The translations under genes were made by a program, and so were the position numbers. From positions 2,760,605 through 2,824,604 of the forward strand of contig JAHBTE010000001.1 of NCBI GenBank assembly GCA_019638675.1: a DNA stretch of 64,000 nt. Reading direction: 5' to 3'. The stretch is from Fimbriimonadaceae bacterium. GTDB lineage: Bacteria; Armatimonadota; Fimbriimonadia; Fimbriimonadales; Fimbriimonadaceae. Shown piece after piece: positions 1-64,000 of the stretch. Numbering within the stretch: position 1 is the first letter of the stretch; the number at the start of each line of letters is the position of its first letter. Below the pieces are notes generated by a model. It was not told where the DNA came from and did not search any database. It saw only the letters and a list, made by a program, of their open reading frames with translations.

Positions 1-2
1 TA

Positions 3-140
3 CGCCGCCCAGGGGGCGGCATTACTTATTCCGCCCCATCCGGAGGGCATGATGACTGTGTGATGGCGGTTGCATTAGCTTGTTCAAGACTGGGAATCAA
101 AGGGTTTGAAATTTTTGTGGGGAACGATCCTCACAGTTAG
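3..140 (+). CDS. Phage terminase large subunit, C-terminal end (partial)
   Basis: An open frame enters from the left edge and ends at TAG 138-140, giving 45 residues. It contains GGHDDCVMAVALA, which resembles the nuclease-domain end of terminase large subunits, where a conserved HDD is followed by a short helix of small residues. The next gene, a portal, starts 9 bases later; terminase followed by portal is the usual order in tailed-phage packaging modules. The protein would cut and pump DNA into procapsids. The rest of the gene lies outside the window, so whether it is intact cannot be judged. The call rests on a short motif plus context. Confidence 0.65.
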   Translation, partial: RRPGGGITYSAPSGGHDDCVMAVALACSRLGIKGFEIFVGNDPHS

Positions 141-149
141 GAAATATTT

Positions 150-1373
150 ATGAATATATCAAAAACGAACTCACCAGGAGTTCTGACTAAAGCGTGGAGT
201 TGGCTGACAGGCAACTCCACTTCTCGTTCTATTTTGTGGAATCCGCATGGCGTCGCTGTCCGCGAAACTGATGCGGCCAACAACAGTGCAGTTATGGCTT
301 GCGTTTTTTGGGCCATGAGAAATGTGGGGCAAGCCACGCCCCTTGTTCAAAACATGGGTGCTCGCGGCTGGGAAGCAATCAATGACCACGCTCTCACAGA
401 ATTACTGCGCCGCCCGCAGGGCGGAATCCATAGTTCCGACCAAAGCAGCCTGACAGGAAGAAAACTTTTAGCCGCGATGGTTTATTCACGGATGCTGGAT
501 GGCAACGCTTATGCGCTCAAAGTGCGGAATAGTTCCGGGCAAATTATTGGTCTGGATTGGCTCCCGCATACCGCCGTCGATCCAATTGCAATCAAAGGGC
601 GACCAGGCGTGGTTGATTATTACGAAGTCCGTTCTTCGACTGGAAACGAAAAAGTCGCGAAGGAAGATATCGTGCACGATATGGATGGCATTGACCCTGA
701 ATGCTCTACTCGGGGAATAAGCCGGCTCAAAAGCGTGATGCGGCAAATCCAAACCGACAACCAGATCGCAGCCTATTCGCAGAGTTTGCTCTCAAACCCC
801 ATTCCGAGCCTTCTTGTGAGCGCAAAAGGAGATAACGTTCGACTCTCTCAAGGCGACGCGGATTACGTTGCTCAAAAAATGCGAGAAGTCTCCAGTCGAG
901 AAAAAGCGGGTGGCGTAGTCGTGCCTACCTTCCCGGCAGAAGTAACCCCGATTGGGTTCAAACCAGATGATTTAGCGGTTGGCCAACTCAACAAATTGCC
1001 CGAAGAACGAATCACGGCGGTGCTTGGCATTCCCGCTGTGGTAGTTGGCCTCGGCGCAGGTTTGGAGCGGTCTACTTACAGCAATATGAAGGAAGCACGT
1101 GAAGCCGCCACCGAGGAGTTTTTGGTTCCGCTTTGGCAGGATCTTGCGAGCACTTTCACGGAGCAGTTGTTGCCTGAATTTGGCTCAATGGAGAGCTTGC
1201 GAGTCTGGTTCGATACTTCGGCGGTAGGAACTCTGCAAGAAGATCAAGACGCGCTACATAAGCGAGTGAGGGAGGATTTCCGAGTTGGGCTTCTAGACCG
1301 AGCCTCCGCCAAAGTTGAGTTAGGAATCCCAGTAAATGATAGTGACTACGGTCAGTATTGGGTTCGCACATAG
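150..1373 (+). CDS. Phage portal protein, HK97 type
   Basis: This 407-residue protein matches the HK97-type portal family, which forms the dodecameric ring at the capsid vertex through which DNA enters. Family features seen are the N-terminal stretch with a substitution-prone ACVFWAMRNVG helix (about 45-60), the LLRRPQ segment near 85, the DGNAYALKVRN strand near 120 and the LNKLPEERITAVLGIPAVVVG block near 275. Length is normal for the family. AGGA at 140-143 serves as ribosome site. It follows the terminase end by 9 bases. No prohead protease or capsid gene follows: the next gene is convergent, so this is either the edge of a rearranged prophage or a remnant. Confidence 0.88.
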   Translation: MNISKTNSPGVLTKAWSWLTGNSTSRSILWNPHGVAVRETDAANNSAVMACVFWAMRNVGQATPLVQNMGARGWEAINDHALTELLRRPQGGIHSSDQSSLTGRKLLAAMVYSRMLDGNAYALKVRNSSGQIIGLDWLPHTAVDPIAIKGRPGVVDYYEVRSSTGNEKVAKEDIVHDMDGIDPECSTRGISRLKSVMRQIQTDNQIAAYSQSLLSNPIPSLLVSAKGDNVRLSQGDADYVAQKMREVSSREKAGGVVVPTFPAEVTPIGFKPDDLAVGQLNKLPEERITAVLGIPAVVVGLGAGLERSTYSNMKEAREAATEEFLVPLWQDLASTFTEQLLPEFGSMESLRVWFDTSAVGTLQEDQDALHKRVREDFRVGLLDRASAKVELGIPVNDSDYGQYWVRT

Positions 1374-1389
1374 TGCGAACCCTGCTTTT

Positions 1390-1920
1390 CTAAATTCGCT
1401 CAATCCGAAACAAATCGTAAAGCTCATCGCCGAACTGCTCCACCGCTTTTTTTACCATTCGTGAATAGCGCACCCGCAAGGTTCCGCAGGGGACGCCCAG
1501 ATTTTCGGCGATCAACTCCCACTCAAAGCCATCGGCTCTTGCGGATGCCAACATGACGAGTTCGGGCAATTGTCTTTCCAGTTCTTCTAATATCATTTTG
1601 TCAAGTGGATTTGACAAAATGCGAACTGAGAACTCATCGAGTTTGCAAGTTTCAATTCGCCCTTTCCTGGCTCTGAAATCGAGAACAGTATTCCGGGCAA
1701 GAAACCACAGCCCTTCTTTGTATCGAATCTTCCCGTTTTCACATCTTCCCCAAGCAGTAAGAACCGCATCTTGCTCTAAATCTTCGATGTCTGCCCCGCG
1801 AATTCCAAGCCGGTAGCACCACGTTCTGGTTGCCTTGCGAACGTACTTTTCGATGTCTGGGCTCCAACGAATAATTGATTCTGAGGAAATAGGATTTTGA
1901 ACGTATTGAGCGTTTACCAT
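1390..1920 (-). CDS. Sigma-70-like factor (ECF-type architecture)
   Basis: This 176-residue protein has a region-2-like segment (DIEDLEQDAVLTAWGR, about 46-61) and a C-terminal helix-turn-helix like region 4 (WELIAENLGVPCGTLRVRYS, about 135-154), separated by a linker. That two-domain plan is the minimal ECF sigma form. The region-2 match is weak, so it could also be a phage late-gene activator of similar fold. It converges on the portal gene and diverges from the S24 repressor, sharing a 70-bp control region with it. A perfect palindrome resembling the upstream repeats lies inside the gene at 1595-1620. Confidence 0.6.
   Translation of the reverse strand: MVNAQYVQNPISSESIIRWSPDIEKYVRKATRTWCYRLGIRGADIEDLEQDAVLTAWGRCENGKIRYKEGLWFLARNTVLDFRARKGRIETCKLDEFSVRILSNPLDKMILEELERQLPELVMLASARADGFEWELIAENLGVPCGTLRVRYSRMVKKAVEQFGDELYDLFRIERI
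1595..1620. repeat. Perfect inverted repeat inside the sigma-like gene
   Basis: Arms ATTTTGTCAA (1595-1604) and TTGACAAAAT (1611-1620) are perfect 10-bp complements around a 6-base spacer. The 11-mer ATTTTGTCAAG at 1595-1605 occurs again at 1947-1957 in the control region shared with the repressor. Such a symmetric site fits a dimeric repressor operator. A chance origin within coding sequence is possible but less likely given the second copy. Confidence 0.5.
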
Positions 1921-1990
1921 ACTGATATAGTATATTTTTGTCTACTATTTTGTCAAGCGTTGTCAAGAATTTTATGGTAAACTTCTCCAC
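1921..1990. promoter_or_regulatory. Divergent control region with TTGTCAAG repeats
   Basis: This 70-bp A/T-rich gap separates the start codons of the sigma-like gene and the S24 repressor. TTGTCAAG occurs twice in direct orientation, at 1950-1957 and 1960-1967, ten bases apart (one helical turn). The first copy is part of ATTTTGTCAAG, identical to half of the palindrome at 1595-1620. The repeats lie where -35 elements for the rightward gene would be, so autoregulation by the S24 protein is plausible. Confidence 0.5.
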
Positions 1991-2641
1991 ATGTCAAATG
2001 AGGCATCGCCTGAGCAACTGAGGAATTTCCGCAATTCCCTTGGATTGACGCAAGAGCAGATGGCATTGAGGCTCGGTATTAAACGCCCTCGGTATGCGAA
2101 CTTTGAAATTGACCCAGATAAAAAGGGGCATAGCAAACCGAACAGCACTATTCTTGAACGCCTCGTAGCAATGGGCTTTGAAGTTCAGCCTGGCCCGCCG
2201 CTTATTCCTGCTTCTCAACTGCTGGTTCCTGTGCCATTTATTGGCTACGTAGCCGCGAGTGATGCCGTGGATTGGACTGACCCATTTGAAAGTGATGAGT
2301 TTGAATTCGTTCCGCCCGAAATGGGAGACGCCAGGGGTCGGTTCGCCTGCAAAATTGCTTCTGATTCCATGATGCCTTTGCTGGAGCCACACGATATATG
2401 TGTGTTCCAACGAACGGAGGTGCCGAAAATCGGGCACATTATCCTTTTCCGCTCGAAGGAAAATTTGGTTACCGTGAAGCAACTCAAGCACGATGGCGAA
2501 TCGTATTTACTGCAACCATTAAACCCCAGATACCAGGTGAACCCAGCCGAAGGTTCAATGCTCGGGTACCTTGTTGGAATTGTCCGCGAGCGCGGCACTC
2601 AGCGAATCACTATTTTCGATTCGTCCGGGATTCTTCCTTAA
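1991..2641 (+). CDS. XRE/S24-family repressor (LexA/CI-like)
   Basis: This 216-residue protein has an N-terminal helix-turn-helix (about 8-60, with LGLTQEQMALRLGIKRPRYAN) and a C-terminal S24 peptidase fold. The catalytic serine sits in ASDSMMP (about 124-130) and the lysine in TVKQLK (about 163-168), both as in LexA and CI. At the place of the usual Ala-Gly cleavage site the protein reads GYVAASDAVD, so the scissile glycine appears to be replaced and self-cleavage may be altered or lost. It is the likely master switch of the adjoining prophage. Its stop codon lies 2 bases before the dus start, so it can be co-transcribed with that host gene. Confidence 0.85.
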   Translation: MSNEASPEQLRNFRNSLGLTQEQMALRLGIKRPRYANFEIDPDKKGHSKPNSTILERLVAMGFEVQPGPPLIPASQLLVPVPFIGYVAASDAVDWTDPFESDEFEFVPPEMGDARGRFACKIASDSMMPLLEPHDICVFQRTEVPKIGHIILFRSKENLVTVKQLKHDGESYLLQPLNPRYQVNPAEGSMLGYLVGIVRERGTQRITIFDSSGILP

Positions 2642-2643
2642 AC

Positions 2644-3705
2644 ATGGCAATTTCAACCCAAGCTAAGCCTGCATTTATGGTTCGTGATATTCCCATCGCG
2701 AATCCGTTTGTGCTTGCGCCAATGGAAGATGTTTCGAATTTAGCGTTCCGCCTAATCTGCAAACGCACGGCAAACCCTGGGTTGATGTTCACCGAATTTG
2801 TGAGCGCAATGGCGATTCATTACAACGCCAAAAAGACGCTCAAGAAGATGAAAATCCACCCTGATGAGCGTCCGTTGGGCATTCAGATTTTTGGCGGCGA
2901 TCCAGAGATCATGGCCGAAACCGCTCGTGTCGCAGAAGAAATGGGTGCCGACATCGTGGATATCAATATGGGTTGTTGGGTGCCTAAAGTTTGCCGAACC
3001 GGATCAGGGGCCGCCCTCCTCAAAGATCCAGATCACGCAGAACGCATTGTCAAATCAGTTGTCAATGCTGTCAAAGTTCCGGTAACAGTTAAGGTTCGTG
3101 CAGGATGGGATTATTCGCTGTTCGCCGCGCCGGAACTGGCGAAACGGTTCCAAGGAGCGGGGGCACAGATGCTCACCTTGCATGCACGGTTCGCTAAACA
3201 AGGTTTTGAAGGTCAAGCGGATTGGGAACTGATTACTAAGCTTCGAGACGTGCTCACTATCCCTCTCATTGGCAATGGTGATGTTAAAACCCCCGAAGAT
3301 GCTATCCGCATGAAGTCGGAAACTGGGTGCGATGGTGTAATGGTCGGTCGAGCGGCGATTTCTAACCCATGGGCATTGGCACGTATCCAAGCCGCATTAA
3401 CCGGGCAACCGATTCCGCCCGAACCAACATTAGACCAACGCATTGAAACTGCACTGGAACATGCAAGGCTGATGATCGCCCATGAATGTGAAGCCGATTC
3501 GTTTGAAGAAGCCAAAACGCTTTCAAATTTTGTCGAGCAGGAACCGAGAGCAATCCGCGCTTTGCGAGGGCAACTGCCACTTTATATCAAAGCGGCACCG
3601 GGATCATCGGTGGTTCGCGGAAAACTCAGCGGCGTTTCAACATATAATGAGCTCAACTTGTTGCTGAAAGAATTTCAAGACTCTCAGCTTTCTCCTCAAG
3701 TCTGA
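2644..3705 (+). CDS. dus: tRNA-dihydrouridine synthase (DusB-like)
   Basis: This flavoenzyme would reduce uridine to dihydrouridine in tRNA. The 353-residue TIM-barrel shows APMEDVSNLAFR (FMN-binding start, about 23-34), QIFGGDP, and the catalytic-cysteine motif as NMGCWVPKV, with Trp where Pro is usual, followed by GSGAALL. GNGDVKTPEDA and GCDGVMVGRAA form the phosphate-binding end. I start it at ATG 2644: upstream extension would overlap the repressor and adds no family sequence. Dus genes are established targets of some prophage integrases, which fits the phage genes directly upstream. Confidence 0.93.
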   Translation: MAISTQAKPAFMVRDIPIANPFVLAPMEDVSNLAFRLICKRTANPGLMFTEFVSAMAIHYNAKKTLKKMKIHPDERPLGIQIFGGDPEIMAETARVAEEMGADIVDINMGCWVPKVCRTGSGAALLKDPDHAERIVKSVVNAVKVPVTVKVRAGWDYSLFAAPELAKRFQGAGAQMLTLHARFAKQGFEGQADWELITKLRDVLTIPLIGNGDVKTPEDAIRMKSETGCDGVMVGRAAISNPWALARIQAALTGQPIPPEPTLDQRIETALEHARLMIAHECEADSFEEAKTLSNFVEQEPRAIRALRGQLPLYIKAAPGSSVVRGKLSGVSTYNELNLLLKEFQDSQLSPQV

Positions 3706-3708
3706 TTC

Positions 3709-4545
3709 ATGTCCATCGCCGCAGTTATCAACACTTTCAATTCAGAAACTTATCTTGATTTAGTAATTCGCTCGATACAGCCCCTTGCTGATGAAATTGT
3801 TATATGCGATATGTACTCCACCGACAACACGGTGCAAATTGCGGAGTCCCTGGGTGCCACCGTGGTCTTTCATGAACATACTGGATATGCTGAGCCGGCC
3901 CGTGCGTTCGCCGTTGATCAGACAAGTGCGGACTGGATATTAATTATCGACTGTGACGAGATACTTTCCCCGGAGCTATTAACTTCTTTAAAAAAGATTA
4001 CGATCAACGATGAAGTTGACCTGGTTTGGTTGCCAAGGGAAAACCACTTTTTTGGAGGGGTCGTATGCGGTGCAGGATTTGCCGCCGATCAGGATCTTCA
4101 GCTACGATTTTTTAGGCGAGGCAAAGTAACGCTAGGGCCAACCGTACATGCAGGAATTCTCCCTGTTCCTGATGCTCGGCAATTCGTCATGAATTCCCAA
4201 AACCATGGTGCCCTCATACACTTCAGCCATCTTTCTATCAATCAATTTGTTACAAAGCTGAACCTGTACACAACGATTGAAATTGATGCGCGGAAGCAAA
4301 TAGAGCCGCGACGGCGATCGACAATTCTCCGACGGGCGATTCAAGAATATAGGCACCGCTATTTTCGGCGTGGGGGGAACCGGGCAGGATGGCGAGGATT
4401 TGCGGCTAGCCTCCTTATGGTCGTGTATGAAATTGTTACTGAACTGAAGGTATTAGAGCGAGCTAATGGCGAAACTCCACAAAAAACTGTTTCTAATAAT
4501 CGCACACTTGCTGAAAAGCTCCTCAAAGATCAAAACTTATCATGA
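3709..4545 (+). CDS. Glycosyltransferase family 2
   Basis: This 278-residue protein has a GT-A fold N-terminus: AAVINTFNSETYLDLVIRSI, a nucleotide-binding region with DMYSTDNT, and a DxD metal site D81-C-D83. The C-terminal part is rich in Arg/Lys (RRAIQEYRHRYFRRGG) and ends with a hydrophobic helix, as in LPS-core glucosyltransferases of the WaaE/KdtX type. It follows dus by 3 bases and precedes a paralogue with the same layout. Donor and acceptor sugars cannot be told from sequence. Probable role: adding a sugar to LPS core or another surface glycan at the inner face of the membrane. Confidence 0.88.
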   Translation: MSIAAVINTFNSETYLDLVIRSIQPLADEIVICDMYSTDNTVQIAESLGATVVFHEHTGYAEPARAFAVDQTSADWILIIDCDEILSPELLTSLKKITINDEVDLVWLPRENHFFGGVVCGAGFAADQDLQLRFFRRGKVTLGPTVHAGILPVPDARQFVMNSQNHGALIHFSHLSINQFVTKLNLYTTIEIDARKQIEPRRRSTILRRAIQEYRHRYFRRGGNRAGWRGFAASLLMVVYEIVTELKVLERANGETPQKTVSNNRTLAEKLLKDQNLS

Positions 4546-4569
4546 TTTAGAGGCTGGTACGCTCAATAA

Positions 4570-5400
4570 GTGGGCAAGCTTCCAATTTCAGTTGTCATAA
4601 ACACCTACCAGGCGGATCAGTACCTTGACTTAGTTCTTCGGGCAGTTGTTGACCAAGTTACAGAAATTATTGTCTGCGATATGCACTCCACCGATAAGAC
4701 AGTGGAGATAGCGAAGTCCTTTGGAGCAAAGGTGGTCTATCACCAACACGTGGGATACGCGGCTCCGGCCAGGAAGTTTGCCATCGAACAAGCAGCCAGC
4801 GAGTGGATTCTGCTCCTGGATGCTGATGAGGTAGTTCCGCCTGATTTTTTGGAGGTTTTTGCGAAGATCATCGAAGAAAACCACACTGATATCGTACACT
4901 TTTCCTGGACAAACTATATGTTTGGTAAGGCCATGACCGCCGGAGGTTTTGATCCAGCCCAAGAAACCCACATGCGATTTTTCAGAAAAAGTGCAGTGGA
5001 ATGCACCGGGGTCATTCATAGCAGTGTGGTCGCTAAACCGGGAGTCAGGCACTACACGATTCCCTACGATTCGAAACAGACTGTTCACCACTTCACCTAT
5101 CTTTCAGCGGAGAATTTTATTGCCAAAAGCAACAAGTACACATCGCTTGAATCTCAACAACCTAAGTTCAATAAAAAGCTAACGGGCTTCACGATTCTGC
5201 GCAAAGTAACCCGAGATTTTATTAAGCGATATTGGGTCAAAAAGGGATACAAGCTCGGCTGGCAAGGGTTATCGATCAGTTTGCTGATGCTCGCTAACGA
5301 CGCTATGCTTTACAGCAAAGTGCTTGAACAAAAAAATGGATCTAACGCGGAAAAAGTGTTAGAAAAGCACCGTGCCCTCGCCGAGCAGATTCTTAAATGA
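4570..5400 (+). CDS. Glycosyltransferase family 2 (tandem paralogue)
   Basis: This 276-residue protein is a paralogue of the gene just upstream: both share the VVINTY/VINTF opening, the CDMxSTD motif, a DxD site (here D84-A-D86), the HxHxGYAxPAR segment and the basic C-terminal region. It starts with GTG at 4570; no ATG gives full length. The last 8 bases overlap the convergent GT4 gene. The pair probably adds successive sugars to one glycan. The duplication is old, since the two differ at many positions. Confidence 0.86.
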   Translation: MGKLPISVVINTYQADQYLDLVLRAVVDQVTEIIVCDMHSTDKTVEIAKSFGAKVVYHQHVGYAAPARKFAIEQAASEWILLLDADEVVPPDFLEVFAKIIEENHTDIVHFSWTNYMFGKAMTAGGFDPAQETHMRFFRKSAVECTGVIHSSVVAKPGVRHYTIPYDSKQTVHHFTYLSAENFIAKSNKYTSLESQQPKFNKKLTGFTILRKVTRDFIKRYWVKKGYKLGWQGLSISLLMLANDAMLYSKVLEQKNGSNAEKVLEKHRALAEQILK

Positions 5401-6379
5401 TTTGCTCGTAGAGTGCTCGGTACTGATCCCGAACTGCGGACTCTGAGTACCTTTCACAAAACCATTCGGCTTGCCCAGGAACTGGGTTCGGCTTTTGCCA
5501 AGCCGATTCAATGGCAACTTTAATTTCTCCTGGGATATGTGGATTAGGATAAGCCGCCCAATTTCCGTAGATTTCCTTGGCGTTCCACTCGTTGCTCAGC
5601 ACCAATGGCACGCCCAAGCACCCAGCTTCCACACCGGCGATCAGAAAATCATCCACAAACGAAGGTACACAAAACACCCGTGCGTTCTTCACAAGACTTG
5701 GTAATTCTGATCGTCCAACCGCACCTAGGAAAATGATATTGGGATCAGAACCTGCCGCTTTCTGGCATTGCTCAACGTAGTTTGTATCACTCGCCCCACC
5801 AGCGAGAACAAGGCGTTTGCCCGTTCCTTTTACGGCTTCAATCAAGCCGAGCTGATTCTTTCGATCCAAAAAATTGGCGACGCAGAGGATGTAATCCCCG
5901 AACCGCCCTGAAGGCTGATTTGCATCATTGAGAAACTGTTCACTCACTGCCCCACTCGGAATGCAAACACAATTCTCCTTGGGAGCATCGAACGCAACGT
6001 GGATTCTCCCGATTACATCCGGGCTAGGCACCACAATTCGCGCGGCGTTCTTGAGTAAGTACTTCGTTTTCTTGGAAAATCGCCCTTCCAGAGTCCGTAG
6101 AAACCGCCATTTCTTAATGCTAGCCAGGCTTCCTCCCCGATACCAAATTGGAGAAACAATATAGGGCACCTTTTTTTCCAGACAGATTTCGGCGAGGTTC
6201 CAAAAATAATCCATCGCGCCAAAAAAGTGAACGACGTCGCCCAATTCTTTTGCTTCTGGGTGAAGAATGTTGGCATCGTGTCCAAGATCATCCAGCATCT
6301 TAGAAACCTGCGCCATCTGGACTTCTGCTCCGCCTTCGATAATCCCACCGTAGTACCGGCCAACTAGCGTTACCCGCAT
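5393..6379 (-). CDS. Glycosyltransferase, GT4/GT1 (GT-B fold)
   Basis: This 328-residue protein begins MRVTLVGRYYGGIIEGGAE, the glycine-rich N-terminal loop of GT4 enzymes, and has the middle hinge YILCVANFLDRKN (about 170-182) and the C-terminal sugar-nucleotide region GVEAGCLGVPLVLSN (about 260-274). It is shorter than many GT4 proteins (about 370), mainly through a compact acceptor domain. Its ATG lies directly after the stop codon of the GT9 gene, so the two are an operon read leftwards. Likely a surface-polysaccharide transferase; specificity unknown. Confidence 0.85.
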   Translation of the reverse strand: MRVTLVGRYYGGIIEGGAEVQMAQVSKMLDDLGHDANILHPEAKELGDVVHFFGAMDYFWNLAEICLEKKVPYIVSPIWYRGGSLASIKKWRFLRTLEGRFSKKTKYLLKNAARIVVPSPDVIGRIHVAFDAPKENCVCIPSGAVSEQFLNDANQPSGRFGDYILCVANFLDRKNQLGLIEAVKGTGKRLVLAGGASDTNYVEQCQKAAGSDPNIIFLGAVGRSELPSLVKNARVFCVPSFVDDFLIAGVEAGCLGVPLVLSNEWNAKEIYGNWAAYPNPHIPGEIKVAIESAWQKPNPVPGQAEWFCERYSESAVRDQYRALYEQII

Positions 6380-7378
6380 CTACAACCCCTCAAGCAACCG
6401 TTCGCAGGCGGCTTTGACTTCTCCCACCGAGACGTCCATACACTTCCGCTGACAGGTTTCTGGAGTTCGTGCCGCGCAGTCACAATATCCGCCAAAGAAC
6501 GCCACTTTCTCTCCCGGCGGGCGAAAATGATCAGGAGAAGCCGGGCCAAAAATTCCGACGAGCGGGCATCCAACTGCACCTGCGATGTGCATCACCCCCG
6601 TATCGTTGGTGACCAATATCTTGCAGCGACGCATGAGCTCCGCCGACTCAAGAGCAGAATACTTCCCCGCCACATCTAAATCGGCGACTGATCCGAGCCG
6701 ACCGGCCTCTCTTGGCCCGCCAACCGCAACAATTTTGTAGCCCTTCGATTTTAAAAACTCTGCAATCGCTTGGAAGTTTTCTATTGGCCATTCTTTATTA
6801 GGGTGCGATGCTCCAACCATGACCCCGGCCCAGTTCCCTTCACTTAAATCCGAATCAACCCGTTTGACTGCAGAATCGGTTTGGGGGATGACGTAATGCT
6901 TCTCGCCAGGAATCACGCCGATTGATTCCAATAGTGCCTGTGGGCCGCCCATGATTTGATGAACGCTCAAATCCTTTTTCAGCGCGATATCAAGCCAGTT
7001 ATCGTGCTTAGAGCCTTTGATCCCGATGATCTTGCGCACACTTGCCGCCTTCGCTAGGCGGAGTTGTTTATTCTGCACATAGCTAAAAATCGCGAGGTCG
7101 AATCGTTCTTTGAGTAATCGCCAAAATAGCTTGAGCTGACCATCTTTCCGATCCCAAACTTCATCGGCAATCCCGCAAGCGGTGATGAGTTCTAATCCCA
7201 GTGCACCGGTCACCGCGACGATTTTTGCATTTGGCCAAGCGGCGCGCAACCAACCCAGAGTCGCAGTGTGGTGAACACTATCTCCCAATGTCGGTGGCAA
7301 AAATATCACAACCTTTTTCACCTCCAGCTTATCCACCTGACCCACGATTGAGAGAATACTCCCACCAACCGCCTCCAC
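6380..7378 (-). CDS. Glycosyltransferase family 9 (heptosyltransferase-like)
   Basis: This GT9 protein resembles ADP-heptose:LPS heptosyltransferases. PPTLGDSVHHTATL near the N-terminus is the acceptor-side loop, and TNDTGVMHIAGAVG plus GIFGPASPDHFRPPG form the donor site. The cysteine-rich tail CDCAARTPETCQRKCM is common in the family. The longest frame starts at GTG 7378 (332 aa). An internal GTG preceded by GGAGGTG about 60 bases in would give a more typical N-terminus, so the start is uncertain. It heads the two-gene operon with the GT4 enzyme and diverges from the proline dehydrogenase gene. Confidence 0.86.
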   Translation of the reverse strand: MEAVGGSILSIVGQVDKLEVKKVVIFLPPTLGDSVHHTATLGWLRAAWPNAKIVAVTGALGLELITACGIADEVWDRKDGQLKLFWRLLKERFDLAIFSYVQNKQLRLAKAASVRKIIGIKGSKHDNWLDIALKKDLSVHQIMGGPQALLESIGVIPGEKHYVIPQTDSAVKRVDSDLSEGNWAGVMVGASHPNKEWPIENFQAIAEFLKSKGYKIVAVGGPREAGRLGSVADLDVAGKYSALESAELMRRCKILVTNDTGVMHIAGAVGCPLVGIFGPASPDHFRPPGEKVAFFGGYCDCAARTPETCQRKCMDVSVGEVKAACERLLEGL

Positions 7379-7405
7379 CCATGTAAAATCACGCGGTCAA
7401 CGTCG

Positions 7406-8326
7406 ATGCTTTTTCGTTCCCTCATTCTCAAGTCTGCCGCTTTGCCGCCCATAAAGAAATTCGTGAAAGGCTCGCGCCTGTTCAGGCCGATTGTCAAACG
7501 GTTCATCGCGGGCGAAACTCTCGCTGAAGCAATGAAAACCGCCGAGGGTTTGGCAGAGCAAGGATTCCTGGTTTCGCTGGACTTATTGGGGGAAAATGTT
7601 GCCACCGCCGAAGAAGCCGAGCAATCCACCCAAAACTATCTCGACGTGATCAACCAAATCGGGGCGAGTCAACACAAAGCCGCGATCAATATTTCAATCA
7701 AGCTCACTGCGCTGGGGCTGGATCAAGGCTTAGACCTCGCCGAATCCAACTACCGGAAACTGTTAGAAGCGGCAAAACCCCACAACATTTTTATCCGAGC
7801 GGATATGGAAGGCTCGCCGTATACACAAGTCACTATTGACCTTGTGCGCAAAGTTCGGCTTGACTACCCCAATACGGGAACGGTTCTCCAAAGCTACTTG
7901 TATCGAACCGATTCTGACCTCGACCTTTTGATGGCAGATAAGTGCCGGCTCCGTATCGTGAAGGGGGCGTATCTTGAACCGGAATCAATAGCTCATCCAG
8001 AAAAAACGGTCGTTGACAAGCAATACGTCGAACATGCGAAAAAGCTTCTCACACGCGGCTACTACCCAGCTATTGCCAGCCACGACGAGCACATCATTAA
8101 CCAACTAAAGGACTTTGCCGAGCAACGAGGAATTTCTCGCAATGGCTACGAATGGCAAATGCTCTTCGGCATTCGGCGCGACCTGCAATCGCAACTCCAT
8201 GATGAAGGCTATAACGTTCGGGTTTATCTGCCGTTTGGGGATGCATGGTATCCGTACTTCACGCGGCGCCTTGCGGAACGTCCGGCGAACCTGCTGTTTA
8301 TCACTCGCTCACTGATTCAAAAGTAG
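7406..8326 (+). CDS. Proline dehydrogenase (monofunctional)
   Basis: This 306-residue protein would oxidise proline to pyrroline-5-carboxylate with FAD, passing electrons to quinone. It matches the length of monofunctional bacterial ProDH. Recognised blocks are the strand with SIKLTALGLD (about 91-100), FIRADMEGS, RIVKGAYLEP, IASHDEH, YEWQMLFGIR and the substrate-binding arginine pair in YPYFTRRLAERPAN (about 281-294). The partner P5C dehydrogenase is not in the window. A tRNA-Pro gene lies 50 bases downstream on the same strand. Confidence 0.93.
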   Translation: MLFRSLILKSAALPPIKKFVKGSRLFRPIVKRFIAGETLAEAMKTAEGLAEQGFLVSLDLLGENVATAEEAEQSTQNYLDVINQIGASQHKAAINISIKLTALGLDQGLDLAESNYRKLLEAAKPHNIFIRADMEGSPYTQVTIDLVRKVRLDYPNTGTVLQSYLYRTDSDLDLLMADKCRLRIVKGAYLEPESIAHPEKTVVDKQYVEHAKKLLTRGYYPAIASHDEHIINQLKDFAEQRGISRNGYEWQMLFGIRRDLQSQLHDEGYNVRVYLPFGDAWYPYFTRRLAERPANLLFITRSLIQK

Positions 8327-8376
8327 GTTTAGCCCCAAGCGGAGTTTGGGGTGTTTGGGTCATAATAAGAGTTCGT

Positions 8377-8453
8377 CGGGGTGTGGCTCAGCTTGGTAGA
8401 GCACCTGCTTTGGGAGCAGGGGGTCGCAGGTTCGAATCCTGTCGCCCCGACCA
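8377..8453 (+). tRNA. tRNA-Pro (anticodon TGG)
   Basis: A 77-base cloverleaf can be folded by hand. The acceptor CGGGGTG pairs with CGCCCCG, followed by discriminator A and an encoded CCA at 8451-8453. The anticodon stem CCTGC/GCAGG closes the loop TTTGGGA, giving anticodon TGG. The T arm is GCAGG-TTCGAAT-CCTGT. The D arm contains AGCTTGGTAGAGC-like sequence. It stands alone just after the proline dehydrogenase gene. Confidence 0.97.
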
Positions 8454-8521
8454 AAATCTCATCTACTTTTGAATTGTCGAAATTGTCTTAAACCAGTTCA
8501 CTCGCTTTATTTCCAAAATTA

Positions 8522-8552
8522 AAAGACGATGCCGATATCGGCATCGCCTTGA
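8522..8552 (-). terminator. Terminator of the PEP-CTERM gene
   Basis: A perfect 20-bp palindrome at 8527-8546 (CGATGCCGAT and its complement) is followed on the minus strand by TCTTTTAATTTT. It lies 26 bases past the stop codon of the leftward PEP-CTERM gene, as expected for an intrinsic terminator. Confidence 0.8.
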
Positions 8553-8572
8553 GGATTCAGTTCTTAATCAGC

Positions 8573-9292
8573 TTAAGACTTGCGTTTTCGCGCAAGTGCC
8601 GCCAATCCGCAAGCCAAAACTGCCATAGAAGTTGGTTCAGGCACTGGGGATGCTTGGATGCTTAGATTGTCGATCATGCCCCGTGGTGCTGAATAAGCCC
8701 CGTCTTTCCAAGCATAAAGATGCAATCCGTTGAAATCAACGCCGGAGACCATGAGAGAAGCAAACGTAGGGTTATCCCGATCGCCGCCATCTGCAATTGT
8801 GAAGCTATCACTCGCAACAACGGAACCGTTGAGTAGAGCCTCTAGCCGATACTCAACTCCACCCCAAGGGCCGTTTTCGTAGAATGCGATATCCAACGAA
8901 GCTGAGTTACTGAGATCTGCAATATCAATGAACGCGGATGCAAGCACGCCAATTGAAAGGTTGTCGCCTGGAATATACACATCTCCAAAGGTCAGCGAGT
9001 TGTTTGGACTTCCATAAGTTGGAAAGTCGTTGTAGAACAAGGTTGCATTTTCTACAACCAAGTTACGCCCGAGTTCGGTATCGCTGAACGGAGTTCCATC
9101 TGCATAGAAGCCAGCAACGTCGTTCACGTTTCGGTAAGTCAGCCCATCAGCGGAAAAGGTTTCGCCCAAAAACCCTTCGGCAAGATTTTCGTAGTTGTGG
9201 AACACGTCGGCATGTGCAGATGCGGATAGAATCAATAGCGCAACTGGCGCAGTGAGTTTGTTTAGTGTCTTCATTTTTTGTTTTAAGTTCAT
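8573..9292 (-). CDS. PEP-CTERM sorting-domain protein
   Basis: This 239-residue exported protein has an N-terminal signal peptide (LTAPVALLILSASAHA, cleavage likely after AHA) and a C-terminal tripartite signal: VPEPTS, a hydrophobic stretch MAVLACGLAALA and the basic tail RKRKS. That is the recognition signal of exosortase systems, which anchor proteins at the cell surface in exopolysaccharide-making bacteria. The middle has no recognised catalytic motif and looks like a beta-rich domain. A second ATG at 9274 could be the real start. No exosortase is in the window. Confidence 0.88.
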   Translation of the reverse strand: MNLKQKMKTLNKLTAPVALLILSASAHADVFHNYENLAEGFLGETFSADGLTYRNVNDVAGFYADGTPFSDTELGRNLVVENATLFYNDFPTYGSPNNSLTFGDVYIPGDNLSIGVLASAFIDIADLSNSASLDIAFYENGPWGGVEYRLEALLNGSVVASDSFTIADGGDRDNPTFASLMVSGVDFNGLHLYAWKDGAYSAPRGMIDNLSIQASPVPEPTSMAVLACGLAALARKRKS

Positions 9293-9307
9293 GCAACGAA
9301 TTGCAGG

Positions 9308-10537
9308 TCACTCGTCCTCTTTTTTGTGTGATTGATAATCAAAATCCGCCGGGTCGTTCATCTTGTGGCAGACCATTGCGGAAGCAGGGATTGGCGGATA
9401 CGCCACGCGCATCCGGAATAAATCGAAGTCGTTGGGATCGTAGTTGATCTGCGCAAAAGCCGCGTCTAGCAACTTACGATAGCCAGGAACATCTGCCGTA
9501 TTCGCGGATGAAATTCCAGAGCCCAGATATTCTAAGGTTTCGTTGCAATGCAAGCGATCTCGTTCATCGTGGGCAGTTGGTGAAGAAAGCTCGCTGAAAA
9601 TCCTGAGTTCTCTCTCTGCCTGCGGGAACAGGCTCTTATGAACAAGGTGGTCGAGGATGAAAAGCTCGCTTGGCGTTCGCATACCGGCACCAAAGAAAAC
9701 TTCCTCATCAGGCACGCTTGCGGTAATCGGGCCAACGCAAGGGATGACTTCCCCGGTGAAAATTGTTCGTGCGCCAGTTAAACCCACTACCCCGGCTTGA
9801 AGTTCATCTACAACGCTTTGGCCCTCCATTCGGCGAGTAACCACTGGCAATGGGTCAGAGCAGAAATCATCCAGCAATGGGGCAAAGTTCGCTTCCGGTG
9901 ACCGCCCAAATAGAGGAAATCGATCCAAGGCCAGTTCGGCTCCATCTTGCTCCTGCACAACTAATGTTGCAACCGGCCAGCGAATCCCGATTCGGTTTTG
10001 AACCAGGTCTATCAATCCGTTAATACGAACCAAGCCGAAGTGGCCCGCTTCCTCTGATGGATAAATGATTCCGGATGAAATCGCCGCCCGCGCATACACA
10101 CCAAACGTATAAGCGTTACCCGTGAAGGCTTGCTTTCGATACTTCTCATCCTTGTCTTCATTCGTGTGCGAACTGTGAGCATCGAGAATGAGTTCAAACA
10201 TCTCGCGATTGGAGCCGTGAGTTTCCGCCAGCGCATAAAACTTATTGACAGAATCGCGCAGTTTTTGAACCTGTTCCGGGGCCGCTCCTTTGTTGATTGC
10301 CGCTTCGCAAAACTGCTTCATTCCCGCCGCATTCGGCAAAAAGCGGTGGAGATCGAATTCGTCACTAAAAGCAACGTGCCAAACTTGCCAGCCAAGTTTT
10401 GTGTGCAAACCCAGTTTGCTGGCAACATCAGTCGCCCGGGCGCGGCTGCCGCACGTGGATTCAATCACCCTCGCCGTGACTTCTTTGAGAAGACGGAGGG
10501 TTTCGTGCAATTCAGCCGGGAATCCAGTAGTTGACAT
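9308..10537 (-). CDS. Unknown protein with HTH-like N-terminus
   Basis: I do not recognise a named family with certainty. The 409-residue protein lacks a signal peptide or membrane segments. Residues about 30-55 (RATDVASKLGLHTKLGWQVWHVAF) look like a helix-turn-helix, followed by an RFLPNAAGMKQF helix. A long C-terminal part (about 130-400) of mixed alpha/beta character has no motif I can name. I recall similar uncharacterised proteins with an N-terminal HTH and a large ligand-domain-like part, so a transcriptional regulator is a guess. It ends 15 bases before the PEP-CTERM start, so the two may be co-transcribed. Confidence 0.6.
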   Translation of the reverse strand: MSTTGFPAELHETLRLLKEVTARVIESTCGSRARATDVASKLGLHTKLGWQVWHVAFSDEFDLHRFLPNAAGMKQFCEAAINKGAAPEQVQKLRDSVNKFYALAETHGSNREMFELILDAHSSHTNEDKDEKYRKQAFTGNAYTFGVYARAAISSGIIYPSEEAGHFGLVRINGLIDLVQNRIGIRWPVATLVVQEQDGAELALDRFPLFGRSPEANFAPLLDDFCSDPLPVVTRRMEGQSVVDELQAGVVGLTGARTIFTGEVIPCVGPITASVPDEEVFFGAGMRTPSELFILDHLVHKSLFPQAERELRIFSELSSPTAHDERDRLHCNETLEYLGSGISSANTADVPGYRKLLDAAFAQINYDPNDFDLFRMRVAYPPIPASAMVCHKMNDPADFDYQSHKKEDE

Positions 10538-10671
10538 CGTTTTTGTTGCCTGACACTGCGGATTATCCTGCTAATTATTATTGCTGTCAATTTTTTCAGA
10601 AATTTTTTCCATTCTTGTCAGAAACCCAGCAATTCTTGCAGGGCTGGTGCTCACTAGGGCAAAGTAGGCAA

Positions 10672-10725
10672 ATATGTCCATAACTCTTGACATAAAATGA
10701 TATGTCCATCATAATCGACATATCA
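10672..10725 (+). promoter_or_regulatory. arsR promoter with double palindromic operator
   Basis: TTGACA (10687-10692), a 17-base spacer and CATAAT (10710-10715) make a good sigma-70 promoter. TGATATGTC (10698-10706) and GACATATCA (10717-10725) are perfect 9-bp inverted arms flanking the -10 box. ATATGTCCAT also occurs at 10672-10681 and again at 10700-10709, so ATGTC/GACAT half-sites are present four times. This fits binding of the ArsR protein and repression of its own operon. The predicted transcription start is near 10722. Confidence 0.75.
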
Positions 10726-10781
10726 ACAAAGATCACGCACTTATCGCACTCTCAGCCCTTTCGCAAGAAACGCGTCTTGAC

Positions 10782-11069
10782 GTGTTTCGGATGCTGATTG
10801 AATATGGTTCCGAAGGCTTGCCAGCCGGTCACTTAAGTGAACGTTTAGGGATTCCTCACAACACACTTTCGTTCCACCTTTCGCACTTGAGCCATGCTGG
10901 TCTGATCAATTCGCGGAAAGAGGGTCGCTCAATCATTTATTCAGCCGACTGCGACGCCATTGAAGGACTCGTGAGCTTTTTGGTCGCGAACTGTTGCAGT
11001 CAATCAGGCGGCTCAAGTCAGTGCGCGCCTCAGCTCTTCTCTCGCGCCAAGGTGGTCAACTCCAAATGA
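10782..11069 (+). CDS. ArsR-family transcriptional regulator (start unresolved)
   Basis: This is a winged-helix repressor of the ArsR/SmtB group. The visible part has GLPAGHLSERLGIPHNTLSF (recognition helix), HLSHAGLINSRKEGRSIIYSAD (wing) and a C-terminal CC pair in VANCC, a likely metal or arsenite ligand. The first normal start codon is GTG 10782, but family-like sequence (DHALIALSALSQETRLD) is encoded in frame just upstream from about 10731, with no ATG, GTG or TTG back to the stop at 10698-10700. An AUC start on a leaderless mRNA, or a mutation, could explain this. It overlaps the DUF6428 gene by 4 bases (ATGA). Confidence 0.82.
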   Translation: MFRMLIEYGSEGLPAGHLSERLGIPHNTLSFHLSHLSHAGLINSRKEGRSIIYSADCDAIEGLVSFLVANCCSQSGGSSQCAPQLFSRAKVVNSK

Positions 11070-11515
11070 AAATCTCAGAACTCAAACAAATTCTCCCAAA
11101 CTTAAAGGCTGTCGATTTCAGATTGCCCGACGGATCTCACGTGCCATCGCACTTCCATGTCACGGAAGTTGGATTGGTAACCAAGCACTTCATTGATTGC
11201 GGCGGCACAGAACGAAAAGAAACCGTTGCGAGTTTCCAACTTTGGGAAGCCGACGACTTTGATCATCGCTTGGCTCCTCAAAAGTTTCTTCGCATCCTCG
11301 AACTATCTCAAAAGGTGTTGGGCGACAACGAGAGTCTAGAAATCGAAGTGGAATACCAACAGGGCACGATCGGAAAGTTTGGTTTGATATTTAACGGAAA
11401 GGAGTTTCTTCTCACCTCCAAACAAACCGCATGCCTGGCGCAAGATGCCTGCGGAATTCCAAGCCTCCGAGTAACGAATAATGAGTGCTGCACACCTGGC
11501 AGCGGCTGTTGTTAA
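11066..11515 (+). CDS. DUF6428-family protein, ArsR partner
   Basis: This 149-residue cytosolic protein resembles the DUF6428 family, which I recall as a companion of ArsR regulators in arsenic-type operons. Features are DGSHVPSHFHVTEVGLVTKHFIDCGG (about 23-48, with conserved His and Cys), FQLWEADDFDHRL, and a C-terminal ECCTPGSGCC with four cysteines suited to metalloid binding. Function is not established. It overlaps arsR by 4 bases and is therefore controlled by the operator at 10672-10725. No arsenate reductase or efflux pump follows. Confidence 0.78.
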   Translation: MKISELKQILPNLKAVDFRLPDGSHVPSHFHVTEVGLVTKHFIDCGGTERKETVASFQLWEADDFDHRLAPQKFLRILELSQKVLGDNESLEIEVEYQQGTIGKFGLIFNGKEFLLTSKQTACLAQDACGIPSLRVTNNECCTPGSGCC

Positions 11516-11543
11516 AGAGTCACAGATTGAACCAAAAATTTGA

Positions 11544-12008
11544 TTAATGAGACGATATTTCAACCCGCACATTTTTCTTAATATTGAATGCCACAAATTT
11601 GTCAGTGACAACTGTATCCGACTTAAAATCCCACTCGTTGACATCAGGCTCATCCGATATCGTGAACTCACTCCAACTTAAAATTAGAGTTCGAATAGCG
11701 GCTATTTTCTGATCTGCCAAGTACATTCCAACACGTTTGTCTTCACCCAAAACCAGATAAACGGGGTACTCAATTAATGTGCCCTGTTGGCTAGCGAAAT
11801 GTATGGCTACATCATTTTTTTTTCTGTAAACGTGAGCCTGGACAACGTTGCCGTTTACTCTGACCTCGTATCCATCGACTTCAGGCAACACTTCGTTGAG
11901 CTTAAAACCTCTTGGAGAAAACTCGTTATAGAGCCAAGGAAAACCCAAGATACAAATAGCGCAAATTAGAGTTCCGAAAAGGAACCATCTCAAGTACTTG
12001 CGGAACAT
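11544..12008 (-). CDS. Unknown single-pass membrane protein
   Basis: I do not recognise this 154-residue protein. Residues 8-26 (WFLFGTLICAICILGFPWL) form one hydrophobic helix, then a soluble domain of about 125 residues, probably outside the cytoplasm. The soluble part has alternating strands (YEVRVNGNVVQAHVYRK) and no catalytic motif. It is 39 bases downstream of der on the same strand and might be read with it. Confidence 0.6.
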   Translation of the reverse strand: MFRKYLRWFLFGTLICAICILGFPWLYNEFSPRGFKLNEVLPEVDGYEVRVNGNVVQAHVYRKKNDVAIHFASQQGTLIEYPVYLVLGEDKRVGMYLADQKIAAIRTLILSWSEFTISDEPDVNEWDFKSDTVVTDKFVAFNIKKNVRVEISSH

Positions 12009-12047
12009 CTATTGATAAGTTTAACGAAGCTTTGAGCTATTTGTTGA

Positions 12048-13400
12048 TTACTTTTCGCGGTCGCTACTCTTGCGAGGCACGACCCGAATCGGTGTGCCCG
12101 CCAACACAAACTTCTTCCGAATCTGGTTTTCCATATACCGCTGGTAGCTGAAGTGGAACAGATCGGGGTTGTTGCAGAACATCACAAATGTCGGCGGGCG
12201 GGTTTCTGGCTGAGTGACAAACTTCACCTTGAACGGTTGGCCTTTGCGGGTGAGCGGTTTATCGAACTGCGCTTCTTGGATGAGGCGGTTGAGCACACCC
12301 GTGCTTGCGCGGAAGTTCCAGTTCTCCACCGCTCGGTAGACGGCTTTCATCACGCCATCCATACCGCTCGATTCTTTAGCCGACGTGAACCGCACAAACG
12401 CGTAATCCATTTCTGGGATTTCCGCGAACAGCTTGCGGGTGAATTCCTTTTTGATATCGGTGAGTTTGCCGAGGTCGCCTTTGGGAGGCTCGATCAAATC
12501 CCATTTGTTGACGGCGATTACCAAGGGTTTGCCGAGTTCATAACTCATTTTGCAGACCCGCTTGTCGCCGTCGGTTAAACCTTCGTGCCCATCAATCACG
12601 ACGAGGGCGCATTCGGCTCGTTCTAAAGCGCGCTGGGCTCGGAGCACCATATAGTATTCAATCGACCCCTGAATCTTGCCTCGGCGGCGAATCCCGGCCG
12701 TATCAATCAGCCGAACCTTTTCGCCTTTCCATTCCACCAAACTATCCACTGCATCGCGGGTTGTGCCGGGAATATTGCTGACAATTGCGCGTTGTTCGCC
12801 GGTGAAAGCGTTGAGAATCGAAGACTTCCCTACGTTCGGGCGACCAATGATTGCAAGTCGGAGTTCATCTTCTGGCTCGGTGTTGGGGTCAACTACTTTG
12901 GCGAGGCCATCAAAAACTTCTGAAAGCAATCGGTCGAACCCTTTATCCTGCAGAGAGCTCACAGGATATACGTCGCCCACACCTAGGCTGTGGAATTCGT
13001 TAGAATCGTCCACCCGTTCCTGGTTATCTGCTTTGTTCGCCACCACATAAACAGGGCGGTCAAAGCCTCTCAGGTAGTCGGCTAAATCCCAGTCGGCGGC
13101 GTTTAAGCCTTCCATCGCATCAACAACGAACAAAACGACGTCGGCTTCCGCCATGGCAACTTCGGCCTGTACGCGGATTTGGTCAACTAGCGGATCTTCG
13201 TCGCCGAACAGGATTCCACCCGTATCTACAATGCGATATGTCCAATCTTTCCACTTACTTTCTGCATATAGCCTATCGCGGGTAACTCCGGGCGTATCTT
13301 CAACAACGGCGAGCCGATATCCAATCAATCGATTGAACATCGTGCTTTTGCCAACGTTCGGTCGGCCTACTATCACAAGGGTAGGGAGACGGAGTGCCAT
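12048..13400 (-). CDS. der: Ribosome-assembly GTPase Der (EngA)
   Basis: Der is a double GTPase that helps 50S subunit assembly. The two G domains are plain: GRPNVGKST, DTPGVT and NKAD in the first, GRPNVGKSS, DTAGI and NKWD in the second, followed by the C-terminal KH-like domain (FVMFCNNPDLFHFSY). I start it at ATG 13400 (450 aa), giving MALRLPTLVIVGRPNVGKS, the normal Der N-terminus. A longer frame to 13568 adds unrelated sequence that overlaps the divergent gene. Confidence 0.97.
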   Translation of the reverse strand: MALRLPTLVIVGRPNVGKSTMFNRLIGYRLAVVEDTPGVTRDRLYAESKWKDWTYRIVDTGGILFGDEDPLVDQIRVQAEVAMAEADVVLFVVDAMEGLNAADWDLADYLRGFDRPVYVVANKADNQERVDDSNEFHSLGVGDVYPVSSLQDKGFDRLLSEVFDGLAKVVDPNTEPEDELRLAIIGRPNVGKSSILNAFTGEQRAIVSNIPGTTRDAVDSLVEWKGEKVRLIDTAGIRRRGKIQGSIEYYMVLRAQRALERAECALVVIDGHEGLTDGDKRVCKMSYELGKPLVIAVNKWDLIEPPKGDLGKLTDIKKEFTRKLFAEIPEMDYAFVRFTSAKESSGMDGVMKAVYRAVENWNFRASTGVLNRLIQEAQFDKPLTRKGQPFKVKFVTQPETRPPTFVMFCNNPDLFHFSYQRYMENQIRKKFVLAGTPIRVVPRKSSDREK

Positions 13401-13484
13401 CTGGGGGAGTAAAAAACTGTACCTAATATGAGTTCGCAGCCCCATTCCAAAACACCTGGCATCGGTATTCTCCGGGGTTGGACT

Positions 13485-14078
13485 ATGAAAGGATTCGTTG
13501 TCGCTGCTCTCGCCGCTTCTATGAGTTTTGCGAGCGCAGACACTCCCAAACTCGGCGACGATCTTCAAAAATTCCGTGCAACCGAAACCTACTGGATGTT
13601 TGAGGTGGGCTACAACGAAGGCAAGGTCATCATCGGCAGCGAAAACGCCAGGCCAGGATCCATTTATGCAGTCAGCTATGTCCGGCCCGAGCCTCGGCTA
13701 AAATACAAAAATAATCCAGCGCAAATTGTCCATTCGGGATACTACATGCCAACCCGCTCTGGCCCGCTGGACAATCATCCGGCGAACACGCTTTACACGT
13801 TTGGATACAGGGTCTTTGCCCGCTACTGGAATGAATATATTCCGGGCATCAACACCTTTCTTGACTTAGGATGGGGGCTTTCTTGGAGTAGTGACGTCAC
13901 TCAAGATTTGGCAAACCAGCTCAATTCCACCCCGTCAATTGGAATTGGCACAATGTTTCAGTCTGGCAAATCAGAATTTATTTTTACTGTGCGTTGGTTT
14001 CACATGTCGAACGCCGCCACCAATAACGACAATCAGGGATTTAATGCGTTTCAGTACACGCTCGGCGTTCGGTTTTAG
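13485..14078 (+). CDS. PagL-like lipid A 3-O-deacylase / acyloxyacyl hydrolase family
   Basis: The 197-residue product starts MKGFVVAALAASMSFASA, a signal peptide with an ASA cleavage site. The rest alternates like a small outer-membrane beta-barrel and ends in Phe (LGVRF). RWFHMSNAATNNDNQGFN near the C-terminus matches the His-x-Ser active-site motif of PagL, which removes the 3-O acyl chain of lipid A. The catalytic acid is not certain. I chose ATG 13485 because the upstream in-frame extension would put 19 polar residues before the signal peptide. It implies LPS in this organism. Confidence 0.75.
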   Translation: MKGFVVAALAASMSFASADTPKLGDDLQKFRATETYWMFEVGYNEGKVIIGSENARPGSIYAVSYVRPEPRLKYKNNPAQIVHSGYYMPTRSGPLDNHPANTLYTFGYRVFARYWNEYIPGINTFLDLGWGLSWSSDVTQDLANQLNSTPSIGIGTMFQSGKSEFIFTVRWFHMSNAATNNDNQGFNAFQYTLGVRF

Positions 14079-14093
14079 ATCAAACTAAAGGCT

Positions 14094-14729
14094 ATGTCGC
14101 TGGCGATGACGGAAGCCGATCTCAAGTCGGCAATCGATACTTTAAGAAGCTGTAAATACCTTGGTTCAACCGTAGCGGCTTTTGATCCGCCTAGTCTTGA
14201 GCCAACCTGCAATCCATTTCGATCACTAGTGCGGATCATTACGTTTCAGCAACTCTCGGGCAAGGCGGCGGAAACCATTTATAACCGCTTTGCGATTCTC
14301 GTAGGAGCGGATGATAACTTGGTGCCAGAGCACTTGCTCGCTCACGATATTGAGAGTTTGCGTACAGTTGGCCTTTCGCGGCAAAAGGCTTCTTACATTC
14401 TAAACATCGCACATTCTTTTCACGACTTGAATCTAACGACCGAGCGACTGATGAACCTACCGGACGATGAAGTTCGGAATGCCCTTATCAACATCAAGGG
14501 AGTCGGACATTGGACAGTCGACATGTTCCTGATGTTTTATTTGTGCCGTCCAAACATTTTCCCAACAGGCGACTTGGGGATTCAAAATGCAATGCGTCCG
14601 ATGATTGGCAAACAGAAGTTTAAAGCTCTAGAGATGGAAGCTTTTGCCGAACAGTGGCAACCATACAGAACGGTTGCCGCCTACTATCTTTGGCGCACCT
14701 TAGATTCGCCCACCCAAACTCCAGAGTAA
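14094..14729 (+). CDS. DNA-3-methyladenine glycosylase II (AlkA-like)
   Basis: This 211-residue base-excision enzyme belongs to the HhH-GPD superfamily. The helix-hairpin-helix is LINIKGVGHWTVDMFL (about 131-146) and the catalytic aspartate is in FPTGDLGIQNAM (about 157-168). RIITFQQLSGKAAETIYNRF matches the alkylbase-glycosylase entry helix. It lacks the N-terminal AlkA domain, like the short Gram-positive and yeast MAG forms. It would excise 3-methyladenine and related lesions. ATG 14106 is an alternative start. Confidence 0.92.
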   Translation: MSLAMTEADLKSAIDTLRSCKYLGSTVAAFDPPSLEPTCNPFRSLVRIITFQQLSGKAAETIYNRFAILVGADDNLVPEHLLAHDIESLRTVGLSRQKASYILNIAHSFHDLNLTTERLMNLPDDEVRNALINIKGVGHWTVDMFLMFYLCRPNIFPTGDLGIQNAMRPMIGKQKFKALEMEAFAEQWQPYRTVAAYYLWRTLDSPTQTPE

Positions 14730-14785
14730 AGATTTCGCTTAAACATTGCTCAATCGGTGGAGTTTCATGTTATCCTGGTACTCGT

Positions 14786-16375
14786 ATGAATACGTTGCTT
14801 GCTGCATTTGCAGCCATGTCCATGGGATCACCTGTGGTTGCCGATGATCTATTGCCAGATGCCAGTTTGCTTGCCTATGAATTGGCCTCAGCATACGTAA
14901 CAACCAACAATAGCGAATTGCCTCCGGGCACAAGAGCGTTGCGATTTTCGACTGCTTCTGTCAACTATGGCCTCGGTCGCCTAGAAATCCGCGGCGGAGC
15001 AATATCTGGTGGTACGCAACTCGTTAATCAGAGAGTTTATCGAACCGATGGCTCTTTTTGGGATCGACCTGCAGGAAGTTTCATTTATCACCCTTCTCAC
15101 GGTCACATCCATTTTGAAGACTGGACAATATTTCGCCTCAAGCAAGTATTGCCAAACAATGGCGTCGGAGCCACGGTAGCCACTGGTGCAAAAACGAGCT
15201 TTTGCATCATTGAATTGCGCCATCACGATTCAAGTGCGCCAGGGCATAACACGGCACCTTCATACAATTCATGCGGTCAGGTACAAGGATTGCGGCCAGG
15301 TTGGGCTGATGTCTACGGCGCAAGCCTATCAGGTCAATTTATTGACCTAACTGGAGTTCCCGACGGAGTTTATTGGCTTGAAGGGGATGTAGACCCGGAT
15401 AACCTGCTTCTCGAATCGGATGAAACAAATAACGCGGTGCGCATTCAAGTTGCCATCGGTTCTGTACCTACTGCCGTAGCGGACTCTTACGAAGATAACG
15501 ATTCGCAAGCGATTACAGATGCACGCCCTGAGGGCGGAGCAAATAGTCCAAATCTTGGATTGGTCCTTAACGAAAGAATCATTAATGACTTGTCCATGGA
15601 AGATTCTGCTGACTGGTACAAAATGCGAATACACGCTGGATCTGTAGGTAGCTATATCCAAATGGATTCTCCTTACCTTCAACAAAGTAACTTGAATTTG
15701 TCCCTTCATAATTCGTCAGGAACTCAAATACGATCGTCAACTGGCAGCTACAGTTGGGAAAACATTTCTCTTGAAGGATTACCGGCTGGCGATTATTACA
15801 TCCGCGTAACGAAGTCTGGCAGCGGAAACAATCCACTTTATCGACTGATTATCTCGCCGACCCCCAACAACCCGCCGTTCCTCAATATGGAATTACCAGC
15901 GGCAGGCACACGCTACGTCGAAAAGTCTTACGCTACGTTCCCAGTTCAATGGAATGGAGGCGATCCGGATCAAGATCCAAAATTCGTTTCTATTCTACGT
16001 TCACGGGAAGCAGGAAACAACGGAATCGCGGAACCAATACCCGGTTACCAAGATATGCCAAATGCTCAGGGTTCAGCAAATATCAACACGGCTGATTTTG
16101 GGCTCGGCAAGTGGTTTGTCTTGGGTGTTGGTACGGACGGCGGGGCTCAAACTCTATCATGGGCACCAGGCGCAGTGTGGATATATATCAAGGGTGATAT
16201 AAACAAAGATGGTCATGTCCACGAAGATGATTACTGGATGGCGATCAACTTGATATCAACTACAAGGGGACTCTCCGAACTAGACCATAACATTCTTGAT
16301 ATGGATAGAGACGGAAAAATCTCGCGTCGTGACATGCTTCTTTTGTGGGAACTGGTCAACGATCACGATCACTAA
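14786..16375 (+). CDS. Secreted lysyl-oxidase-like protein with PPC and dockerin-like domains
   Basis: This 529-residue exported protein starts at ATG 14786 with a signal peptide (MNTLLAAFAAMSMGSPVVA). Residues about 25-235 resemble bacterial lysyl oxidases: HPSHGHIHFEDW has His 102, 105, 107 and 109 as copper ligands, and GWADVYGASLSGQFIDLTGV with ESDETNN completes the fold. Residues about 245-360 are a pre-peptidase C-terminal (PPC) type beta-sandwich. The end (about 470-525) has two EF-hand-like loops, DINKDGHVHEDDY and DMDRDGKISRRD, as in dockerins. The enzyme may oxidise lysines or amines outside the cell. The dockerin has no obvious cohesin partner here. Confidence 0.8.
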   Translation: MNTLLAAFAAMSMGSPVVADDLLPDASLLAYELASAYVTTNNSELPPGTRALRFSTASVNYGLGRLEIRGGAISGGTQLVNQRVYRTDGSFWDRPAGSFIYHPSHGHIHFEDWTIFRLKQVLPNNGVGATVATGAKTSFCIIELRHHDSSAPGHNTAPSYNSCGQVQGLRPGWADVYGASLSGQFIDLTGVPDGVYWLEGDVDPDNLLLESDETNNAVRIQVAIGSVPTAVADSYEDNDSQAITDARPEGGANSPNLGLVLNERIINDLSMEDSADWYKMRIHAGSVGSYIQMDSPYLQQSNLNLSLHNSSGTQIRSSTGSYSWENISLEGLPAGDYYIRVTKSGSGNNPLYRLIISPTPNNPPFLNMELPAAGTRYVEKSYATFPVQWNGGDPDQDPKFVSILRSREAGNNGIAEPIPGYQDMPNAQGSANINTADFGLGKWFVLGVGTDGGAQTLSWAPGAVWIYIKGDINKDGHVHEDDYWMAINLISTTRGLSELDHNILDMDRDGKISRRDMLLLWELVNDHDH

Positions 16376-16390
16376 GGTAGCTGATCTAGT

Positions 16391-16430
16391 AAAAAGCGTG
16401 GGCAACAGGAATGTTGCCCACGCTTTTTCT
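16391..16430. terminator. Intrinsic terminator, 16-bp stem
   Basis: AAAAAGCGTGGGCAAC (16391-16406) pairs perfectly with 16413-16428 around a 6-base loop, with A- and T-runs on both sides. It ends the lysyl-oxidase-like gene and would also work on the other strand. Confidence 0.92.
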
Positions 16431-16466
16431 ATGCACTCGTGTACTAAAACATAGTAAAACCACACA

Positions 16467-17720
16467 GTGACCACAGCGTACCGACGAACTTTCCTGTTTA
16501 ACCTTGGGATGTCGGCTTTCTGGTTTGCCACTAGCTATAAGTGGTTCATTCTTCTTTTTGTCCTCATCCCTGATAAAGTGAGCACGATTGTCCCGGGGGG
16601 TGAGAAAAATGGTGCCTGGGGTTTAGTCCTCGGAACTGGCGCGTTCTGGGCTCTGATAGGGCCCTCAATTTTTGGCAGAATTTACGAAACTGCACCGGGA
16701 AAGCTACGTAATCGCGGGCCGTGGATTGCCCTTGGAAGTGGCATTACCTGCCTTGCCATTTTGCTAATCGGAGGAGCTAATTCCCTTCTCACTTTGGCCG
16801 CAGCTTATTTATTGCTCCAGATTTCAGACGACCTTGGTACTGGCCCATACGCTGGGATGGTAGCTGATACGGTTCCTGCCGAACACAGGGGTTACGCGAG
16901 TTCGATTTTAGGTGGTTTCAAGCTATTTGGCCAGATTGCTTCGGCTATCGCTGCATTAATTTTGCGCAAACCCGAAGTCATCCTAGTAGGAATTGCTGTA
17001 GTGAACGTGCTCAGTGCGGCGATCACAATCTATACGATTCGGCATCTCCCAAATGCTGACCGCACCGAAACAAAACGCCAGCCCTGGATTGAGGAGTACC
17101 TGTCCCCGTTTAAGAACCCTGATTTTCGTGCCGTATGGCTCAACCGATTCATCGTTGCATTTGCGTTCGGATGCGTCACCGCCTATGCTCTCAACTTCCT
17201 CAAGGACATGCTCCCTGCCTACACGCTATTCGGTGCTGATCTGAAGGATGCAAAATCCTCGGCGAACATCCTTGCCCTCACCATTAGCTTTGCCGGGATT
17301 TTCGGAGCTGTATTCAGTGCGAGAATCGCCGACAGAACTGGGCGCAAACCACTCTTGGTCACCGCCGCAATCATTCTTTCGCTCAGCCTTTTCCCCGTCG
17401 CATTTTTCAAAGAATTCACTCCTATTTGGATTTGCGTTTTTCTTTTTGGAATTGGCAACGGGATTTTCCAATCCAGTGACTGGGCAATTGCCTCTGATGT
17501 TCTCCCGAATCCCGACAAAGCCGCTACCGAAATGGGGGCTTGGCAATCCTCCGAGACGTCCGTGCAAGTTCTGGTTGGCCTCATCATGGGTCAGTTGATT
17601 GACGCACTAAACCGCCAATACCCTGGAGAGGGACGAGGATATCAGGCGATGGTGATCATCGCCTCAACCCTATTTCTTGCGTCGATTTTTGCCGTACGTA
17701 GCATTAAATCGGCCCGCTAA
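16467..17720 (+). CDS. MFS transporter
   Basis: This 417-residue protein has about twelve hydrophobic helices and two MFS-like repeats. The helix 2-3 loop contains GRIYETAPGKLRNRGPW, a GRxx pattern like that of SLC45/sugar:cation symporter relatives, and a second loop has ARIADRTGRKPLL, close to the classical MFS signature. The start is GTG 16467. Substrate is unknown; a sugar is a weak guess from the family resemblance. It stands alone between two terminator-like regions. Confidence 0.88.
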   Translation: MTTAYRRTFLFNLGMSAFWFATSYKWFILLFVLIPDKVSTIVPGGEKNGAWGLVLGTGAFWALIGPSIFGRIYETAPGKLRNRGPWIALGSGITCLAILLIGGANSLLTLAAAYLLLQISDDLGTGPYAGMVADTVPAEHRGYASSILGGFKLFGQIASAIAALILRKPEVILVGIAVVNVLSAAITIYTIRHLPNADRTETKRQPWIEEYLSPFKNPDFRAVWLNRFIVAFAFGCVTAYALNFLKDMLPAYTLFGADLKDAKSSANILALTISFAGIFGAVFSARIADRTGRKPLLVTAAIILSLSLFPVAFFKEFTPIWICVFLFGIGNGIFQSSDWAIASDVLPNPDKAATEMGAWQSSETSVQVLVGLIMGQLIDALNRQYPGEGRGYQAMVIIASTLFLASIFAVRSIKSAR

Positions 17721-17721
17721 T

Positions 17722-18438
17722 TTACTTTGTTGGCCTTTGATAACGGCCAGAATTGATTGCTAACTCCAACGCATTCCGATCCGTCATGTACGCCGCACTA
17801 TCTGCAGTAGCCATTGGAGCTTTATCCTTTAAGGCGGGCGGGAACGCCCATAACATAATCGTGTTTGAAAGGTCTGGAATATCTTTTGCTTCTTTGCCCG
17901 CTAGAGTCGGATTCGACTCTATACGTGTGCCCATAACACTGAACAACGAAGTGCTTTTCAAGTAAGGCATTACCTGCTTTTCTAGTGATCTCCCATTCCC
18001 CATTTCAGTAGGAAATCTATCGTCCCAATCTGCTTGGTAAATCATGATGCTTGTGGCAACTTGCTTGATATTAGACAATGCTTGTGTCTTTTTAGCTGCT
18101 TGTTTAGCCTGACTGAAAACGGGGAACAAAACTGCCGCGATAGGAGCGAAACAACTGCAAAGTACGGCTATCACAACAATAGTAATAATCAGCCCTGTGT
18201 TGCTCTTTTTGGGTGCCATTGGTGGCTGTTCGTACTGTGGTTGATAAGTCGCTTGAGGTGCTGGTTGTACTGGCGGAGGCATTGATCCCACTACCGAAGA
18301 GACTTTTACAAGCCGACCGGACTCAGCCTCCTCAATATCTGTGTCTGCATGCAAGCGACCATCGCCCACGAAAAGAGCTATGTCCTCTTTGGAAAACGGC
18401 CCAGTTTTGGCACCAGCACTATCAAAGATGAAATACAT
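17722..18438 (-). CDS. GYF_2-domain protein fused to a prepilin-like segment
   Basis: This 238-residue protein has an unusual plan. Residues 1-50 (MYFIFDSAGAKTGPFSKEDI) are a GYF_2 domain, then a Pro/Gln-rich linker (about 52-80), one membrane helix (about 84-108) and a C-terminal domain starting FPVFSQAKQAAKKTQALSN. That last part matches the sequence after the helix in the cassette prepilins at 44-63 kb, including an IYQADWDDRFP block. The FTLIE cleavage site is absent, so the protein is probably kept as a membrane protein with the GYF domain in the cytosol. I start it at ATG 18438; an upstream ATG would add 8 residues. Confidence 0.75.
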   Translation of the reverse strand: MYFIFDSAGAKTGPFSKEDIALFVGDGRLHADTDIEEAESGRLVKVSSVVGSMPPPVQPAPQATYQPQYEQPPMAPKKSNTGLIITIVVIAVLCSCFAPIAAVLFPVFSQAKQAAKKTQALSNIKQVATSIMIYQADWDDRFPTEMGNGRSLEKQVMPYLKSTSLFSVMGTRIESNPTLAGKEAKDIPDLSNTIMLWAFPPALKDKAPMATADSAAYMTDRNALELAINSGRYQRPTK

Positions 18439-18529
18439 CGTCTTCGTATTATACGACTGCAAGCCCTATCTGATGACCTCTAAATTCCCCGGACCAATTT
18501 AAGGCCCGCAGGTATCCTGCCTAGTTCAA

Positions 18530-20353
18530 ATGAGCTTTGCACAGCGCACAACATTTTGCGGAGAACTCTCCGCGCAAAACGTCGGCCAGACCGTTACCGT
18601 AAACGGATGGGCGAATAAGGTTCGCGACCTCGGCGGACTTTTCTTTGTTGACGTGCGCGACCGTAGCGGCATTGTTCAAGTGATCTTCCCTGAAAACACA
18701 AAAGCTGAACTCCGATCCGAAACCTGCCTGAGCATCACCGGAACCGTGCAAATGCGCGACGAAGCCAACCGAAATCCCAAGCAGGCGACTGGCGATATTG
18801 AAATTGCGGTGACATCTTTTGAAATACTCAACCAAGCGGTGACATTGCCGTTCCCTCTCAGCGATGAAGCGCAAATGGAAAAGGTGAACGAAGAGCTAAG
18901 GGTGAAGTATCGCTATCTCGACCTGCGCCGACCTTCGATGCACCGAAACCTTAAACTTCGGGCCGCGGCAGTGCGAAAGATCAGAAGCTTTTTCGACAAC
19001 CAAGGTTTTATCGAAACTGAAACCCCGATCATCACAAAGTCCACGCCCGAAGGCGCCCGCGACTACTTGGTGCCTTATCGCCTCAATCCCGGTGAATTTT
19101 ACGCGCTGCCGCAATCTCCACAGCAGTACAAGCAACTGTTGATGGTAGGCGGCTTGGAGCGATACTATCAAATCGCCAAATGCTTCCGCGACGAATCTCA
19201 GCGAGCCGACCGCCAACCAGAATTCACCCAGCTCGACCTTGAAATGTCGTTCGTCACGCAGGAGGACATTTTGAGCCTGATTGAGGCAATGACCAAGCAG
19301 GTCATTAATGAACTCATTCCGGAGTTCAGTCTTGAAAAAGATCCGGTCACCGACTTCCCTCGCCTGACCCATGCGGAATCCATGCGCTTGTATGGAAACG
19401 ATAAACCGGATCTCCGATTTGGTCTGCAATTATTTGATGCTTCTGAATTAGTCAAGAATTCTGAATTCGGCGTTTTTGCCAGCACTGTTGCGGCGGGCAA
19501 TTTTGTTCGTGGAATCCGGCATCCCGGCGGGGCTCAACTTTCAAGGAAGCAAATCACCGAACTTGAGGATTTGGTGAAATCTTTCGGAGCAAAAGGACTT
19601 GCAAACTTCGCCGTCATCAATCCGAGCGAAGATGTTGAAGGCTCTCGACTGATGGAAAGCGGCGTGCGGATTAAGGGCGGTATTTCCAAGTTCCTCTCCG
19701 AAACCGAAGTAACAGAACTCATCAAACTCAGTGAGGCCGAGGAAGGCGACTTACTGTTATTTGTGGCCGACAGCTGGGCCGTGAGCTGCGAAGCCCTTGC
19801 CCGGCTCCGATTGCAAATTGGAACCAACTGCGGTTTGCGCGATCCAAGAAAACTCGCTTTCGGTTTCGTTGTGGATTTCCCGCTTGTGGAATGGAACGAA
19901 GACGAACAGCGATGGGATCCATCGCACCACCCGTTCACAAGCCCGAAGGCTGAGGATATTGAATTCCTCACCACCGACACTGGTCGCGTCCGCGCCGACT
20001 GCTACGACATCGTGTGCAACGGTTACGAATGGGGTAGCGGTTCTATCCGTATCCATTCGCCGGAACTACAAGCGCAAATCTTCAAAATTATTGGCGTGAC
20101 CGAAGAACAGCAAAAGGAGCGGTTCGCACATATATTGGAAGCGTTCCAACTGGGTGCTCCACCACATGGTGGAATCGCAACTGGTATTGACCGGTTGATC
20201 ATGTTCTTGATCAACGAGGATAACATCCGCGAGGTTATTCCGTTCCCTAAAATGGGTAACGGTTACGACCCGATGATGGATGCTCCTTCACCAGTTGATG
20301 AAGCCCAATGGAAGGAAATGGGCCTCCAGCCAGCGGCTCAACAAAAATTGTAA
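18530..20353 (+). CDS. aspS: Aspartyl-tRNA synthetase
   Basis: This class-II enzyme of 607 residues is of the bacterial type. The OB-fold anticodon domain comes first (VTVNGWANKVRDLGGLFFVDVRDRSG), then class-II motif 1 and 2 (CFRDE about 221-225), the GAD insertion domain (about 290-430) and motif 3 GGIATGIDRLIMFL near 545. PQSPQQYKQLLMVGG is the family flipping-loop neighbourhood. Whether it also charges tRNA-Asn cannot be told from the window. Confidence 0.97.
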   Translation: MSFAQRTTFCGELSAQNVGQTVTVNGWANKVRDLGGLFFVDVRDRSGIVQVIFPENTKAELRSETCLSITGTVQMRDEANRNPKQATGDIEIAVTSFEILNQAVTLPFPLSDEAQMEKVNEELRVKYRYLDLRRPSMHRNLKLRAAAVRKIRSFFDNQGFIETETPIITKSTPEGARDYLVPYRLNPGEFYALPQSPQQYKQLLMVGGLERYYQIAKCFRDESQRADRQPEFTQLDLEMSFVTQEDILSLIEAMTKQVINELIPEFSLEKDPVTDFPRLTHAESMRLYGNDKPDLRFGLQLFDASELVKNSEFGVFASTVAAGNFVRGIRHPGGAQLSRKQITELEDLVKSFGAKGLANFAVINPSEDVEGSRLMESGVRIKGGISKFLSETEVTELIKLSEAEEGDLLLFVADSWAVSCEALARLRLQIGTNCGLRDPRKLAFGFVVDFPLVEWNEDEQRWDPSHHPFTSPKAEDIEFLTTDTGRVRADCYDIVCNGYEWGSGSIRIHSPELQAQIFKIIGVTEEQQKERFAHILEAFQLGAPPHGGIATGIDRLIMFLINEDNIREVIPFPKMGNGYDPMMDAPSPVDEAQWKEMGLQPAAQQKL

Positions 20354-20367
20354 TCCTGCGTTAACAA

Positions 20368-20518
20368 TGTGGAAAACTTGGTCACCGGATGGTCAAGAAT
20401 CATTGATCATCCCGACCGAAGTATTCTTAACAAAATTGAACCTAAATTCACCGTTTTGTTAGCATTTTTGTATTGCTCACAAGGCATTCCACCGACCTGT
20501 GGAAAACAGTGTGCAAAA
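20368..20518 (-). promoter_or_regulatory. DnaA-box-like sites upstream of nrdR
   Basis: In the 218-bp gap between aspS and nrdR, TGTGGAAAA occurs at 20368-20376 and 20498-20506, and TGTGCAAAA at 20510-20518. Their complements TTTTCCACA and TTTTGCACA fit the relaxed DnaA-box consensus TTWTNCACA. The last two are 12 bases apart. No clear NrdR box is visible. Binding is untested, and short A/T-rich sites can arise by chance. Confidence 0.4.
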
Positions 20519-20571
20519 CACACTTGAATCTAATTTGCCCCTGTGCAATCATTGCGAAACACTGGAACTGA

Positions 20572-21060
20572 ATGAAGTGTCCTTACTGCGGTCATGAAGA
20601 GCAAAAAGTGCTCGATTCCCGACCCGCAAGAGAATCCACATCCATCCGCCGCCGGCGAGAGTGCGATTCATGCGGTCGCCGCTTTACAACGTTTGAAGAA
20701 CCAGAAAAACCACGTCTTTACGTTATCAAATCCGATGGCGGACGCCAGTTGTTCGATAGGGAAAAACTTCTTAATTCCCTACTCTTGGCATGCGGAAAAC
20801 GACCAGTGCCAGTAGAAAGATTAGAGCAATCTGTTGCTCACATCGAAAGAGACCTGCTAGACCAATTTGAGCTAGAAGTCCAATCCTCTGACATCGGCGA
20901 GCGGGCGATGGAAGAGCTTTATCACATCGACACCATTGGCTACATTCGATACTCTAGTGTTTACCGCGCGTTTGATTGCCCGGAGCAGTTTGCTGAAATC
21001 GTTAAGAAAATGCAGCGCGATTCTCGGGCAAAATCTAAGGCAACCGTTTCTTCTCGGTAA
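20572..21060 (+). CDS. nrdR: Ribonucleotide reductase regulator NrdR
   Basis: NrdR senses dATP/ATP and represses ribonucleotide reductase genes. The 162-residue protein has the N-terminal zinc ribbon CPYCGHEEQKVLDSR ... CDSCGRRFTTFE (Cys 3, 6, 31, 34) and an ATP-cone domain (about 49-139, with DGGRQLFDREKLLNSLLLAC). Length and domain order are normal. No nrd genes are in the window. Confidence 0.96.
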   Translation: MKCPYCGHEEQKVLDSRPARESTSIRRRRECDSCGRRFTTFEEPEKPRLYVIKSDGGRQLFDREKLLNSLLLACGKRPVPVERLEQSVAHIERDLLDQFELEVQSSDIGERAMEELYHIDTIGYIRYSSVYRAFDCPEQFAEIVKKMQRDSRAKSKATVSSR

Positions 21061-21066
21061 TTCGCC

Positions 21067-22407
21067 ATGCGCCAAATCACGCGCCGACAACTTCTTCAAA
21101 CAACCGCCGCTGGGTTTGCTTTACCAGCGATCTCAAAAATTATTCCCGCCATGGATCAGCCAGTATTCCCTCAAATCTATCCGCGAATAGCAAAGTTCGA
21201 ACAGCTTGCATTCGGAATCTTTGTTCACTTTGGCCTGTACTCGTTAGTTGGAAAGGGAGAATGGACAATGTTCTCTCACGGAACTCCCCGCGATGAATAT
21301 ATGAAACTCATGTCACGCTGGTCGGTACCGGATTTTAGTGGTCAAAAACTGGCGCAATTAGCAAAGTCTGCTGGAGCTAAATATATTACGCTCACAAGCC
21401 GGCACCACGACGGCTTCAGCCTCTACGATACTCATGGGCTAAGTAAGTGGGATGTCACAAAAACTCCCGCCGGACGCGATATTATTCGCGATTTCGTGGA
21501 TGGTTGCAGAGCCGAAGGTATTGTCCCTTGTTTGTACCACACAACCTTGGATTGGTCGGATGATCGTTTCAAAAGCGATTGGAAAGGCTATCAACAGTAT
21601 CTTCGCGATTCTGTTGAAATCATTTGCTCTAACTACGGCGAACTGGGTGCAGTTTGGTTTGATGGTAACTGGAGCAAGCCAGAAGCCGATTGGGAGCTAG
21701 ACGCCCTTTATTCGATGATCCGCAAACTTCAGCCAGAAACAATGATTATTAACAATACTGGTATTGGCGAAGAAGGCAAGCTCGTTCATTCTGAAATCGA
21801 TGCTGTCACTTTTGAGCGGGGACGGGCAACACGAGTTGGCCCCAACAAGTTAACAAATAAGTACGTCACAGGAGAGATGTGCCACACCGCAAATTACCAT
21901 TGGGGAATTGCAATCCGCGATTTTAATATGCTCAGCCCTGCATCCGTCATTGAGGAGCTTTGCCGTGCCAGAGCAGTTGAAGCAAACTTCCTGATGAATC
22001 TTGGCCCCACCGGAACGGGAGCAATCCCTGATTACGAACGATCAATGTTTGAAGTTGTAGGGAACTGGGTTGATTTGCATGGTGGAAGTAACAACCCGAT
22101 CTACAGGGGTAAACCGAAACAAATTAAGGGTGAAGACGACGACTTTGGTCTGATTACAAACGACGACGCCTATTTGTTCATTTTCGATCTCACGGCAACC
22201 GCTGATCCTAGAGCAAGTGGCACAAACTCACGTGGGCCAGGGCCAAGAAAGTTCACCGGTCTGCCTCAACAATACGTCAATGCAAGGTGGCTTGATAACG
22301 GTGAAGTTCTAAAACTTGAACATGAAAACGGAGCATCCGTACTTCACGCAACCCAATATCCGTACGGGACGAATACTGTGGTTCGCATCGCTCACTTAAC
22401 TCAATGA
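21067..22407 (+). CDS. Alpha-L-fucosidase, GH29
   Basis: This 446-residue glycosidase starts with a twin-arginine-like signal (TRRQLLQTTAAGFALPA), so it may be exported folded. GH29 blocks seen are FGIFVHFGLYSLVGKGEW (about 50-67), YITLTSRHHDGFSLYD, and LGAVWFDGNW (about 195-204), where the Asp is the expected nucleophile. The catalytic acid in this family is poorly conserved and I do not assign it. It would release fucose from glycans in the periplasm or outside. It begins 6 bases after nrdR and overlaps the convergent next gene by 7 bases. Confidence 0.9.
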   Translation: MRQITRRQLLQTTAAGFALPAISKIIPAMDQPVFPQIYPRIAKFEQLAFGIFVHFGLYSLVGKGEWTMFSHGTPRDEYMKLMSRWSVPDFSGQKLAQLAKSAGAKYITLTSRHHDGFSLYDTHGLSKWDVTKTPAGRDIIRDFVDGCRAEGIVPCLYHTTLDWSDDRFKSDWKGYQQYLRDSVEIICSNYGELGAVWFDGNWSKPEADWELDALYSMIRKLQPETMIINNTGIGEEGKLVHSEIDAVTFERGRATRVGPNKLTNKYVTGEMCHTANYHWGIAIRDFNMLSPASVIEELCRARAVEANFLMNLGPTGTGAIPDYERSMFEVVGNWVDLHGGSNNPIYRGKPKQIKGEDDDFGLITNDDAYLFIFDLTATADPRASGTNSRGPGPRKFTGLPQQYVNARWLDNGEVLKLEHENGASVLHATQYPYGTNTVVRIAHLTQ

Positions 22408-23369
22408 TTCCGTTCTAATTCAACCCATTGAACAGACTTAAGCACCTTGGTTGCAAACTCCATGGCGCCTGACGTTCTGTTATCAACTACTGCGATAACG
22501 GCCCTTGCCTCTTGATCGTTTGTAAGAGCACGCCCCGCAATTTGAAGCTCTATGCCTTGAATGACAACTTTGCCCGTCAGGTCGTAATCCAAACCTCGTT
22601 CTGTTTTGTGCTGAACTAATGTGAGTTCAGACCTTGCACCTTGGACGTAGCCAGCCAGCCATTTGGTCATCGCGGCTTTGAACTGGTCAGGATCTTCGAA
22701 AATCACTTCCGCCCGATCCCAAACTGTTCCCACCATCATCGCAGGAAAATTATCTGAATCCAGAATTAAGCTGCGGGCTTCGCTGCGACTGCCCTCTTTA
22801 GCGGGAAGGAAGGCGATGCCAAGGTACGACTTCAAGCCCATTCCGCCAATATTGTCGACCTTGAAATCTCCGGTAGCGGGGTTCACGTACATCACCGAAG
22901 CAAGGATTTTTTCCATTAACTGCTGTTCTTTACGAGTGCAATCAAGGTTAATATCGTATTCCCAGCCATCGATCAAAACTCGTTGCCAAGCATGGACTTT
23001 GCCGCCGTCGGCATCAACTTCTAAAACAAACCCAATTGATTCAGTTGCTCCAAACTGATAAGCCTCGACAACGGGTGATTCGTTGAGAATGCTTTTGATT
23101 TTTCGCCCGTACAGCTGGCTAAATTCACCAAATTTATCGGTGTATGCCGCGCTCAGCTTTTGTGCATCTTCATAGCTTTTTTTGCTTGCTGTGATCTTGA
23201 GCTTGACCGATTGATAGTTTAGCGAGAACTCCAAACCATCGATGAGTTGGCGCTCTTTCGGAGCCTCCGGCAATTTGATTTTGAGCCCAGATTCATCAAG
23301 GCGGTATTCCTTCCAAACTGGTTCATCAGCGCGGATGGATAACCCTAAAACAAGTGCAAGCAGGCTCAT
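22401..23369 (-). CDS. Exported protein of unknown function
   Basis: I do not recognise this 322-residue protein. It starts with a short hydrophobic signal (MSLLALVLGLSIRA, likely cut before DEPVW). The mature part has two similar halves, each with strands, an aromatic-rich core and the phrase FLPAKEGSRSEARS between them, suggesting a duplicated fold. No cysteine pairs or catalytic motif are visible. It lies downstream of the TlpA-type gene, separated by a weak hairpin. Confidence 0.6.
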   Translation of the reverse strand: MSLLALVLGLSIRADEPVWKEYRLDESGLKIKLPEAPKERQLIDGLEFSLNYQSVKLKITASKKSYEDAQKLSAAYTDKFGEFSQLYGRKIKSILNESPVVEAYQFGATESIGFVLEVDADGGKVHAWQRVLIDGWEYDINLDCTRKEQQLMEKILASVMYVNPATGDFKVDNIGGMGLKSYLGIAFLPAKEGSRSEARSLILDSDNFPAMMVGTVWDRAEVIFEDPDQFKAAMTKWLAGYVQGARSELTLVQHKTERGLDYDLTGKVVIQGIELQIAGRALTNDQEARAVIAVVDNRTSGAMEFATKVLKSVQWVELERNH

Positions 23370-23385
23370 ATTTTTTCCAATGAAT

Positions 23386-23414
23386 AAGCCAGCAGGAAAA
23401 TTCCCCGCTGGCTT
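23386..23414 (-). terminator. Hairpin between tlpA-like gene and next gene
   Basis: AAGCCAGC (23386-23393) pairs with GCTGGCTT (23407-23414) across a 13-base loop. It lies 17 bases after the thioredoxin-like stop codon on the minus strand. The following U-tract is weak, so termination may be partial. Confidence 0.5.
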
Positions 23415-23431
23415 TCGTTAACTTTTGTATT

Positions 23432-23959
23432 TTACTTCTTAGCGACTTCGGCCTTGACCTTTCGCTCAATGTCAGCCTTAATCGTATCGTCAAATCCTTC
23501 CCACGTTTCGACAATCACACCTTTACGGTTAATCAGAACAAACTGAGGTACACCCGTGATCTTCATCTTTGTCGCAACATCATCAGCATCATAAGTAAAA
23601 GTGAATCCGTATTTGTGGTCGGCCTTATACTTCTTTGCAGCGGCGGAGCCAGCCGTTTCTTCCATCACATTCACGCCAACAACGGTCAATCCTTTGGAAT
23701 TCAGGGAGCTATGCAGGCTCTGCATAGTCGGACTCGCTTTTTTGCAAGGGCCGCACCATGTGGCCCAGAAATCTAGCAAAACCACTTTCCCTTTTAGGCT
23801 GGCATTGGTTAACGTTTTGCCATCTGTGGTCTTCATTTTGAAGGAAGGAGCAGTTTTGCCTTCCAGGGTGGCAGTCTTGTTTTGAGCGACTGCACTCATC
23901 ACGCCGACCACGAGCAGTGCGGTAGCGGCGGTTCCAATTCTCATCCAATTCTTATTCAT
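23432..23959 (-). CDS. TlpA/ResA-type exported thioredoxin
   Basis: This 175-residue protein has a signal or anchor helix (about 6-26, ending AVAQ) and an AhpC/TSA-like thioredoxin domain. The redox site is FWATWCGPCKKASP (Cys about 70 and 73), and the cis-proline loop is TGVPQFVLINRKG. It would reduce or oxidise disulfides outside the cytoplasmic membrane, for example in cytochrome c maturation. I start it at ATG 23959; a GTG at 23968 adds 3 residues. Confidence 0.9.
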   Translation of the reverse strand: MNKNWMRIGTAATALLVVGVMSAVAQNKTATLEGKTAPSFKMKTTDGKTLTNASLKGKVVLLDFWATWCGPCKKASPTMQSLHSSLNSKGLTVVGVNVMEETAGSAAAKKYKADHKYGFTFTYDADDVATKMKITGVPQFVLINRKGVIVETWEGFDDTIKADIERKVKAEVAKK

Positions 23960-24033
23960 CGCTCTCACAATTCTAACGCCTCAGACCTGTTGAGAGTTCA
24001 TTTTTTGGGCAAAGCGGGGGATAATTGCCCGTG

Positions 24034-25380
24034 ATGAAGCGGTGGTTGCCATGGTTAGCGATTCCAACCCTTTTCAGCATTTGGGTGATGCTGAAGCATG
24101 CGGCGGGCAATCTGCTCGCAGATACAGACACCGCCGTCTTACTTGCCAATATTCGCGAGCGAAACAATCCGTGGAGTTGGTTTGCCGGTGATTGGCCGCT
24201 GTTCAACCACTTTTACCGACCTATTTCAACCCTTCCTTTTGAACTCGATAACGCCCTGTATGGCAATAATGCGGCGGGCTACGGCCTTACGAACGCGATT
24301 ATTTGTGCGATCTGCATATTCGCTGCGTTTTGGTTTTTCCGTGAGTTCACAGATAATGCTCCCACAACTGGGGCTGCGACTGCGTTATTCGGTCTTTGTC
24401 ACATCACAATTGATCCTCTGCGAACCTTAGGCTCGCTATTCTGGATTCTGCCTTGCGTTGCCCTGATCGGTTTCACCCGTGGGAAATTCAAAGAAAAGCT
24501 CCCGAGTGTGCTGATCGCATTCTTTGTTTGTATGTTTATTACGCAAATACTGCCAAACACTCCTCTGGACTTCAAGAGCCGGATAGTTGATTGGCTTCCG
24601 GGCCGCACGGCAAGCACGATGACGATTTTTGCCCTCATTGCGATCGCTAGTTACACGCGGTTTGAGCGGCTCACCGCGGCTCGCAAACCGCAAGCGCCCA
24701 CTCCCTACGATGTCCCCGCAACTAAGAGTACAGTAGTCGCCAGTCCCGGTCGAGCACCTTGGATATGGGTAGCTGTTGCCGCAATTGCCACTGCACTTGC
24801 CTTGGGCGCGTATGAGCAGGCGATCATGATTCCGGCTCTCATCACTGGAATCTGCATTACTTTTGCTTTGAACCACCGCAAGCCGCATTGGGCGAACCTT
24901 GCCATTTTTTGGGGACTACTGATTGCTTACATAATTGTTCGCCGCCAGCTGGTGCCCAGCGATGTCTCTGGCTATCAGGCTCAGCAGTTCCGTTCCGGCC
25001 CAGGGGTTCTGCTGGACTTAACTAACTATCTTTTCCCCTCCGGGGCACAGATTCCAGTTCTCTGGTCTACTCTCGAGCTCGGCATAGTCGCTTTGATTAC
25101 TGGCTCTCCGTTTATAATTGCTTCGCTCGTCGCGGGCAACGTATTGGCGCTCAAAGAAGCCTTTCAATCCCGCTCAAGGTGGATTTTGTTCGCCAGCTTG
25201 CTGATGGGATTCTTCGCCTTTTTACCAATGGCCTGGCTCAAGTTTTTCAGTCACTACCACTACTTCCCGGCGGTGTTTTACTGTCTGTTTGTAGTGCTGA
25301 TGCTCCAGGTTGCATTTAGAACTCTGAAGGCGGCGCTTTCTCCTCCGCCGATCGATGCAAACCAGTTGCCCGCTCAATAA
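24034..25380 (+). CDS. Polytopic membrane protein, GT-C glycosyltransferase-like
   Basis: This 448-residue protein has roughly ten membrane helices. The first outer loop contains ADTDTAVLLANIRERN followed by FNHFYRPISTLPFELDNALYG, a pattern found in polyprenyl-linked GT-C sugar transferases, where an Asp of the first loop is catalytic. YEQAIMIPAL in a central helix is also typical. Substrate unknown. I use ATG 24034; TTG 24025 and GTG 24031 are alternatives. The next gene follows after 15 bases. Confidence 0.7.
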   Translation: MKRWLPWLAIPTLFSIWVMLKHAAGNLLADTDTAVLLANIRERNNPWSWFAGDWPLFNHFYRPISTLPFELDNALYGNNAAGYGLTNAIICAICIFAAFWFFREFTDNAPTTGAATALFGLCHITIDPLRTLGSLFWILPCVALIGFTRGKFKEKLPSVLIAFFVCMFITQILPNTPLDFKSRIVDWLPGRTASTMTIFALIAIASYTRFERLTAARKPQAPTPYDVPATKSTVVASPGRAPWIWVAVAAIATALALGAYEQAIMIPALITGICITFALNHRKPHWANLAIFWGLLIAYIIVRRQLVPSDVSGYQAQQFRSGPGVLLDLTNYLFPSGAQIPVLWSTLELGIVALITGSPFIIASLVAGNVLALKEAFQSRSRWILFASLLMGFFAFLPMAWLKFFSHYHYFPAVFYCLFVVLMLQVAFRTLKAALSPPPIDANQLPAQ

Positions 25381-25395
25381 CGTCATGAGTTGTAT

Positions 25396-26769
25396 ATGAA
25401 GAAATTCATAAAATGGGGGCTTTTTATTATATTTGCGGTTGCCATGGCAATCGGGCTTGGGTGGGTGACGAAGATGTTCTTCGGTGGCTCGGAAAACGAG
25501 CGTCGTGCGGTGGAGCAAGGATTTCACTATCTCCCCAACCTTGCGGCCAATCCCGAGCAAGGGGTCGATATGGCAAGAGAGCCTGCAATCGCTCCTATTT
25601 CTGTCGGCAATTTGGTGTTAGATGCGCAGCAAGATTCTTCACTTATTCCACTTTGCAAAGAGTTAATCAAAAGTAAGTTTCCGCCGCAAAATCAACTCGA
25701 CAGGTTGACGGCTGAAACCACATATATTTTCCCTGAACCCTCGTTCGAAGAGAGTGATCCTTTTTTTGCCTCAAAACTGAATCTGCAAAACCTGGCATCG
25801 GCATTGACCTTTCGCTCCTTTGTTTATGTAGCAGAACGGGATTTTGACTCCGCAATTAGTAATATGAAGATGGTTGCTCAGATTTCTCAAAACCTGAGAA
25901 AGTCCCCGAATATGGACTGTTTGCATAGTGCAGATACTGTCATTTTTAGAAGAACTCTTAATAGTCTGTGCAAACTTGCGGTCGCTCATAATCAAGATAG
26001 TCAAGTCATAGAATACGTCCAGAACAGCACGAATATTCTTTCTGCTCGCACTTACCCTTCCGTTTCATCACTTCTCAATTGGCATGCAAATTATCAGAAT
26101 TCCTTTTTGGATAGTAACCTTTTGAGAAGGGAGCACGAAAGATGGGTTCGAGTTGGTCCGGTTGTGATTCCGATCCCGAAGAAGTCAATCCGTGAGAGGA
26201 TTTTTTCTCAATATCTCACCAATCTTAAAATTGCAGAAAAAGAGTCGGGCGGAATTGAAAAGCAACTTATTGCTCTTTCTCATCAATCTGCAATCTATGA
26301 TTCAAAAATAGCAGGTGGGCCATTTCAGGTTTGCGAAGGATATGTGCTTGGTGGAGACTCCTTTGAGATGCTGTCAAAAATTGGACAGCCGCTATTGGTG
26401 CTCAATTGCTATCTAGATGTACTTAAATTTGAGAGACTAAATCAACGATTACCGAATTCAGGCGAAATTTTACTTCCTGTAGACCCTGTAACTGGCTTTC
26501 AAATCCAATACATCCAGATTCCTGTCCCTGATCGTAAGAGACCAAGGGTACTCATTATATCGGCGAACTCAAATTCTCCATTTGCATATCACGGACAATA
26601 TCTTTCTAGCTTTGAGCCCCACATATTAGAACCAGATCCGCTAAAAGTTAGAGTGAAAAAATACTTTCGAAAAGATGGTACTGAGATACTTGCGCATCAC
26701 CCTGATTATCCAAATGCCAAGGCCCCTAAATTCGGTGGGACAACAGTCGCACCGGGGATAAGGCGTTAA
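25396..26769 (+). CDS. Unknown membrane-anchored protein
   Basis: I do not recognise a named family. The 457-residue protein has an N-terminal membrane helix (about 5-25, WGLFIIFAVAMAIGLGW) and a large outer domain, mostly helical. Near residue 335-375 the text LLVLNCYLDVLKFERLNQRLPNSGEILLP... then VDPVTGFQIQY resembles an element seen in many planctomycete-type exported proteins, where a long helix is followed by a PxxLxxL-like and DPxxG phrase. It starts 15 bases after the GT-C-like gene and is probably co-transcribed. Confidence 0.6.
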   Translation: MKKFIKWGLFIIFAVAMAIGLGWVTKMFFGGSENERRAVEQGFHYLPNLAANPEQGVDMAREPAIAPISVGNLVLDAQQDSSLIPLCKELIKSKFPPQNQLDRLTAETTYIFPEPSFEESDPFFASKLNLQNLASALTFRSFVYVAERDFDSAISNMKMVAQISQNLRKSPNMDCLHSADTVIFRRTLNSLCKLAVAHNQDSQVIEYVQNSTNILSARTYPSVSSLLNWHANYQNSFLDSNLLRREHERWVRVGPVVIPIPKKSIRERIFSQYLTNLKIAEKESGGIEKQLIALSHQSAIYDSKIAGGPFQVCEGYVLGGDSFEMLSKIGQPLLVLNCYLDVLKFERLNQRLPNSGEILLPVDPVTGFQIQYIQIPVPDRKRPRVLIISANSNSPFAYHGQYLSSFEPHILEPDPLKVRVKKYFRKDGTEILAHHPDYPNAKAPKFGGTTVAPGIRR

Positions 26770-26805
26770 AACTAACCCGAATCGGGTAAACCCCCACTCA
26801 CGCAT

Positions 26806-27702
26806 ATGCCACGCACGAACCATCAAGATATCCGCATCGGAACCCTGGCGAAAATGCCCGGATGTTTAGATTATCTGCCGCAAATCCTGCCTCACGGATT
26901 TGAATCGTTCCAACTCACCAACTGGGCGGCATTGCCCGACGATGCAAATACCGTTGATGGCCTAAAAGAACTTGCGGCTAAGACAAAAGATGTGCTGGGT
27001 GGAAAAGCGATTATTGACAGCGTCGGCATTTACGGAAACCCGCTCACCGATCAAACCACAGCCGACCATTGGGCGATCCTCATCGAAGCCGCTCCTGCTT
27101 TCGGGGCAACCACGGTTTGCGGTTTCACTGGATGCATCGAAGCCCCGGTTGATGAAAACATTGATCGCTTTAAAGAAGTCTTTGCACCTCTCACAAAGCT
27201 CGCGGAAGATCACGGAGTAAAGATCGCGTTTGAAAACTGCGATATGGGCGGCACCTGGGAAAAGCCGAATTGGAACATTGCCCACTCCCCTCGCGCATGG
27301 GAGATGATGTTCAATGCGATCGATTCAGATTACATTGGGCTGGAATGGGAACCTTGCCACCAAATGGTTAGCCTCATTGACCCACTGCCTCAACTGCGCA
27401 AATGGATCGGAAAGATTTATCACATCCACGGGAAGGATGCCTCAATCAACTGGGAAAAATTGAAAACCGATGGCTTGCGGTGTGGAGAATGGTTTGTCCA
27501 CCATCGCACGCCAGGTTTTGGCGACACAAACTGGACTGATCTAATTTCTATTCTCCGCCACCGCGGCTGGACTGGCTGCATTGATATCGAAGGCTGGCAC
27601 GATCCGGTTTATCGAGATGAATTGGAAATGACCGGTCAGGTTTTTTCATTGAACTACCTCAAACAATGCCGAGGCGGAGACTTTATTCCAAATCCGAAAT
27701 AA
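26806..27702 (+). CDS. Sugar phosphate isomerase/epimerase (TIM barrel)
   Basis: This 298-residue protein belongs to the xylose isomerase-like/AP-endonuclease-2 TIM-barrel group. Metal-ligand candidates are Glu in KIAFENCDMGGTW (about 140-152), the Asp/His of GLEWEPCHQM (about 182-191), His in IYHIHGKDA and Glu in GCIDIEGWHDP (about 262-272). The substrate is probably a keto-sugar or its derivative, but relatives are diverse. Cytosolic, with no signal peptide. It stands alone with a 281-bp downstream gap in which I see no recognisable element. Confidence 0.85.
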   Translation: MPRTNHQDIRIGTLAKMPGCLDYLPQILPHGFESFQLTNWAALPDDANTVDGLKELAAKTKDVLGGKAIIDSVGIYGNPLTDQTTADHWAILIEAAPAFGATTVCGFTGCIEAPVDENIDRFKEVFAPLTKLAEDHGVKIAFENCDMGGTWEKPNWNIAHSPRAWEMMFNAIDSDYIGLEWEPCHQMVSLIDPLPQLRKWIGKIYHIHGKDASINWEKLKTDGLRCGEWFVHHRTPGFGDTNWTDLISILRHRGWTGCIDIEGWHDPVYRDELEMTGQVFSLNYLKQCRGGDFIPNPK

Positions 27703-27983
27703 ATTAGCCAAATTTCAAAATCCAAGATCGTTATCACGGCATTTTCGTTCAAGAAATGTCGCCAAACCTGAACGATAGTAGTCCCTTTTGCTATCAGATG
27801 CGCTGAAACTTGTCGTTGTTAACGCAATTTCATGTTTAGGACTTACCGAATGCGAATTTTTCCACTACTTTATTCACAATTGTTCAGATATTAACAGGTT
27901 GTTGCCTCAATCGGATCACCGCCATGTTAAGAGTCGGACACTTTGATTCCGATCTCGTGTGACACACAAGATTGGAGGTTTTC

Positions 27984-30785
27984 ATGGAGAAATCCGGTAC
28001 GCATACACAGTCACATATTCGAGAGGTAAACAGAGCGAACATTCTAAGATATGTTTTGCTCGGCGCACTATTGACGGTAATCATTGTCAGTTGCGTTTAT
28101 CGCAACTACAACGGGCGGGCGAGAGAACTCACCACCATCCACGCTTTTGGCGACACGAGGCAACAAACTGGCCAACTCCGAATTCTCAGCCAAAGCATGG
28201 TTGAAAATATCCTAATTCTCAACAATGAAAATTCCCCTGTTCTCATTCGGGCGCGAGCGCGCCAGGAGCTGGACGAACAACTTGCCCAATTCAATTCACT
28301 GAATGCAGAATTAGGGAGCGCATTGGATAGTGAAGAATATTTTGCTAGCGACCGGCAACTGATCAATACTTATAAACAATCGCAACCATTTTTTTCTAAC
28401 ATCTCAAAAACAATTCAGGATTTCATCCGAGATCCGAGCAATGATTCCATCAACATGCAGGCTCTTCGTCACAATGAAGCCACCTATCTTGCTTCAGTAG
28501 ACCGGGTCAACGTAGCACTACTGAATGCAACCGAAGAATCGCAACTTGCGGAGCACCGCGTGCAAATGTACAACGACTACGTTCTCATGATGAGCACAGT
28601 TATGCTCATGGTGCTCGTGCTCGTGCCCAGTGTTCTGCAACTCCGCCACAAACTGTTTGAATTAAAAACGTTAGGTGCAGAGCACGCGGCACTTGCCCAA
28701 ATCGTTAAGCGCACGGTGAATATCGTTGTGATGACTGACGTGAATCGAAAAATTACGTACGTCAATGATGCATTCACCCACCTCACCGGCTACACATTTG
28801 AAGAAGTCAAAGGCAGAAATCCGGCCGAGTTCATGCACCCGCCTCATATTGATCAAGAAGCCCTTACTCAGCTCCGTGAAGCCCTCAATAGCAAAGTTCC
28901 AGCTCGGATTCAACTAGAAAATATTAATAAGAATGGTGAATCGTACTGGATCGACCTTACTATTGAACCGCAATTTGATGAAGACCAGAATCACGTGGGT
29001 TACTTCTCTATTGAAGTTGATATGACCGAGCACATTAAGCTCACTAACGAGCTTGCCCATAGCCAAGCCATGCTTGAAATGTCATCAGAAATCGCTCAAG
29101 TAGCGGCGTGGGAACTTGATCTATCAACATCAGAAATCACTTGGTCCAAAGAAGGCTACGTGATCTTTGATGTAGATGAAAGCTACAACCTAACACTCGA
29201 ATCTATTCTCTCGTTCACTGCGGCAGATTCTCGAGAAGAGATAATCAAAGAGCTCGAACAGGTGGCAACGGAAAACAAGCCGTTCGACATGACTATTTAC
29301 TTCGTCACGGCGGCAGGCAATAAAAAGTGGGTTCGCAGTATCGGCCGTACGGTTTATGAAAATGGAGTAGCAACAAAGATTTGCGGTTCGGTGCAAGACG
29401 TCACGGACCGCATGACTCTTGAAAAAGCCCTGCGGGAATCTGCACAAACAGACCAGTTAACTGGTCTTCCAAACCGAGTGCAGATCCTCCACTTGATTCA
29501 TGCTGCGATCCACAAATCAAAAGCTGATCCGAATTATCACTTTGCCGTTTTCTTCCTTGATCTTGATCGGTTCAAGATCGTGAACGACAGCTTGGGGCAT
29601 GCCTGTGGCGATAAATTACTTCAGTCAATTGCGACCAGATTACGGCACACGCTTCGCGATTCGGATGTTATCGCTTATCCAAGCCCGATTTCATCAGCGG
29701 CGCGTTTAGGTGGAGATGAATTCGTCATTTTGATCGATGGTATGTCTAGCCCAGAAGCGGCGGCCAGCATCGGTGACAAATTGCTTGATACTCTGGCAAA
29801 GCCTCATCAGGTAGATGAGAACTTGGTGATTTCCACTGCTAGTATCGGAATCGTTACTAGCGCAATGGGGCTGACTGCGCCTGGAGACTTCCTACGAGAT
29901 GCCGACACAGCGATGTACGAGGCAAAACGCAACGGAAAGGCTCAGTACGTCATTTTCGATACTTCCATGCACACCCGTATTCAAGAACGCCTCAAGATCG
30001 AAATGACGATGCAGGAAGCGTTGGATAACAATCAGTTCATTGTCAATTACCAGCCTATCCTCGATATTAATACCGGTGCGATTTCCAGTTTAGAAGCTCT
30101 GGTTCGATGGCAAAGCCCAACCAAAGGGTTAATCCCGCCGAACGATTTTATTCCCGTTGCTGAAGAAACGGGAATGATTGTCCATATCGGTCAGTTCGTT
30201 CTGGAAGAATCCTGCCGCCAATTAGCGAAATGGCAACAGCAGTTCGGAACTGACACTATGCCAGCAATCAACGTCAACGTTGCGCGCCAGCAGATGCTCC
30301 GCCAAGGATTTGTCCAGATGGTGCTCGATACCATTGAGCAAACCGGAATTGCTCCCAGTAGCCTGCACATTGAAGTCACCGAAACGGGAATGATGGAAAA
30401 CCCTGAAATCACGGTGCAAGTGCTTAATCAGCTTGCCGAGCACGGTATCCAAATCAGCCTTGATGACTTTGGTACTGGACTTTCATCATTGGCTTGCATC
30501 CCGCAATGGCCGATCCACTGCCTCAAGCTCGACCGCTCTTTTATTTCCAATGTTCTGCAAGATGAAGACACCCGCGCATTAGTCAGAGCAATCACCGGAC
30601 TGGCGGACGACCTCAGCATTTCCGTAGTCGCGGAAGGCGTTGAAACATCAGAGCAGAGGGATTACCTTTCATCCGTAAACTGCCGATATGGGCAAGGCTA
30701 CTTATTCTGCCGACCACAAAGCAGTGAAGATATCGAAACGTTCATCCGTTCCTCGAGTCATGCGCATCATTCAAGGGTTGGATAA
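27984..30785 (+). CDS. PAS-GGDEF-EAL cyclic di-GMP enzyme, membrane-bound
   Basis: This 933-residue protein likely makes and/or degrades c-di-GMP. Order: membrane helix (about 22-40), outer sensor domain with PilJ-like [18 protein letters not shown], second helix (about 190-208), two PAS domains (about 225-470), GGDEF (about 480-655) and EAL (about 675-925). The cyclase motif [10 protein letters not shown] is intact. The EAL domain keeps [36 protein letters not shown] and VVAEGVET, so it could be active. ATG 27984 is preceded by GGAGG at 27974-27978. c-di-GMP often controls pili, which are abundant here, but the link is inference. Confidence 0.93.
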
Positions 30786-30843
30786 TTTGGCCAAACTTGA
30801 CAATAATTGATTGCCTTCCGCAAACTGCAGAGAGGCGCACAAT

Positions 30844-31401
30844 ATGTATTCAGTTATTGCCAGCGACGGAAATCAGTACGGACCGGTTGATCTCAGCACC
30901 ATTCAACAGTGGATTCAAGAAGGCCGTATCGTGGCTGATACTGTGATCTTAGATGGAGTGACCGGTAATCGAGGCCCTGCATCACAATTTCCTCTCATTG
31001 CTCCGCACCTACACCAAGGAGCTCCTCCTACTATGTACCAGCCCCAGGTGATCAATCAGGTGCATCAACCAGGAGCACACTACCCAGGTGGAGGAGCGTA
31101 TCAACAAGGGCAATATAGTCAGCCCCCAAATCCTTACGCACAGTATCCACGTCCAGGAATGCAGGCTTACAATCCGAACGCAAAACAAAAAGTACCTGCT
31201 GCCCTACTTGCCTTCTTCTTAGGCAGTTTTGGCGCTCACAAGTTTTATTTGGGCCATACCACTCTAGGAATCGTAATGCTCCTGGTAACAATCTTGACCT
31301 GTGGATATGGCGGACTCATCACTGGAATCTGGGCTTTATATGACTTTGTAATGATTCTTTGTGACAAAGAAACCGACGCAAACGGCTATCCTTTGGTGTA
31401 A
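30844..31401 (+). CDS. GYF_2 and TM2 domain protein
   Basis: The 185-residue protein has an N-terminal GYF_2 domain (MYSVIASDGNQYGPVDLSTI, about 1-50), a linker rich in Pro, Gln and Tyr (about 60-118), and a C-terminal TM2 domain: two helices with FLGSFGAHKFYLGHTTLGI (about 130-150) between them. TM2 proteins of this kind are small membrane proteins of unknown role. The GYF domain may bind proline-rich peptides in the cytosol. The SMP-30 gene starts 3 bases after it. Confidence 0.85.
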   Translation: MYSVIASDGNQYGPVDLSTIQQWIQEGRIVADTVILDGVTGNRGPASQFPLIAPHLHQGAPPTMYQPQVINQVHQPGAHYPGGGAYQQGQYSQPPNPYAQYPRPGMQAYNPNAKQKVPAALLAFFLGSFGAHKFYLGHTTLGIVMLLVTILTCGYGGLITGIWALYDFVMILCDKETDANGYPLV

Positions 31402-31404
31402 GCC

Positions 31405-32265
31405 ATGTTGGCCTTGATCTACTTGCTCATGACTCAACCGTACGATTTCGTCTCGCCGGGCGCTACCGTTGTCAAACTCCCAGGTACTTACAGGTTCACC
31501 GAAGGGCCAACCTGGACTAAGCGCAATACCCTTATCTTTTCCGACATCCCGGCGAATACGATTTTCGAATATAACGGCAAAGAAGTTAACAAGTGGCGAG
31601 AGGATACAAATGGTGCGAACGGAAACACGATTGATCATGAGGGAAATGTTTACAGTTGCGAGCACACTTCGAGGAGCGTAACAAAAACTGTCAACGGGGT
31701 CACAACTCCCATTGCAAGCGTGTTCGGCGGTAAGCGGTTGAATTCTCCGAATGACATCGCGATTCACCCATCAGGGTTGATATTGTTTACCGATCCAACT
31801 TACGGAATTCGACCCGCCCAGATGGAGCAAGAATTCAAGTTCGTTTATCAAATTGAACCTAAAACTAACCGAATGGAGCAAGTTTACAAAGGACGTAATC
31901 AACCAAACGGTTTGGTCTTTTCCCCAGATGGAAAAACCCTGTACGTTGCGGATTCGGGTGATGGCGGAATTGATGTGTTTGATTACGAACCGAACAAACT
32001 CCTGACTCCAAAATTCAAATTCGATTCTCCTGGCCCGGACGGAATTCGAGTTGACCGCGAGGGCCGAATCTGGGCCGCCTGTGGGGACGGGGTCAACGTG
32101 TATTCACCTGACGGCAATCGGCTGCAAAATATCAAATTCCCTGAACAACCTGCAAACCTGTGTTTCGGTGGAACCGACGGCAAAACACTCTACGTGACAG
32201 CACGCACCGGGGTTTATTCACTCCAGCTACACGTAGCTGGAGTGATGCCAGGTTTCGAGAATTAG
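31405..32265 (+). CDS. SMP-30/gluconolactonase family protein
   Basis: This 286-residue beta-propeller resembles gluconolactonases, which hydrolyse sugar lactones with a bound divalent cation. The cation ligands are expected from EGPTW (about 31-35), SPNDIAIHPSG and NGLVFSPDGKTLYVADSGDGG (about 170-190). PGPDGIRVDREGRIW is the last signature blade. The first 12 residues are hydrophobic and may be a short signal peptide. It is 3 bases after the GYF-TM2 gene, and its end overlaps the convergent gene by 4 bases. Confidence 0.88.
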   Translation: MLALIYLLMTQPYDFVSPGATVVKLPGTYRFTEGPTWTKRNTLIFSDIPANTIFEYNGKEVNKWREDTNGANGNTIDHEGNVYSCEHTSRSVTKTVNGVTTPIASVFGGKRLNSPNDIAIHPSGLILFTDPTYGIRPAQMEQEFKFVYQIEPKTNRMEQVYKGRNQPNGLVFSPDGKTLYVADSGDGGIDVFDYEPNKLLTPKFKFDSPGPDGIRVDREGRIWAACGDGVNVYSPDGNRLQNIKFPEQPANLCFGGTDGKTLYVTARTGVYSLQLHVAGVMPGFEN

Positions 32266-32981
32266 AACCGTTTGGTGTATCCAAATTTGAAGAATGCGGC
32301 TGAAGAGTAGCTACCGACTTGAATTGAGAATTCAGAGTTGAAGTCGTATCTTAAACCGAGGTTGAAGTTCTTGGTATCCCATTCGCCAGCGAGTGAGAAC
32401 CCTTGAGCAAAATACAACTCCGCGCCAAAGAACGGTTCACCGTCGAAGTAACCAGAGCCAATACCCACGTGCGCGATCAAACCGATCGCACCTTGATCAA
32501 CCGCAAAATCTGGAGTTACAAGAGGAATGGAGCCGACAACGTAGAGTGATTGGTCAACCGCATGGGCAATATCCATTACACCAACCGCAAGTCGAAACTG
32601 CTGCAAATTCGCGGGAACGATATACAGTTTTGCATTGGCAATAACTTTGTTATCGCCGCCGTCCCGGTCTAAGTAGGCTAAACCCACTTCCACATCTTTT
32701 ACCAATCCATAGTTAACCGAAATAGTGTTGAAGTCCTCACTGAACGCCGCACCCCAGTTCAATTCACCTGTATTAGTTACAAATGCGGTGGGGATAAAGA
32801 TCAACCCTGTCGGGCCCCACAAAGTTTTGCCGTAGCCGGGGGAGATCGTGCTGGTTTGCCCCAACGTCGTGGATTTTTCTCTCATTGCCGGGTCTAGCTT
32901 AAAATTTAACTCCGTATTGCCTGTTGCAAAAGTTGCCGCACTTGCCAAAACCGCCAAAATCGTAAGTGTTGTTTTTTTCAT
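32262..32981 (-). CDS. Exported beta-barrel-like protein
   Basis: The 239-residue protein starts MKKTTLTILAVLASAATFA, a signal peptide, at ATG 32981. The mature part has alternating strands (TISVNYGLVKDVEVGLAYLD, ANAKLYIVPANLQQFRLAVG) and ends in Phe (FGYTKRF), as outer-membrane barrels do. WGPTGLIFIPTAFVTNTGELN resembles a YjbH-like exopolysaccharide protein. Function unknown. In-frame codons upstream to 32996 add 5 residues. Confidence 0.7.
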   Translation of the reverse strand: MKKTTLTILAVLASAATFATGNTELNFKLDPAMREKSTTLGQTSTISPGYGKTLWGPTGLIFIPTAFVTNTGELNWGAAFSEDFNTISVNYGLVKDVEVGLAYLDRDGGDNKVIANAKLYIVPANLQQFRLAVGVMDIAHAVDQSLYVVGSIPLVTPDFAVDQGAIGLIAHVGIGSGYFDGEPFFGAELYFAQGFSLAGEWDTKNFNLGLRYDFNSEFSIQVGSYSSAAFFKFGYTKRF

Positions 32982-33182
32982 TGATTTTTCTCTCATCCCA
33001 CCATTAGGTGAGTGCCCTCATCGAGCGAATCGATGAATGTTATGTTTGGTGTGACGCCATAAAGTTCTCTTAAAATCCGATCTTTATGGTTCCTCTATGC
33101 GGCATTACCGATTGCATATAGGAAGTTGACAACTCGGGACTGTGCAACCATTATTTGATGCTTCCAGTCTTAACCTACAACT

Positions 33183-33614
33183 GTGTTGCCAGAACCCACC
33201 AAGCACGAAAAGAATGTTGCCGCCGCGATTCATATTGCCGGGATATTTGCTCCCCTGTGGGTGCCGTTTGTCGCTTATTTTGTGACTAAAAACACATCGA
33301 AATTCATCTCTTCCCACGCCTGGCAAGAAGCGATCGAAGGAATTGTTTGGAAGGCGTTGCTCTTAGTGGTTATGGTGATCAGCCTCACTTGGACAATTGT
33401 GCGGTTGGTTTATCATTTCCAAACCAATTGGGCAACCTTTGAATGGCAAGAAGTCGCGACAAGACTGATCATTAGCGTTGTTGTCTTCTTGAGTCTCTTC
33501 ATCTGGAACCTGCTCCAAGCCCTCAATCAGGCGCGTAAAGCCTGGAAAGGTCAGTGGCCCAAGCGAGAACTCAAAAAACTTGCGAAGGCATCTGCTGAAA
33601 ACACCTTGCCTTAG
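33183..33614 (+). CDS. DUF4870-like membrane protein
   Basis: This 143-residue protein has three or four membrane helices. The start AAIHIAGIFAPLWVPFVAYFV followed by SSHAWQEAIEGIVW matches the DUF4870 pattern, where a GPL-type first loop precedes HxxxAxN. The C-terminus is basic and polar, likely cytosolic. Function unknown. It starts with GTG 33183, with TTG 33186 as alternative. Confidence 0.72.
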   Translation: MLPEPTKHEKNVAAAIHIAGIFAPLWVPFVAYFVTKNTSKFISSHAWQEAIEGIVWKALLLVVMVISLTWTIVRLVYHFQTNWATFEWQEVATRLIISVVVFLSLFIWNLLQALNQARKAWKGQWPKRELKKLAKASAENTLP

Positions 33615-33617
33615 CTC

Positions 33618-34865
33618 CTATTTGGCAACATCACTGCGGAACTGCTTGCCAGCAAAGGAGATCCCATCAACTCCGGCATACGCACGTTCCCGAGCTGATT
33701 CTAAATCCGAACCCACTCCGCAAACGGCGATGACCCGCCCGCCCGCCGTGACTAAGTCACTTCCAGAATTTGCTGTACCCGCGTGGAAAAGAGTAACGGA
33801 TTCTGGAATTGACTTAACGGAAATCTTGTTCCCTTTTTCGTATTCGCCGGGATATCCGCCACTAGCGACTACGACCGTGCAGGCTGCATTGTTTAGCACA
33901 CTGATTTCAGGAATGACTTCCCCTTTTGCGCAAGCAAGCAATGCTTCCGCAAATCCACCACCTAGTCGCAAAACAATTGTCTGAATCTCTGGGTCTCCGA
34001 ACCGGACGTTATATTCCAGACAATATGGATGCTCACCCACCAGCATGAGACCACTGAACAACACGCCTCGATAATCAATATCTAGTTCCGCCATGCTGGT
34101 GAGAATCGGCTTGACGACTTCCTCTTCAACTTGGGACACTAATTCATCCGACACCCAATTAACTGGTGAATAGCTCCCCATTCCACCTGTGTTAAGCCCT
34201 GTGTCACCATCGCCAATTCGCTTGTAATCTTGTGCAACTGGCAGACTTTGGATTTGAGATCCGCTTACTAGCGTGAGCAAGCTGAATTCCTTTCCTCGCA
34301 GTCGTTCCTCAATAACAACGGTTCGCCCGGCATCGCCCATGCTTCCGCCGACCAGCATTTCTTCTATTACGATTTCTGCGTGCTCAAAATCATCACAAAC
34401 GACGACTCCTTTTCCGAGAGCCGCCCCACTGGCTTTGATGACCACTCCTTCATCGGAGGCGCAAAGTTGGGCGGCAAACTCCTTAGCCGCGCTGGGATCA
34501 CTGAATACCTGATGACGAGCCGTGGGTACACCCGCCCGCTTCATCATATCTTTGCTGAAGGCTTTGCTTCCTTCAAGTCGGGCCGCGTCTTGCCCTGGTC
34601 CGAAAACAAGAAAATCGTTCTCACGGAACATATCGGCCATGCCAGAAATGAGCGGATCTTCTGGCCCGACAACCACCAACTCGGCTTGCACCTCCTTGGC
34701 CCAATCGAGCAATCCTTTGCGGTCATTGATTTTGATTTGGTTGCAAACAGCAACTTCTGCAATGCCCGGATTTCCCGGTGCACAAAAAAGTTCGTGCCCT
34801 TCTCCCGCTAACTTCCAGCAAAGAGCATGTTCGCGACCACCACCACCAATAACCAATATTTTCAT
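33618..34865 (-). CDS. purD: Phosphoribosylamine-glycine ligase
   Basis: PurD joins phosphoribosylamine and glycine in purine synthesis. The 415-residue ATP-grasp protein has MKILVIGGGGREHALCWKL at the start, GPEDPLISGMADMF, the ATP-grasp core (KASGAALGKGVVVC about 142-155), NTGGMGSYSPV and CLEYNVRFGDPE. Length is normal. It is the last gene of the leftward dnaX-ybaB-recR-purD series, 2 bases after recR. Confidence 0.96.
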   Translation of the reverse strand: MKILVIGGGGREHALCWKLAGEGHELFCAPGNPGIAEVAVCNQIKINDRKGLLDWAKEVQAELVVVGPEDPLISGMADMFRENDFLVFGPGQDAARLEGSKAFSKDMMKRAGVPTARHQVFSDPSAAKEFAAQLCASDEGVVIKASGAALGKGVVVCDDFEHAEIVIEEMLVGGSMGDAGRTVVIEERLRGKEFSLLTLVSGSQIQSLPVAQDYKRIGDGDTGLNTGGMGSYSPVNWVSDELVSQVEEEVVKPILTSMAELDIDYRGVLFSGLMLVGEHPYCLEYNVRFGDPEIQTIVLRLGGGFAEALLACAKGEVIPEISVLNNAACTVVVASGGYPGEYEKGNKISVKSIPESVTLFHAGTANSGSDLVTAGGRVIAVCGVGSDLESARERAYAGVDGISFAGKQFRSDVAK

Positions 34866-34867
34866 GC

Positions 34868-35461
34868 TTAGATTTCCCTTCTGTATTCAAGTGCACTGAG
34901 CAAAGTCGCCGTATCAGCGTAATCTAATTCTCCACCAACTGGCATACCATGAGCAAGTCTAGTGACTTTAACGCCCAACGGTTTGATGAGCTTTGCTAAA
35001 TAAAACGCGGTTGTGTCACCTTCGACGGTTGGATTCGTTGCGATAATGACCTCGTCAACGCCTTCAACTAATCGAGAAACAAGCTCTCGAACCTTCAGTT
35101 GCTCCGGCCCAATGCCGTCCATCGGGTTCAGCAAACCGTGCAAAACGTGGTAAAGGCCGCGGAATTCGTTGAGCCGCTCCATAGCGGCTATGTCGCGCGG
35201 TTCTGCCACTACACAGATCACATCTCCAGAGCGGCGGTGGTCGTTGCAGAGTTCACACTTATCCGCCTCGCTCACATTTTGGCAAACAGAACAAAGTTGC
35301 AGGCTTCGTTTTGCCGTGATGAGAGATTCCGATAATCGGCGGACATCATCTTCTGGCATCCGCAAAACGTGAAATGCCAGGCGTTGCGCCGATTTCGGGC
35401 CAACTCCTGGCAGTCGTTCTAACTGAGCAATAAGCTCCGCCAGCGGGCGGGCGTACTGCAT
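34868..35461 (-). CDS. recR: Recombination mediator RecR
   Basis: RecR helps load RecA at gaps through the RecFOR pathway. The 197-residue protein has the helix-hairpin-helix LERLPGVGPKSAQRLAFH (about 12-29), a zinc finger with Cys 57, 60, 69 and 72 (CSVCQNVSEADKCELC), and a Toprim domain with CVVAEPRD and PTVEGDTTAFYLAKL. It starts 3 bases after ybaB, in the classical dnaX-ybaB-recR order. Confidence 0.97.
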   Translation of the reverse strand: MQYARPLAELIAQLERLPGVGPKSAQRLAFHVLRMPEDDVRRLSESLITAKRSLQLCSVCQNVSEADKCELCNDHRRSGDVICVVAEPRDIAAMERLNEFRGLYHVLHGLLNPMDGIGPEQLKVRELVSRLVEGVDEVIIATNPTVEGDTTAFYLAKLIKPLGVKVTRLAHGMPVGGELDYADTATLLSALEYRREI

Positions 35462-35464
35462 AAA

Positions 35465-35806
35465 TTAGAACCCAAGCTTATCAAGCCCGGGAATGTTGGG
35501 CATGATTTCTTGAACTTTAGCGTCGCGAGTTTCGGTAGCTTTTGCAAAGCCATCCTTTACCGCCGCAACAATCATATCTTCAAGCATTTCAACATCTTCT
35601 GGGTCAACTGCGCTGGGATCGATTTTGAGCGACTGAAGTTCGCCCAGACCATTGAACTCGCATTTGATTGCGCCCTTTTCAATGCTGAATCGCTCTGCGG
35701 CAAGTTCTGCATCAAGGTTTTGAGCACGCGCCATTGCGCTTTGAGCTTGGGCCATGAGGTTGCCGCCACCCATGTTCTGACCACCAAAATTCTTAGGGAG
35801 TTTCAT
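35465..35806 (-). CDS. ybaB: YbaB/EbfC nucleoid-associated protein
   Basis: This small DNA-binding protein of 113 residues has the family core KGAIKCEFNGLGELQSLKIDPSAVDPEDVEMLEDMIVAAV (given here in parts: about 45-84) and a Gly/Gln-rich N-terminus with NMGGGNLMAQAQ. It overlaps dnaX by 4 bases, so translational coupling is likely. Confidence 0.93.
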   Translation of the reverse strand: MKLPKNFGGQNMGGGNLMAQAQSAMARAQNLDAELAAERFSIEKGAIKCEFNGLGELQSLKIDPSAVDPEDVEMLEDMIVAAVKDGFAKATETRDAKVQEIMPNIPGLDKLGF

Positions 35807-37479
35807 GAGACATCGTTTGGTGCTTCATTTGCCGTGCCAAAAATGCGTTTTGCCGCATCGGCAAGGCGATCACCTTCTAGTGGAGATTCTACCGAAGCCT
35901 TCTCCATTTTCGGTGTGCGGCGGGTCACTTTGCCGTTAGAAATGAACTTAAACATCACTTCTTCACCCGTAATCGCGTGCCACGATTCCCGAAGTGCCTT
36001 AACAAGCGCGGTTTTCCCGGTAACCCAATCTGAATGAACCGCCTTCTCAAACTCTACCGTGACCACCCCGCTATCTTTTGAGGTAGCAATACTTCCCGGC
36101 AAGTGGATCGCCGCCGTGGGTGATTTCGCGCACATTTCTGCACTTACCCGTTGCCAAACTTCATCTTCGGGGCCAGCAGTGGTCGTTTGAATTTGTGGCT
36201 CTTCAGCTTTAGCTTCTTTAACCTCTATTGGCTCTTCTTTAGGTTCAGGCTCTGCAGGGGGTGAGGATTCCGCTTCTTTGTGCGCTACGGGTTCTCGCAC
36301 TTCGGCAACTGCGCTTGGGGATGAAGTAACCCGCTCGACTGGCTTCGTCTCCTTCACCACTGGTCGCTGAACTGGCGCAGGGATAGGAGTGGATTCCTGC
36401 AAAAGCAAGGCAATCTTCAAGCATTCGGCCTCCAGCCAAATCCTCGGAATACTCACTTCACGAACCGACTTGTGCCGAATTGAGATTTCCGACCTGATTT
36501 TCAGCAATTTCTCAGCGCCAATACGGCTGGCTTTTGCGGTCAATCCGGCTTCCATCGCCGCATCATTGCCATTGCCGCCCGCTTGTAATAGCGCTCGTGT
36601 TAGGTCAGCAAGGCGGTACATCAGAGATTCCAAAATTGACTGCGGGTCACGTCCTCGCTGATAGATTTCTTCAAGTCCATTGATGATTGCTTCGAGGTTG
36701 CCCTCAACCATCGCCAGGATTAGTGAATCTGTGACCTCATCGTTTAACAAGCCAAGTTGATCGTAAACGTGCTCAAGCGTTAGCTTGCCATCCGCCGTGA
36801 CCATCGCTTGTTCGAGCAGAGTCAATGCATCTCGGTAACCACCATCGCTCAACCGGGCGATTGCTGTAACCGCCGCTGGTTCAGCATCCAACTTTTCTTG
36901 TTTGATCACAAAGTTCAAGCGAGAAACAAGATTCTGCATTGAGCCGCGATGAAATTCAAACTTCTGACATCGGCTACGAATTGTCGGCGGAACTTTATGA
37001 AATTCCGTAGTCGCCAGAATAAAAATGACGTGAGGTGGTGGTTCTTCTATGGTTTTGAGGAGTGCATCAAATGCTTGACGACTCAGATCGTGAACCTCGT
37101 CTATGATGAAAACTTTGTAACGGCACTGCGCTGGCTGGTATTCACTAGCTTCGACGATGTGATCGCGAACTTGCTGCACGCCGGATTCACTCGCGGCATC
37201 TAGCTCGATTACATCCATGCAACTTCCACTGGTAATTTCTGCACAAATCGGACAATCTGCCGGAATTTCGCCGCTTGGCCCGCCCGTACAGTTCACGGCC
37301 TTAGCTAAAAGTCGTGCCGTTGAAGTTTTGCCAGTTCCGCGTGGACCAGTAAATAAATATGCCTGAGCGATTTTGCCTTGTGTTATGGAGTTCTTTAGCG
37401 TGCGGACGACGTGATCCTGCCCAACCAAATCTTCAAACGATTGGCTTCGATACTTTCGGAAAAGGGCTAGATAACTCAC
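35803..37479 (-). CDS. dnaX: DNA polymerase III subunit gamma/tau
   Basis: DnaX is the clamp-loader ATPase. The 558-residue protein has Walker A GPRGTGKTSTARLLAK (about 45-60), a zinc site with Cys 64, 73, 76 and 79-like spacing (CPICAEI), Walker B VFIIDEVHDLS and sensor ILATTEFHKVP. The C-terminal part (about 360-450) is Pro/Glu-rich and leads to a tau-like end. Start is GTG 37479 with GGAG 7-10 bases before it. I see no clear slippery sequence for a short gamma form. Confidence 0.96.
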   Translation of the reverse strand: MSYLALFRKYRSQSFEDLVGQDHVVRTLKNSITQGKIAQAYLFTGPRGTGKTSTARLLAKAVNCTGGPSGEIPADCPICAEITSGSCMDVIELDAASESGVQQVRDHIVEASEYQPAQCRYKVFIIDEVHDLSRQAFDALLKTIEEPPPHVIFILATTEFHKVPPTIRSRCQKFEFHRGSMQNLVSRLNFVIKQEKLDAEPAAVTAIARLSDGGYRDALTLLEQAMVTADGKLTLEHVYDQLGLLNDEVTDSLILAMVEGNLEAIINGLEEIYQRGRDPQSILESLMYRLADLTRALLQAGGNGNDAAMEAGLTAKASRIGAEKLLKIRSEISIRHKSVREVSIPRIWLEAECLKIALLLQESTPIPAPVQRPVVKETKPVERVTSSPSAVAEVREPVAHKEAESSPPAEPEPKEEPIEVKEAKAEEPQIQTTTAGPEDEVWQRVSAEMCAKSPTAAIHLPGSIATSKDSGVVTVEFEKAVHSDWVTGKTALVKALRESWHAITGEEVMFKFISNGKVTRRTPKMEKASVESPLEGDRLADAAKRIFGTANEAPNDVS

Positions 37480-37548
37480 TTCGATCTCCTCAACTTTATC
37501 TGAATCCAGCCCGAAACGAGCAGAATTTAGGCTTCATTTCTCAAAAAA

Positions 37549-37652
37549 GAGCCAAGCGCCGGGAGGGCTGCATCGCCCAGTCCTCTGATTTACCGCTGCT
37601 GCCTTCCGGCCCTGACGGGGTTCACCAAATTCCTGCCGCGCAGTTCCCGGCG
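37549..37652 (-). ncRNA. ffs: Signal recognition particle RNA, small bacterial type
   Basis: On the minus strand the region contains CAGGGCCGGAAGGCAGCAGC, the conserved SRP RNA apical domain that binds Ffh. The ends close a long stem: GCCGGGA near 37651-37645 pairs with TCCCGGC near 37563-37557. A run of T at 37548-37543 follows the 3' side as terminator. Ends are approximate. The gene lies just upstream of dnaX, a frequent position. Confidence 0.93.
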
Positions 37653-37676
37653 GCAGTTTGCAAAAAAACTGCCGCC
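37649..37676. repeat. Inverted repeat at the 5' edge of the SRP RNA
   Basis: GGCGGCAGTTT (37649-37659) and AAACTGCCGCC (37666-37676) are perfect arms around a 6-base loop. It follows the stop codon of the leftward TPR gene by 14 bases and touches the SRP RNA start. No U-tract follows the stem, so it may act as a processing or weak termination site. Confidence 0.45.
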
Positions 37677-37690
37677 AAGCGCTTGACTGA

Positions 37691-39055
37691 TTAGTTGCCG
37701 GTATCGCTGCGCATTCCAGGAACATCAATGATGTCTTCGCTGTTTCGCGCACCTGTAGGAACAAAGTTAGTAGTCTTGACTACCGGAGTCTTGGTTGACC
37801 ACTCACCAGTTCGCAGAAGCTGATCCCGTGTAAGCTCAAGCCGACAATAGACCACTCGCTGACCATTCCTAATATCTGTGTTGAGGAAATTGGAATCGGT
37901 CATCCCTTCACCGTTAAATCCAAACCGGTCTTGAATGTGTGGCGGAGCGGAGCGTGGATTGTAGTAGAACTCGACGTAATACTTGTCTGTCGTAAACGGA
38001 TACATGACTGGATCACGAGCCATATCAATTCGCTTGAAGAACGATTGGTTCTTAACAAATAGAGCGTCTTGCATGAACGTCACGTCCTTTTCAGGATCAA
38101 GGTCAACTGTATTACTTCGATCCCATTTCATACCAGCCGGAATACCGTTGGGGTTGTCAGCATCGCGCAAGGTAATGCGAACACGCGTACCAACCGGCTG
38201 AACGTTCCAAGTACCTTCGACCCTCAGAACCCGGCTATCCTCAACTACAACCTGAGCACTAAACCCAACGTCGTATGGAGGATTGGTATCGTACTTCCAT
38301 TCGTTGTAATAGCCACCCTTAAGAGCGAAGTTGCCCCGTTGCGCCATACGAACCAAAGTGTTATCTAAGTTAGATTCAATGGTGTCTCGGTTTTGGCGAT
38401 TCTGATACTCAGTACTGTTCTTATTGAATTCAATTTCTGCCTGATCGAGAAGAGTCTGGTAATGGTCAACTGCTTCTTCTAGTTTCCCATCACGCAGAAG
38501 CGCCATGGCAAGAATGTTCTTGCGAGCGGTCTGCATATCCTTGATCTCGCTCGCTTGCTTCCACCAATTGACTGCGTTATCGTAGTTATCATCAATCTTG
38601 TGATACCAAAGCCAACCCGTTTCGAAGAACAATTCGTACGTATAGTCATTGTTGCGGGCTCCTTCAGCTCCTAGAGCAAGCGCACTTGGAATATAGCGGC
38701 GATCCGATCGAGATTGTTCGTCGGTGAAGTTATAGGCAATGTGCCACATACCAGTGGCATACACGTCGATCTGCTTCGGGTCAAGCATAGTTACCAATCG
38801 GATGACCGGCAAAATGGCGTCGTAGTTTCCTTCATCAAAGTAGGTGTCAGCACGAACCCAAAGAATCCCCGCAACCATTTCGCGGAACCCAGCAAGAGCG
38901 ATGAGTAATTGGTCGCCGCTCAAACCTCGAAGGTCACTACCAGTTCGAGGAGAATAAGTTTTCTCCCAAATCGGATAATTGATTCGAGCGATTGCGCCTT
39001 GCACAACTAAGCACAAGGCCATTACCGCAAACATTGGAGCGCGTTTGAGTTTCAT
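37691..39055 (-). CDS. TPR-like exported protein in ABC exporter operon
   Basis: The 454-residue protein has an N-terminal membrane helix or signal (about 7-23) and helix pairs of TPR type (about 70-215: ADTYFDEGNYDAILPVIRLV and AMALLRDGKLEEAVDHYQTLL). The C-terminal half is strand-rich, with repeated references to aromatic and acidic residues and no motif I can name. It is the third gene of a leftward operon with an ABC-2 ATPase and permease, 4 bases after the permease, so it probably serves that exporter at the outer face of the membrane. Confidence 0.7.
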   Translation of the reverse strand: MKLKRAPMFAVMALCLVVQGAIARINYPIWEKTYSPRTGSDLRGLSGDQLLIALAGFREMVAGILWVRADTYFDEGNYDAILPVIRLVTMLDPKQIDVYATGMWHIAYNFTDEQSRSDRRYIPSALALGAEGARNNDYTYELFFETGWLWYHKIDDNYDNAVNWWKQASEIKDMQTARKNILAMALLRDGKLEEAVDHYQTLLDQAEIEFNKNSTEYQNRQNRDTIESNLDNTLVRMAQRGNFALKGGYYNEWKYDTNPPYDVGFSAQVVVEDSRVLRVEGTWNVQPVGTRVRITLRDADNPNGIPAGMKWDRSNTVDLDPEKDVTFMQDALFVKNQSFFKRIDMARDPVMYPFTTDKYYVEFYYNPRSAPPHIQDRFGFNGEGMTDSNFLNTDIRNGQRVVYCRLELTRDQLLRTGEWSTKTPVVKTTNFVPTGARNSEDIIDVPGMRSDTGN

Positions 39056-39059
39056 ACTG

Positions 39060-39851
39060 TCAGACCTCTTTGCGGTCGAAAATCATCATTCCACCAATCA
39101 AGAACACCGCTACGTAGGCAAAAGCGTATGCAACCAACTGAAGGTAGTACATCTGCTCGCTTCGCAATTGGGAGCCTGAGTTGATGATCGTGTTTTGAAC
39201 GTTGAACTGCGCGAAGTTCGGCACCAGAGTGTGGATCACAGTCGCGGCAGTTTTGACCATCGCGTTGACACTGTTGTTTCCAGCAATATCTTGGAAGACC
39301 GGACTAAACAAAGTCCCAACCAAATAAACACCGCCGGTTAAGAAGAAGTTCACGATTGGTGATGCAAATGTTGAGAAAAACATCGCAACCGCCGCAAGTA
39401 AGCTCATCTGAACGAAGTACATCATTGGGGCACGGGCCAGAGTCATGACGACATCCATGCCCGCTTCTGCTTGCATGATCTTAAAGACCAAAACCAGAAT
39501 TCCGGTCATCAAAGCCATCATCAAGCCCAAAGCACCGACCGCTCCGAGATACTTCCCAAGCAAGAACTGCCAGCGATAAACCGGCTTACTCAAAATTGTG
39601 TAAATCGTGCGCCGTTCTACTTCGTTCGGAAGCAAATAGACCGTAAGGACAATCGCGATAACGGCACTCGTCAACTGAATAACACCCAACGTAAAGCTCA
39701 CAAGAACTGTGTAGCTTGACCGGGCAGAGAGAACGCTCAAGCCAGGAGCAATAACGAGGAATAGAACCCCGATCAGCAAGATAATCAGCAAAACGCGTCG
39801 GCGAATTGCTTCACCAATAGTCGTTTTTGCAATGGAGAGAATTACGTTCAC
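39060..39851 (-). CDS. ABC-2 type permease
   Basis: This 263-residue membrane protein has six hydrophobic helices and the ABC-2 pattern LSIAKTTIGEAIRRRVLLI at the start and YLLPNEVERRTIYTILSKPVYRWQFLLGKY in the first loop, as in NosY/GldF-type permeases. It starts with GTG 39851, which overlaps the ATPase stop codon (GTGA), showing coupling. Transported substrate unknown. Confidence 0.9.
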   Translation of the reverse strand: MNVILSIAKTTIGEAIRRRVLLIILLIGVLFLVIAPGLSVLSARSSYTVLVSFTLGVIQLTSAVIAIVLTVYLLPNEVERRTIYTILSKPVYRWQFLLGKYLGAVGALGLMMALMTGILVLVFKIMQAEAGMDVVMTLARAPMMYFVQMSLLAAVAMFFSTFASPIVNFFLTGGVYLVGTLFSPVFQDIAGNNSVNAMVKTAATVIHTLVPNFAQFNVQNTIINSGSQLRSEQMYYLQLVAYAFAYVAVFLIGGMMIFDRKEV

Positions 39852-40834
39852 GAACTCACCTCTTCTTCCTTCACATCAGCCTTCTTATCGTCATCGGTCA
39901 TTTTTCCTGTCACGCGGCCCTTTGCCAAGTTATCACCAGAAACCGATTCAAGGAACAAGTCTTCAAGTCGTTTTCTGCGTGGGATAACGCTTACTACTGA
40001 GCCGCCACCTGTGCGGATTGCATCAATCATTTCGTTCGGGCTCATCGTATCTGGCAGGTCTGCAATCAAACGTCCAGCGCGAAGGCTGAGAGTCATATCA
40101 TCGCCCTTGAACTTGTCAACAAGGTTTTCAGCAACTCCATCCGCCGTGACCTCAATGCGACCACCGCTAAGGAGGTCATCGAGTCGGCCTTGGTGAACCA
40201 TTTCACCCTTGTTGATGATTGCAACGCGGTCGCAAATGCGTTCAACGTCGCTGAGTTCGTGGCTACTGATAAAAACGGTGCGTCCTTCATCTCGGAACTT
40301 GAGGATCAAGTCGCGGATTTCAATGTGAGCGATTGGGTCAAGACCACCTGTAGGCTCATCAAGGAAAAGCAGTTCAGGATCGTTTAACAAGCTTTGAGCC
40401 AATCCGACCCGTTGCTGCATCCCTTTTGAATACTGGCTTATTGGGCGGTTGTAGTCGTTGCCCAAGTTCACGCGGTTGAGCAAGTTCACACAAAGATCTT
40501 TATCTTTGATGCCGAAAAGGCTTGCGTAGAACTGAGTGATTTCCAACCCGGTCATGTGCTCGTAGTAGTACGGCTTTTCGGGCAGATAGCTCAATCGCTT
40601 GTGGCTTTCGATGTCACCAGCTGGGCGGCCAAGAACATTTGCCTCACCCGAAGTTCCATCGATAATGCCAAGAAGAATCTTAATTGTTGTGGTTTTTCCT
40701 GCACCGTTGGGGCCAAGAAAGCCGAAAATCTCGCCTTTCTCGACTTCCAAGTCAAGGTCTTTCACCACACTCTGCATACCAGAGCTTGTCTTGTATGTCT
40801 TTGTCAGTTTTTTTGTTTCAATAGCCAGGTTCAA
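39848..40834 (-). CDS. ABC transporter ATPase (GldA/NatA-like)
   Basis: The 328-residue ATPase has Walker A GPNGAGKTT (about 38-46), the signature YSKGMQQRVGLAQSL (about 134-148), Walker B LLFLDEPTGGLDP and switch His in SSHELSDVERI. The C-terminal extension (about 220-328) is typical of ABC-2 exporters. The start is TTG 40834, supported by GGAGG eight bases before it. First gene of the three-gene operon. Confidence 0.93.
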   Translation of the reverse strand: MNLAIETKKLTKTYKTSSGMQSVVKDLDLEVEKGEIFGFLGPNGAGKTTTIKILLGIIDGTSGEANVLGRPAGDIESHKRLSYLPEKPYYYEHMTGLEITQFYASLFGIKDKDLCVNLLNRVNLGNDYNRPISQYSKGMQQRVGLAQSLLNDPELLFLDEPTGGLDPIAHIEIRDLILKFRDEGRTVFISSHELSDVERICDRVAIINKGEMVHQGRLDDLLSGGRIEVTADGVAENLVDKFKGDDMTLSLRAGRLIADLPDTMSPNEMIDAIRTGGGSVVSVIPRRKRLEDLFLESVSGDNLAKGRVTGKMTDDDKKADVKEEEVSS

Positions 40835-40958
40835 GAGAGCAAGCCTCCAAGGAAAAGTGCGACCGGATTATACCAATCCCACCAACAGCAGACCCAAACG
40901 ATCCGCCCACACATATAACGCAATGTTCGCGCCAGCCGTGCCCGAACTTTGAAGTTTT

Positions 40959-41558
40959 TTAACCGAGGGCCGAAAGAGCCTCACCGATATACCGTTCAAC
41001 TAATGCTGCACTTTTAATTCCCGGTGAAGTTTCCAACCCGCTGCTCGCATCCACACCCCAAGGCGATACGGTTCTGATGAGGTTGGCAACGTTTCCGGCA
41101 TTAATTCCGCCTGCCAATATGACTTTGCCAGAAAACTCTTTCACAAATTCGGTTGCTTTTCCAAGATCAAGTTGTTGACCTGTACCGCCACCTAAAAACT
41201 CATGAAAAGGATCAAGCAGAGCCACCGACCAGCCCTCGGTTGCTTTGATCCAGTCTTGAACCGATTCCTCTGGTTTCGGCCGGAAAACCGGAATCCAGCT
41301 ACTGAGTTCTGAAGGGGCTGTTCCTTCACCTTGATAAGCATCCAAGCCCAGCAAAAGGTATTCAGATTCGTATTTTGCAAATACTCCGATCAGTGGAATT
41401 GAGGCACTGCTTGCCCTCACCAGCGCAGGTAATTCGTTATCTTGCAAGAATCTCGGGCTTTTGGGTTCGAGCACGAATCCGAGTGCCTCAGCTCCGTGTT
41501 CGGCGGCAAAAACTGCGTCTTCAGCACGGGTAAGCCCGCAAACTTTAACTCGCCACAT
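40959..41558 (-). CDS. trpF: Phosphoribosylanthranilate isomerase
   Basis: TrpF isomerises PRA to CdRP in tryptophan synthesis. The 199-residue barrel begins WRVKVCGLTRAEDAVFAAEHGAEALG, containing the catalytic Cys, and has LAGGINAGNV and GVDASSGLETSPGIKS with the catalytic Asp. It overlaps trpC by 14 bases and is the last gene of trpDCF. Confidence 0.95.
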   Translation of the reverse strand: MWRVKVCGLTRAEDAVFAAEHGAEALGFVLEPKSPRFLQDNELPALVRASSASIPLIGVFAKYESEYLLLGLDAYQGEGTAPSELSSWIPVFRPKPEESVQDWIKATEGWSVALLDPFHEFLGGGTGQQLDLGKATEFVKEFSGKVILAGGINAGNVANLIRTVSPWGVDASSGLETSPGIKSAALVERYIGEALSALG

Positions 41559-42342
41559 TTTCCCAACCCATAATTCGGTTCACTGCCCTCGTTATATCTG
41601 GCTCGCGACAAAATGCAGTGCCGATTAATACTGCCCTGGCTCCCGCTTCACTTACGCGAATTACGTCTTCATGTGACTTTAGCGAGCTTTCACTCACTAA
41701 TAAGGCTTTATCTTTGAGCAATGGGAATATGCCTTCGCTCGTCGTTAAATTCTCGTTAAATGAATGCAAATCTCGATTGTTAACGCCAATCAAGTTGGCT
41801 TCGATTTCTAAAGCGATTTCTGCTTCCGCAAGCGTGTGGACTTCTACCAAAACATCCAGATCTAACTGCCTGGCCAATGATTGAAGATCAATGAGTTCAG
41901 ACTTGGCTAATCCCGCCACTATCAGCAGAATTGCATCGGCACCCATCGCCCTTGCCGCATAAATATCGAGTTCGTGAGTTGTAAAGTCTTTGCGAAGAAT
42001 CGGTAAACCACAAGCTTGACGGCAGATTTCAAGATTCTGCTGGCTCCCTTGAAAGTATTTTTCGTCCGTGAGCACACTTAGACAATCAACTCCCGCCTGG
42101 TTATATGCGGTTGCCACCGAAGCCGGTTCGAAGTTTTCACGAATCACGCCCTGGCTCGGGCTGGCTTTTTTGACTTCTGCAATCAAAGAAACCGGATGCT
42201 TGCTCTCGGAAAGAGCTTTTCGAAACCCACGTGTAGGTTGCCGATCAAATGCCTTAGATTTCAGTTCACTCAAATACGAATGAGTGTTGATTTCCTTAAT
42301 CGTTGCCCGTTTCTCTGCGAAAATCTGATCAAGGATCGTCAT
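41545..42342 (-). CDS. trpC: Indole-3-glycerol phosphate synthase
   Basis: TrpC closes the indole ring. The 265-residue barrel shows SLIAEVKKASPSQGVIRENFEPASVA (catalytic Glu and Lys, about 52-77), LSVLTDEKYFQGS, LPILRKDFTTHELDIY, IGVNNRDLHSF and LVSESSLKSHEDV. Overlaps trpD by 4 bases. Confidence 0.97.
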   Translation of the reverse strand: MTILDQIFAEKRATIKEINTHSYLSELKSKAFDRQPTRGFRKALSESKHPVSLIAEVKKASPSQGVIRENFEPASVATAYNQAGVDCLSVLTDEKYFQGSQQNLEICRQACGLPILRKDFTTHELDIYAARAMGADAILLIVAGLAKSELIDLQSLARQLDLDVLVEVHTLAEAEIALEIEANLIGVNNRDLHSFNENLTTSEGIFPLLKDKALLVSESSLKSHEDVIRVSEAGARAVLIGTAFCREPDITRAVNRIMGWENVAS

Positions 42343-43343
42343 GCGCCCGCCAGTTGATTGAGCAGGGCGATTGCTTTTCCACTTCTCACTGCATCCTGGG
42401 CAATTTTTGCCCCACTAGCGACATCGCTGGCAATTCCTGCGAGCACCAATGTCACCGCAGTGTTGGGAATCAAAGCCATTGATTTCGGAGATTCTGCATC
42501 ACTCAATGCTTCTCGCAGAATCTTTGCGTTGCCCTCAACACCGTCACCGTGAGCTAACGCGCTTTCATCAAGAGTTGAGATACCAAAATCGCTCGGCTCC
42601 CACTTTCCTTTGCTAATCTTTCCTGCTTTAACCTCTACATATTGTGTGGCCGCGCATGGTGTGACTTCATCCATTCCATCTTCACCATGAACCACAAAGG
42701 CGTGCTCGGTTCCTAGCTCGACAAGAGCTTCTGCAACTGGCACCATTGAATTGGGATTAAACACACCAACCATTTGCCGCGAAGCACCCGCTGGATTGGC
42801 AAGCGGTCCAAGAAGATTGAACAATGTGCGAATCCCCATTGCCTTCCGCACAGGTGCCACGTGTCGTACGGCCGGGTGGTGGCTGGGAGCATATAAAAAC
42901 ACTAATCCCGACTTTGCAAATCTTGCTGTCTGATCCGCTTCATTCCCTTCAATGGGAACTCCCAACGCTTCTAGAACATCGGCACTGCCGCATTTACTGG
43001 TGACGGCTCGGTTTCCGTGCTTAGCGACTTTGGCGCCGCATGCCGCGGCTAGGATTGCGGCTCCGGTAGAAAGATTAAATGTTGGTCGCCCACCGCCAGT
43101 TCCGCAAGTATCCACTAAGTTTTGTGAATCAAACTTAAACTGAACCGCGTGTTTCCTCATTTCTCGCGCAAACCCAGCTAGTTCTGATCCAGTGACACCC
43201 TTCACCTGCATTGCAGCCAGGAATCCACCAATCAATCCGTGATGAACTTCACCCAACATCAAGAAAGCCATCACCTGCTCGGCTTCTTCGGCGGTGAGAT
43301 TTCCACCGTCAACAATTCTTGCGAGAGCTTCTTGGACGTTCAT
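42339..43343 (-). CDS. trpD: Anthranilate phosphoribosyltransferase
   Basis: TrpD transfers phosphoribose to anthranilate. The 334-residue protein has VDTCGTGGGRPTFNLSTGAA (about 77-96, PRPP binding), KHGNRAVTSKCGSADVLEALGV and PAVRHVAPVRKAMGIRTLFNLLGPLANPA across about 155-183. First gene of trpDCF. trpE, trpG, trpA and trpB are not in the window. Only 49 bases separate it from the divergent nuoA, leaving no room for a leader peptide. Confidence 0.97.
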   Translation of the reverse strand: MNVQEALARIVDGGNLTAEEAEQVMAFLMLGEVHHGLIGGFLAAMQVKGVTGSELAGFAREMRKHAVQFKFDSQNLVDTCGTGGGRPTFNLSTGAAILAAACGAKVAKHGNRAVTSKCGSADVLEALGVPIEGNEADQTARFAKSGLVFLYAPSHHPAVRHVAPVRKAMGIRTLFNLLGPLANPAGASRQMVGVFNPNSMVPVAEALVELGTEHAFVVHGEDGMDEVTPCAATQYVEVKAGKISKGKWEPSDFGISTLDESALAHGDGVEGNAKILREALSDAESPKSMALIPNTAVTLVLAGIASDVASGAKIAQDAVRSGKAIALLNQLAGA

Positions 43344-43392
43344 TAAGGACGAGTTTACTTCCGATCAATCTTATGCTGGTAACATCGGAACT

Positions 43393-43857
43393 ATGTTCGG
43401 CGAATACATTCCCATCCTGATGATGATGGGCCTTGCCGCCGTGGTCTGCACGGTCATGGTTTTGGGTAGCTACATTCTTGGCCCAAAACGAATCACAAGC
43501 TATAAATCATCCGCTTATGAATGCGGCGTCGAACCTTTGGGCCAAGCATTAGAAAGAATTCCCATCAAGTTCTATCTGGTAGCGATTATTTTTGTTCTAT
43601 TTGATATTGAAGTCGTCTTCCTGTGGAGTTGGTTTACCGTGTTCAAGCATGGATCTCCGGCCTTTCAAATTTTTACAGGGATTGACATTCTCGTGTTCTT
43701 GGTGATCTGGATCATCGGCTATCTCTACATCATCAAAGTAGGTGCACTTGATTGGGACGAAGCGGTTTCCCTTGCACCGGAAAAACTCCAGGATTCCAAT
43801 CTCACAATCTCTGAGCCGATTGGTGACGCAGTCTTCAATAAGGAGGCGACATCGTAA
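43393..43857 (+). CDS. nuoA: NADH-quinone oxidoreductase subunit A
   Basis: NuoA is a small membrane subunit of complex I. The 154-residue protein has three helices (about 5-27, 62-82, 95-118), the conserved loop YKSSAYECGVEPLG (about 40-53) and FYLVAIIFVLFDIEVVFLW. I start it at ATG 43393; the frame extends upstream into trpD on the other strand. TAATG couples it to nuoC. The C-terminal tail beyond the last helix is longer than usual. Confidence 0.95.
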   Translation: MFGEYIPILMMMGLAAVVCTVMVLGSYILGPKRITSYKSSAYECGVEPLGQALERIPIKFYLVAIIFVLFDIEVVFLWSWFTVFKHGSPAFQIFTGIDILVFLVIWIIGYLYIIKVGALDWDEAVSLAPEKLQDSNLTISEPIGDAVFNKEATS

Positions 43858-44450
43858 TGACTACTGTTCGCGCTGATCTTGCTCTCCTGGAAAAAAAGTT
43901 TTCTAAGAAAATCATCAAGCAGTTTGAAAACCGGGGTGACACTTATATATGTGTGGCCCCAGGCGATCTCCCAGGAATGGTCGAGGCTCTCAAAACTGAT
44001 TCAAATACCAAGTACGACTACTTTGTCGAGTGCGTCGGCGTGGATTACTCTACTTGGCAACATGCGCGTGATTTAGAAGGCCGGTTTGAGGTTGTTTATA
44101 ACCTGTTCAGCACTCATATTAATGAACGCCTGTTTATCAAAGTTGCAGTGAACGATGGCGAATCCATCCCCACGCTCAAAGATATTTTTCTTGGTGCGGA
44201 GTATCCCGAACGAGAAACCCAAGACCTTTACGGTGTTGTTTTTGAAGGCAACGAAGCCGTTCCTGGTGAACGATTCCTGTTGCCCGACGACTGGATCGGA
44301 TTCCCTCTGCGAAAAGAGGTTCCGCTAGGCGGCGAAGATGTTGTTTTCCACGCGGGAACTGAAGGTCCAGCGGTCGAAGACATTCAGATGCCCCACGCTG
44401 GCGAATCGTTTGAAGGAGTCACTGGCTCCGAAGAAATTTCTGGACGCTGA
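43857..44450 (+). CDS. nuoC: NADH-quinone oxidoreductase subunit C
   Basis: NuoC is a soluble arm subunit. The 197-residue protein has the 30-kDa-subunit signature PERETQDLYGVVFEGN (about 119-134), preceded by IPTLKDIFLGAEYPE. It shares one base with nuoA. In the usual order nuoB stands between these two and is missing here. The next gene on this strand is a cassette prepilin, not nuoD. Confidence 0.95.
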   Translation: MTTVRADLALLEKKFSKKIIKQFENRGDTYICVAPGDLPGMVEALKTDSNTKYDYFVECVGVDYSTWQHARDLEGRFEVVYNLFSTHINERLFIKVAVNDGESIPTLKDIFLGAEYPERETQDLYGVVFEGNEAVPGERFLLPDDWIGFPLRKEVPLGGEDVVFHAGTEGPAVEDIQMPHAGESFEGVTGSEEISGR

Positions 44451-44453
44451 ATG

Positions 44454-44475
44454 AGTTCCCCAAATTCGGGGAACT
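44454..44475 (+). terminator. Hairpin after nuoC
   Basis: AGTTCCCC (44454-44461) and GGGGAACT (44468-44475) are perfect arms round a 6-base loop, 4 bases past the nuoC stop. No T-run follows, so it may be a weak terminator, an RNA-stability hairpin or a protein site. TATAAT at 44481-44486 follows it. Confidence 0.45.
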
Positions 44476-44486
44476 AGTCGTATAAT

Positions 44487-44519
44487 TTTGAACCTAGAAT
44501 ATCTGAGTTTGAACCTAAA
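44487..44519 (+). repeat. Direct repeats TTTGAACCTARA upstream of cassette 1
   Basis: TTTGAACCTAGA (44487-44498) and TTTGAACCTAAA (44508-44519) differ by one base and are 21 bases apart, two helical turns. They precede the cassette-1 -35 box. The complement TTTAGGTTCAAA occurs at 62428-62439, just before cassette 8. They may bind an activator. Confidence 0.45.
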
Positions 44520-44522
44520 TCA

Positions 44523-44639
44523 GGGAACTCATTTTGCCCTAATTTGCGTATTTCCCAATTGAGACAGTCAACTGGCAAGAAGATTCTTGCCTTTGCCTGT
44601 CTTTTCTTTTTGCCCCTATGATTAGGGCGCATACGGAGC
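44523..44639 (+). promoter_or_regulatory. Cassette 1 promoter and two-hairpin 5' leader
   Basis: Box GGGAACTC (44523-44530), 17 bases, box GTATTT (44548-44553). Hairpin A starts at 44562, about where transcription should begin: AGACAG (44562-44567) pairs with CTGTCT (44597-44602), with an inner stem GGCAAGA/TCTTGCC, then a T-rich run. Hairpin B is GCCC (44612-44615) with GGGC (44625-44628). GGAG lies at 44635-44638 before ATG 44651. Confidence 0.65.
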
Positions 44640-44650
44640 ACTGAAATACA

Positions 44651-45556
44651 ATGAAAAAAGCATTTACGCTTATAGAGCTGCTTGTGGTTATTGCGATCAT
44701 CGCAATCCTTGCAGCAATCCTCTTCCCAGTCTTCGCTCAGGCAAAAGAGTCTGCAAAGCAAGCCTCGACTATTAGTAATGCCAAACAAATCGGATTGTCT
44801 TTCAACATATATGCAACCGATTATGATGATAACTTCCCGTGTTCTTATGCTTACGTTACAGGCGCAACAGAACGTTACTGGTGGAATTTTGCCTTCTCCT
44901 TCCCGAACGGAAGTGCTTTACCTTCAACAGGTTACTTAGATAACGAAGATTCGATAGGATGGGCTAACGCGATTTACCCGTACGTCAAAAACTACGACAT
45001 CTACAAAACTGGCAATCCAATTGAAGTGGCGGGTGTTGCGGCAAACACTGCGGCAGGAGCACCTGCTCAGCGATACTCCAGTTTCCAAATGAACGGATTG
45101 CTTTCGCACTATAGCCTGACTGCTATCAGCAGTGTTTCTTCGACACCGTTGACGTGGCAAGGATATGGCAAACAAATGATCAAGGGATTTGCGCGCCCAA
45201 ATCCTCGATTGATTTGCAACGCCACTGGCCCCTGCCGTTTTAGTCCTGGACAACCAGCTCAGCCGGGTGCAAACCAGCCATTAGGAAGTCAGATTGGTTT
45301 TTGGTCCACAACATCCCCTGTTTGGTCATTCCGCCAAGGTCAGGTGTTTATGTATGCCGACTCATCAACCAAGTTCATCAACTTTGGTCGAGGACTGACT
45401 GATGCCGCTGCAGGCGTTAATGCGCGACATCCTTATGTAAACCTGACGACGCAGGGTTACCCAGGCGGTACAGGCTTTACAACTGCGGTTTGCCAAGAAA
45501 CTCCAACCTCTACGGCATATCACTGTGCGTTTCGACCTGACCTGGATCGACCATAA
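44651..45556 (+). CDS. Cassette 1 prepilin-like protein
   Basis: This 301-residue protein begins [20 protein letters not shown], a class-III prepilin signal, with Ala at -1 and Glu at +5 of the cleavage site, and a hydrophobic assembly helix (about 5-25) ending LFPVFAQAK. The rest is an outer domain of about 270 residues. It holds the family centre [17 protein letters not shown] (about 143-159), a Cys pair in [23 protein letters not shown], and the tail CAFRPDLD. It is more distant from cassettes 2-5 than they are from each other. The protein would be processed by a prepilin peptidase and act as a (pseudo)pilin. No assembly genes are nearby. Confidence 0.85.
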
Positions 45557-45560
45557 GAAT

Positions 45561-45767
45561 ATGAAAAAGCTAATTCATTTCGTGGTGGGAGCAGCCCTCA
45601 TCGCATCCTTTGCGCTCTGTGGCTGTTCGCAAAATGACGCAGAAACACCTGGAGCCAATCCGACCTCAACAACAAATCAAAGTGGAATGTCTGCCGTCCC
45701 GCAGGAAAGTGTTGGTACAAGCTCTGTACCCGCGGCCACAGGCGACGGAGATTCCCAAGGTAAATAG
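45561..45767 (+). CDS. Cassette 1 small lipoprotein
   Basis: The 68-residue protein starts 4 bases after the prepilin stop. The N-terminus (MKKLIHFVVGAALIASFALC) is a signal peptide ending in the lipobox LCGC, so it should be lipidated at the second Cys. The mature part is about 45 residues, low in complexity, rich in Thr, Ser, Gly and Pro, with no fold expected. It has the same position and layout as the lipoproteins of the other cassettes. Confidence 0.75.
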   Translation: MKKLIHFVVGAALIASFALCGCSQNDAETPGANPTSTTNQSGMSAVPQESVGTSSVPAATGDGDSQGK

Positions 45768-45786
45768 AACTTAGCTCATAGACGCT

Positions 45787-45826
45787 AGAGTTTGACTCGC
45801 TTCATACGAGTCAAACTCTTTTTTTG
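45787..45826 (+). terminator. Terminator of cassette 1
   Basis: AGAGTTTGACTCG (45787-45799) pairs with 45807-45819 round a 7-base loop, followed by seven T. A strong intrinsic terminator 19 bases past the lipoprotein stop. Confidence 0.95.
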
Positions 45827-46073
45827 TCAGAGTACGATCTTCCAGAGAGGCTTCACCCGGTAAACACACCTGAGCCTTTGGCCCTATCCAAAAAGTTCAT
45901 CGAACTAAATCGGCTTGAGTCCATTTTTGGGTGGCTATTGTAACTTTTTGGGGATAGTCGAGCCAAGTGAGCTTAAGCAGGGCCTCTAAAATGTATGTAG
46001 TTTCTTGTTCAACTTGTTTATTTTGCGTTTACAAAGCAAAATTCGCCTTGTTCCCAAAAAAATATTTTTTTCT
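45827..46073. other. Gene-free stretch before cassette 2
   Basis: No convincing reading frame lies between the cassette-1 terminator and the cassette-2 promoter. A long hairpin can form at 46046-46084, where CTTGTTCC and GGAACAAAG enclose a self-complementary A7-T-A-T7-like core. Its right arm contains the GGAAC box of the cassette-2 promoter, so the site might control promoter access. The rest shows nothing I recognise. Confidence 0.4.
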
Positions 46074-46186
46074 AGGAACAAAGGCACAGAACTTGAGGTA
46101 CAAATTATAGACGTAGGTATTAAGGCCATGTAAATGGTCTGTTTCACCTACGAATATCTAGTTCCCTCGTTTTGAGGAACTTGGAG
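46074..46186 (+). promoter_or_regulatory. Cassette 2 promoter and two-hairpin 5' leader
   Basis: Box AGGAACAA (46074-46081), 17 bases, box TACAAA (46099-46104). Hairpin A: CGTAGGT (46112-46118) pairs with ACCTACG (46146-46152), with an inner stem GGCCAT/ATGGTC. It lacks a U-tract, unlike the others. Hairpin B: AGTTCCCTC (46160-46168) pairs with GAGGAACT (46174-46181) with one bulged base. It touches TTGGAG before ATG 46197. Confidence 0.6.
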
Positions 46187-46196
46187 CACTAATACA

Positions 46197-47132
<936 letters not shown>

Positions 47133-47138
47133 GCAAGC

Positions 47139-47339
47139 ATGAACAACATCATCAAACTAATCGTAGTTGCAGCGGTTGCATTCACAATCGTTGGTTGCTC
47201 ACAAGGCACTTCAGCTGAAGATGCAAAAGTCAACGCGGATGTAGGATCTGGCGAAATGCCAGCAAAACTCCAAGGTGCTGATTCGGCGGGAGGAGGTGGC
47301 GGAAACGCTCCTGAAACCCCGAATACATCACCTGATTAG
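47139..47339 (+). CDS. Cassette 2 small lipoprotein
   Basis: The 66-residue protein starts 6 bases after the prepilin stop. Its signal peptide (MNNIIKLIVVAAVAFTIVGC) ends in lipobox IVGC, with Ser at +2, so transfer to the outer membrane is possible. The mature 47 residues carry EDAKVNADVGSGEMPAKL, a Gly run and a PETPNTSPD tail. The protein is identical in every residue to the cassette-5 lipoprotein at 51476-51676. Confidence 0.82.
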   Translation: MNNIIKLIVVAAVAFTIVGCSQGTSAEDAKVNADVGSGEMPAKLQGADSAGGGGGNAPETPNTSPD

Positions 47340-47356
47340 TCCACTGTGATGTGGTT

Positions 47357-47394
47357 AACCCCCTTTCCAATATTGGAAAGGGGGTTTTCTTTTG
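47357..47394 (+). terminator. Terminator of cassette 2
   Basis: AACCCCCTTTCCAA (47357-47370) pairs with 47373-47386, followed by TTCTTTT. The same hairpin, base for base, ends cassette 5 at 51694-51730. Confidence 0.93.
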
Positions 47395-47474
47395 TGCTAT
47401 CGTTACTGTAATCGCAGAAACTTTGAACTTGCACACTTAATTTTCTACCCATTCCGAAAAAATTGTTAATTTTA

Positions 47475-47582
47475 GGGAACTCCTGTTTTTGAATCCAATG
47501 TAGTAGGTAATTGGAGACAGCCTCATCTGACCTTTGGTTAGATGTGCTGTCTTTTTGTTTGTCGCCCTGCGGCAAACAGGAG
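47475..47582 (+). promoter_or_regulatory. Cassette 3 promoter and two-hairpin 5' leader
   Basis: Box GGGAACTC (47475-47482), 17 bases, box GTAGTA (47500-47505). Hairpin A: AGACAGC (47515-47521) pairs with GCTGTCT (47546-47552), inner stem CATCTGACC/GGTTAGATG (47524-47544), then five T. Hairpin B: GTTTG..GCC (47557-47566) with GGC..AAAC (47571-47577). AGGAG follows at 47578-47582; ATG at 47593. The inner stem is very different from that of cassette 4 but still pairs. Confidence 0.7.
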
Positions 47583-47592
47583 CAATAAATAA

Positions 47593-48528
47593 ATGAAAAA
47601 AGCATTTACGCTGATTGAACTGCTGGTCGTCATCGCGATTATCGCAATTCTTGCTGCTATCCTCTTCCCAGTTTTCGCGCAAGCGAAAGTTGCTGCCAAA
47701 AAGACATCTGCTCTTAGCAATGTCAAACAGATCGGCACATCATCTGCTATTTACATGGCAGACTACGACGATCTGTTCCCAATCTCCTATTCAATCCGGG
47801 CGAACGGTACCGTTCGATGGAGCACTGTTATTCCTTATCCAAGCGGTGCAATTACCAGCGGTGGTTGGAATGCAGCGAACATCATTCCGGAAACCGATGT
47901 TCACTGGTCAACCTCTATGCAGCCATACATTAAGAACCTGCAAATGACCGAAACTGGCCTTCAAAGCACTCAAGTCATTGCTGGAGACACTTATGGAACA
48001 AAGGTTGGTACCTCCGGACTGGTTATGAATGGTCTACTGAGTACCTATAGCGGAACCGCTATAGAAGCAATCTCCACCGTTCCTGCATTCTGGACCGGTA
48101 TGGGTAGCTGGCAATACAAAGGTCGAGCTTTCTCCAACCCATCACTCCGATGTGATGCTACCGTTGGCGCTGACTGCCGATTCAACCCAGGTGGTACCGC
48201 TCAAGCTGGTAGCACTGTTGCTAGCGGCGGAAACCAATCTGCTTTCTTTAGCATGGGTACAGCTTGGAAAGTCTGGACTTACGGTTCAGACAGCAAAACT
48301 GGTGGTGCAATCTTCACCCGAGCTGATACGTCAGCGAAAACCGCTCGAGTTGGAACCGTGGATAGCCCTAACTTCCACACCTCTGCAGCAACCGATCCTT
48401 ACGCACTTGTAGGTGCAAATGGAACGTTCAGCTACTGGACCACTTCACAAGGCGATTGTAAGGATCCAGGCAGTGATAACGGAACATTCCAATACATCTG
48501 CTTCTTCCGACCTGACCGACTCCCATAA
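47593..48528 (+). CDS. Cassette 3 prepilin-like protein
   Basis: This 311-residue prepilin is the closest relative of cassette 2. Most differences lie in short patches: IPYPSG region (about 78-84), TGLQSTQVI (about 119-127), the stretch [20 protein letters not shown] (about 201-220) and [12 protein letters not shown] near the C-terminus. The N-terminal 60 residues and the tail [19 protein letters not shown] are unchanged. Clustered differences between otherwise identical proteins fit recombination or selection on exposed loops. Confidence 0.88.
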
Positions 48529-48530
48529 GC

Positions 48531-48728
48531 ATGAATAACATCATCAAACTAATCGTAGTTGCAGCGGTTGCATTTACAATCGTTGGTTGCTCACAAGGCA
48601 CTTCGGCTGAGGATGCAAAAGTTAATTCGGATGTAGGCTCTGGGGAGTTGCCAGCCCAGCTTCAGGGATCTGAAGCTCCTGGCGGCGGGGGAAATGCTCC
48701 GGAAACACCTAAATCTACTCCCGATTAG
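48531..48728 (+). CDS. Cassette 3 small lipoprotein
   Basis: The 65-residue lipoprotein starts 2 bases after the prepilin stop. Its first 29 residues equal those of cassette 2, including lipobox IVGC. The mature part differs in places: GELPAQLQGSEAPGGGG and a PETPKSTPD tail. Same short acidic and Gly/Pro-rich design. Confidence 0.8.
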   Translation: MNNIIKLIVVAAVAFTIVGCSQGTSAEDAKVNSDVGSGELPAQLQGSEAPGGGGNAPETPKSTPD

Positions 48729-48743
48729 TCATAGGTGATCTGG

Positions 48744-48779
48744 CCGTCTCCCTTCCGAAACATTTTGGTCGGGAGACGG
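48744..48779 (+). terminator. Hairpin ending cassette 3
   Basis: CCGTCTCCC (48744-48752) pairs with GGGAGACGG (48771-48779) round an 18-base loop. No T-run follows, so termination by this hairpin is doubtful although its place matches the other cassette terminators. Confidence 0.6.
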
Positions 48780-48877
48780 TAATGACCATCTTGGTGCTAC
48801 CAAAAGCACGATTTAATGGATCATTGAACTTACACAACAACTAAATAACGCCCATTCCGGAAAGTTTTTTACTTTTG

Positions 48878-48982
48878 GGGAACTCTTTGTTTTTAACCAT
48901 GAGTAGTAGGCGGTTGGAGACAGTCTCATTTGGCGAAAGCCAGGTGATGCTGTTTTTTTTGTTTGTCATTGACAAACAGGAG
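48878..48982 (+). promoter_or_regulatory. Cassette 4 promoter and two-hairpin 5' leader
   Basis: Box GGGAACTC (48878-48885), 17 bases, box GTAGTA (48903-48908). Hairpin A: AGACAG (48918-48923) pairs with CTGTTT (48950-48955), inner stem CATTTGGC-gaaa-GCCAGGTG (48927-48946), then a run of T to 48960. Hairpin B: GTTTGTC (48961-48967) pairs with GACAAAC (48971-48977). AGGAG at 48978-48982; ATG at 48994. Confidence 0.7.
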
Positions 48983-48993
48983 CAATAATTACA

Positions 48994-49929
<936 letters not shown>

Positions 49930-49943
49930 TCGAAACCTGACGG

Positions 49944-50174
49944 ATGAACTTTACTGAAAAAATGAACAACATGAAATACTTCATCAAACTCGTAGCTCTT
50001 GGAGTCATAGCTTGCTGTGCAATCGGTTGCTCTAGCGGAACTTCGGAAGATGATGCGAAAGTGAATAGTGACGTAGCTACAGGAACAACCCCACCTCCTC
50101 AAATGGAAGGTTCAGCTAACGCAGGTGGAGGTTCGGGAACAGGTGGGCCAGAAACGCCTAGTACCGGCCCATAG
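49944..50174 (+). CDS. Cassette 4 small lipoprotein
   Basis: The 76-residue form starts at ATG 49944; ATG 49962 (MNNMKYFIKL) aligns better with the MNNIIKLIV start of the other copies and may be the true one. The lipobox is AIGC with Ser-Ser after it. The mature part holds DDAKVNSDVATG, Pro-rich and Gly-rich stretches and a PETPSTGP tail, matching the family. Confidence 0.75.
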   Translation: MNFTEKMNNMKYFIKLVALGVIACCAIGCSSGTSEDDAKVNSDVATGTTPPPQMEGSANAGGGSGTGGPETPSTGP

Positions 50175-50199
50175 ACTAACGATCGTTTCATGTGAGATT

Positions 50200-50232
50200 A
50201 ATCCCCCAGCAATGAGCTGGGGGATTTTTTAC
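50200..50232 (+). terminator. Terminator of cassette 4
   Basis: AATCCCCCAGC (50200-50210) pairs with GCTGGGGGATT (50216-50226) round a 5-base loop and is followed by T at 50227-50230. Confidence 0.95.
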
Positions 50233-50419
50233 ATTCAAAGTAGGTCAAATTACTTGTTTCCTATGCAATTAAACTATTTTTCCGAACGAAATCAGTATCT
50301 CAATTCGTCTTATAAATCCAATTTTGAATTAACTTATATTAGAAGTTAATTCTTTGCATTTTCCTCATAGTATTTTGCATAGGGTCCTTAGACCTGTTCC
50401 TTAAAAAATAAAATAATAA
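50233..50419. other. A/T-rich gap before cassette 5
   Basis: About 190 bases of strongly A/T-rich sequence lie between the cassette-4 terminator and the cassette-5 promoter. I see no reading frame with family resemblance and no repeat. It is a candidate recombination boundary, because the flanking cassettes differ in origin. Confidence 0.35.
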
Positions 50420-50524
50420 AGAAACACTAATTTCAACTTGAGAGTAGTATCAAGTTCTGAGATAGTCAGGTCGACCAATAGGTCAGGTGAGCACTATCTT
50501 TTTTGTTTGCTTTGCAAACAGGAG
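50420..50524 (+). promoter_or_regulatory. Cassette 5 promoter and two-hairpin 5' leader
   Basis: Box AGAAACAC (50420-50427), 16 bases, box GTAGTA (50444-50449). Hairpin A: AGATAGT (50460-50466) pairs with ACTATCT (50493-50499), inner GACC/GGTC, then five T. Hairpin B: GTTTGC (50505-50510) with GCAAAC (50514-50519). AGGAG at 50520-50524; ATG at 50538. AACTTG/CAAGTT (50435-50456) could also pair across the -10 box. Confidence 0.65.
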
Positions 50525-50537
50525 CAAAAATTAAGAA

Positions 50538-51473
<936 letters not shown>

Positions 51474-51475
51474 GC

Positions 51476-51676
51476 ATGAATAACATCATCAAACTAATCG
51501 TAGTTGCAGCGGTTGCATTTACAATCGTTGGTTGCTCACAAGGCACTTCAGCTGAAGATGCAAAAGTCAACGCGGATGTAGGATCTGGCGAAATGCCAGC
51601 AAAACTCCAAGGTGCTGATTCGGCGGGTGGAGGTGGCGGAAACGCTCCTGAAACCCCGAATACATCACCTGATTAG
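51476..51676 (+). CDS. Cassette 5 small lipoprotein
   Basis: The 66-residue protein is identical to the cassette-2 lipoprotein, and the DNA, with only scattered changes, stays alike into the shared terminator. It starts 2 bases after the prepilin stop instead of 6. A recent duplication or conversion of the 3' half of the cassette is the simplest explanation. Confidence 0.82.
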   Translation: MNNIIKLIVVAAVAFTIVGCSQGTSAEDAKVNADVGSGEMPAKLQGADSAGGGGGNAPETPNTSPD

Positions 51677-51693
51677 TCCACTGTGATGTGGTT

Positions 51694-51730
51694 AACCCCC
51701 TTTCCAATATTGGAAAGGGGGTTTTCTTTT
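51694..51730 (+). terminator. Terminator of cassette 5
   Basis: Same hairpin as at 47357-47394: AACCCCCTTTCCAA and its complement, then TTCTTTT. Similarity to cassette 2 stops after this point. Confidence 0.93.
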
Positions 51731-51798
51731 AAAAAACGATATTCGGCATTATAGTATGTTTCCAGACTATTCTTCATAATTCTTAAGCCAGTATTTAG

Positions 51799-51912
51799 GG
51801 GAACCAAATAAGGGTCGTAAAGTGTAGCAATTCAAAGAGGCAGCTTCGAATTGGTGCAAATCAATTCGATCTGCCTCTTTTTGTTTTGTGTATCTGCACA
51901 AAACAAGTGGAG
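51799..51912 (+). promoter_or_regulatory. Cassette 6 promoter and two-hairpin 5' leader
   Basis: Box GGGAACCA (51799-51806), 17 bases, box GTAGCA (51824-51829). Hairpin A is the strongest of the set: AAGAGGCAG (51835-51843) with CTGCCTCTT (51871-51879), inner TCGAATTG/CAATTCGA, then T to 51882. Hairpin B: GTTTTGTG (51883-51890) with CACAAAAC (51897-51904). GTGGAG at 51907-51912; ATG at 51920. Confidence 0.68.
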
Positions 51913-51919
51913 AACCCCC

Positions 51920-52837
51920 ATGAAAAAGGCATTTACATTAATTGAACTGCTGGTCGTCATCGCAATTATCGCAATTCTTGCAGCAATCTTATTCCCGGTT
52001 TTTGCGCAAGCAAAAGAAGCCGCCAAGAAAACCCAATCACTTAGTAACGCTAAACAGATCGGAACCGCGGTAATGATCTACATCACCGATTACGATGACC
52101 TCTTCCCTATGGCCAACAACGCAAACTGGAACGCACCAACATGGGCTTTTGCTCCTGTAGAACTGCCTGCAAACTGGCGGTCTAATAACGCGGCATGGGT
52201 TAATGTGAATTCAAGTGTCTATCCGAACAACGTCTATGCCTATACCAAAAATAATCAAATCATGGAAATTGCGGGGGCCAGACAAGATAGCACCTACGCA
52301 TCAGCAACTCCGCTAGCTTCGCGTGTTACTGCTCCATACCGAGCCGGTTGGAACCTTAACGGATTTCTTTCCTCATACTCGCAAACGAGTATAAGTGAAG
52401 TCTCCAGAATTCCATTACTGTGGGCTGGAATGGGCAAGCAAAATATTGAAGGCTATTACATCATAACGCCTATGCTGGGCTGCACTGGCTCAACCTCAAC
52501 AAACTGCTTATTCAACCCAACCGCACTTCCAACTCCCGTTAGTCTCTTCGGATCAACTATTGGAGGAAGCGTATTCTCAACTGCTTATCCTAACCCTGCT
52601 CCTCAGGCAATCCATTCTGGTGGAACGGTCTACGTTCGATCCGATTCATCTGCCAAGTTCTCGAAAATAGGAAACCCTAACACTGCGAATAACTTAACTG
52701 CAGTGGACGCTTTTTCAGGATACGATGCTGCTGGCGTAGGCAATGCTGTGACTTACTGCGCGAGTTCAACAACTGCGCCCGGATATAGTTGCATCTTCCG
52801 ACCTGACTTTGATTTTGACTATAACAACTGGTTCTAA
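51920..52837 (+). CDS. Cassette 6 prepilin-like protein
   Basis: The 305-residue protein starts at ATG 51920; an in-frame extension to 51851 runs through the leader hairpins and is not coding. After the common N-terminus the body differs much from cassettes 2-5 but keeps ITDYDDLFPMA, LNGFLSSYSQTSISEVS (about 151-167), a Cys pair in GCTGSTSTNCLFNP, VRSDSSAKFSKIG and the tail CIFRPDFDFD. It ends with DYNNWF, a short extension not seen in cassettes 1-5. Confidence 0.87.
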   Translation: MKKAFTLIELLVVIAIIAILAAILFPVFAQAKEAAKKTQSLSNAKQIGTAVMIYITDYDDLFPMANNANWNAPTWAFAPVELPANWRSNNAAWVNVNSSVYPNNVYAYTKNNQIMEIAGARQDSTYASATPLASRVTAPYRAGWNLNGFLSSYSQTSISEVSRIPLLWAGMGKQNIEGYYIITPMLGCTGSTSTNCLFNPTALPTPVSLFGSTIGGSVFSTAYPNPAPQAIHSGGTVYVRSDSSAKFSKIGNPNTANNLTAVDAFSGYDAAGVGNAVTYCASSTTAPGYSCIFRPDFDFDYNNWF

Positions 52838-52842
52838 GTTTT

Positions 52843-53070
52843 ATGCAAAGTCAAAAGAAAGCCGTTGTCTCATTTTTAGGGTTGAGCCTAGTAAGCGTTC
52901 TCTTATGTGGCTGTGCTCCAGAGCCTCCAATGGATACGAATACGGGTGTTCCAGAAGTTACTGAGGAGACTCGAAATCGATTGCACACCAGTAGTCCACC
53001 GGGAGCTGCGGCTAATCAGGCGTCGCAATCTCCAGCCGCGCCACAATCCCCGCCTCCTACTGGTGAATAA
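52843..53070 (+). CDS. Cassette 6 small lipoprotein
   Basis: The 75-residue protein starts 5 bases after the prepilin stop. Signal peptide with lipobox LCGC (about residue 24), then APEPPMDTNTGVPEVTEETR and a tail rich in Pro, Ser and Gln ending PPPTGE. Same plan as the other cassette lipoproteins with little sequence in common beyond the lipobox. Confidence 0.75.
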   Translation: MQSQKKAVVSFLGLSLVSVLLCGCAPEPPMDTNTGVPEVTEETRNRLHTSSPPGAAANQASQSPAAPQSPPPTGE

Positions 53071-53072
53071 CT

Positions 53073-53116
53073 AACCGAAGTATCTCCCGCAGCTTGCGGG
53101 AGATACTTCGGTTTAT
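53073..53116 (+). terminator. Terminator of cassette 6
   Basis: A 19-bp perfect stem (53073-53091 with 53095-53113, starting AACCGAAGTATC) with a tiny loop, followed by TTTAT. It seals the array from nuoD, whose ATG lies 70 bases on. Confidence 0.93.
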
Positions 53117-53183
53117 GAGGAAACCTTTTTTAATTAGAGAAAGGCACGTAACCGTCTGTCTAAAGGCTGTAAACTAAAGCCGC

Positions 53184-54398
53184 ATGAGTCAGACCTTCAT
53201 CCCAAGTACCGAAACCGTGTTCGAAAAAACCGGCGAGAACACGATGATCGTGAACATGGGGCCGCAGCACCCTTCTACTCACGGTGTGCTTCGGGTGATT
53301 TGCGAGCTAGAAGGCGAAACCATCGTCCGCGCAAAGTGTGTGATCGGCTACCTCCATACGGGAATGGAAAAAGAAGCCGAATATCAAACCTATCATAAAT
53401 GTGTGGTCATGACCGACCGTATGGATTATCTCAACGCAAATGGAAACAATCTTGCCCATGCATTGGCAGTTGAAAAGCTGATCGGCTGTGAGGTTCCCAA
53501 GCGCGGTCAGTACCTGCGGGTCATGCTCGCTGAACTTTCTCGAATTGCCAGCCACTGTGTGTGGCTTGGAACTCACGCACTAGACCTCGGAGCCATGACT
53601 CCGTTTTTCTACATCATGCAGCAACGAGAAATGATTCTCGATATGTTCGAGATGTTCTCCGGTGTTCGCATGATGCCATCATGGATTGTTCCTGGTGGAT
53701 TGCGTGGAGATATTCCGGCTGGGCTGGAAGTCAAACTCCGCAAGTTCCTACTAGAATTCCCTAAGGAACTACAGGTTTGCGAAAATCTGCTTGTCGAGAA
53801 TCCGATCTGGAAAGAACGCACTCAAGACGTTGGAATCCTAACTGGTGCTGAGGCACTTGCTCTCGGTTGTTCCGGCCCAATCGCACGAGCATCCGGCGTA
53901 GCATTTGACCTCCGCAAAGCAAAACCTTACTGCAGTTACGAAGATTTTGATTTCGATATTCCAATCGGCCATGTCGGCGATGTTTACGATCGATTCCTTG
54001 TTCGGATAGCTGAAATGAAGGAATCTTGCAAGATTCTTCAGCAATGTATTGATGGATTGCCCGAAGGGCCGTACAACACGCTCGACAGAAAGATTGCGCC
54101 GCCGCCACGCCATGAACTCGACAGCAGCATGGAGTCAGTGATCCACCACTTCAAACTTTACACCGAAGGATTCCGTGCTCCTGCTGGTGAAGCATATGCC
54201 GGAATCGAGGGTTCCAAAGGTGAACTTGGTTTTTATGTTGTTGGGGATGGTTCCAACCGACCTTATCGCTGGCATGAGCGTCCTTCGAGCTTCATGAATC
54301 TGAAGTCGCTGGAAGTTCTGGCGGTTGGTCGCTTGATTGCCGACGTTATTGCGATTATTGGTTCAATCGACATCGTGCTCGGCGAAATCGACCGATAA
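53184..54398 (+). CDS. nuoD: NADH-quinone oxidoreductase subunit D
   Basis: NuoD lines the quinone site of complex I. The 404-residue protein has MIVNMGPQHPSTHGVLRVI (about 21-39), GYLHTGMEKEAE, the MTDRMDYLNANGNN block and the C-terminal LGEIDR with Asp/Arg. Length normal. It is the first nuo gene after the six cassettes and needs its own promoter because terminator 53073-53116 lies upstream. Confidence 0.96.
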   Translation: MSQTFIPSTETVFEKTGENTMIVNMGPQHPSTHGVLRVICELEGETIVRAKCVIGYLHTGMEKEAEYQTYHKCVVMTDRMDYLNANGNNLAHALAVEKLIGCEVPKRGQYLRVMLAELSRIASHCVWLGTHALDLGAMTPFFYIMQQREMILDMFEMFSGVRMMPSWIVPGGLRGDIPAGLEVKLRKFLLEFPKELQVCENLLVENPIWKERTQDVGILTGAEALALGCSGPIARASGVAFDLRKAKPYCSYEDFDFDIPIGHVGDVYDRFLVRIAEMKESCKILQQCIDGLPEGPYNTLDRKIAPPPRHELDSSMESVIHHFKLYTEGFRAPAGEAYAGIEGSKGELGFYVVGDGSNRPYRWHERPSSFMNLKSLEVLAVGRLIADVIAIIGSIDIVLGEIDR

Positions 54399-54413
54399 TA
54401 ATCCTTGCTCATC

Positions 54414-54968
54414 ATGAGCAGTGCTGATATCCGGAAAGCGCAAGTTGAAGATGCGGAGGTAATTGCTCAAGTCAAAATTGAGTCCTGGCGAAAAGGCTAC
54501 GCACATATCATTTCTTCCGACCATCTGTCATCTCTTAACATAAAAACTGAGTCGGAAAAGTTCCGCACACGGATTGAACAAGACGATTTTCTTCTTGTAG
54601 CGCAAATTGGTAGCGCAGTCGTGGCCTACTCTCTTTGGATGCCCTACCCTTTTAATGAAGATTGGCCACACAAGAATATGCTAGCCAGTCTATATGTTCT
54701 TCCTGAATTTGAGGGCCGGGGGATCGCAACCACACTCATTCGTGAAAACGCTAGTCACGCTCTGTCTCAAGGACATTTAGGAATGATGATTGGCGTGTTC
54801 ACCGAAAATTCTCGAGCTAAATCTCTTTACATACATCTAGGAGCGGAATTCTTAAGTGCTGGTACTTTTGAAGTCGGAGGAATTCCCTACCCCGATGAGG
54901 TCTACGCCTTTAATGATCTCAAATCGCTTTCTAACCCAAATAGAACTCAGCAAAATTCAGTAGAATAG
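54414..54968 (+). CDS. GNAT-family acetyltransferase
   Basis: The 184-residue protein has the GNAT acetyl-CoA motif in LYVLPEFEGRGIATTLIREN (about 95-114) and the N-terminal DIRKAQVEDAEVIAQVKIESW pattern of RimI-like enzymes. Substrate unknown. It sits between nuoD (15 bases) and nuoE (9 bases), so it is transcribed with complex I. ATG 54414 is preferred to TTG 54405. Confidence 0.88.
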   Translation: MSSADIRKAQVEDAEVIAQVKIESWRKGYAHIISSDHLSSLNIKTESEKFRTRIEQDDFLLVAQIGSAVVAYSLWMPYPFNEDWPHKNMLASLYVLPEFEGRGIATTLIRENASHALSQGHLGMMIGVFTENSRAKSLYIHLGAEFLSAGTFEVGGIPYPDEVYAFNDLKSLSNPNRTQQNSVE

Positions 54969-54977
54969 AGCCTACCG

Positions 54978-55589
54978 ATGAGCGACCTCATCCAACTCGG
55001 CGCGGTCAATGAACGACCAAAAGCTCCCCGTCCTGAAGACCTGGAGCTGAAGTTTTCGCAAACCGCGATTGACCAACTCAACGCACTCAAAACCCACTAT
55101 CCCGAAGAAAAGGCTTGCATCCTGCCGGGTCTGTGGATCGCTCAGCGCGAATACGGCGGATATTTGAGTGCCAATGCGATCGCCGAAGTCGCCCACCGAT
55201 TACAGCGATCCTATGCAGAAGTTGAAGGCGTCGCAACGTTTTACAGCATGTATAACACCGCTCACGCTGTGGGCAAACACATGATTGAAGTGTGCACCTG
55301 CCTTTCCTGCCATGTGTGCGGCGCTTATAGAATTGCTGATCACCTCAAGGCCAAACTTGGAGTCGAGTTTGGAGAAACCACCGCCGACGGACTATTTACT
55401 TTGCACGAGGTTGAATGTCTCAACGCCTGCGACCGGGCGCCATTGCTCCAAATCGGCGACGAATATCACGGCCCAGTTGATGCGGCATACATTGATAAGC
55501 TGATCGATTCGCTCAAGAGCCAAGAGTCTTCTGTCGTAAAACTGGCGGACGAGATTGTCAAAGTTCATCTGAAAGATGGGAAGAACTAA
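54978..55589 (+). CDS. nuoE: NADH-quinone oxidoreductase subunit E
   Basis: NuoE binds a [2Fe-2S] cluster in the NADH arm. The 203-residue protein has VCTCLSCHVCGAYRI and EVECLNACDRAPLLQI with the four cluster cysteines, plus YGGYLSANAIAEVAHRL and ATFYSMY of the thioredoxin-like family. The C-terminal 30 residues are an extension without known role. The nuoF gene follows only after an inverted cassette. Confidence 0.95.
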   Translation: MSDLIQLGAVNERPKAPRPEDLELKFSQTAIDQLNALKTHYPEEKACILPGLWIAQREYGGYLSANAIAEVAHRLQRSYAEVEGVATFYSMYNTAHAVGKHMIEVCTCLSCHVCGAYRIADHLKAKLGVEFGETTADGLFTLHEVECLNACDRAPLLQIGDEYHGPVDAAYIDKLIDSLKSQESSVVKLADEIVKVHLKDGKN

Positions 55590-55672
55590 CGCTCAAGTTC
55601 TCTCGATATTTTGCGCAGATAAACACAGGGATTCAAGAATTCTAAAGGCATATTGGGGTTCTGGGGAATGAC

Positions 55673-55711
55673 AAAAATATTCACCCTGCATCTTCTAAAT
55701 ACAGGGTGAAT
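55673..55711 (-). terminator. Terminator of cassette 7
   Basis: ATTCACCCTG (55679-55688) pairs with CAGGGTGAAT (55702-55711). On the minus strand TATTTTTG follows the stem, so it ends the leftward cassette. It may also stop transcription coming from nuoE. Confidence 0.9.
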
Positions 55712-55726
55712 TCGTGATGGAAGAAT

Positions 55727-55909
55727 TTACTTCTCGCCTGTAGGAGCTTCCTCGGTTCTTTCCCTTCCGGGCTTTGTCACTTCTTCAGAAGTTTTGTAAG
55801 TTCCAGATTCTGGCTCTTTATAATCGCCGCCTTCGTCTGTCTGAGAGCACCCAATCAGCACCACCGACATTGAAGCAAGTAGCGCACCTACTAATAGAAT
55901 GTTCTTCAT
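55727..55909 (-). CDS. Cassette 7 small lipoprotein
   Basis: The 60-residue protein starts one base after the prepilin stop on the minus strand. MKNILLVGALLASMSVVLIGC is a signal peptide with lipobox LIGC, Ser-Gln after it. The mature part is charged, rich in Glu, Lys and Thr (GDYKEPESGTYKTSEEVTK), rather than Gly-rich as in cassettes 2-5. Confidence 0.75.
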   Translation of the reverse strand: MKNILLVGALLASMSVVLIGCSQTDEGGDYKEPESGTYKTSEEVTKPGRERTEEAPTGEK

Positions 55910-55910
55910 C

Positions 55911-56798
55911 TTAGTATTGAATTGGTGTCCCGAAGTTTGAGAAGTCAAAGTCTGGCATAAACAACAGGGTGTGGCAGAAGTTAGTATCTTGATACTCAAC
56001 CCACTGTGCGACACCACCCGCGTTGTAGCGAGCCCAGAAGTCTGTACGGAAGTCGCTTGCATTTGTTGGACCAGAGGCAACTCTTTGGAACTTAGCATGA
56101 CTGTCTGAAAATACGGCGTTCATACCGTTACCATACAACCACATTGAAGCACCAGCTGGGTTACTCAGTTCGCTCCAAGTACCGTTAGCACCGCTACAAG
56201 TTGGACTTGAAGGAACAAATACGCACGCAGAGCCAGCCGTTGGGCAGCGAAGGAATGGTGCAGGCCGGGTAGCACCCTTGTAGTTTCGATTTCCGTAAGC
56301 AGAAGTCATCATTCTCAACTGCGCAACTTCGTTAATTGCGGTAGATGAGTAGGATTGAAGGTTGCCGTTGAAACTGTAACCGATGTCATACCGAGTTTGA
56401 CCAGCACTATAAATCCAACCAGGGATACTGTAATCGTTTCCTGAAGGAGTTTTTAGGATTTGCCAGTTCTTAGTGTATGCATGGGTTGAGTTTGGAAATA
56501 CGTGACGTCGAGCATCGTGATATGCCGCAGATACGGTTCCGTCCCAATCGGCTGGAGTATCAACGTACGATCCGCTGAACCAAGTTGGGCCAAGCGACGG
56601 AATCGTCAAGGGGAACAGATCGTCATAATCCGCCAAATAAATTTGGACTGCGGTACCGACTTGCTTTTGATTGGATAAGTCTTGTGTCTTTTTAGCTGCA
56701 ACTTTAGCTTGTGCAAAGACAGGGAAAAGAATGGCCGCCAAAATGGCGATGATGGCAATAACCACCAGCAGTTCAATCAATGTGAATGCCTTTTTCAT
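55911..56798 (-). CDS. Cassette 7 prepilin-like protein (inverted)
   Basis: The 295-residue protein starts at ATG 56798 with the family signal [18 protein letters not shown]. It keeps [29 protein letters not shown], a Cys pair in RCPTAGSACVFVP, FSDSHAKFQRVA (closest here to the classical DGH motif) and the tail FMPDFDF. The SxCxGANGTWSEL phrase is shared with cassette 8, so the two form a subgroup. It lies head-to-head with nuoF and tail-to-tail with nuoE. Confidence 0.87.
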   Translation of the reverse strand: MKKAFTLIELLVVIAIIAILAAILFPVFAQAKVAAKKTQDLSNQKQVGTAVQIYLADYDDLFPLTIPSLGPTWFSGSYVDTPADWDGTVSAAYHDARRHVFPNSTHAYTKNWQILKTPSGNDYSIPGWIYSAGQTRYDIGYSFNGNLQSYSSTAINEVAQLRMMTSAYGNRNYKGATRPAPFLRCPTAGSACVFVPSSPTCSGANGTWSELSNPAGASMWLYGNGMNAVFSDSHAKFQRVASGPTNASDFRTDFWARYNAGGVAQWVEYQDTNFCHTLLFMPDFDFSNFGTPIQY

Positions 56799-56805
56799 GT
56801 TATAA

Positions 56806-56910
56806 ATCCTTGGTTGCGAATGCAAGTGCATAAATGCAACTAGAAAATGGATGCCATAAACATCCACTAACTTGTGTAAATTATATCAGAATCAACTCAA
56901 AAGTGTTCCT
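56806..56910 (-). promoter_or_regulatory. Cassette 7 promoter and two-hairpin 5' leader
   Basis: Read on the minus strand: box AGGAACAC (56910-56903), 17 bases, box TATAAT (56885-56880), then hairpin A TGGATG (56866-56861) with CATCCA (56853-56848) and TTTTCT. Hairpin B GTTGC (56840-56836) pairs with GCAAC (56817-56813), followed by AAGGAT before ATG 56798. Order and spacing match the plus-strand cassettes. Confidence 0.68.
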
Positions 56911-57093
56911 AAAAGTTAGTAAAAATGCAGAAACTTGCTTATTTCTCTAATTGCCCATTAGCTTTGAGCCGCCTTTCGATTTTGAATTCCGCGGGTGGAT
57001 AAAGGTATAGCTTCTTGCATCTTCGTCGTAGGAAATCATAGAATAGCTAGACCATCTCAGGTGGCAGATTCTGAGTAGAATCAAAAGTGCGCC

Positions 57094-58422
57094 ATGGCCG
57101 AACTCAAACTGCTTTTCGAACACGCTCACAAATCAGAATTCCGAACCCTCAAAGGGTATCTGGCGAACGGCGGTTACACGGGATTAAAGAAGTCCCTGAA
57201 AATGGAAAAGCAAGCGATCATTGACGAAGTCAAAGCATCCGGTTTGCGCGGACGCGGCGGCGCTGGCTTCCCTACTTGGATTAAGTGGAACGGCATCCCC
57301 AAAGATAAAACTCAACCCCACTATATTTTGTGCAACGCCGACGAGGGCGAGCCTGGCACCTTTAAAGATAAGCAGCTGATGGAACAATGCCCCTTCGAGC
57401 TGATCGAAGGCATGACCATCGCTGGATTCTGCACCCAAGCTGAGGTTGGCTATATCTACATTCGCGGGGAATTCGTAGATGCTGCCCGTTCACTCCGCAA
57501 CGCAATCGACGAAGCTTATGCGGGTGGTTACCTCGGCAAAAACATCCAAGGATCAGGATTCGATTTCGACCTTTACATCCACCTCGGAGCTGGTTCGTAC
57601 GAATGTGGTGAAGAGTCGGCCTTGATGTCTTCGCTCATGGGCGAGCGCGGAATGCCGCGACTCAAGTTCCCTCACGCTCCGTTGCCAACCATCGCCGGAT
57701 TGTTCGACCGACCAACCGTGATCAACAACGTTGAAACTTACTGCTGCGCGCCATACATCGTAGATCGCGGCGGCGAATGGTACGCCACACTCGGAGCATC
57801 CACAAAGAACTCTCGTGGAACAAAGCTTTTCTCAGTTTCGGGTCACGTAAACAAGCCAGGCAACTACGAGATCGAATTCGGAACCACGCTCATGGAGCTG
57901 CTGGAGCTTTCCGGCGGAATGAAGGGCGGCAAGCTCAAAGCCTGCGTTCCTGGCGGTTCTTCGGTTCCCATCATCAATGCCGCAGATACCGAAATCGCCG
58001 TGATCGGCTACGAAGAAATGGCCGAGGTTAAAACCATGGTCGGTTCAGGCGCCTGTATGTTCCTGAACGAGCACACCTGCATCGTCAGCTTCATCTGGCG
58101 AACCGCACTGTTTTACGCCAACGAATCGTGCGGTAAGTGCACGCCCTGCCGGGAAGGCACCAAGTGGATGGAGCAAATCCTCCGCCGAATCGTGATGGGC
58201 AACGGTCAGCCAGGAGATATGGAACTGCTCCTGCAAATTACCGAACAGATCGACGGTCGTTCGTTCTGTGGGTTGGGTGACGCCGCCGCTTGGCCCGTCG
58301 CCGCCGCACTTCGAGTCTTCCCCGAAGAGTTTGAGTACTACATCAAGAACGGCACTTCAATTGTGAAATCTGCGGAAAGCAAAGCCATGGCTCCGTCGTG
58401 GCAACAAGCTGTGCTGGTCTAA
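57094..58422 (+). CDS. nuoF: NADH-quinone oxidoreductase subunit F
   Basis: NuoF carries the FMN and NADH sites and a [4Fe-4S] cluster. The 442-residue protein has SGLRGRGGAGFPTWIKW (about 49-65), CNADEGEPGTFKD, HLGAGSYECGEESALMSSL and the cluster motif ESCGKCTPCREGTKWM (about 345-360) with a fourth Cys in FCGLGD. Length is normal. The gap of 295 bases upstream is shared with cassette 7, so promoters lie back to back there. Confidence 0.97.
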   Translation: MAELKLLFEHAHKSEFRTLKGYLANGGYTGLKKSLKMEKQAIIDEVKASGLRGRGGAGFPTWIKWNGIPKDKTQPHYILCNADEGEPGTFKDKQLMEQCPFELIEGMTIAGFCTQAEVGYIYIRGEFVDAARSLRNAIDEAYAGGYLGKNIQGSGFDFDLYIHLGAGSYECGEESALMSSLMGERGMPRLKFPHAPLPTIAGLFDRPTVINNVETYCCAPYIVDRGGEWYATLGASTKNSRGTKLFSVSGHVNKPGNYEIEFGTTLMELLELSGGMKGGKLKACVPGGSSVPIINAADTEIAVIGYEEMAEVKTMVGSGACMFLNEHTCIVSFIWRTALFYANESCGKCTPCREGTKWMEQILRRIVMGNGQPGDMELLLQITEQIDGRSFCGLGDAAAWPVAAALRVFPEEFEYYIKNGTSIVKSAESKAMAPSWQQAVLV

Positions 58423-58450
58423 GCGCAACTTCTCGTTCCCAGAAAGCGTC

Positions 58451-59386
58451 ATGATCGCCAAGATGCTTCCATTGCTTGTGTGTGCCTGCCTTTCCCAGCA
58501 AACGGGCTTTACTCTTGTCGAAAGTTTTGACCTCACCGACGAAACCGTGCTCATTGGAAGCCCGCTTGCCAAAAGTTTCTACATTGTTACTTATAAAGAT
58601 AAGCTAGCAGAATCTCGCGGCCGCGGATATGAAATTGCGATCAAAAATCCTGAAAAAAAGCCTATTGTTGACAGAATGCTTGAAAGCAACTGGGCAGCTG
58701 TTGCTGGCACCGATAAAAACGGGTATCCACTTCTCCAACTTGATTACGAAGACCCGGCTCCCCCGAACGGCGGAGCCAGTTTCGGCACAACCAAACCAAT
58801 GTACCAAAGGGGCATTGCAAACTACTTTAGCGATTCCGGTATGTTGGTATTTACCAATAGTAACGAATTATTTACGCTTGTCAACTCAACATCGTCAAAC
58901 GGGACATTTTCAATCACTCTAACCGACCAAACAAGACTGGCATCATTTGACGGCAAAGACCACTTATTTACTATCCGACCAAATCGCATAAATAATTCCC
59001 ACGATTTGATTCTGAGCCTCTACAAATGGGTTGATAATCCTACGCCTGTACTTGAAAAATCAATCGTTTTTCCAACCTACACACAAGAGCGCAAATACAG
59101 CATTAGTTATCTTGTCGCAGCCAATAAAGGACTCTGTTACCTTGCGCTTGATTCCTGGCCAATTGAAAAAAGCGCTGACTCCCCACCTCCGACCCGTGCG
59201 ATCCTTGCTATTGATCTTTTTACTGGCGCACGGGAAACTGTACTAGAAGAATCCTTTGAGTACAGTCCAACAGGCATGTTGCCGCCAGCATACACACACC
59301 TTCAAACTATTCAATCCGGTAAGTACCTTGCGATTATTACAATGGACAAAGCCCGAATATTCCGATCTAACCGACTCTCCCACTGA
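58451..59386 (+). CDS. Unknown exported protein, paralogue pair member 1
   Basis: I do not recognise this 311-residue protein. It has a short signal peptide (MIAKMLPLLVCACLSQ) and strand-rich text that may be a beta-propeller. VESFDLTDETVLIGSPLAKSFYI (about 24-46) is echoed in the next gene as VESFPLNNETLIGSPLADTFYI. The C-terminal QSGKYLAIITMDKARIF also matches. It begins 28 bases after nuoF. Confidence 0.6.
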   Translation: MIAKMLPLLVCACLSQQTGFTLVESFDLTDETVLIGSPLAKSFYIVTYKDKLAESRGRGYEIAIKNPEKKPIVDRMLESNWAAVAGTDKNGYPLLQLDYEDPAPPNGGASFGTTKPMYQRGIANYFSDSGMLVFTNSNELFTLVNSTSSNGTFSITLTDQTRLASFDGKDHLFTIRPNRINNSHDLILSLYKWVDNPTPVLEKSIVFPTYTQERKYSISYLVAANKGLCYLALDSWPIEKSADSPPPTRAILAIDLFTGARETVLEESFEYSPTGMLPPAYTHLQTIQSGKYLAIITMDKARIFRSNRLSH

Positions 59387-59451
59387 ACCAGCAAATGTAA
59401 GAAAGCAACCAGTGTTCCATTGAACCCTAGTCGTGCGTCAGAGCCATTAAG

Positions 59452-60393
59452 ATGGTTTTGCTAACTATTGCCTTACTCACGACTCAACCAGAGTACAAGC
59501 TCGTTGAGTCGTTTCCCCTGAACAATGAAACGCTCATTGGAAGCCCACTGGCAGATACCTTCTATATAGAACGCCGACGCTACCCCTATTCCCCCGCAAA
59601 AGACGAAAGCAAAGCGGGCGTCCAAGTCTATGAGAAATCCCCCGGCAAAGAGCCAAAACTTCTAAAAGCTTTTGCCGACTCCCCTGCCTTACTGGGTACA
59701 GATGGAGAAGGACGTCCGGTTTATCAAACTAGTTTTGTGAAGACAACAACGATTGGGAGAGAGCCGCAATTCTATGACGATTACGAGTATCGCGCTTACT
59801 CAATTGATTCAGGCACCATCATTGAATATAAGGGCAGCTTAAGTACGATTCTCACCGGCCCTCAACGAGACTCTAAAGTGGTTCGCTTTCCAAGCGGAAT
59901 GTCTGATGATCCAAGTGTCGCGATCATCTCATCAAGACCCTGGCTGTTATCCTCCGATGGTCGAGATCATTTAGTAACTTTGAACGTTGATGACCCCGAA
60001 AATCCTCAGAATTTGATCCTCACTTTATTGCGGTGGGGGACTACGATTAACACCTTGGAAACTGTAGCGAATTACACAGTTCCTTGTTTTGATGGTAAGG
60101 AAAGTTTTCATATCACCGCCCTTGCTTCGGCTAAAGAATCGCTTTGCTACATAGCGCTCGAAACCTGGACTCGTACCGATACAGGATTTGCCGACAAGGC
60201 AAAGCGTCAGATTCTGGCAGTAGATGTTGTCAAAAAAACCAAAACAACTCTTGCCACATTTGAAATTGATGGGCCGCAATCTCAACCTGAAAGTTCTATG
60301 AGAACTCCATCTGTCGAACTATCAACAATCCAAGGTGGAAAATTCTTGGCCGTTACACAAGAAGGAAAAGTTTCTATCTACCAGCGACAGTAG
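59452..60393 (+). CDS. Unknown exported protein, paralogue pair member 2
   Basis: The 313-residue protein is a tandem paralogue of the previous gene, with the same opening, a DGRDHLVTLN segment matching FDGKDHLFTIRPN, a shared ESLCYIALETW/KGLCYLALDSW block (about 228-238) and a QGGKFLAVTQEGKVSIY tail. The N-terminus is weakly hydrophobic and may be a signal peptide. No function can be assigned. Confidence 0.6.
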   Translation: MVLLTIALLTTQPEYKLVESFPLNNETLIGSPLADTFYIERRRYPYSPAKDESKAGVQVYEKSPGKEPKLLKAFADSPALLGTDGEGRPVYQTSFVKTTTIGREPQFYDDYEYRAYSIDSGTIIEYKGSLSTILTGPQRDSKVVRFPSGMSDDPSVAIISSRPWLLSSDGRDHLVTLNVDDPENPQNLILTLLRWGTTINTLETVANYTVPCFDGKESFHITALASAKESLCYIALETWTRTDTGFADKAKRQILAVDVVKKTKTTLATFEIDGPQSQPESSMRTPSVELSTIQGGKFLAVTQEGKVSIYQRQ

Positions 60394-60451
60394 CGCGTTC
60401 GTTTGTGAACAGGCAGTAGAGACATTGAGCGTTCTCAATCTATAATCTTCC

Positions 60452-61030
60452 ATGACTAAAAACCGCATGGAAGCGTTTTCCGATGGAGTTCTCGCCATCG
60501 TCATCACGATCATGGTTTTAGAGCTCAAAGTGCCACATGGTGCGGATGTCGAAACCCTCAAACCCCTCCTTCCGATCTTTCTCAGTTATGTTCTAAGCTT
60601 TATCTACATTGGTATTTATTGGAATAATCACCATCATATGCTCCATACGGTTCACCATGTAAACGGAAAGATGCTCTGGGCAAACCTGCACTTATTATTC
60701 TGGCTTTCCCTGATTCCTTTTAGCACTGGGTGGTTAGGTGAAAACCATTTCCAACAGTTGCCAGCTGCTGTTTACGGGTTTAACCTCGTGATGTGCGCAA
60801 TTGCCTACACAATTTTGCAGAGCAAAATTATCAAAGAGCATGGCCCGGATTCACCGCTCTATAAAGCCGTTGGAAGAGATTGGAAAGGCAAGGCATCGTT
60901 ATTGTGTTATGTATTGTCTATCCCGCTCGCATTTGTAAATCAGTGGATTGCAATGGCAATTTTCGCTATCGTCGCGGTCATTTGGTTTGTGCCTGATAAA
61001 CGTATCGAAGACACACTCCACCATGAATAG
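60452..61030 (+). CDS. TMEM175-family potassium channel
   Basis: The 192-residue protein has six membrane helices. The first contains RMEAFSDGVLAIVITIMVLEL (about 5-25 as a whole), the FSD-type signature of the TMEM175/DUF1211 family, whose bacterial members form leak-like K+ channels as tetramers. HHHMLHTVHHVNGKMLWANL is the usual His-rich loop. Conductance is inferred from the family. Confidence 0.88.
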   Translation: MTKNRMEAFSDGVLAIVITIMVLELKVPHGADVETLKPLLPIFLSYVLSFIYIGIYWNNHHHMLHTVHHVNGKMLWANLHLLFWLSLIPFSTGWLGENHFQQLPAAVYGFNLVMCAIAYTILQSKIIKEHGPDSPLYKAVGRDWKGKASLLCYVLSIPLAFVNQWIAMAIFAIVAVIWFVPDKRIEDTLHHE

Positions 61031-61074
61031 GTGACCACTCCGCCCCTCTAAAGCAATCTAAACTAAAGGGGCGA

Positions 61075-62379
61075 ATGCTCAGCCCGTTCCTCCCCGAAAA
61101 AATGCAGCTCAGCCAAGAGCAAATGAACGCTCTTGACCAAGTAGCGCATTACGCGATGGGTGGTCGGCTGATTTTTGTAACCGGTCGCGCGGGAACAGGG
61201 AAATCCACTTTACTCCGCGCGTTGAAATCAACATTTCCCGGCAAGGCCGTGATTCTTGCCCCCACCGGACTTGCGGCCGTCAATGCGGGTGGGCAAACGA
61301 TCCACAGCTTCTTCAACTTCCCCCTCGGCCCGCTTGATCCGGCCACTTCCGAGATTCCGCTATTCCGATCCGGGGCACCGAAATCTCGGCTTATCCGAAA
61401 CCTCGAAGCAATTTTTATCGATGAAATTTCAATGGTTCGCGCCGATCTGCTTGATGCAATCGATATCAGTCTTCGCAAAAACCGTGAATCAGATCAGCCG
61501 TTCGGAGGAGTTCCCATCGTGGCATTCGGAGATATCTGGCAACTTGAACCGGTCGTTGCCGGTAATGCAGAGCAAGAATTCCTCGCCCACCATTACAACA
61601 GTCCGTTTTTCTTCGACTCTGCCGTCATCAAATCAATCGGAATTGACATTATCGAGTTAAAAACAGTTCACCGTCAGGCGAATGATCAAGAATTCTTATG
61701 GTTGCTTGACCAAATCCGCGAAGGTAACACGAATGAGCTTGAGCACATCAATGCTAGAGTCGCTCCTGCACCGGGTGAAGACATTCTCAACCTCACAGTA
61801 ACTAATGCAAAAGCAGGTGCAATCAACAATCTGCGCTTGCTCCAGATCAACACTCCCGAGCATCACTACGAAGCAAAAATCGAAGGCCAATTTGGGCGAG
61901 AATTACCCGCCGAAGAAATTCTGCGGCTGAAACCCGGTGCCCGCGTAATGTTTATCAAGAACTCGACCGATTGGGTGAACGGCTCTCTGGGAACGGTTAT
62001 CCAGCCTACCAATGAGACAATATCTGTTCGGCTTGATGAAGGCAAAACAGTAGAAGTTGGACGGGAGGTTTGGGAAAAAAATCGCTACTCGTGGGATCGA
62101 AACCGCGGACAAATCGTCACAGAGCCAGTCGGGAGTTTTACGCAATATCCGCTACGGCTGGCCTGGGCCGTCACCATTCATAAATCTCAGGGACTTACAT
62201 TTGACCAAATCCATCTAGAGCTAGATCGCCCTGCCTTTAGCCATGGACAAATCTATGTGGCACTCTCTCGCTGTCGCTCTCTAAACGGGCTCACTATTTC
62301 ACGCGAGATAGTTGCGAAAGAGATAATTATTAATCGAAACGTCATTGAATTCGCTTATTCAAGCGGGTTGCTCAATTAG
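61075..62379 (+). CDS. PIF1-like DNA helicase
   Basis: The 434-residue SF1B helicase has motif I GRAGTGKSTLLRAL (about 36-49), motif Ia APTGLAAVNAGGQTIHSFF, motif II DEISMVRADLLDAI, motif III GDIWQLEPV and motif VI region AVTIHKSQGLTFD ... YVALSRCRSLNGL. It lacks the long N- and C-terminal extensions of eukaryotic Pif1. It would unwind DNA 5' to 3', for example at G-quadruplexes or stalled forks. ATG 61102 is an alternative start. Confidence 0.9.
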   Translation: MLSPFLPEKMQLSQEQMNALDQVAHYAMGGRLIFVTGRAGTGKSTLLRALKSTFPGKAVILAPTGLAAVNAGGQTIHSFFNFPLGPLDPATSEIPLFRSGAPKSRLIRNLEAIFIDEISMVRADLLDAIDISLRKNRESDQPFGGVPIVAFGDIWQLEPVVAGNAEQEFLAHHYNSPFFFDSAVIKSIGIDIIELKTVHRQANDQEFLWLLDQIREGNTNELEHINARVAPAPGEDILNLTVTNAKAGAINNLRLLQINTPEHHYEAKIEGQFGRELPAEEILRLKPGARVMFIKNSTDWVNGSLGTVIQPTNETISVRLDEGKTVEVGREVWEKNRYSWDRNRGQIVTEPVGSFTQYPLRLAWAVTIHKSQGLTFDQIHLELDRPAFSHGQIYVALSRCRSLNGLTISREIVAKEIIINRNVIEFAYSSGLLN

Positions 62380-62427
62380 GTCTTTTGGCACACTTGAAAC
62401 AAATTTTGGACCTAGTCTAAATTTGAC

Positions 62428-62439
62428 TTTAGGTTCAAA
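62428..62439 (-). repeat. TTTGAACCTAAA motif before cassette 8
   Basis: TTTAGGTTCAAA (plus strand) is the exact complement of the cassette-1 repeat at 44508-44519. A similar TTTGGACCTAG lies at 62405-62415 in the opposite direction. Position upstream of a cassette promoter in both cases suggests a regulator site. Confidence 0.4.
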
Positions 62440-62459
62440 TATGGAGTTCCCAAATTTTC

Positions 62460-62520
62460 AGAAACTCTTTTGGAATATTAAATTTACTGTCGTATACTTA
62501 ACAGACCCCTTTGGAGGGTC
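62460..62520 (+). promoter_or_regulatory. Cassette 8 possible promoter and leader hairpin
   Basis: AGAAACTC (62460-62467), 17 bases, TACTGT (62485-62490) has the cassette spacing but a poor second box. Only one hairpin follows: GACCC (62504-62508) with GGGTC (62516-62520), whose loop and arm contain the GGAGGG ribosome site. This leader is a weaker member of the set. Confidence 0.4.
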
Positions 62521-62528
62521 ATGCCAAT

Positions 62529-63446
62529 ATGAAACGTGCATTTACATTGATTGAACTGCTTGTGGTGATTGCGATTATCGCGATTCTCGCCGCAATCCTC
62601 TTCCCCGTCTTCGCCCAAGCGAAGGTCGCCGCGAAAAAAGCTAAAGGCTTGGCTGAAATCAAGCAAATGGCTACCGCGACGATCATTTATCAGTCCGACT
62701 ATGACGATCTGTTCCCGCTTGGTTATGGATTCGATGCATCTTGTGCAAACGGCGGCTGGTGTCTAAACTACTACCATGCGGTACCAGCAGACTGGCGACC
62801 AGGCTTCCCACAATCTTATGTAGACCGAGCACTGCAAAACCCAGTTAACTCAACTCAGCCTTACCGCAAGAATTACCAAATGGTAAAAATTGATGCTGGC
62901 ACAACAAAGAGCCTCGCTGTCACTTACACGGGCGCATTAAAAACACCAGCAGATACGGGTTACACTTACAACGGTTTGCTCTCAGGCTATAACGGAACTG
63001 CGGTCAACCAAATCAGTAGCACGCCAATGTGGCATGCGATGTACGGAAACATCAACGTAAAGGGATTCAACATTTCCTCACCTGCTTTGTACTGTACAAA
63101 TGGTGCTGCCGCTTGTAACTACGTTCCTGCAACTGCGAGTTGTAGCGGAGCAAACGGAACTTGGACGGTCGTTATCATTGAAGCTACGCAAGCTGCATTT
63201 GGTTCTCACCACATCTACGGAAACGGTGAAAACTGGACATATACCGATTCTTCAGCTAAGTTCAAGAAACTTGGTATGCAGCTAAATGGTGCATCAGACT
63301 TCCGCAACGATCCATGGACTCGTTACGATAGCGGAGCCCGACCAGGCGGCGGATGGTATGACCAGTGGTATTGCCACATGTATGCATTCACCCCAGACTG
63401 GGATGGACAAGCACCAACCGCTCCGTTCGAAGAGGTTTGGTATTAA
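62529..63446 (+). CDS. Cassette 8 prepilin-like protein
   Basis: The 305-residue protein begins at ATG 62529 ([13 protein letters not shown]), 10 bases after GGAGGG. It keeps [31 protein letters not shown], a Cys pair in CTNGAAACNYVP, YTDSSAKFKKLG and the tail CHMYAFTPDWDG. ATASCSGANGTWTVV links it to cassette 7. It is 9 kb from the array and stands next to a MacB-type permease gene. Confidence 0.87.
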   Translation: MKRAFTLIELLVVIAIIAILAAILFPVFAQAKVAAKKAKGLAEIKQMATATIIYQSDYDDLFPLGYGFDASCANGGWCLNYYHAVPADWRPGFPQSYVDRALQNPVNSTQPYRKNYQMVKIDAGTTKSLAVTYTGALKTPADTGYTYNGLLSGYNGTAVNQISSTPMWHAMYGNINVKGFNISSPALYCTNGAAACNYVPATASCSGANGTWTVVIIEATQAAFGSHHIYGNGENWTYTDSSAKFKKLGMQLNGASDFRNDPWTRYDSGARPGGGWYDQWYCHMYAFTPDWDGQAPTAPFEEVWY

Positions 63447-63447
63447 G

Positions 63448-63648
63448 TTGAAAAAAGGAATCTTCTTAGCACTGATCGCTGGGTTACTGTCCTTTGGCAT
63501 CATGGGATGCAATAGCGAAGAGCAGCCAACTGAAGGGGATGCAGCGATCATCAAAGATACGCCTAAAAATACCGATCCACCAGCAAAGGCTTTGCGCGAA
63601 CGGGCAGGTGCTTCGCCAACCGTTGAACAAGCTCCTGGCGGTAATTAG
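63448..63648 (+). CDS. Cassette 8 small lipoprotein
   Basis: The 66-residue protein starts with TTG 63448, one base after the prepilin stop. KKGIFLALIAGLLSFGIMGC is a signal peptide with lipobox IMGC, Asn-Ser following. The mature part carries EEQPTEGDAAIIKDTPKN and RERAGASPTVEQAPGGN. An ATG further upstream in the same frame lies inside the prepilin and would not give a signal peptide. Confidence 0.72.
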   Translation: MKKGIFLALIAGLLSFGIMGCNSEEQPTEGDAAIIKDTPKNTDPPAKALRERAGASPTVEQAPGGN

Positions 63649-63666
63649 TCACTCTGCGTAAATAGT

Positions 63667-63705
63667 GATAGCCTCCTATTCTTGGAATGGGAGGCTATCT
63701 TGTTT
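63667..63705 (+). terminator. Terminator of cassette 8
   Basis: GATAGCCTCC (63667-63676) pairs with GGAGGCTATC (63690-63699), with further pairing inside the loop, followed by TTGTTT. Confidence 0.93.
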
Positions 63706-63778
63706 ATTCCCAGAATCAAAAGTCTTTTGCCTGATCTACGAAAAGTAGATTACAAATTAGCGTACAAATTACTGTAGG

Positions 63779-64000
63779 ATGACTTCTCCCTTTCAGAGCC
63801 TAATCGAAAATGCTAGGTCATCTTTTCTTGCGATGGTTGGAATCGCCGTCGCTTCAATGGCAATCCTACTGTTAGTCAGCATTGGACTAGGTGTGCAAAA
63901 AGACATCACCGGGCAAATCGATTCCCTCGGCGCCGACCTGCTCATAGTTGTTCCTGGCAAAGTTGATCTAGGTTCTTTCAACCCCAACTTCGCGGGAAAA
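63779..64000 (+). CDS. MacB-type ABC transporter permease (partial)
   Basis: A frame opens at ATG 63779 and runs off the window (74 codons). It encodes SLIENARSSFLAMVGIAVAS, a membrane helix and VQKDITGQIDSLGADLLIVV, the start of a MacB/FtsX-like periplasmic core domain permease (N-terminal helix, then the lGanl.vv.pG pattern). Its ATPase partner is probably beyond the edge. Confidence 0.8.
   Translation, partial: MTSPFQSLIENARSSFLAMVGIAVASMAILLLVSIGLGVQKDITGQIDSLGADLLIVVPGKVDLGSFNPNFAGK

Follow-up and report, generated by a model that had tools for sequence, protein, structure and literature searches.

A GYF domain on a signal-less pilin-type head in a membrane protein of Armatimonadota

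The window, the whole 64,000-nucleotide stretch of Fimbriimonadaceae DNA analysed here, encodes a protein in which an N-terminal GYF domain is joined, through a proline-rich linker and a membrane helix, to a shortened pilin-type head that lacks the prepilin signal. With slightly better than even confidence, we read it as a single-pass inner-membrane adaptor or sensor of N-in/C-out topology, whose pilin-type head no longer belongs to the pilus pathway. Because the same design recurs across Armatimonadota, the pilin head has been reused in this phylum as a domain of general use, membrane-anchored or secreted, probably for binding or sensing.

Gene and domain layout

The gene is one open reading frame of 238 amino acids on the reverse strand of the window (stop codon at 17722-17724, ATG at 18438, alternative in-frame TTG at 18462), in a source genome of 2.85 Mb. 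It is divergent from aspS (18530-20353, +) and convergent with an MFS transporter gene (16467-17720, +). Its parts are listed in Table 1; both FPVFSQAKQAAKKTQALSN and YQADWDDRFP, which a previous sequence-only reading had placed behind the membrane helix, are present there. The AlphaFold model, computed from a nine-sequence alignment, reached a pLDDT of 81 and a pTM of 0.54, a low value in keeping with two rigid parts on either side of a flexible linker.

Table 1 Features of the GYF/pilin-head gene in the window
Feature	Position	Strand	Basis
Complete gene for 238 aa, with a GYF_2 domain, a Pro-rich linker, a membrane helix and a reduced pilin-type (DUF1559) head	17722..18438	-	Pfam, tblastn, AlphaFold model, dN/dS 0.047
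GYF_2-type domain, residues 1-53	18280..18438	-	Sub-threshold Pfam match, model against solved GYF domains, family profile
Disordered linker rich in proline (residues 54-81), Lys-Lys preceding the membrane	18196..18279	-	pLDDT below 50 over 54-82; sequence
One unbroken helix (residues 82-137), a membrane span followed by an amphipathic stalk (pilin alpha-1); Glu+5 absent	18028..18195	-	DSSP helix 82-137; alignment to mature pilin from residue 1 onwards; no [G/A]-x4-E
Predicted extracytoplasmic alpha/beta head (reduced DUF1559 body), residues 138-238	17725..18027	-	pLDDT mostly 89-96; PilA4 Z 8.2, PulG Z 6.9; hhalign 99.3%
YQADWDDRFP, residues 134-143: conserved Y-x2-D-x-D-x3-P motif, also in prepilins	18010..18039	-	Y134, D137, D139 and P143 invariant in 13 GYF fusions

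The N-terminal domain is a GYF domain

Pfam scans matched GYF_2 (PF14237) to residues 2-34 and DUF1559 (PF07596) to residues 110-160, each below its cut-off: GYF_2 scored 15.7 bits with the whole protein and 19.4 with the domain alone, against a gathering cut-off of 25.8, and DUF1559 scored 12.8 of 23.3 bits. One relative passed the GYF_2 cut-off (31.4 bits), all 18 N-terminal heads of the family matched GYF_2 (best E 8.5e-9), and a profile of these 18 heads matched solved GYF domains by sequence, namely GIGYF1 (E 2.7e-4) and Myxococcus xanthus 7z3c (E 0.0011). When the window model was searched with Foldseek, GYF matches headed the list, all with E above 0.08, and a second look with VIA at residues 1-53 returned GYF domains, including the one in the M. 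xanthus gliding protein, with Z up to 5.0, in the range below 8 that may reflect a common arrangement. The model matches support the GYF fold, and within the GP[FY] motif G13-P14 is invariant across the GYF fusions. Family profile and model thus confirm the N-terminal domain as a GYF domain, and agree with the earlier proposal of a cytosolic GYF_2 domain and a proline-rich linker in front of the membrane helix. Aligned to GIGYF1, the window domain keeps GPF; because the EW of GIGYF1 is replaced by LF, its Trp becoming Phe, and GYF by GRL, binding of proline-rich ligands may be weakened.

This genome also joins GYF_2 to different membrane parts, as GYF-TM2, SPFH-GYF and GYF pairs. The gene for the GYF_2-TM2 membrane protein (TM2 56 bits) lies in the window itself at 30811-31401 (+), about 12 kb from the GYF/pilin-head gene.

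The C-terminal part is a shortened pilin-type head

The pilin fold, a long alpha-1 helix (residues 82-137) running into an alpha/beta head, is present in the model. A second look with VIA at residues 83-235 placed pilins in the first eight rows, in the expected register: PilA4 (Z 8.2, rmsd 3.7 over 122 residues) was the sole match above 8, followed in the lower range by PulG (6.9), PilV (6.4), PilX (6.0) and the PAK pilin (5.3). By hhalign, AlphaFold and VIA alike, the C-terminal part has a pilin fold and not one unrelated to pilin bodies.

Kinship to the cassette prepilins was also evident from sequence. In tblastn searches of its own genome, these prepilins were 50-55% identical to the window protein over residues 84-159 (E down to 2.6e-17), and the helix region matched further prepilins as well. 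A head profile that starts past the membrane helix aligned to the prepilin profile with 99.3% probability in hhalign (E 1.6e-20, 84 columns, taking in PYxKN and the Asn-x2-Leu region), so the kinship exceeds the shared helix; this profile-profile comparison was used in place of a structural one, the cassette prepilin model having a pLDDT of 47. The stalk, LFPVFSQAK...LSNIKQ, is nearly identical to that of the cassette prepilins, and Y134, D137, D139, P143 and N176 are kept in 13/13 GYF fusions. Judged by these alignments, the window head is akin to the prepilin body, in a shortened form. The match to cassette prepilins reported earlier therefore stands as homology, but not as an unchanged body, since some 100 residues make up the C-terminal part, compared with some 250 in the prepilins. 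A TIGR04294 (H-X9-DG) scan of the window protein gave no match, the His of the motif being absent, while relatives in other classes do match it (L173, 20.9 bits against a cut-off of 19).

Eight DUF1559 prepilins with FTLIE signals are encoded elsewhere in the window, at 44651-52834 (+), 55914-56795 (-) and 62532-63443 (+), four of them close together and 81-93% alike. The genome as a whole has about 30 signal-bearing DUF1559 prepilins.

The prepilin signal is absent

Type IV pilin heads normally occur only behind a prepilin signal. The sequence-only reading had noted the loss of the FTLIE signal, and indeed TIGR02532 found no match in the window protein, whereas a cassette prepilin scored 31.8 bits; at +5 the window protein has Ile or Val, not Glu. 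Where the membrane span begins, [G/A]-x4-E occurred in 0/71 membrane-anchored non-prepilin relatives and 12/12 prepilins, figures that serve as a consistency check because the two groups had been sorted with a tighter version of this motif. The prepilin peptidase presumably leaves the window protein uncut, and the protein would not be polymerised. Its retention in the inner membrane, as suggested before, is supported as likely.

A candidate membrane adaptor or sensor

As an adaptor or sensor, the window protein would stay in the inner membrane with its GYF domain in the cytosol, a topology that we infer solely from the Lys-Lys ahead of the span and from the domain types. Its outer head would recognise an envelope component, either a ligand or a surface pseudopilin with a related head, with the acidic YxxDxDDxFP motif as the likeliest binding site, and the GYF domain would hold a cytosolic partner, linking the two across the membrane. 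That the head acts in recognition is suggested by its being the constant part across contexts, with Y134, D137, D139, P143 and N176 kept, and by its position in M56 proteins, where it occupies the place of BlaR1's sensor. We know of no ligand or partner for any DUF1559 head, and this, together with the partial conservation of the aromatic positions in the GYF domain, is the chief doubt about the reading.

An earlier suggestion was a receptor or an assembly factor that mimics a pilin. A receptor survives as one option; we consider it unlikely that the protein is an assembly factor of a pilus or pseudopilus, that is, an inner-membrane protein whose helix and head pack on pseudopilins while the GYF domain recruits machinery from the cytosol. 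The stalk LFPVFSQAK, nearly as in the prepilins and unlike that of the paralogue, would suit packing on pilins, and contact with prepilins is conceivable because the two stalks are so close. The genome also provides a prepilin peptidase (C1:1107082), several T2SSF proteins (at 0.16, 0.60, 1.11 and 2.21 Mb) and its roughly 30 signal-bearing prepilins. However, neither of the two GYF-pilin genes, at 2.78 Mb (window) and 0.79 Mb (L016), has pilus or type II secretion genes close by, the neighbours of L016 being HtrA-like, OsmC and tpiA genes, and the same head is found, with no adjacent membrane helix, in secreted proteins and at the C-terminus of M56 peptidases. Moreover, the stalk is unconserved or broken by glycines in the paralogue family. 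This second family (L016 in this genome; L133, L087, L089, L088 and L055 elsewhere) has the GYF domain in every member, and in four of its six species a Gly-rich stretch, e.g. QGGGQGAGGGLVGGGVPG, separates membrane and head, a break that could not be tolerated in a pilin stalk, which must be a continuous helix.

We also find it quite unlikely that the head is mere structure, a stable extracytoplasmic ballast or spacer under constraint, with the GYF domain and linker doing the work as in further GYF_2 membrane proteins. The occurrence of GYF_2 with different membrane parts in this genome and the free exchange of heads would agree with such a role, but the orthologues at the same locus in three sister species (G004, G005 and G006) argue against it: they have no GYF domain, yet their membrane helix and head are retained with 38-44% identity and carry the conserved motifs. 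Since these orthologues lack GYF and keep the head, the pilin-type head is the constant part. They begin with a proline-rich tail, e.g. MDIPPQIPSDQTPPPNF, and are already signal-less, and hence the GYF domain is an exchangeable head on a protein that had no prepilin signal. The idea that GYF replaced a pilin's signal at this locus is thus not borne out. A frameshifted GYF domain upstream of one sister orthologue (L045) was considered and ruled out, there being too little space before aspS.

That the protein is a minor pilin whose exceptionally long leader is cut at Gly82-Leu83, releasing the GYF domain, appears very unlikely. Behind Lys77-Lys78-Ser-Asn-Thr, Gly82 and the hydrophobic residue next to it can be read as half a cleavage site, kept in the closest orthologue, but there is no Glu at +5, the Gly is not kept in other members of the family (VWVVV, VWTIV), and the leader would hold a folded domain of 53 residues.

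The window gene is under strong purifying selection (dN/dS about 0.05). Compared with the orthologue of Fimbriimonadaceae bacterium ACE_ARM8 (G003), which is 91% identical over the whole protein, dN/dS was 0.047 overall, 0.04 in the GYF part and 0.08 in the head. An accidental or misassembled fusion, with which the missing GYF domain in three sister species might agree, is refuted by this orthologue, which has the same fusion in an independent assembly; the selection and the same layout in 11 genera also speak against it. A more distant relative, at about 40% identity, is found in Armatimonadetes bacterium Uphvl-Ar1, and these two relatives place the source organism in Fimbriimonadaceae, Armatimonadota.

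The head across Armatimonadota

A search for the same fusion in relatives, as the sequence-only reading had proposed, recovered it widely. The GYF-fusion profile matched end to end (matches starting no later than position 13 and reaching at least 200, the doubtful G009 left out) in 24/291 Armatimonadota genomes, representing 11 genera and 5 families; six of the genera belong to the same family as the window genome and five to four other families. Two automatic GYF labels scored low: that of L084 (6.2 bits) was judged false, and that of L177 (7.7 bits) was kept as doubtful. In families outside the class, five proteins (L167, L170, L173, L174 and L175) combine a zinc ribbon, GYF, a proline-rich linker, a membrane helix and a DUF1559 head with H-X9-DG. 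A search of a plasmid collection for this zinc-ribbon/GYF form gave no match.

The head profile alone was found in 55/113 genomes of the class, in many contexts. Some proteins carry a zinc ribbon ahead of the transmembrane helix and head (L083, L112, L121 and L168), others a proline-rich tail, and others are secreted with different N-terminal domains. Across the phylum the cytosolic heads are exchanged between GYF, zinc ribbon, both, or a proline-rich tail. In Fimbriimonadaceae the head also stands at the C-terminus of M56/BlaR1-type peptidases (PF05569, 116-122 bits in the four proteins scanned; L093, L095, L097 and L092, with L094 identified by sequence similarity only). The window genome itself encodes an exported propeller-like protein that ends in the head with no membrane helix before it (L023:1755-3191, -); its DPPIV_N match is weak, and L099, L100 and L115 are propeller-like relatives. 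The head also occurs in tandem sets, such as six small membrane proteins, devoid of both GYF and prepilin signal, whose genes adjoin the acetyl-CoA carboxylase genes accA/accD in the same genome (L020:1864-5269, -; C1:1874363-1877768).

The window protein can be set against several known systems. Like type IV pilins and pseudopilins (PilA4 6xxd, PulG 1t92), it has a continuous alpha-1 helix running into a small alpha/beta head; unlike them, it lacks the prepilin signal and Glu+5 and carries a folded cytosolic domain ahead, so that neither cutting nor assembly is expected. With the DUF1559/SBP_bac_10 (PF07596) and H-X9-DG (TIGR04294) proteins of Planctomycetes and Armatimonadota it shares a homologous head and the YxxDxDDxFP and ADG motifs, but most of those proteins bear a prepilin signal and have a head of roughly double the length, the window head being reduced. 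A cytosolic GYF on a membrane protein is common to GYF_2 membrane proteins (GYF-TM2) and to M. xanthus GltJ (7z3c), which has a zinc-ribbon/GYF layout. The zinc ribbon beside GYF in some window relatives, the double cytosolic head of the five proteins above, recalls GltJ. No pilin-type head is known in GltJ, whereas the outer domain of the window protein is one, and no motility genes are linked to the window gene. BlaR1 and MecR1 are M56 peptidases, and relatives of the window head end such proteins in the same bacterial family; a peptidase is absent from the window protein. The sensor of BlaR1 itself is a penicillin-binding domain. Finally, a DUF4190-DUF1559 protein (L132) likewise has its membrane part merged into the pilin helix without a prepilin signal, with a DUF4190 membrane domain where the window protein has a GYF head.

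The GYF and DUF1559 parts are known, and in the literature collection searched no paper joining them was found; as far as tested, a signal-less pilin head used as a plug-in domain is undescribed. These contexts show that within one phylum the pilin head is a mobile domain, present in proteins that are membrane-anchored, peptidase-linked or secreted. More tentatively, and with rather low confidence, the Armatimonadota pilin head, once uncoupled from the prepilin signal, could serve as a general extracytoplasmic sensor module on GYF/zinc-ribbon switches and M56 peptidases, in a signalling family that reads surface pseudopilins or their ligands. DUF1559 families can be very large, with 74 genes in Rhodopirellula baltica (PMC2754498) and 68 paralogues, two of them essential, in Planctopirus limnophila (PMC10632474); their role becomes easier to test because what the head binds can be approached through the short membrane form. 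In Fimbriimonas ginsengisoli, 65/79 PulG-like genes have the N-methylation motif (PMC4072686), and a mobile signal-less head may explain the 14/79 that lack it.

In a tree of 120 heads (133 columns), the N-terminal type required 34 changes, against 66 when shuffled. Read from this tree, N-terminal types are inherited yet often swapped; 39/117 of its forks are open and the order of GYF gain and loss is not readable from it. As a separate observation, an open frame of 1440 amino acids in another genome (L082, G069) carries two copies of the head together with TPR-like repeats.
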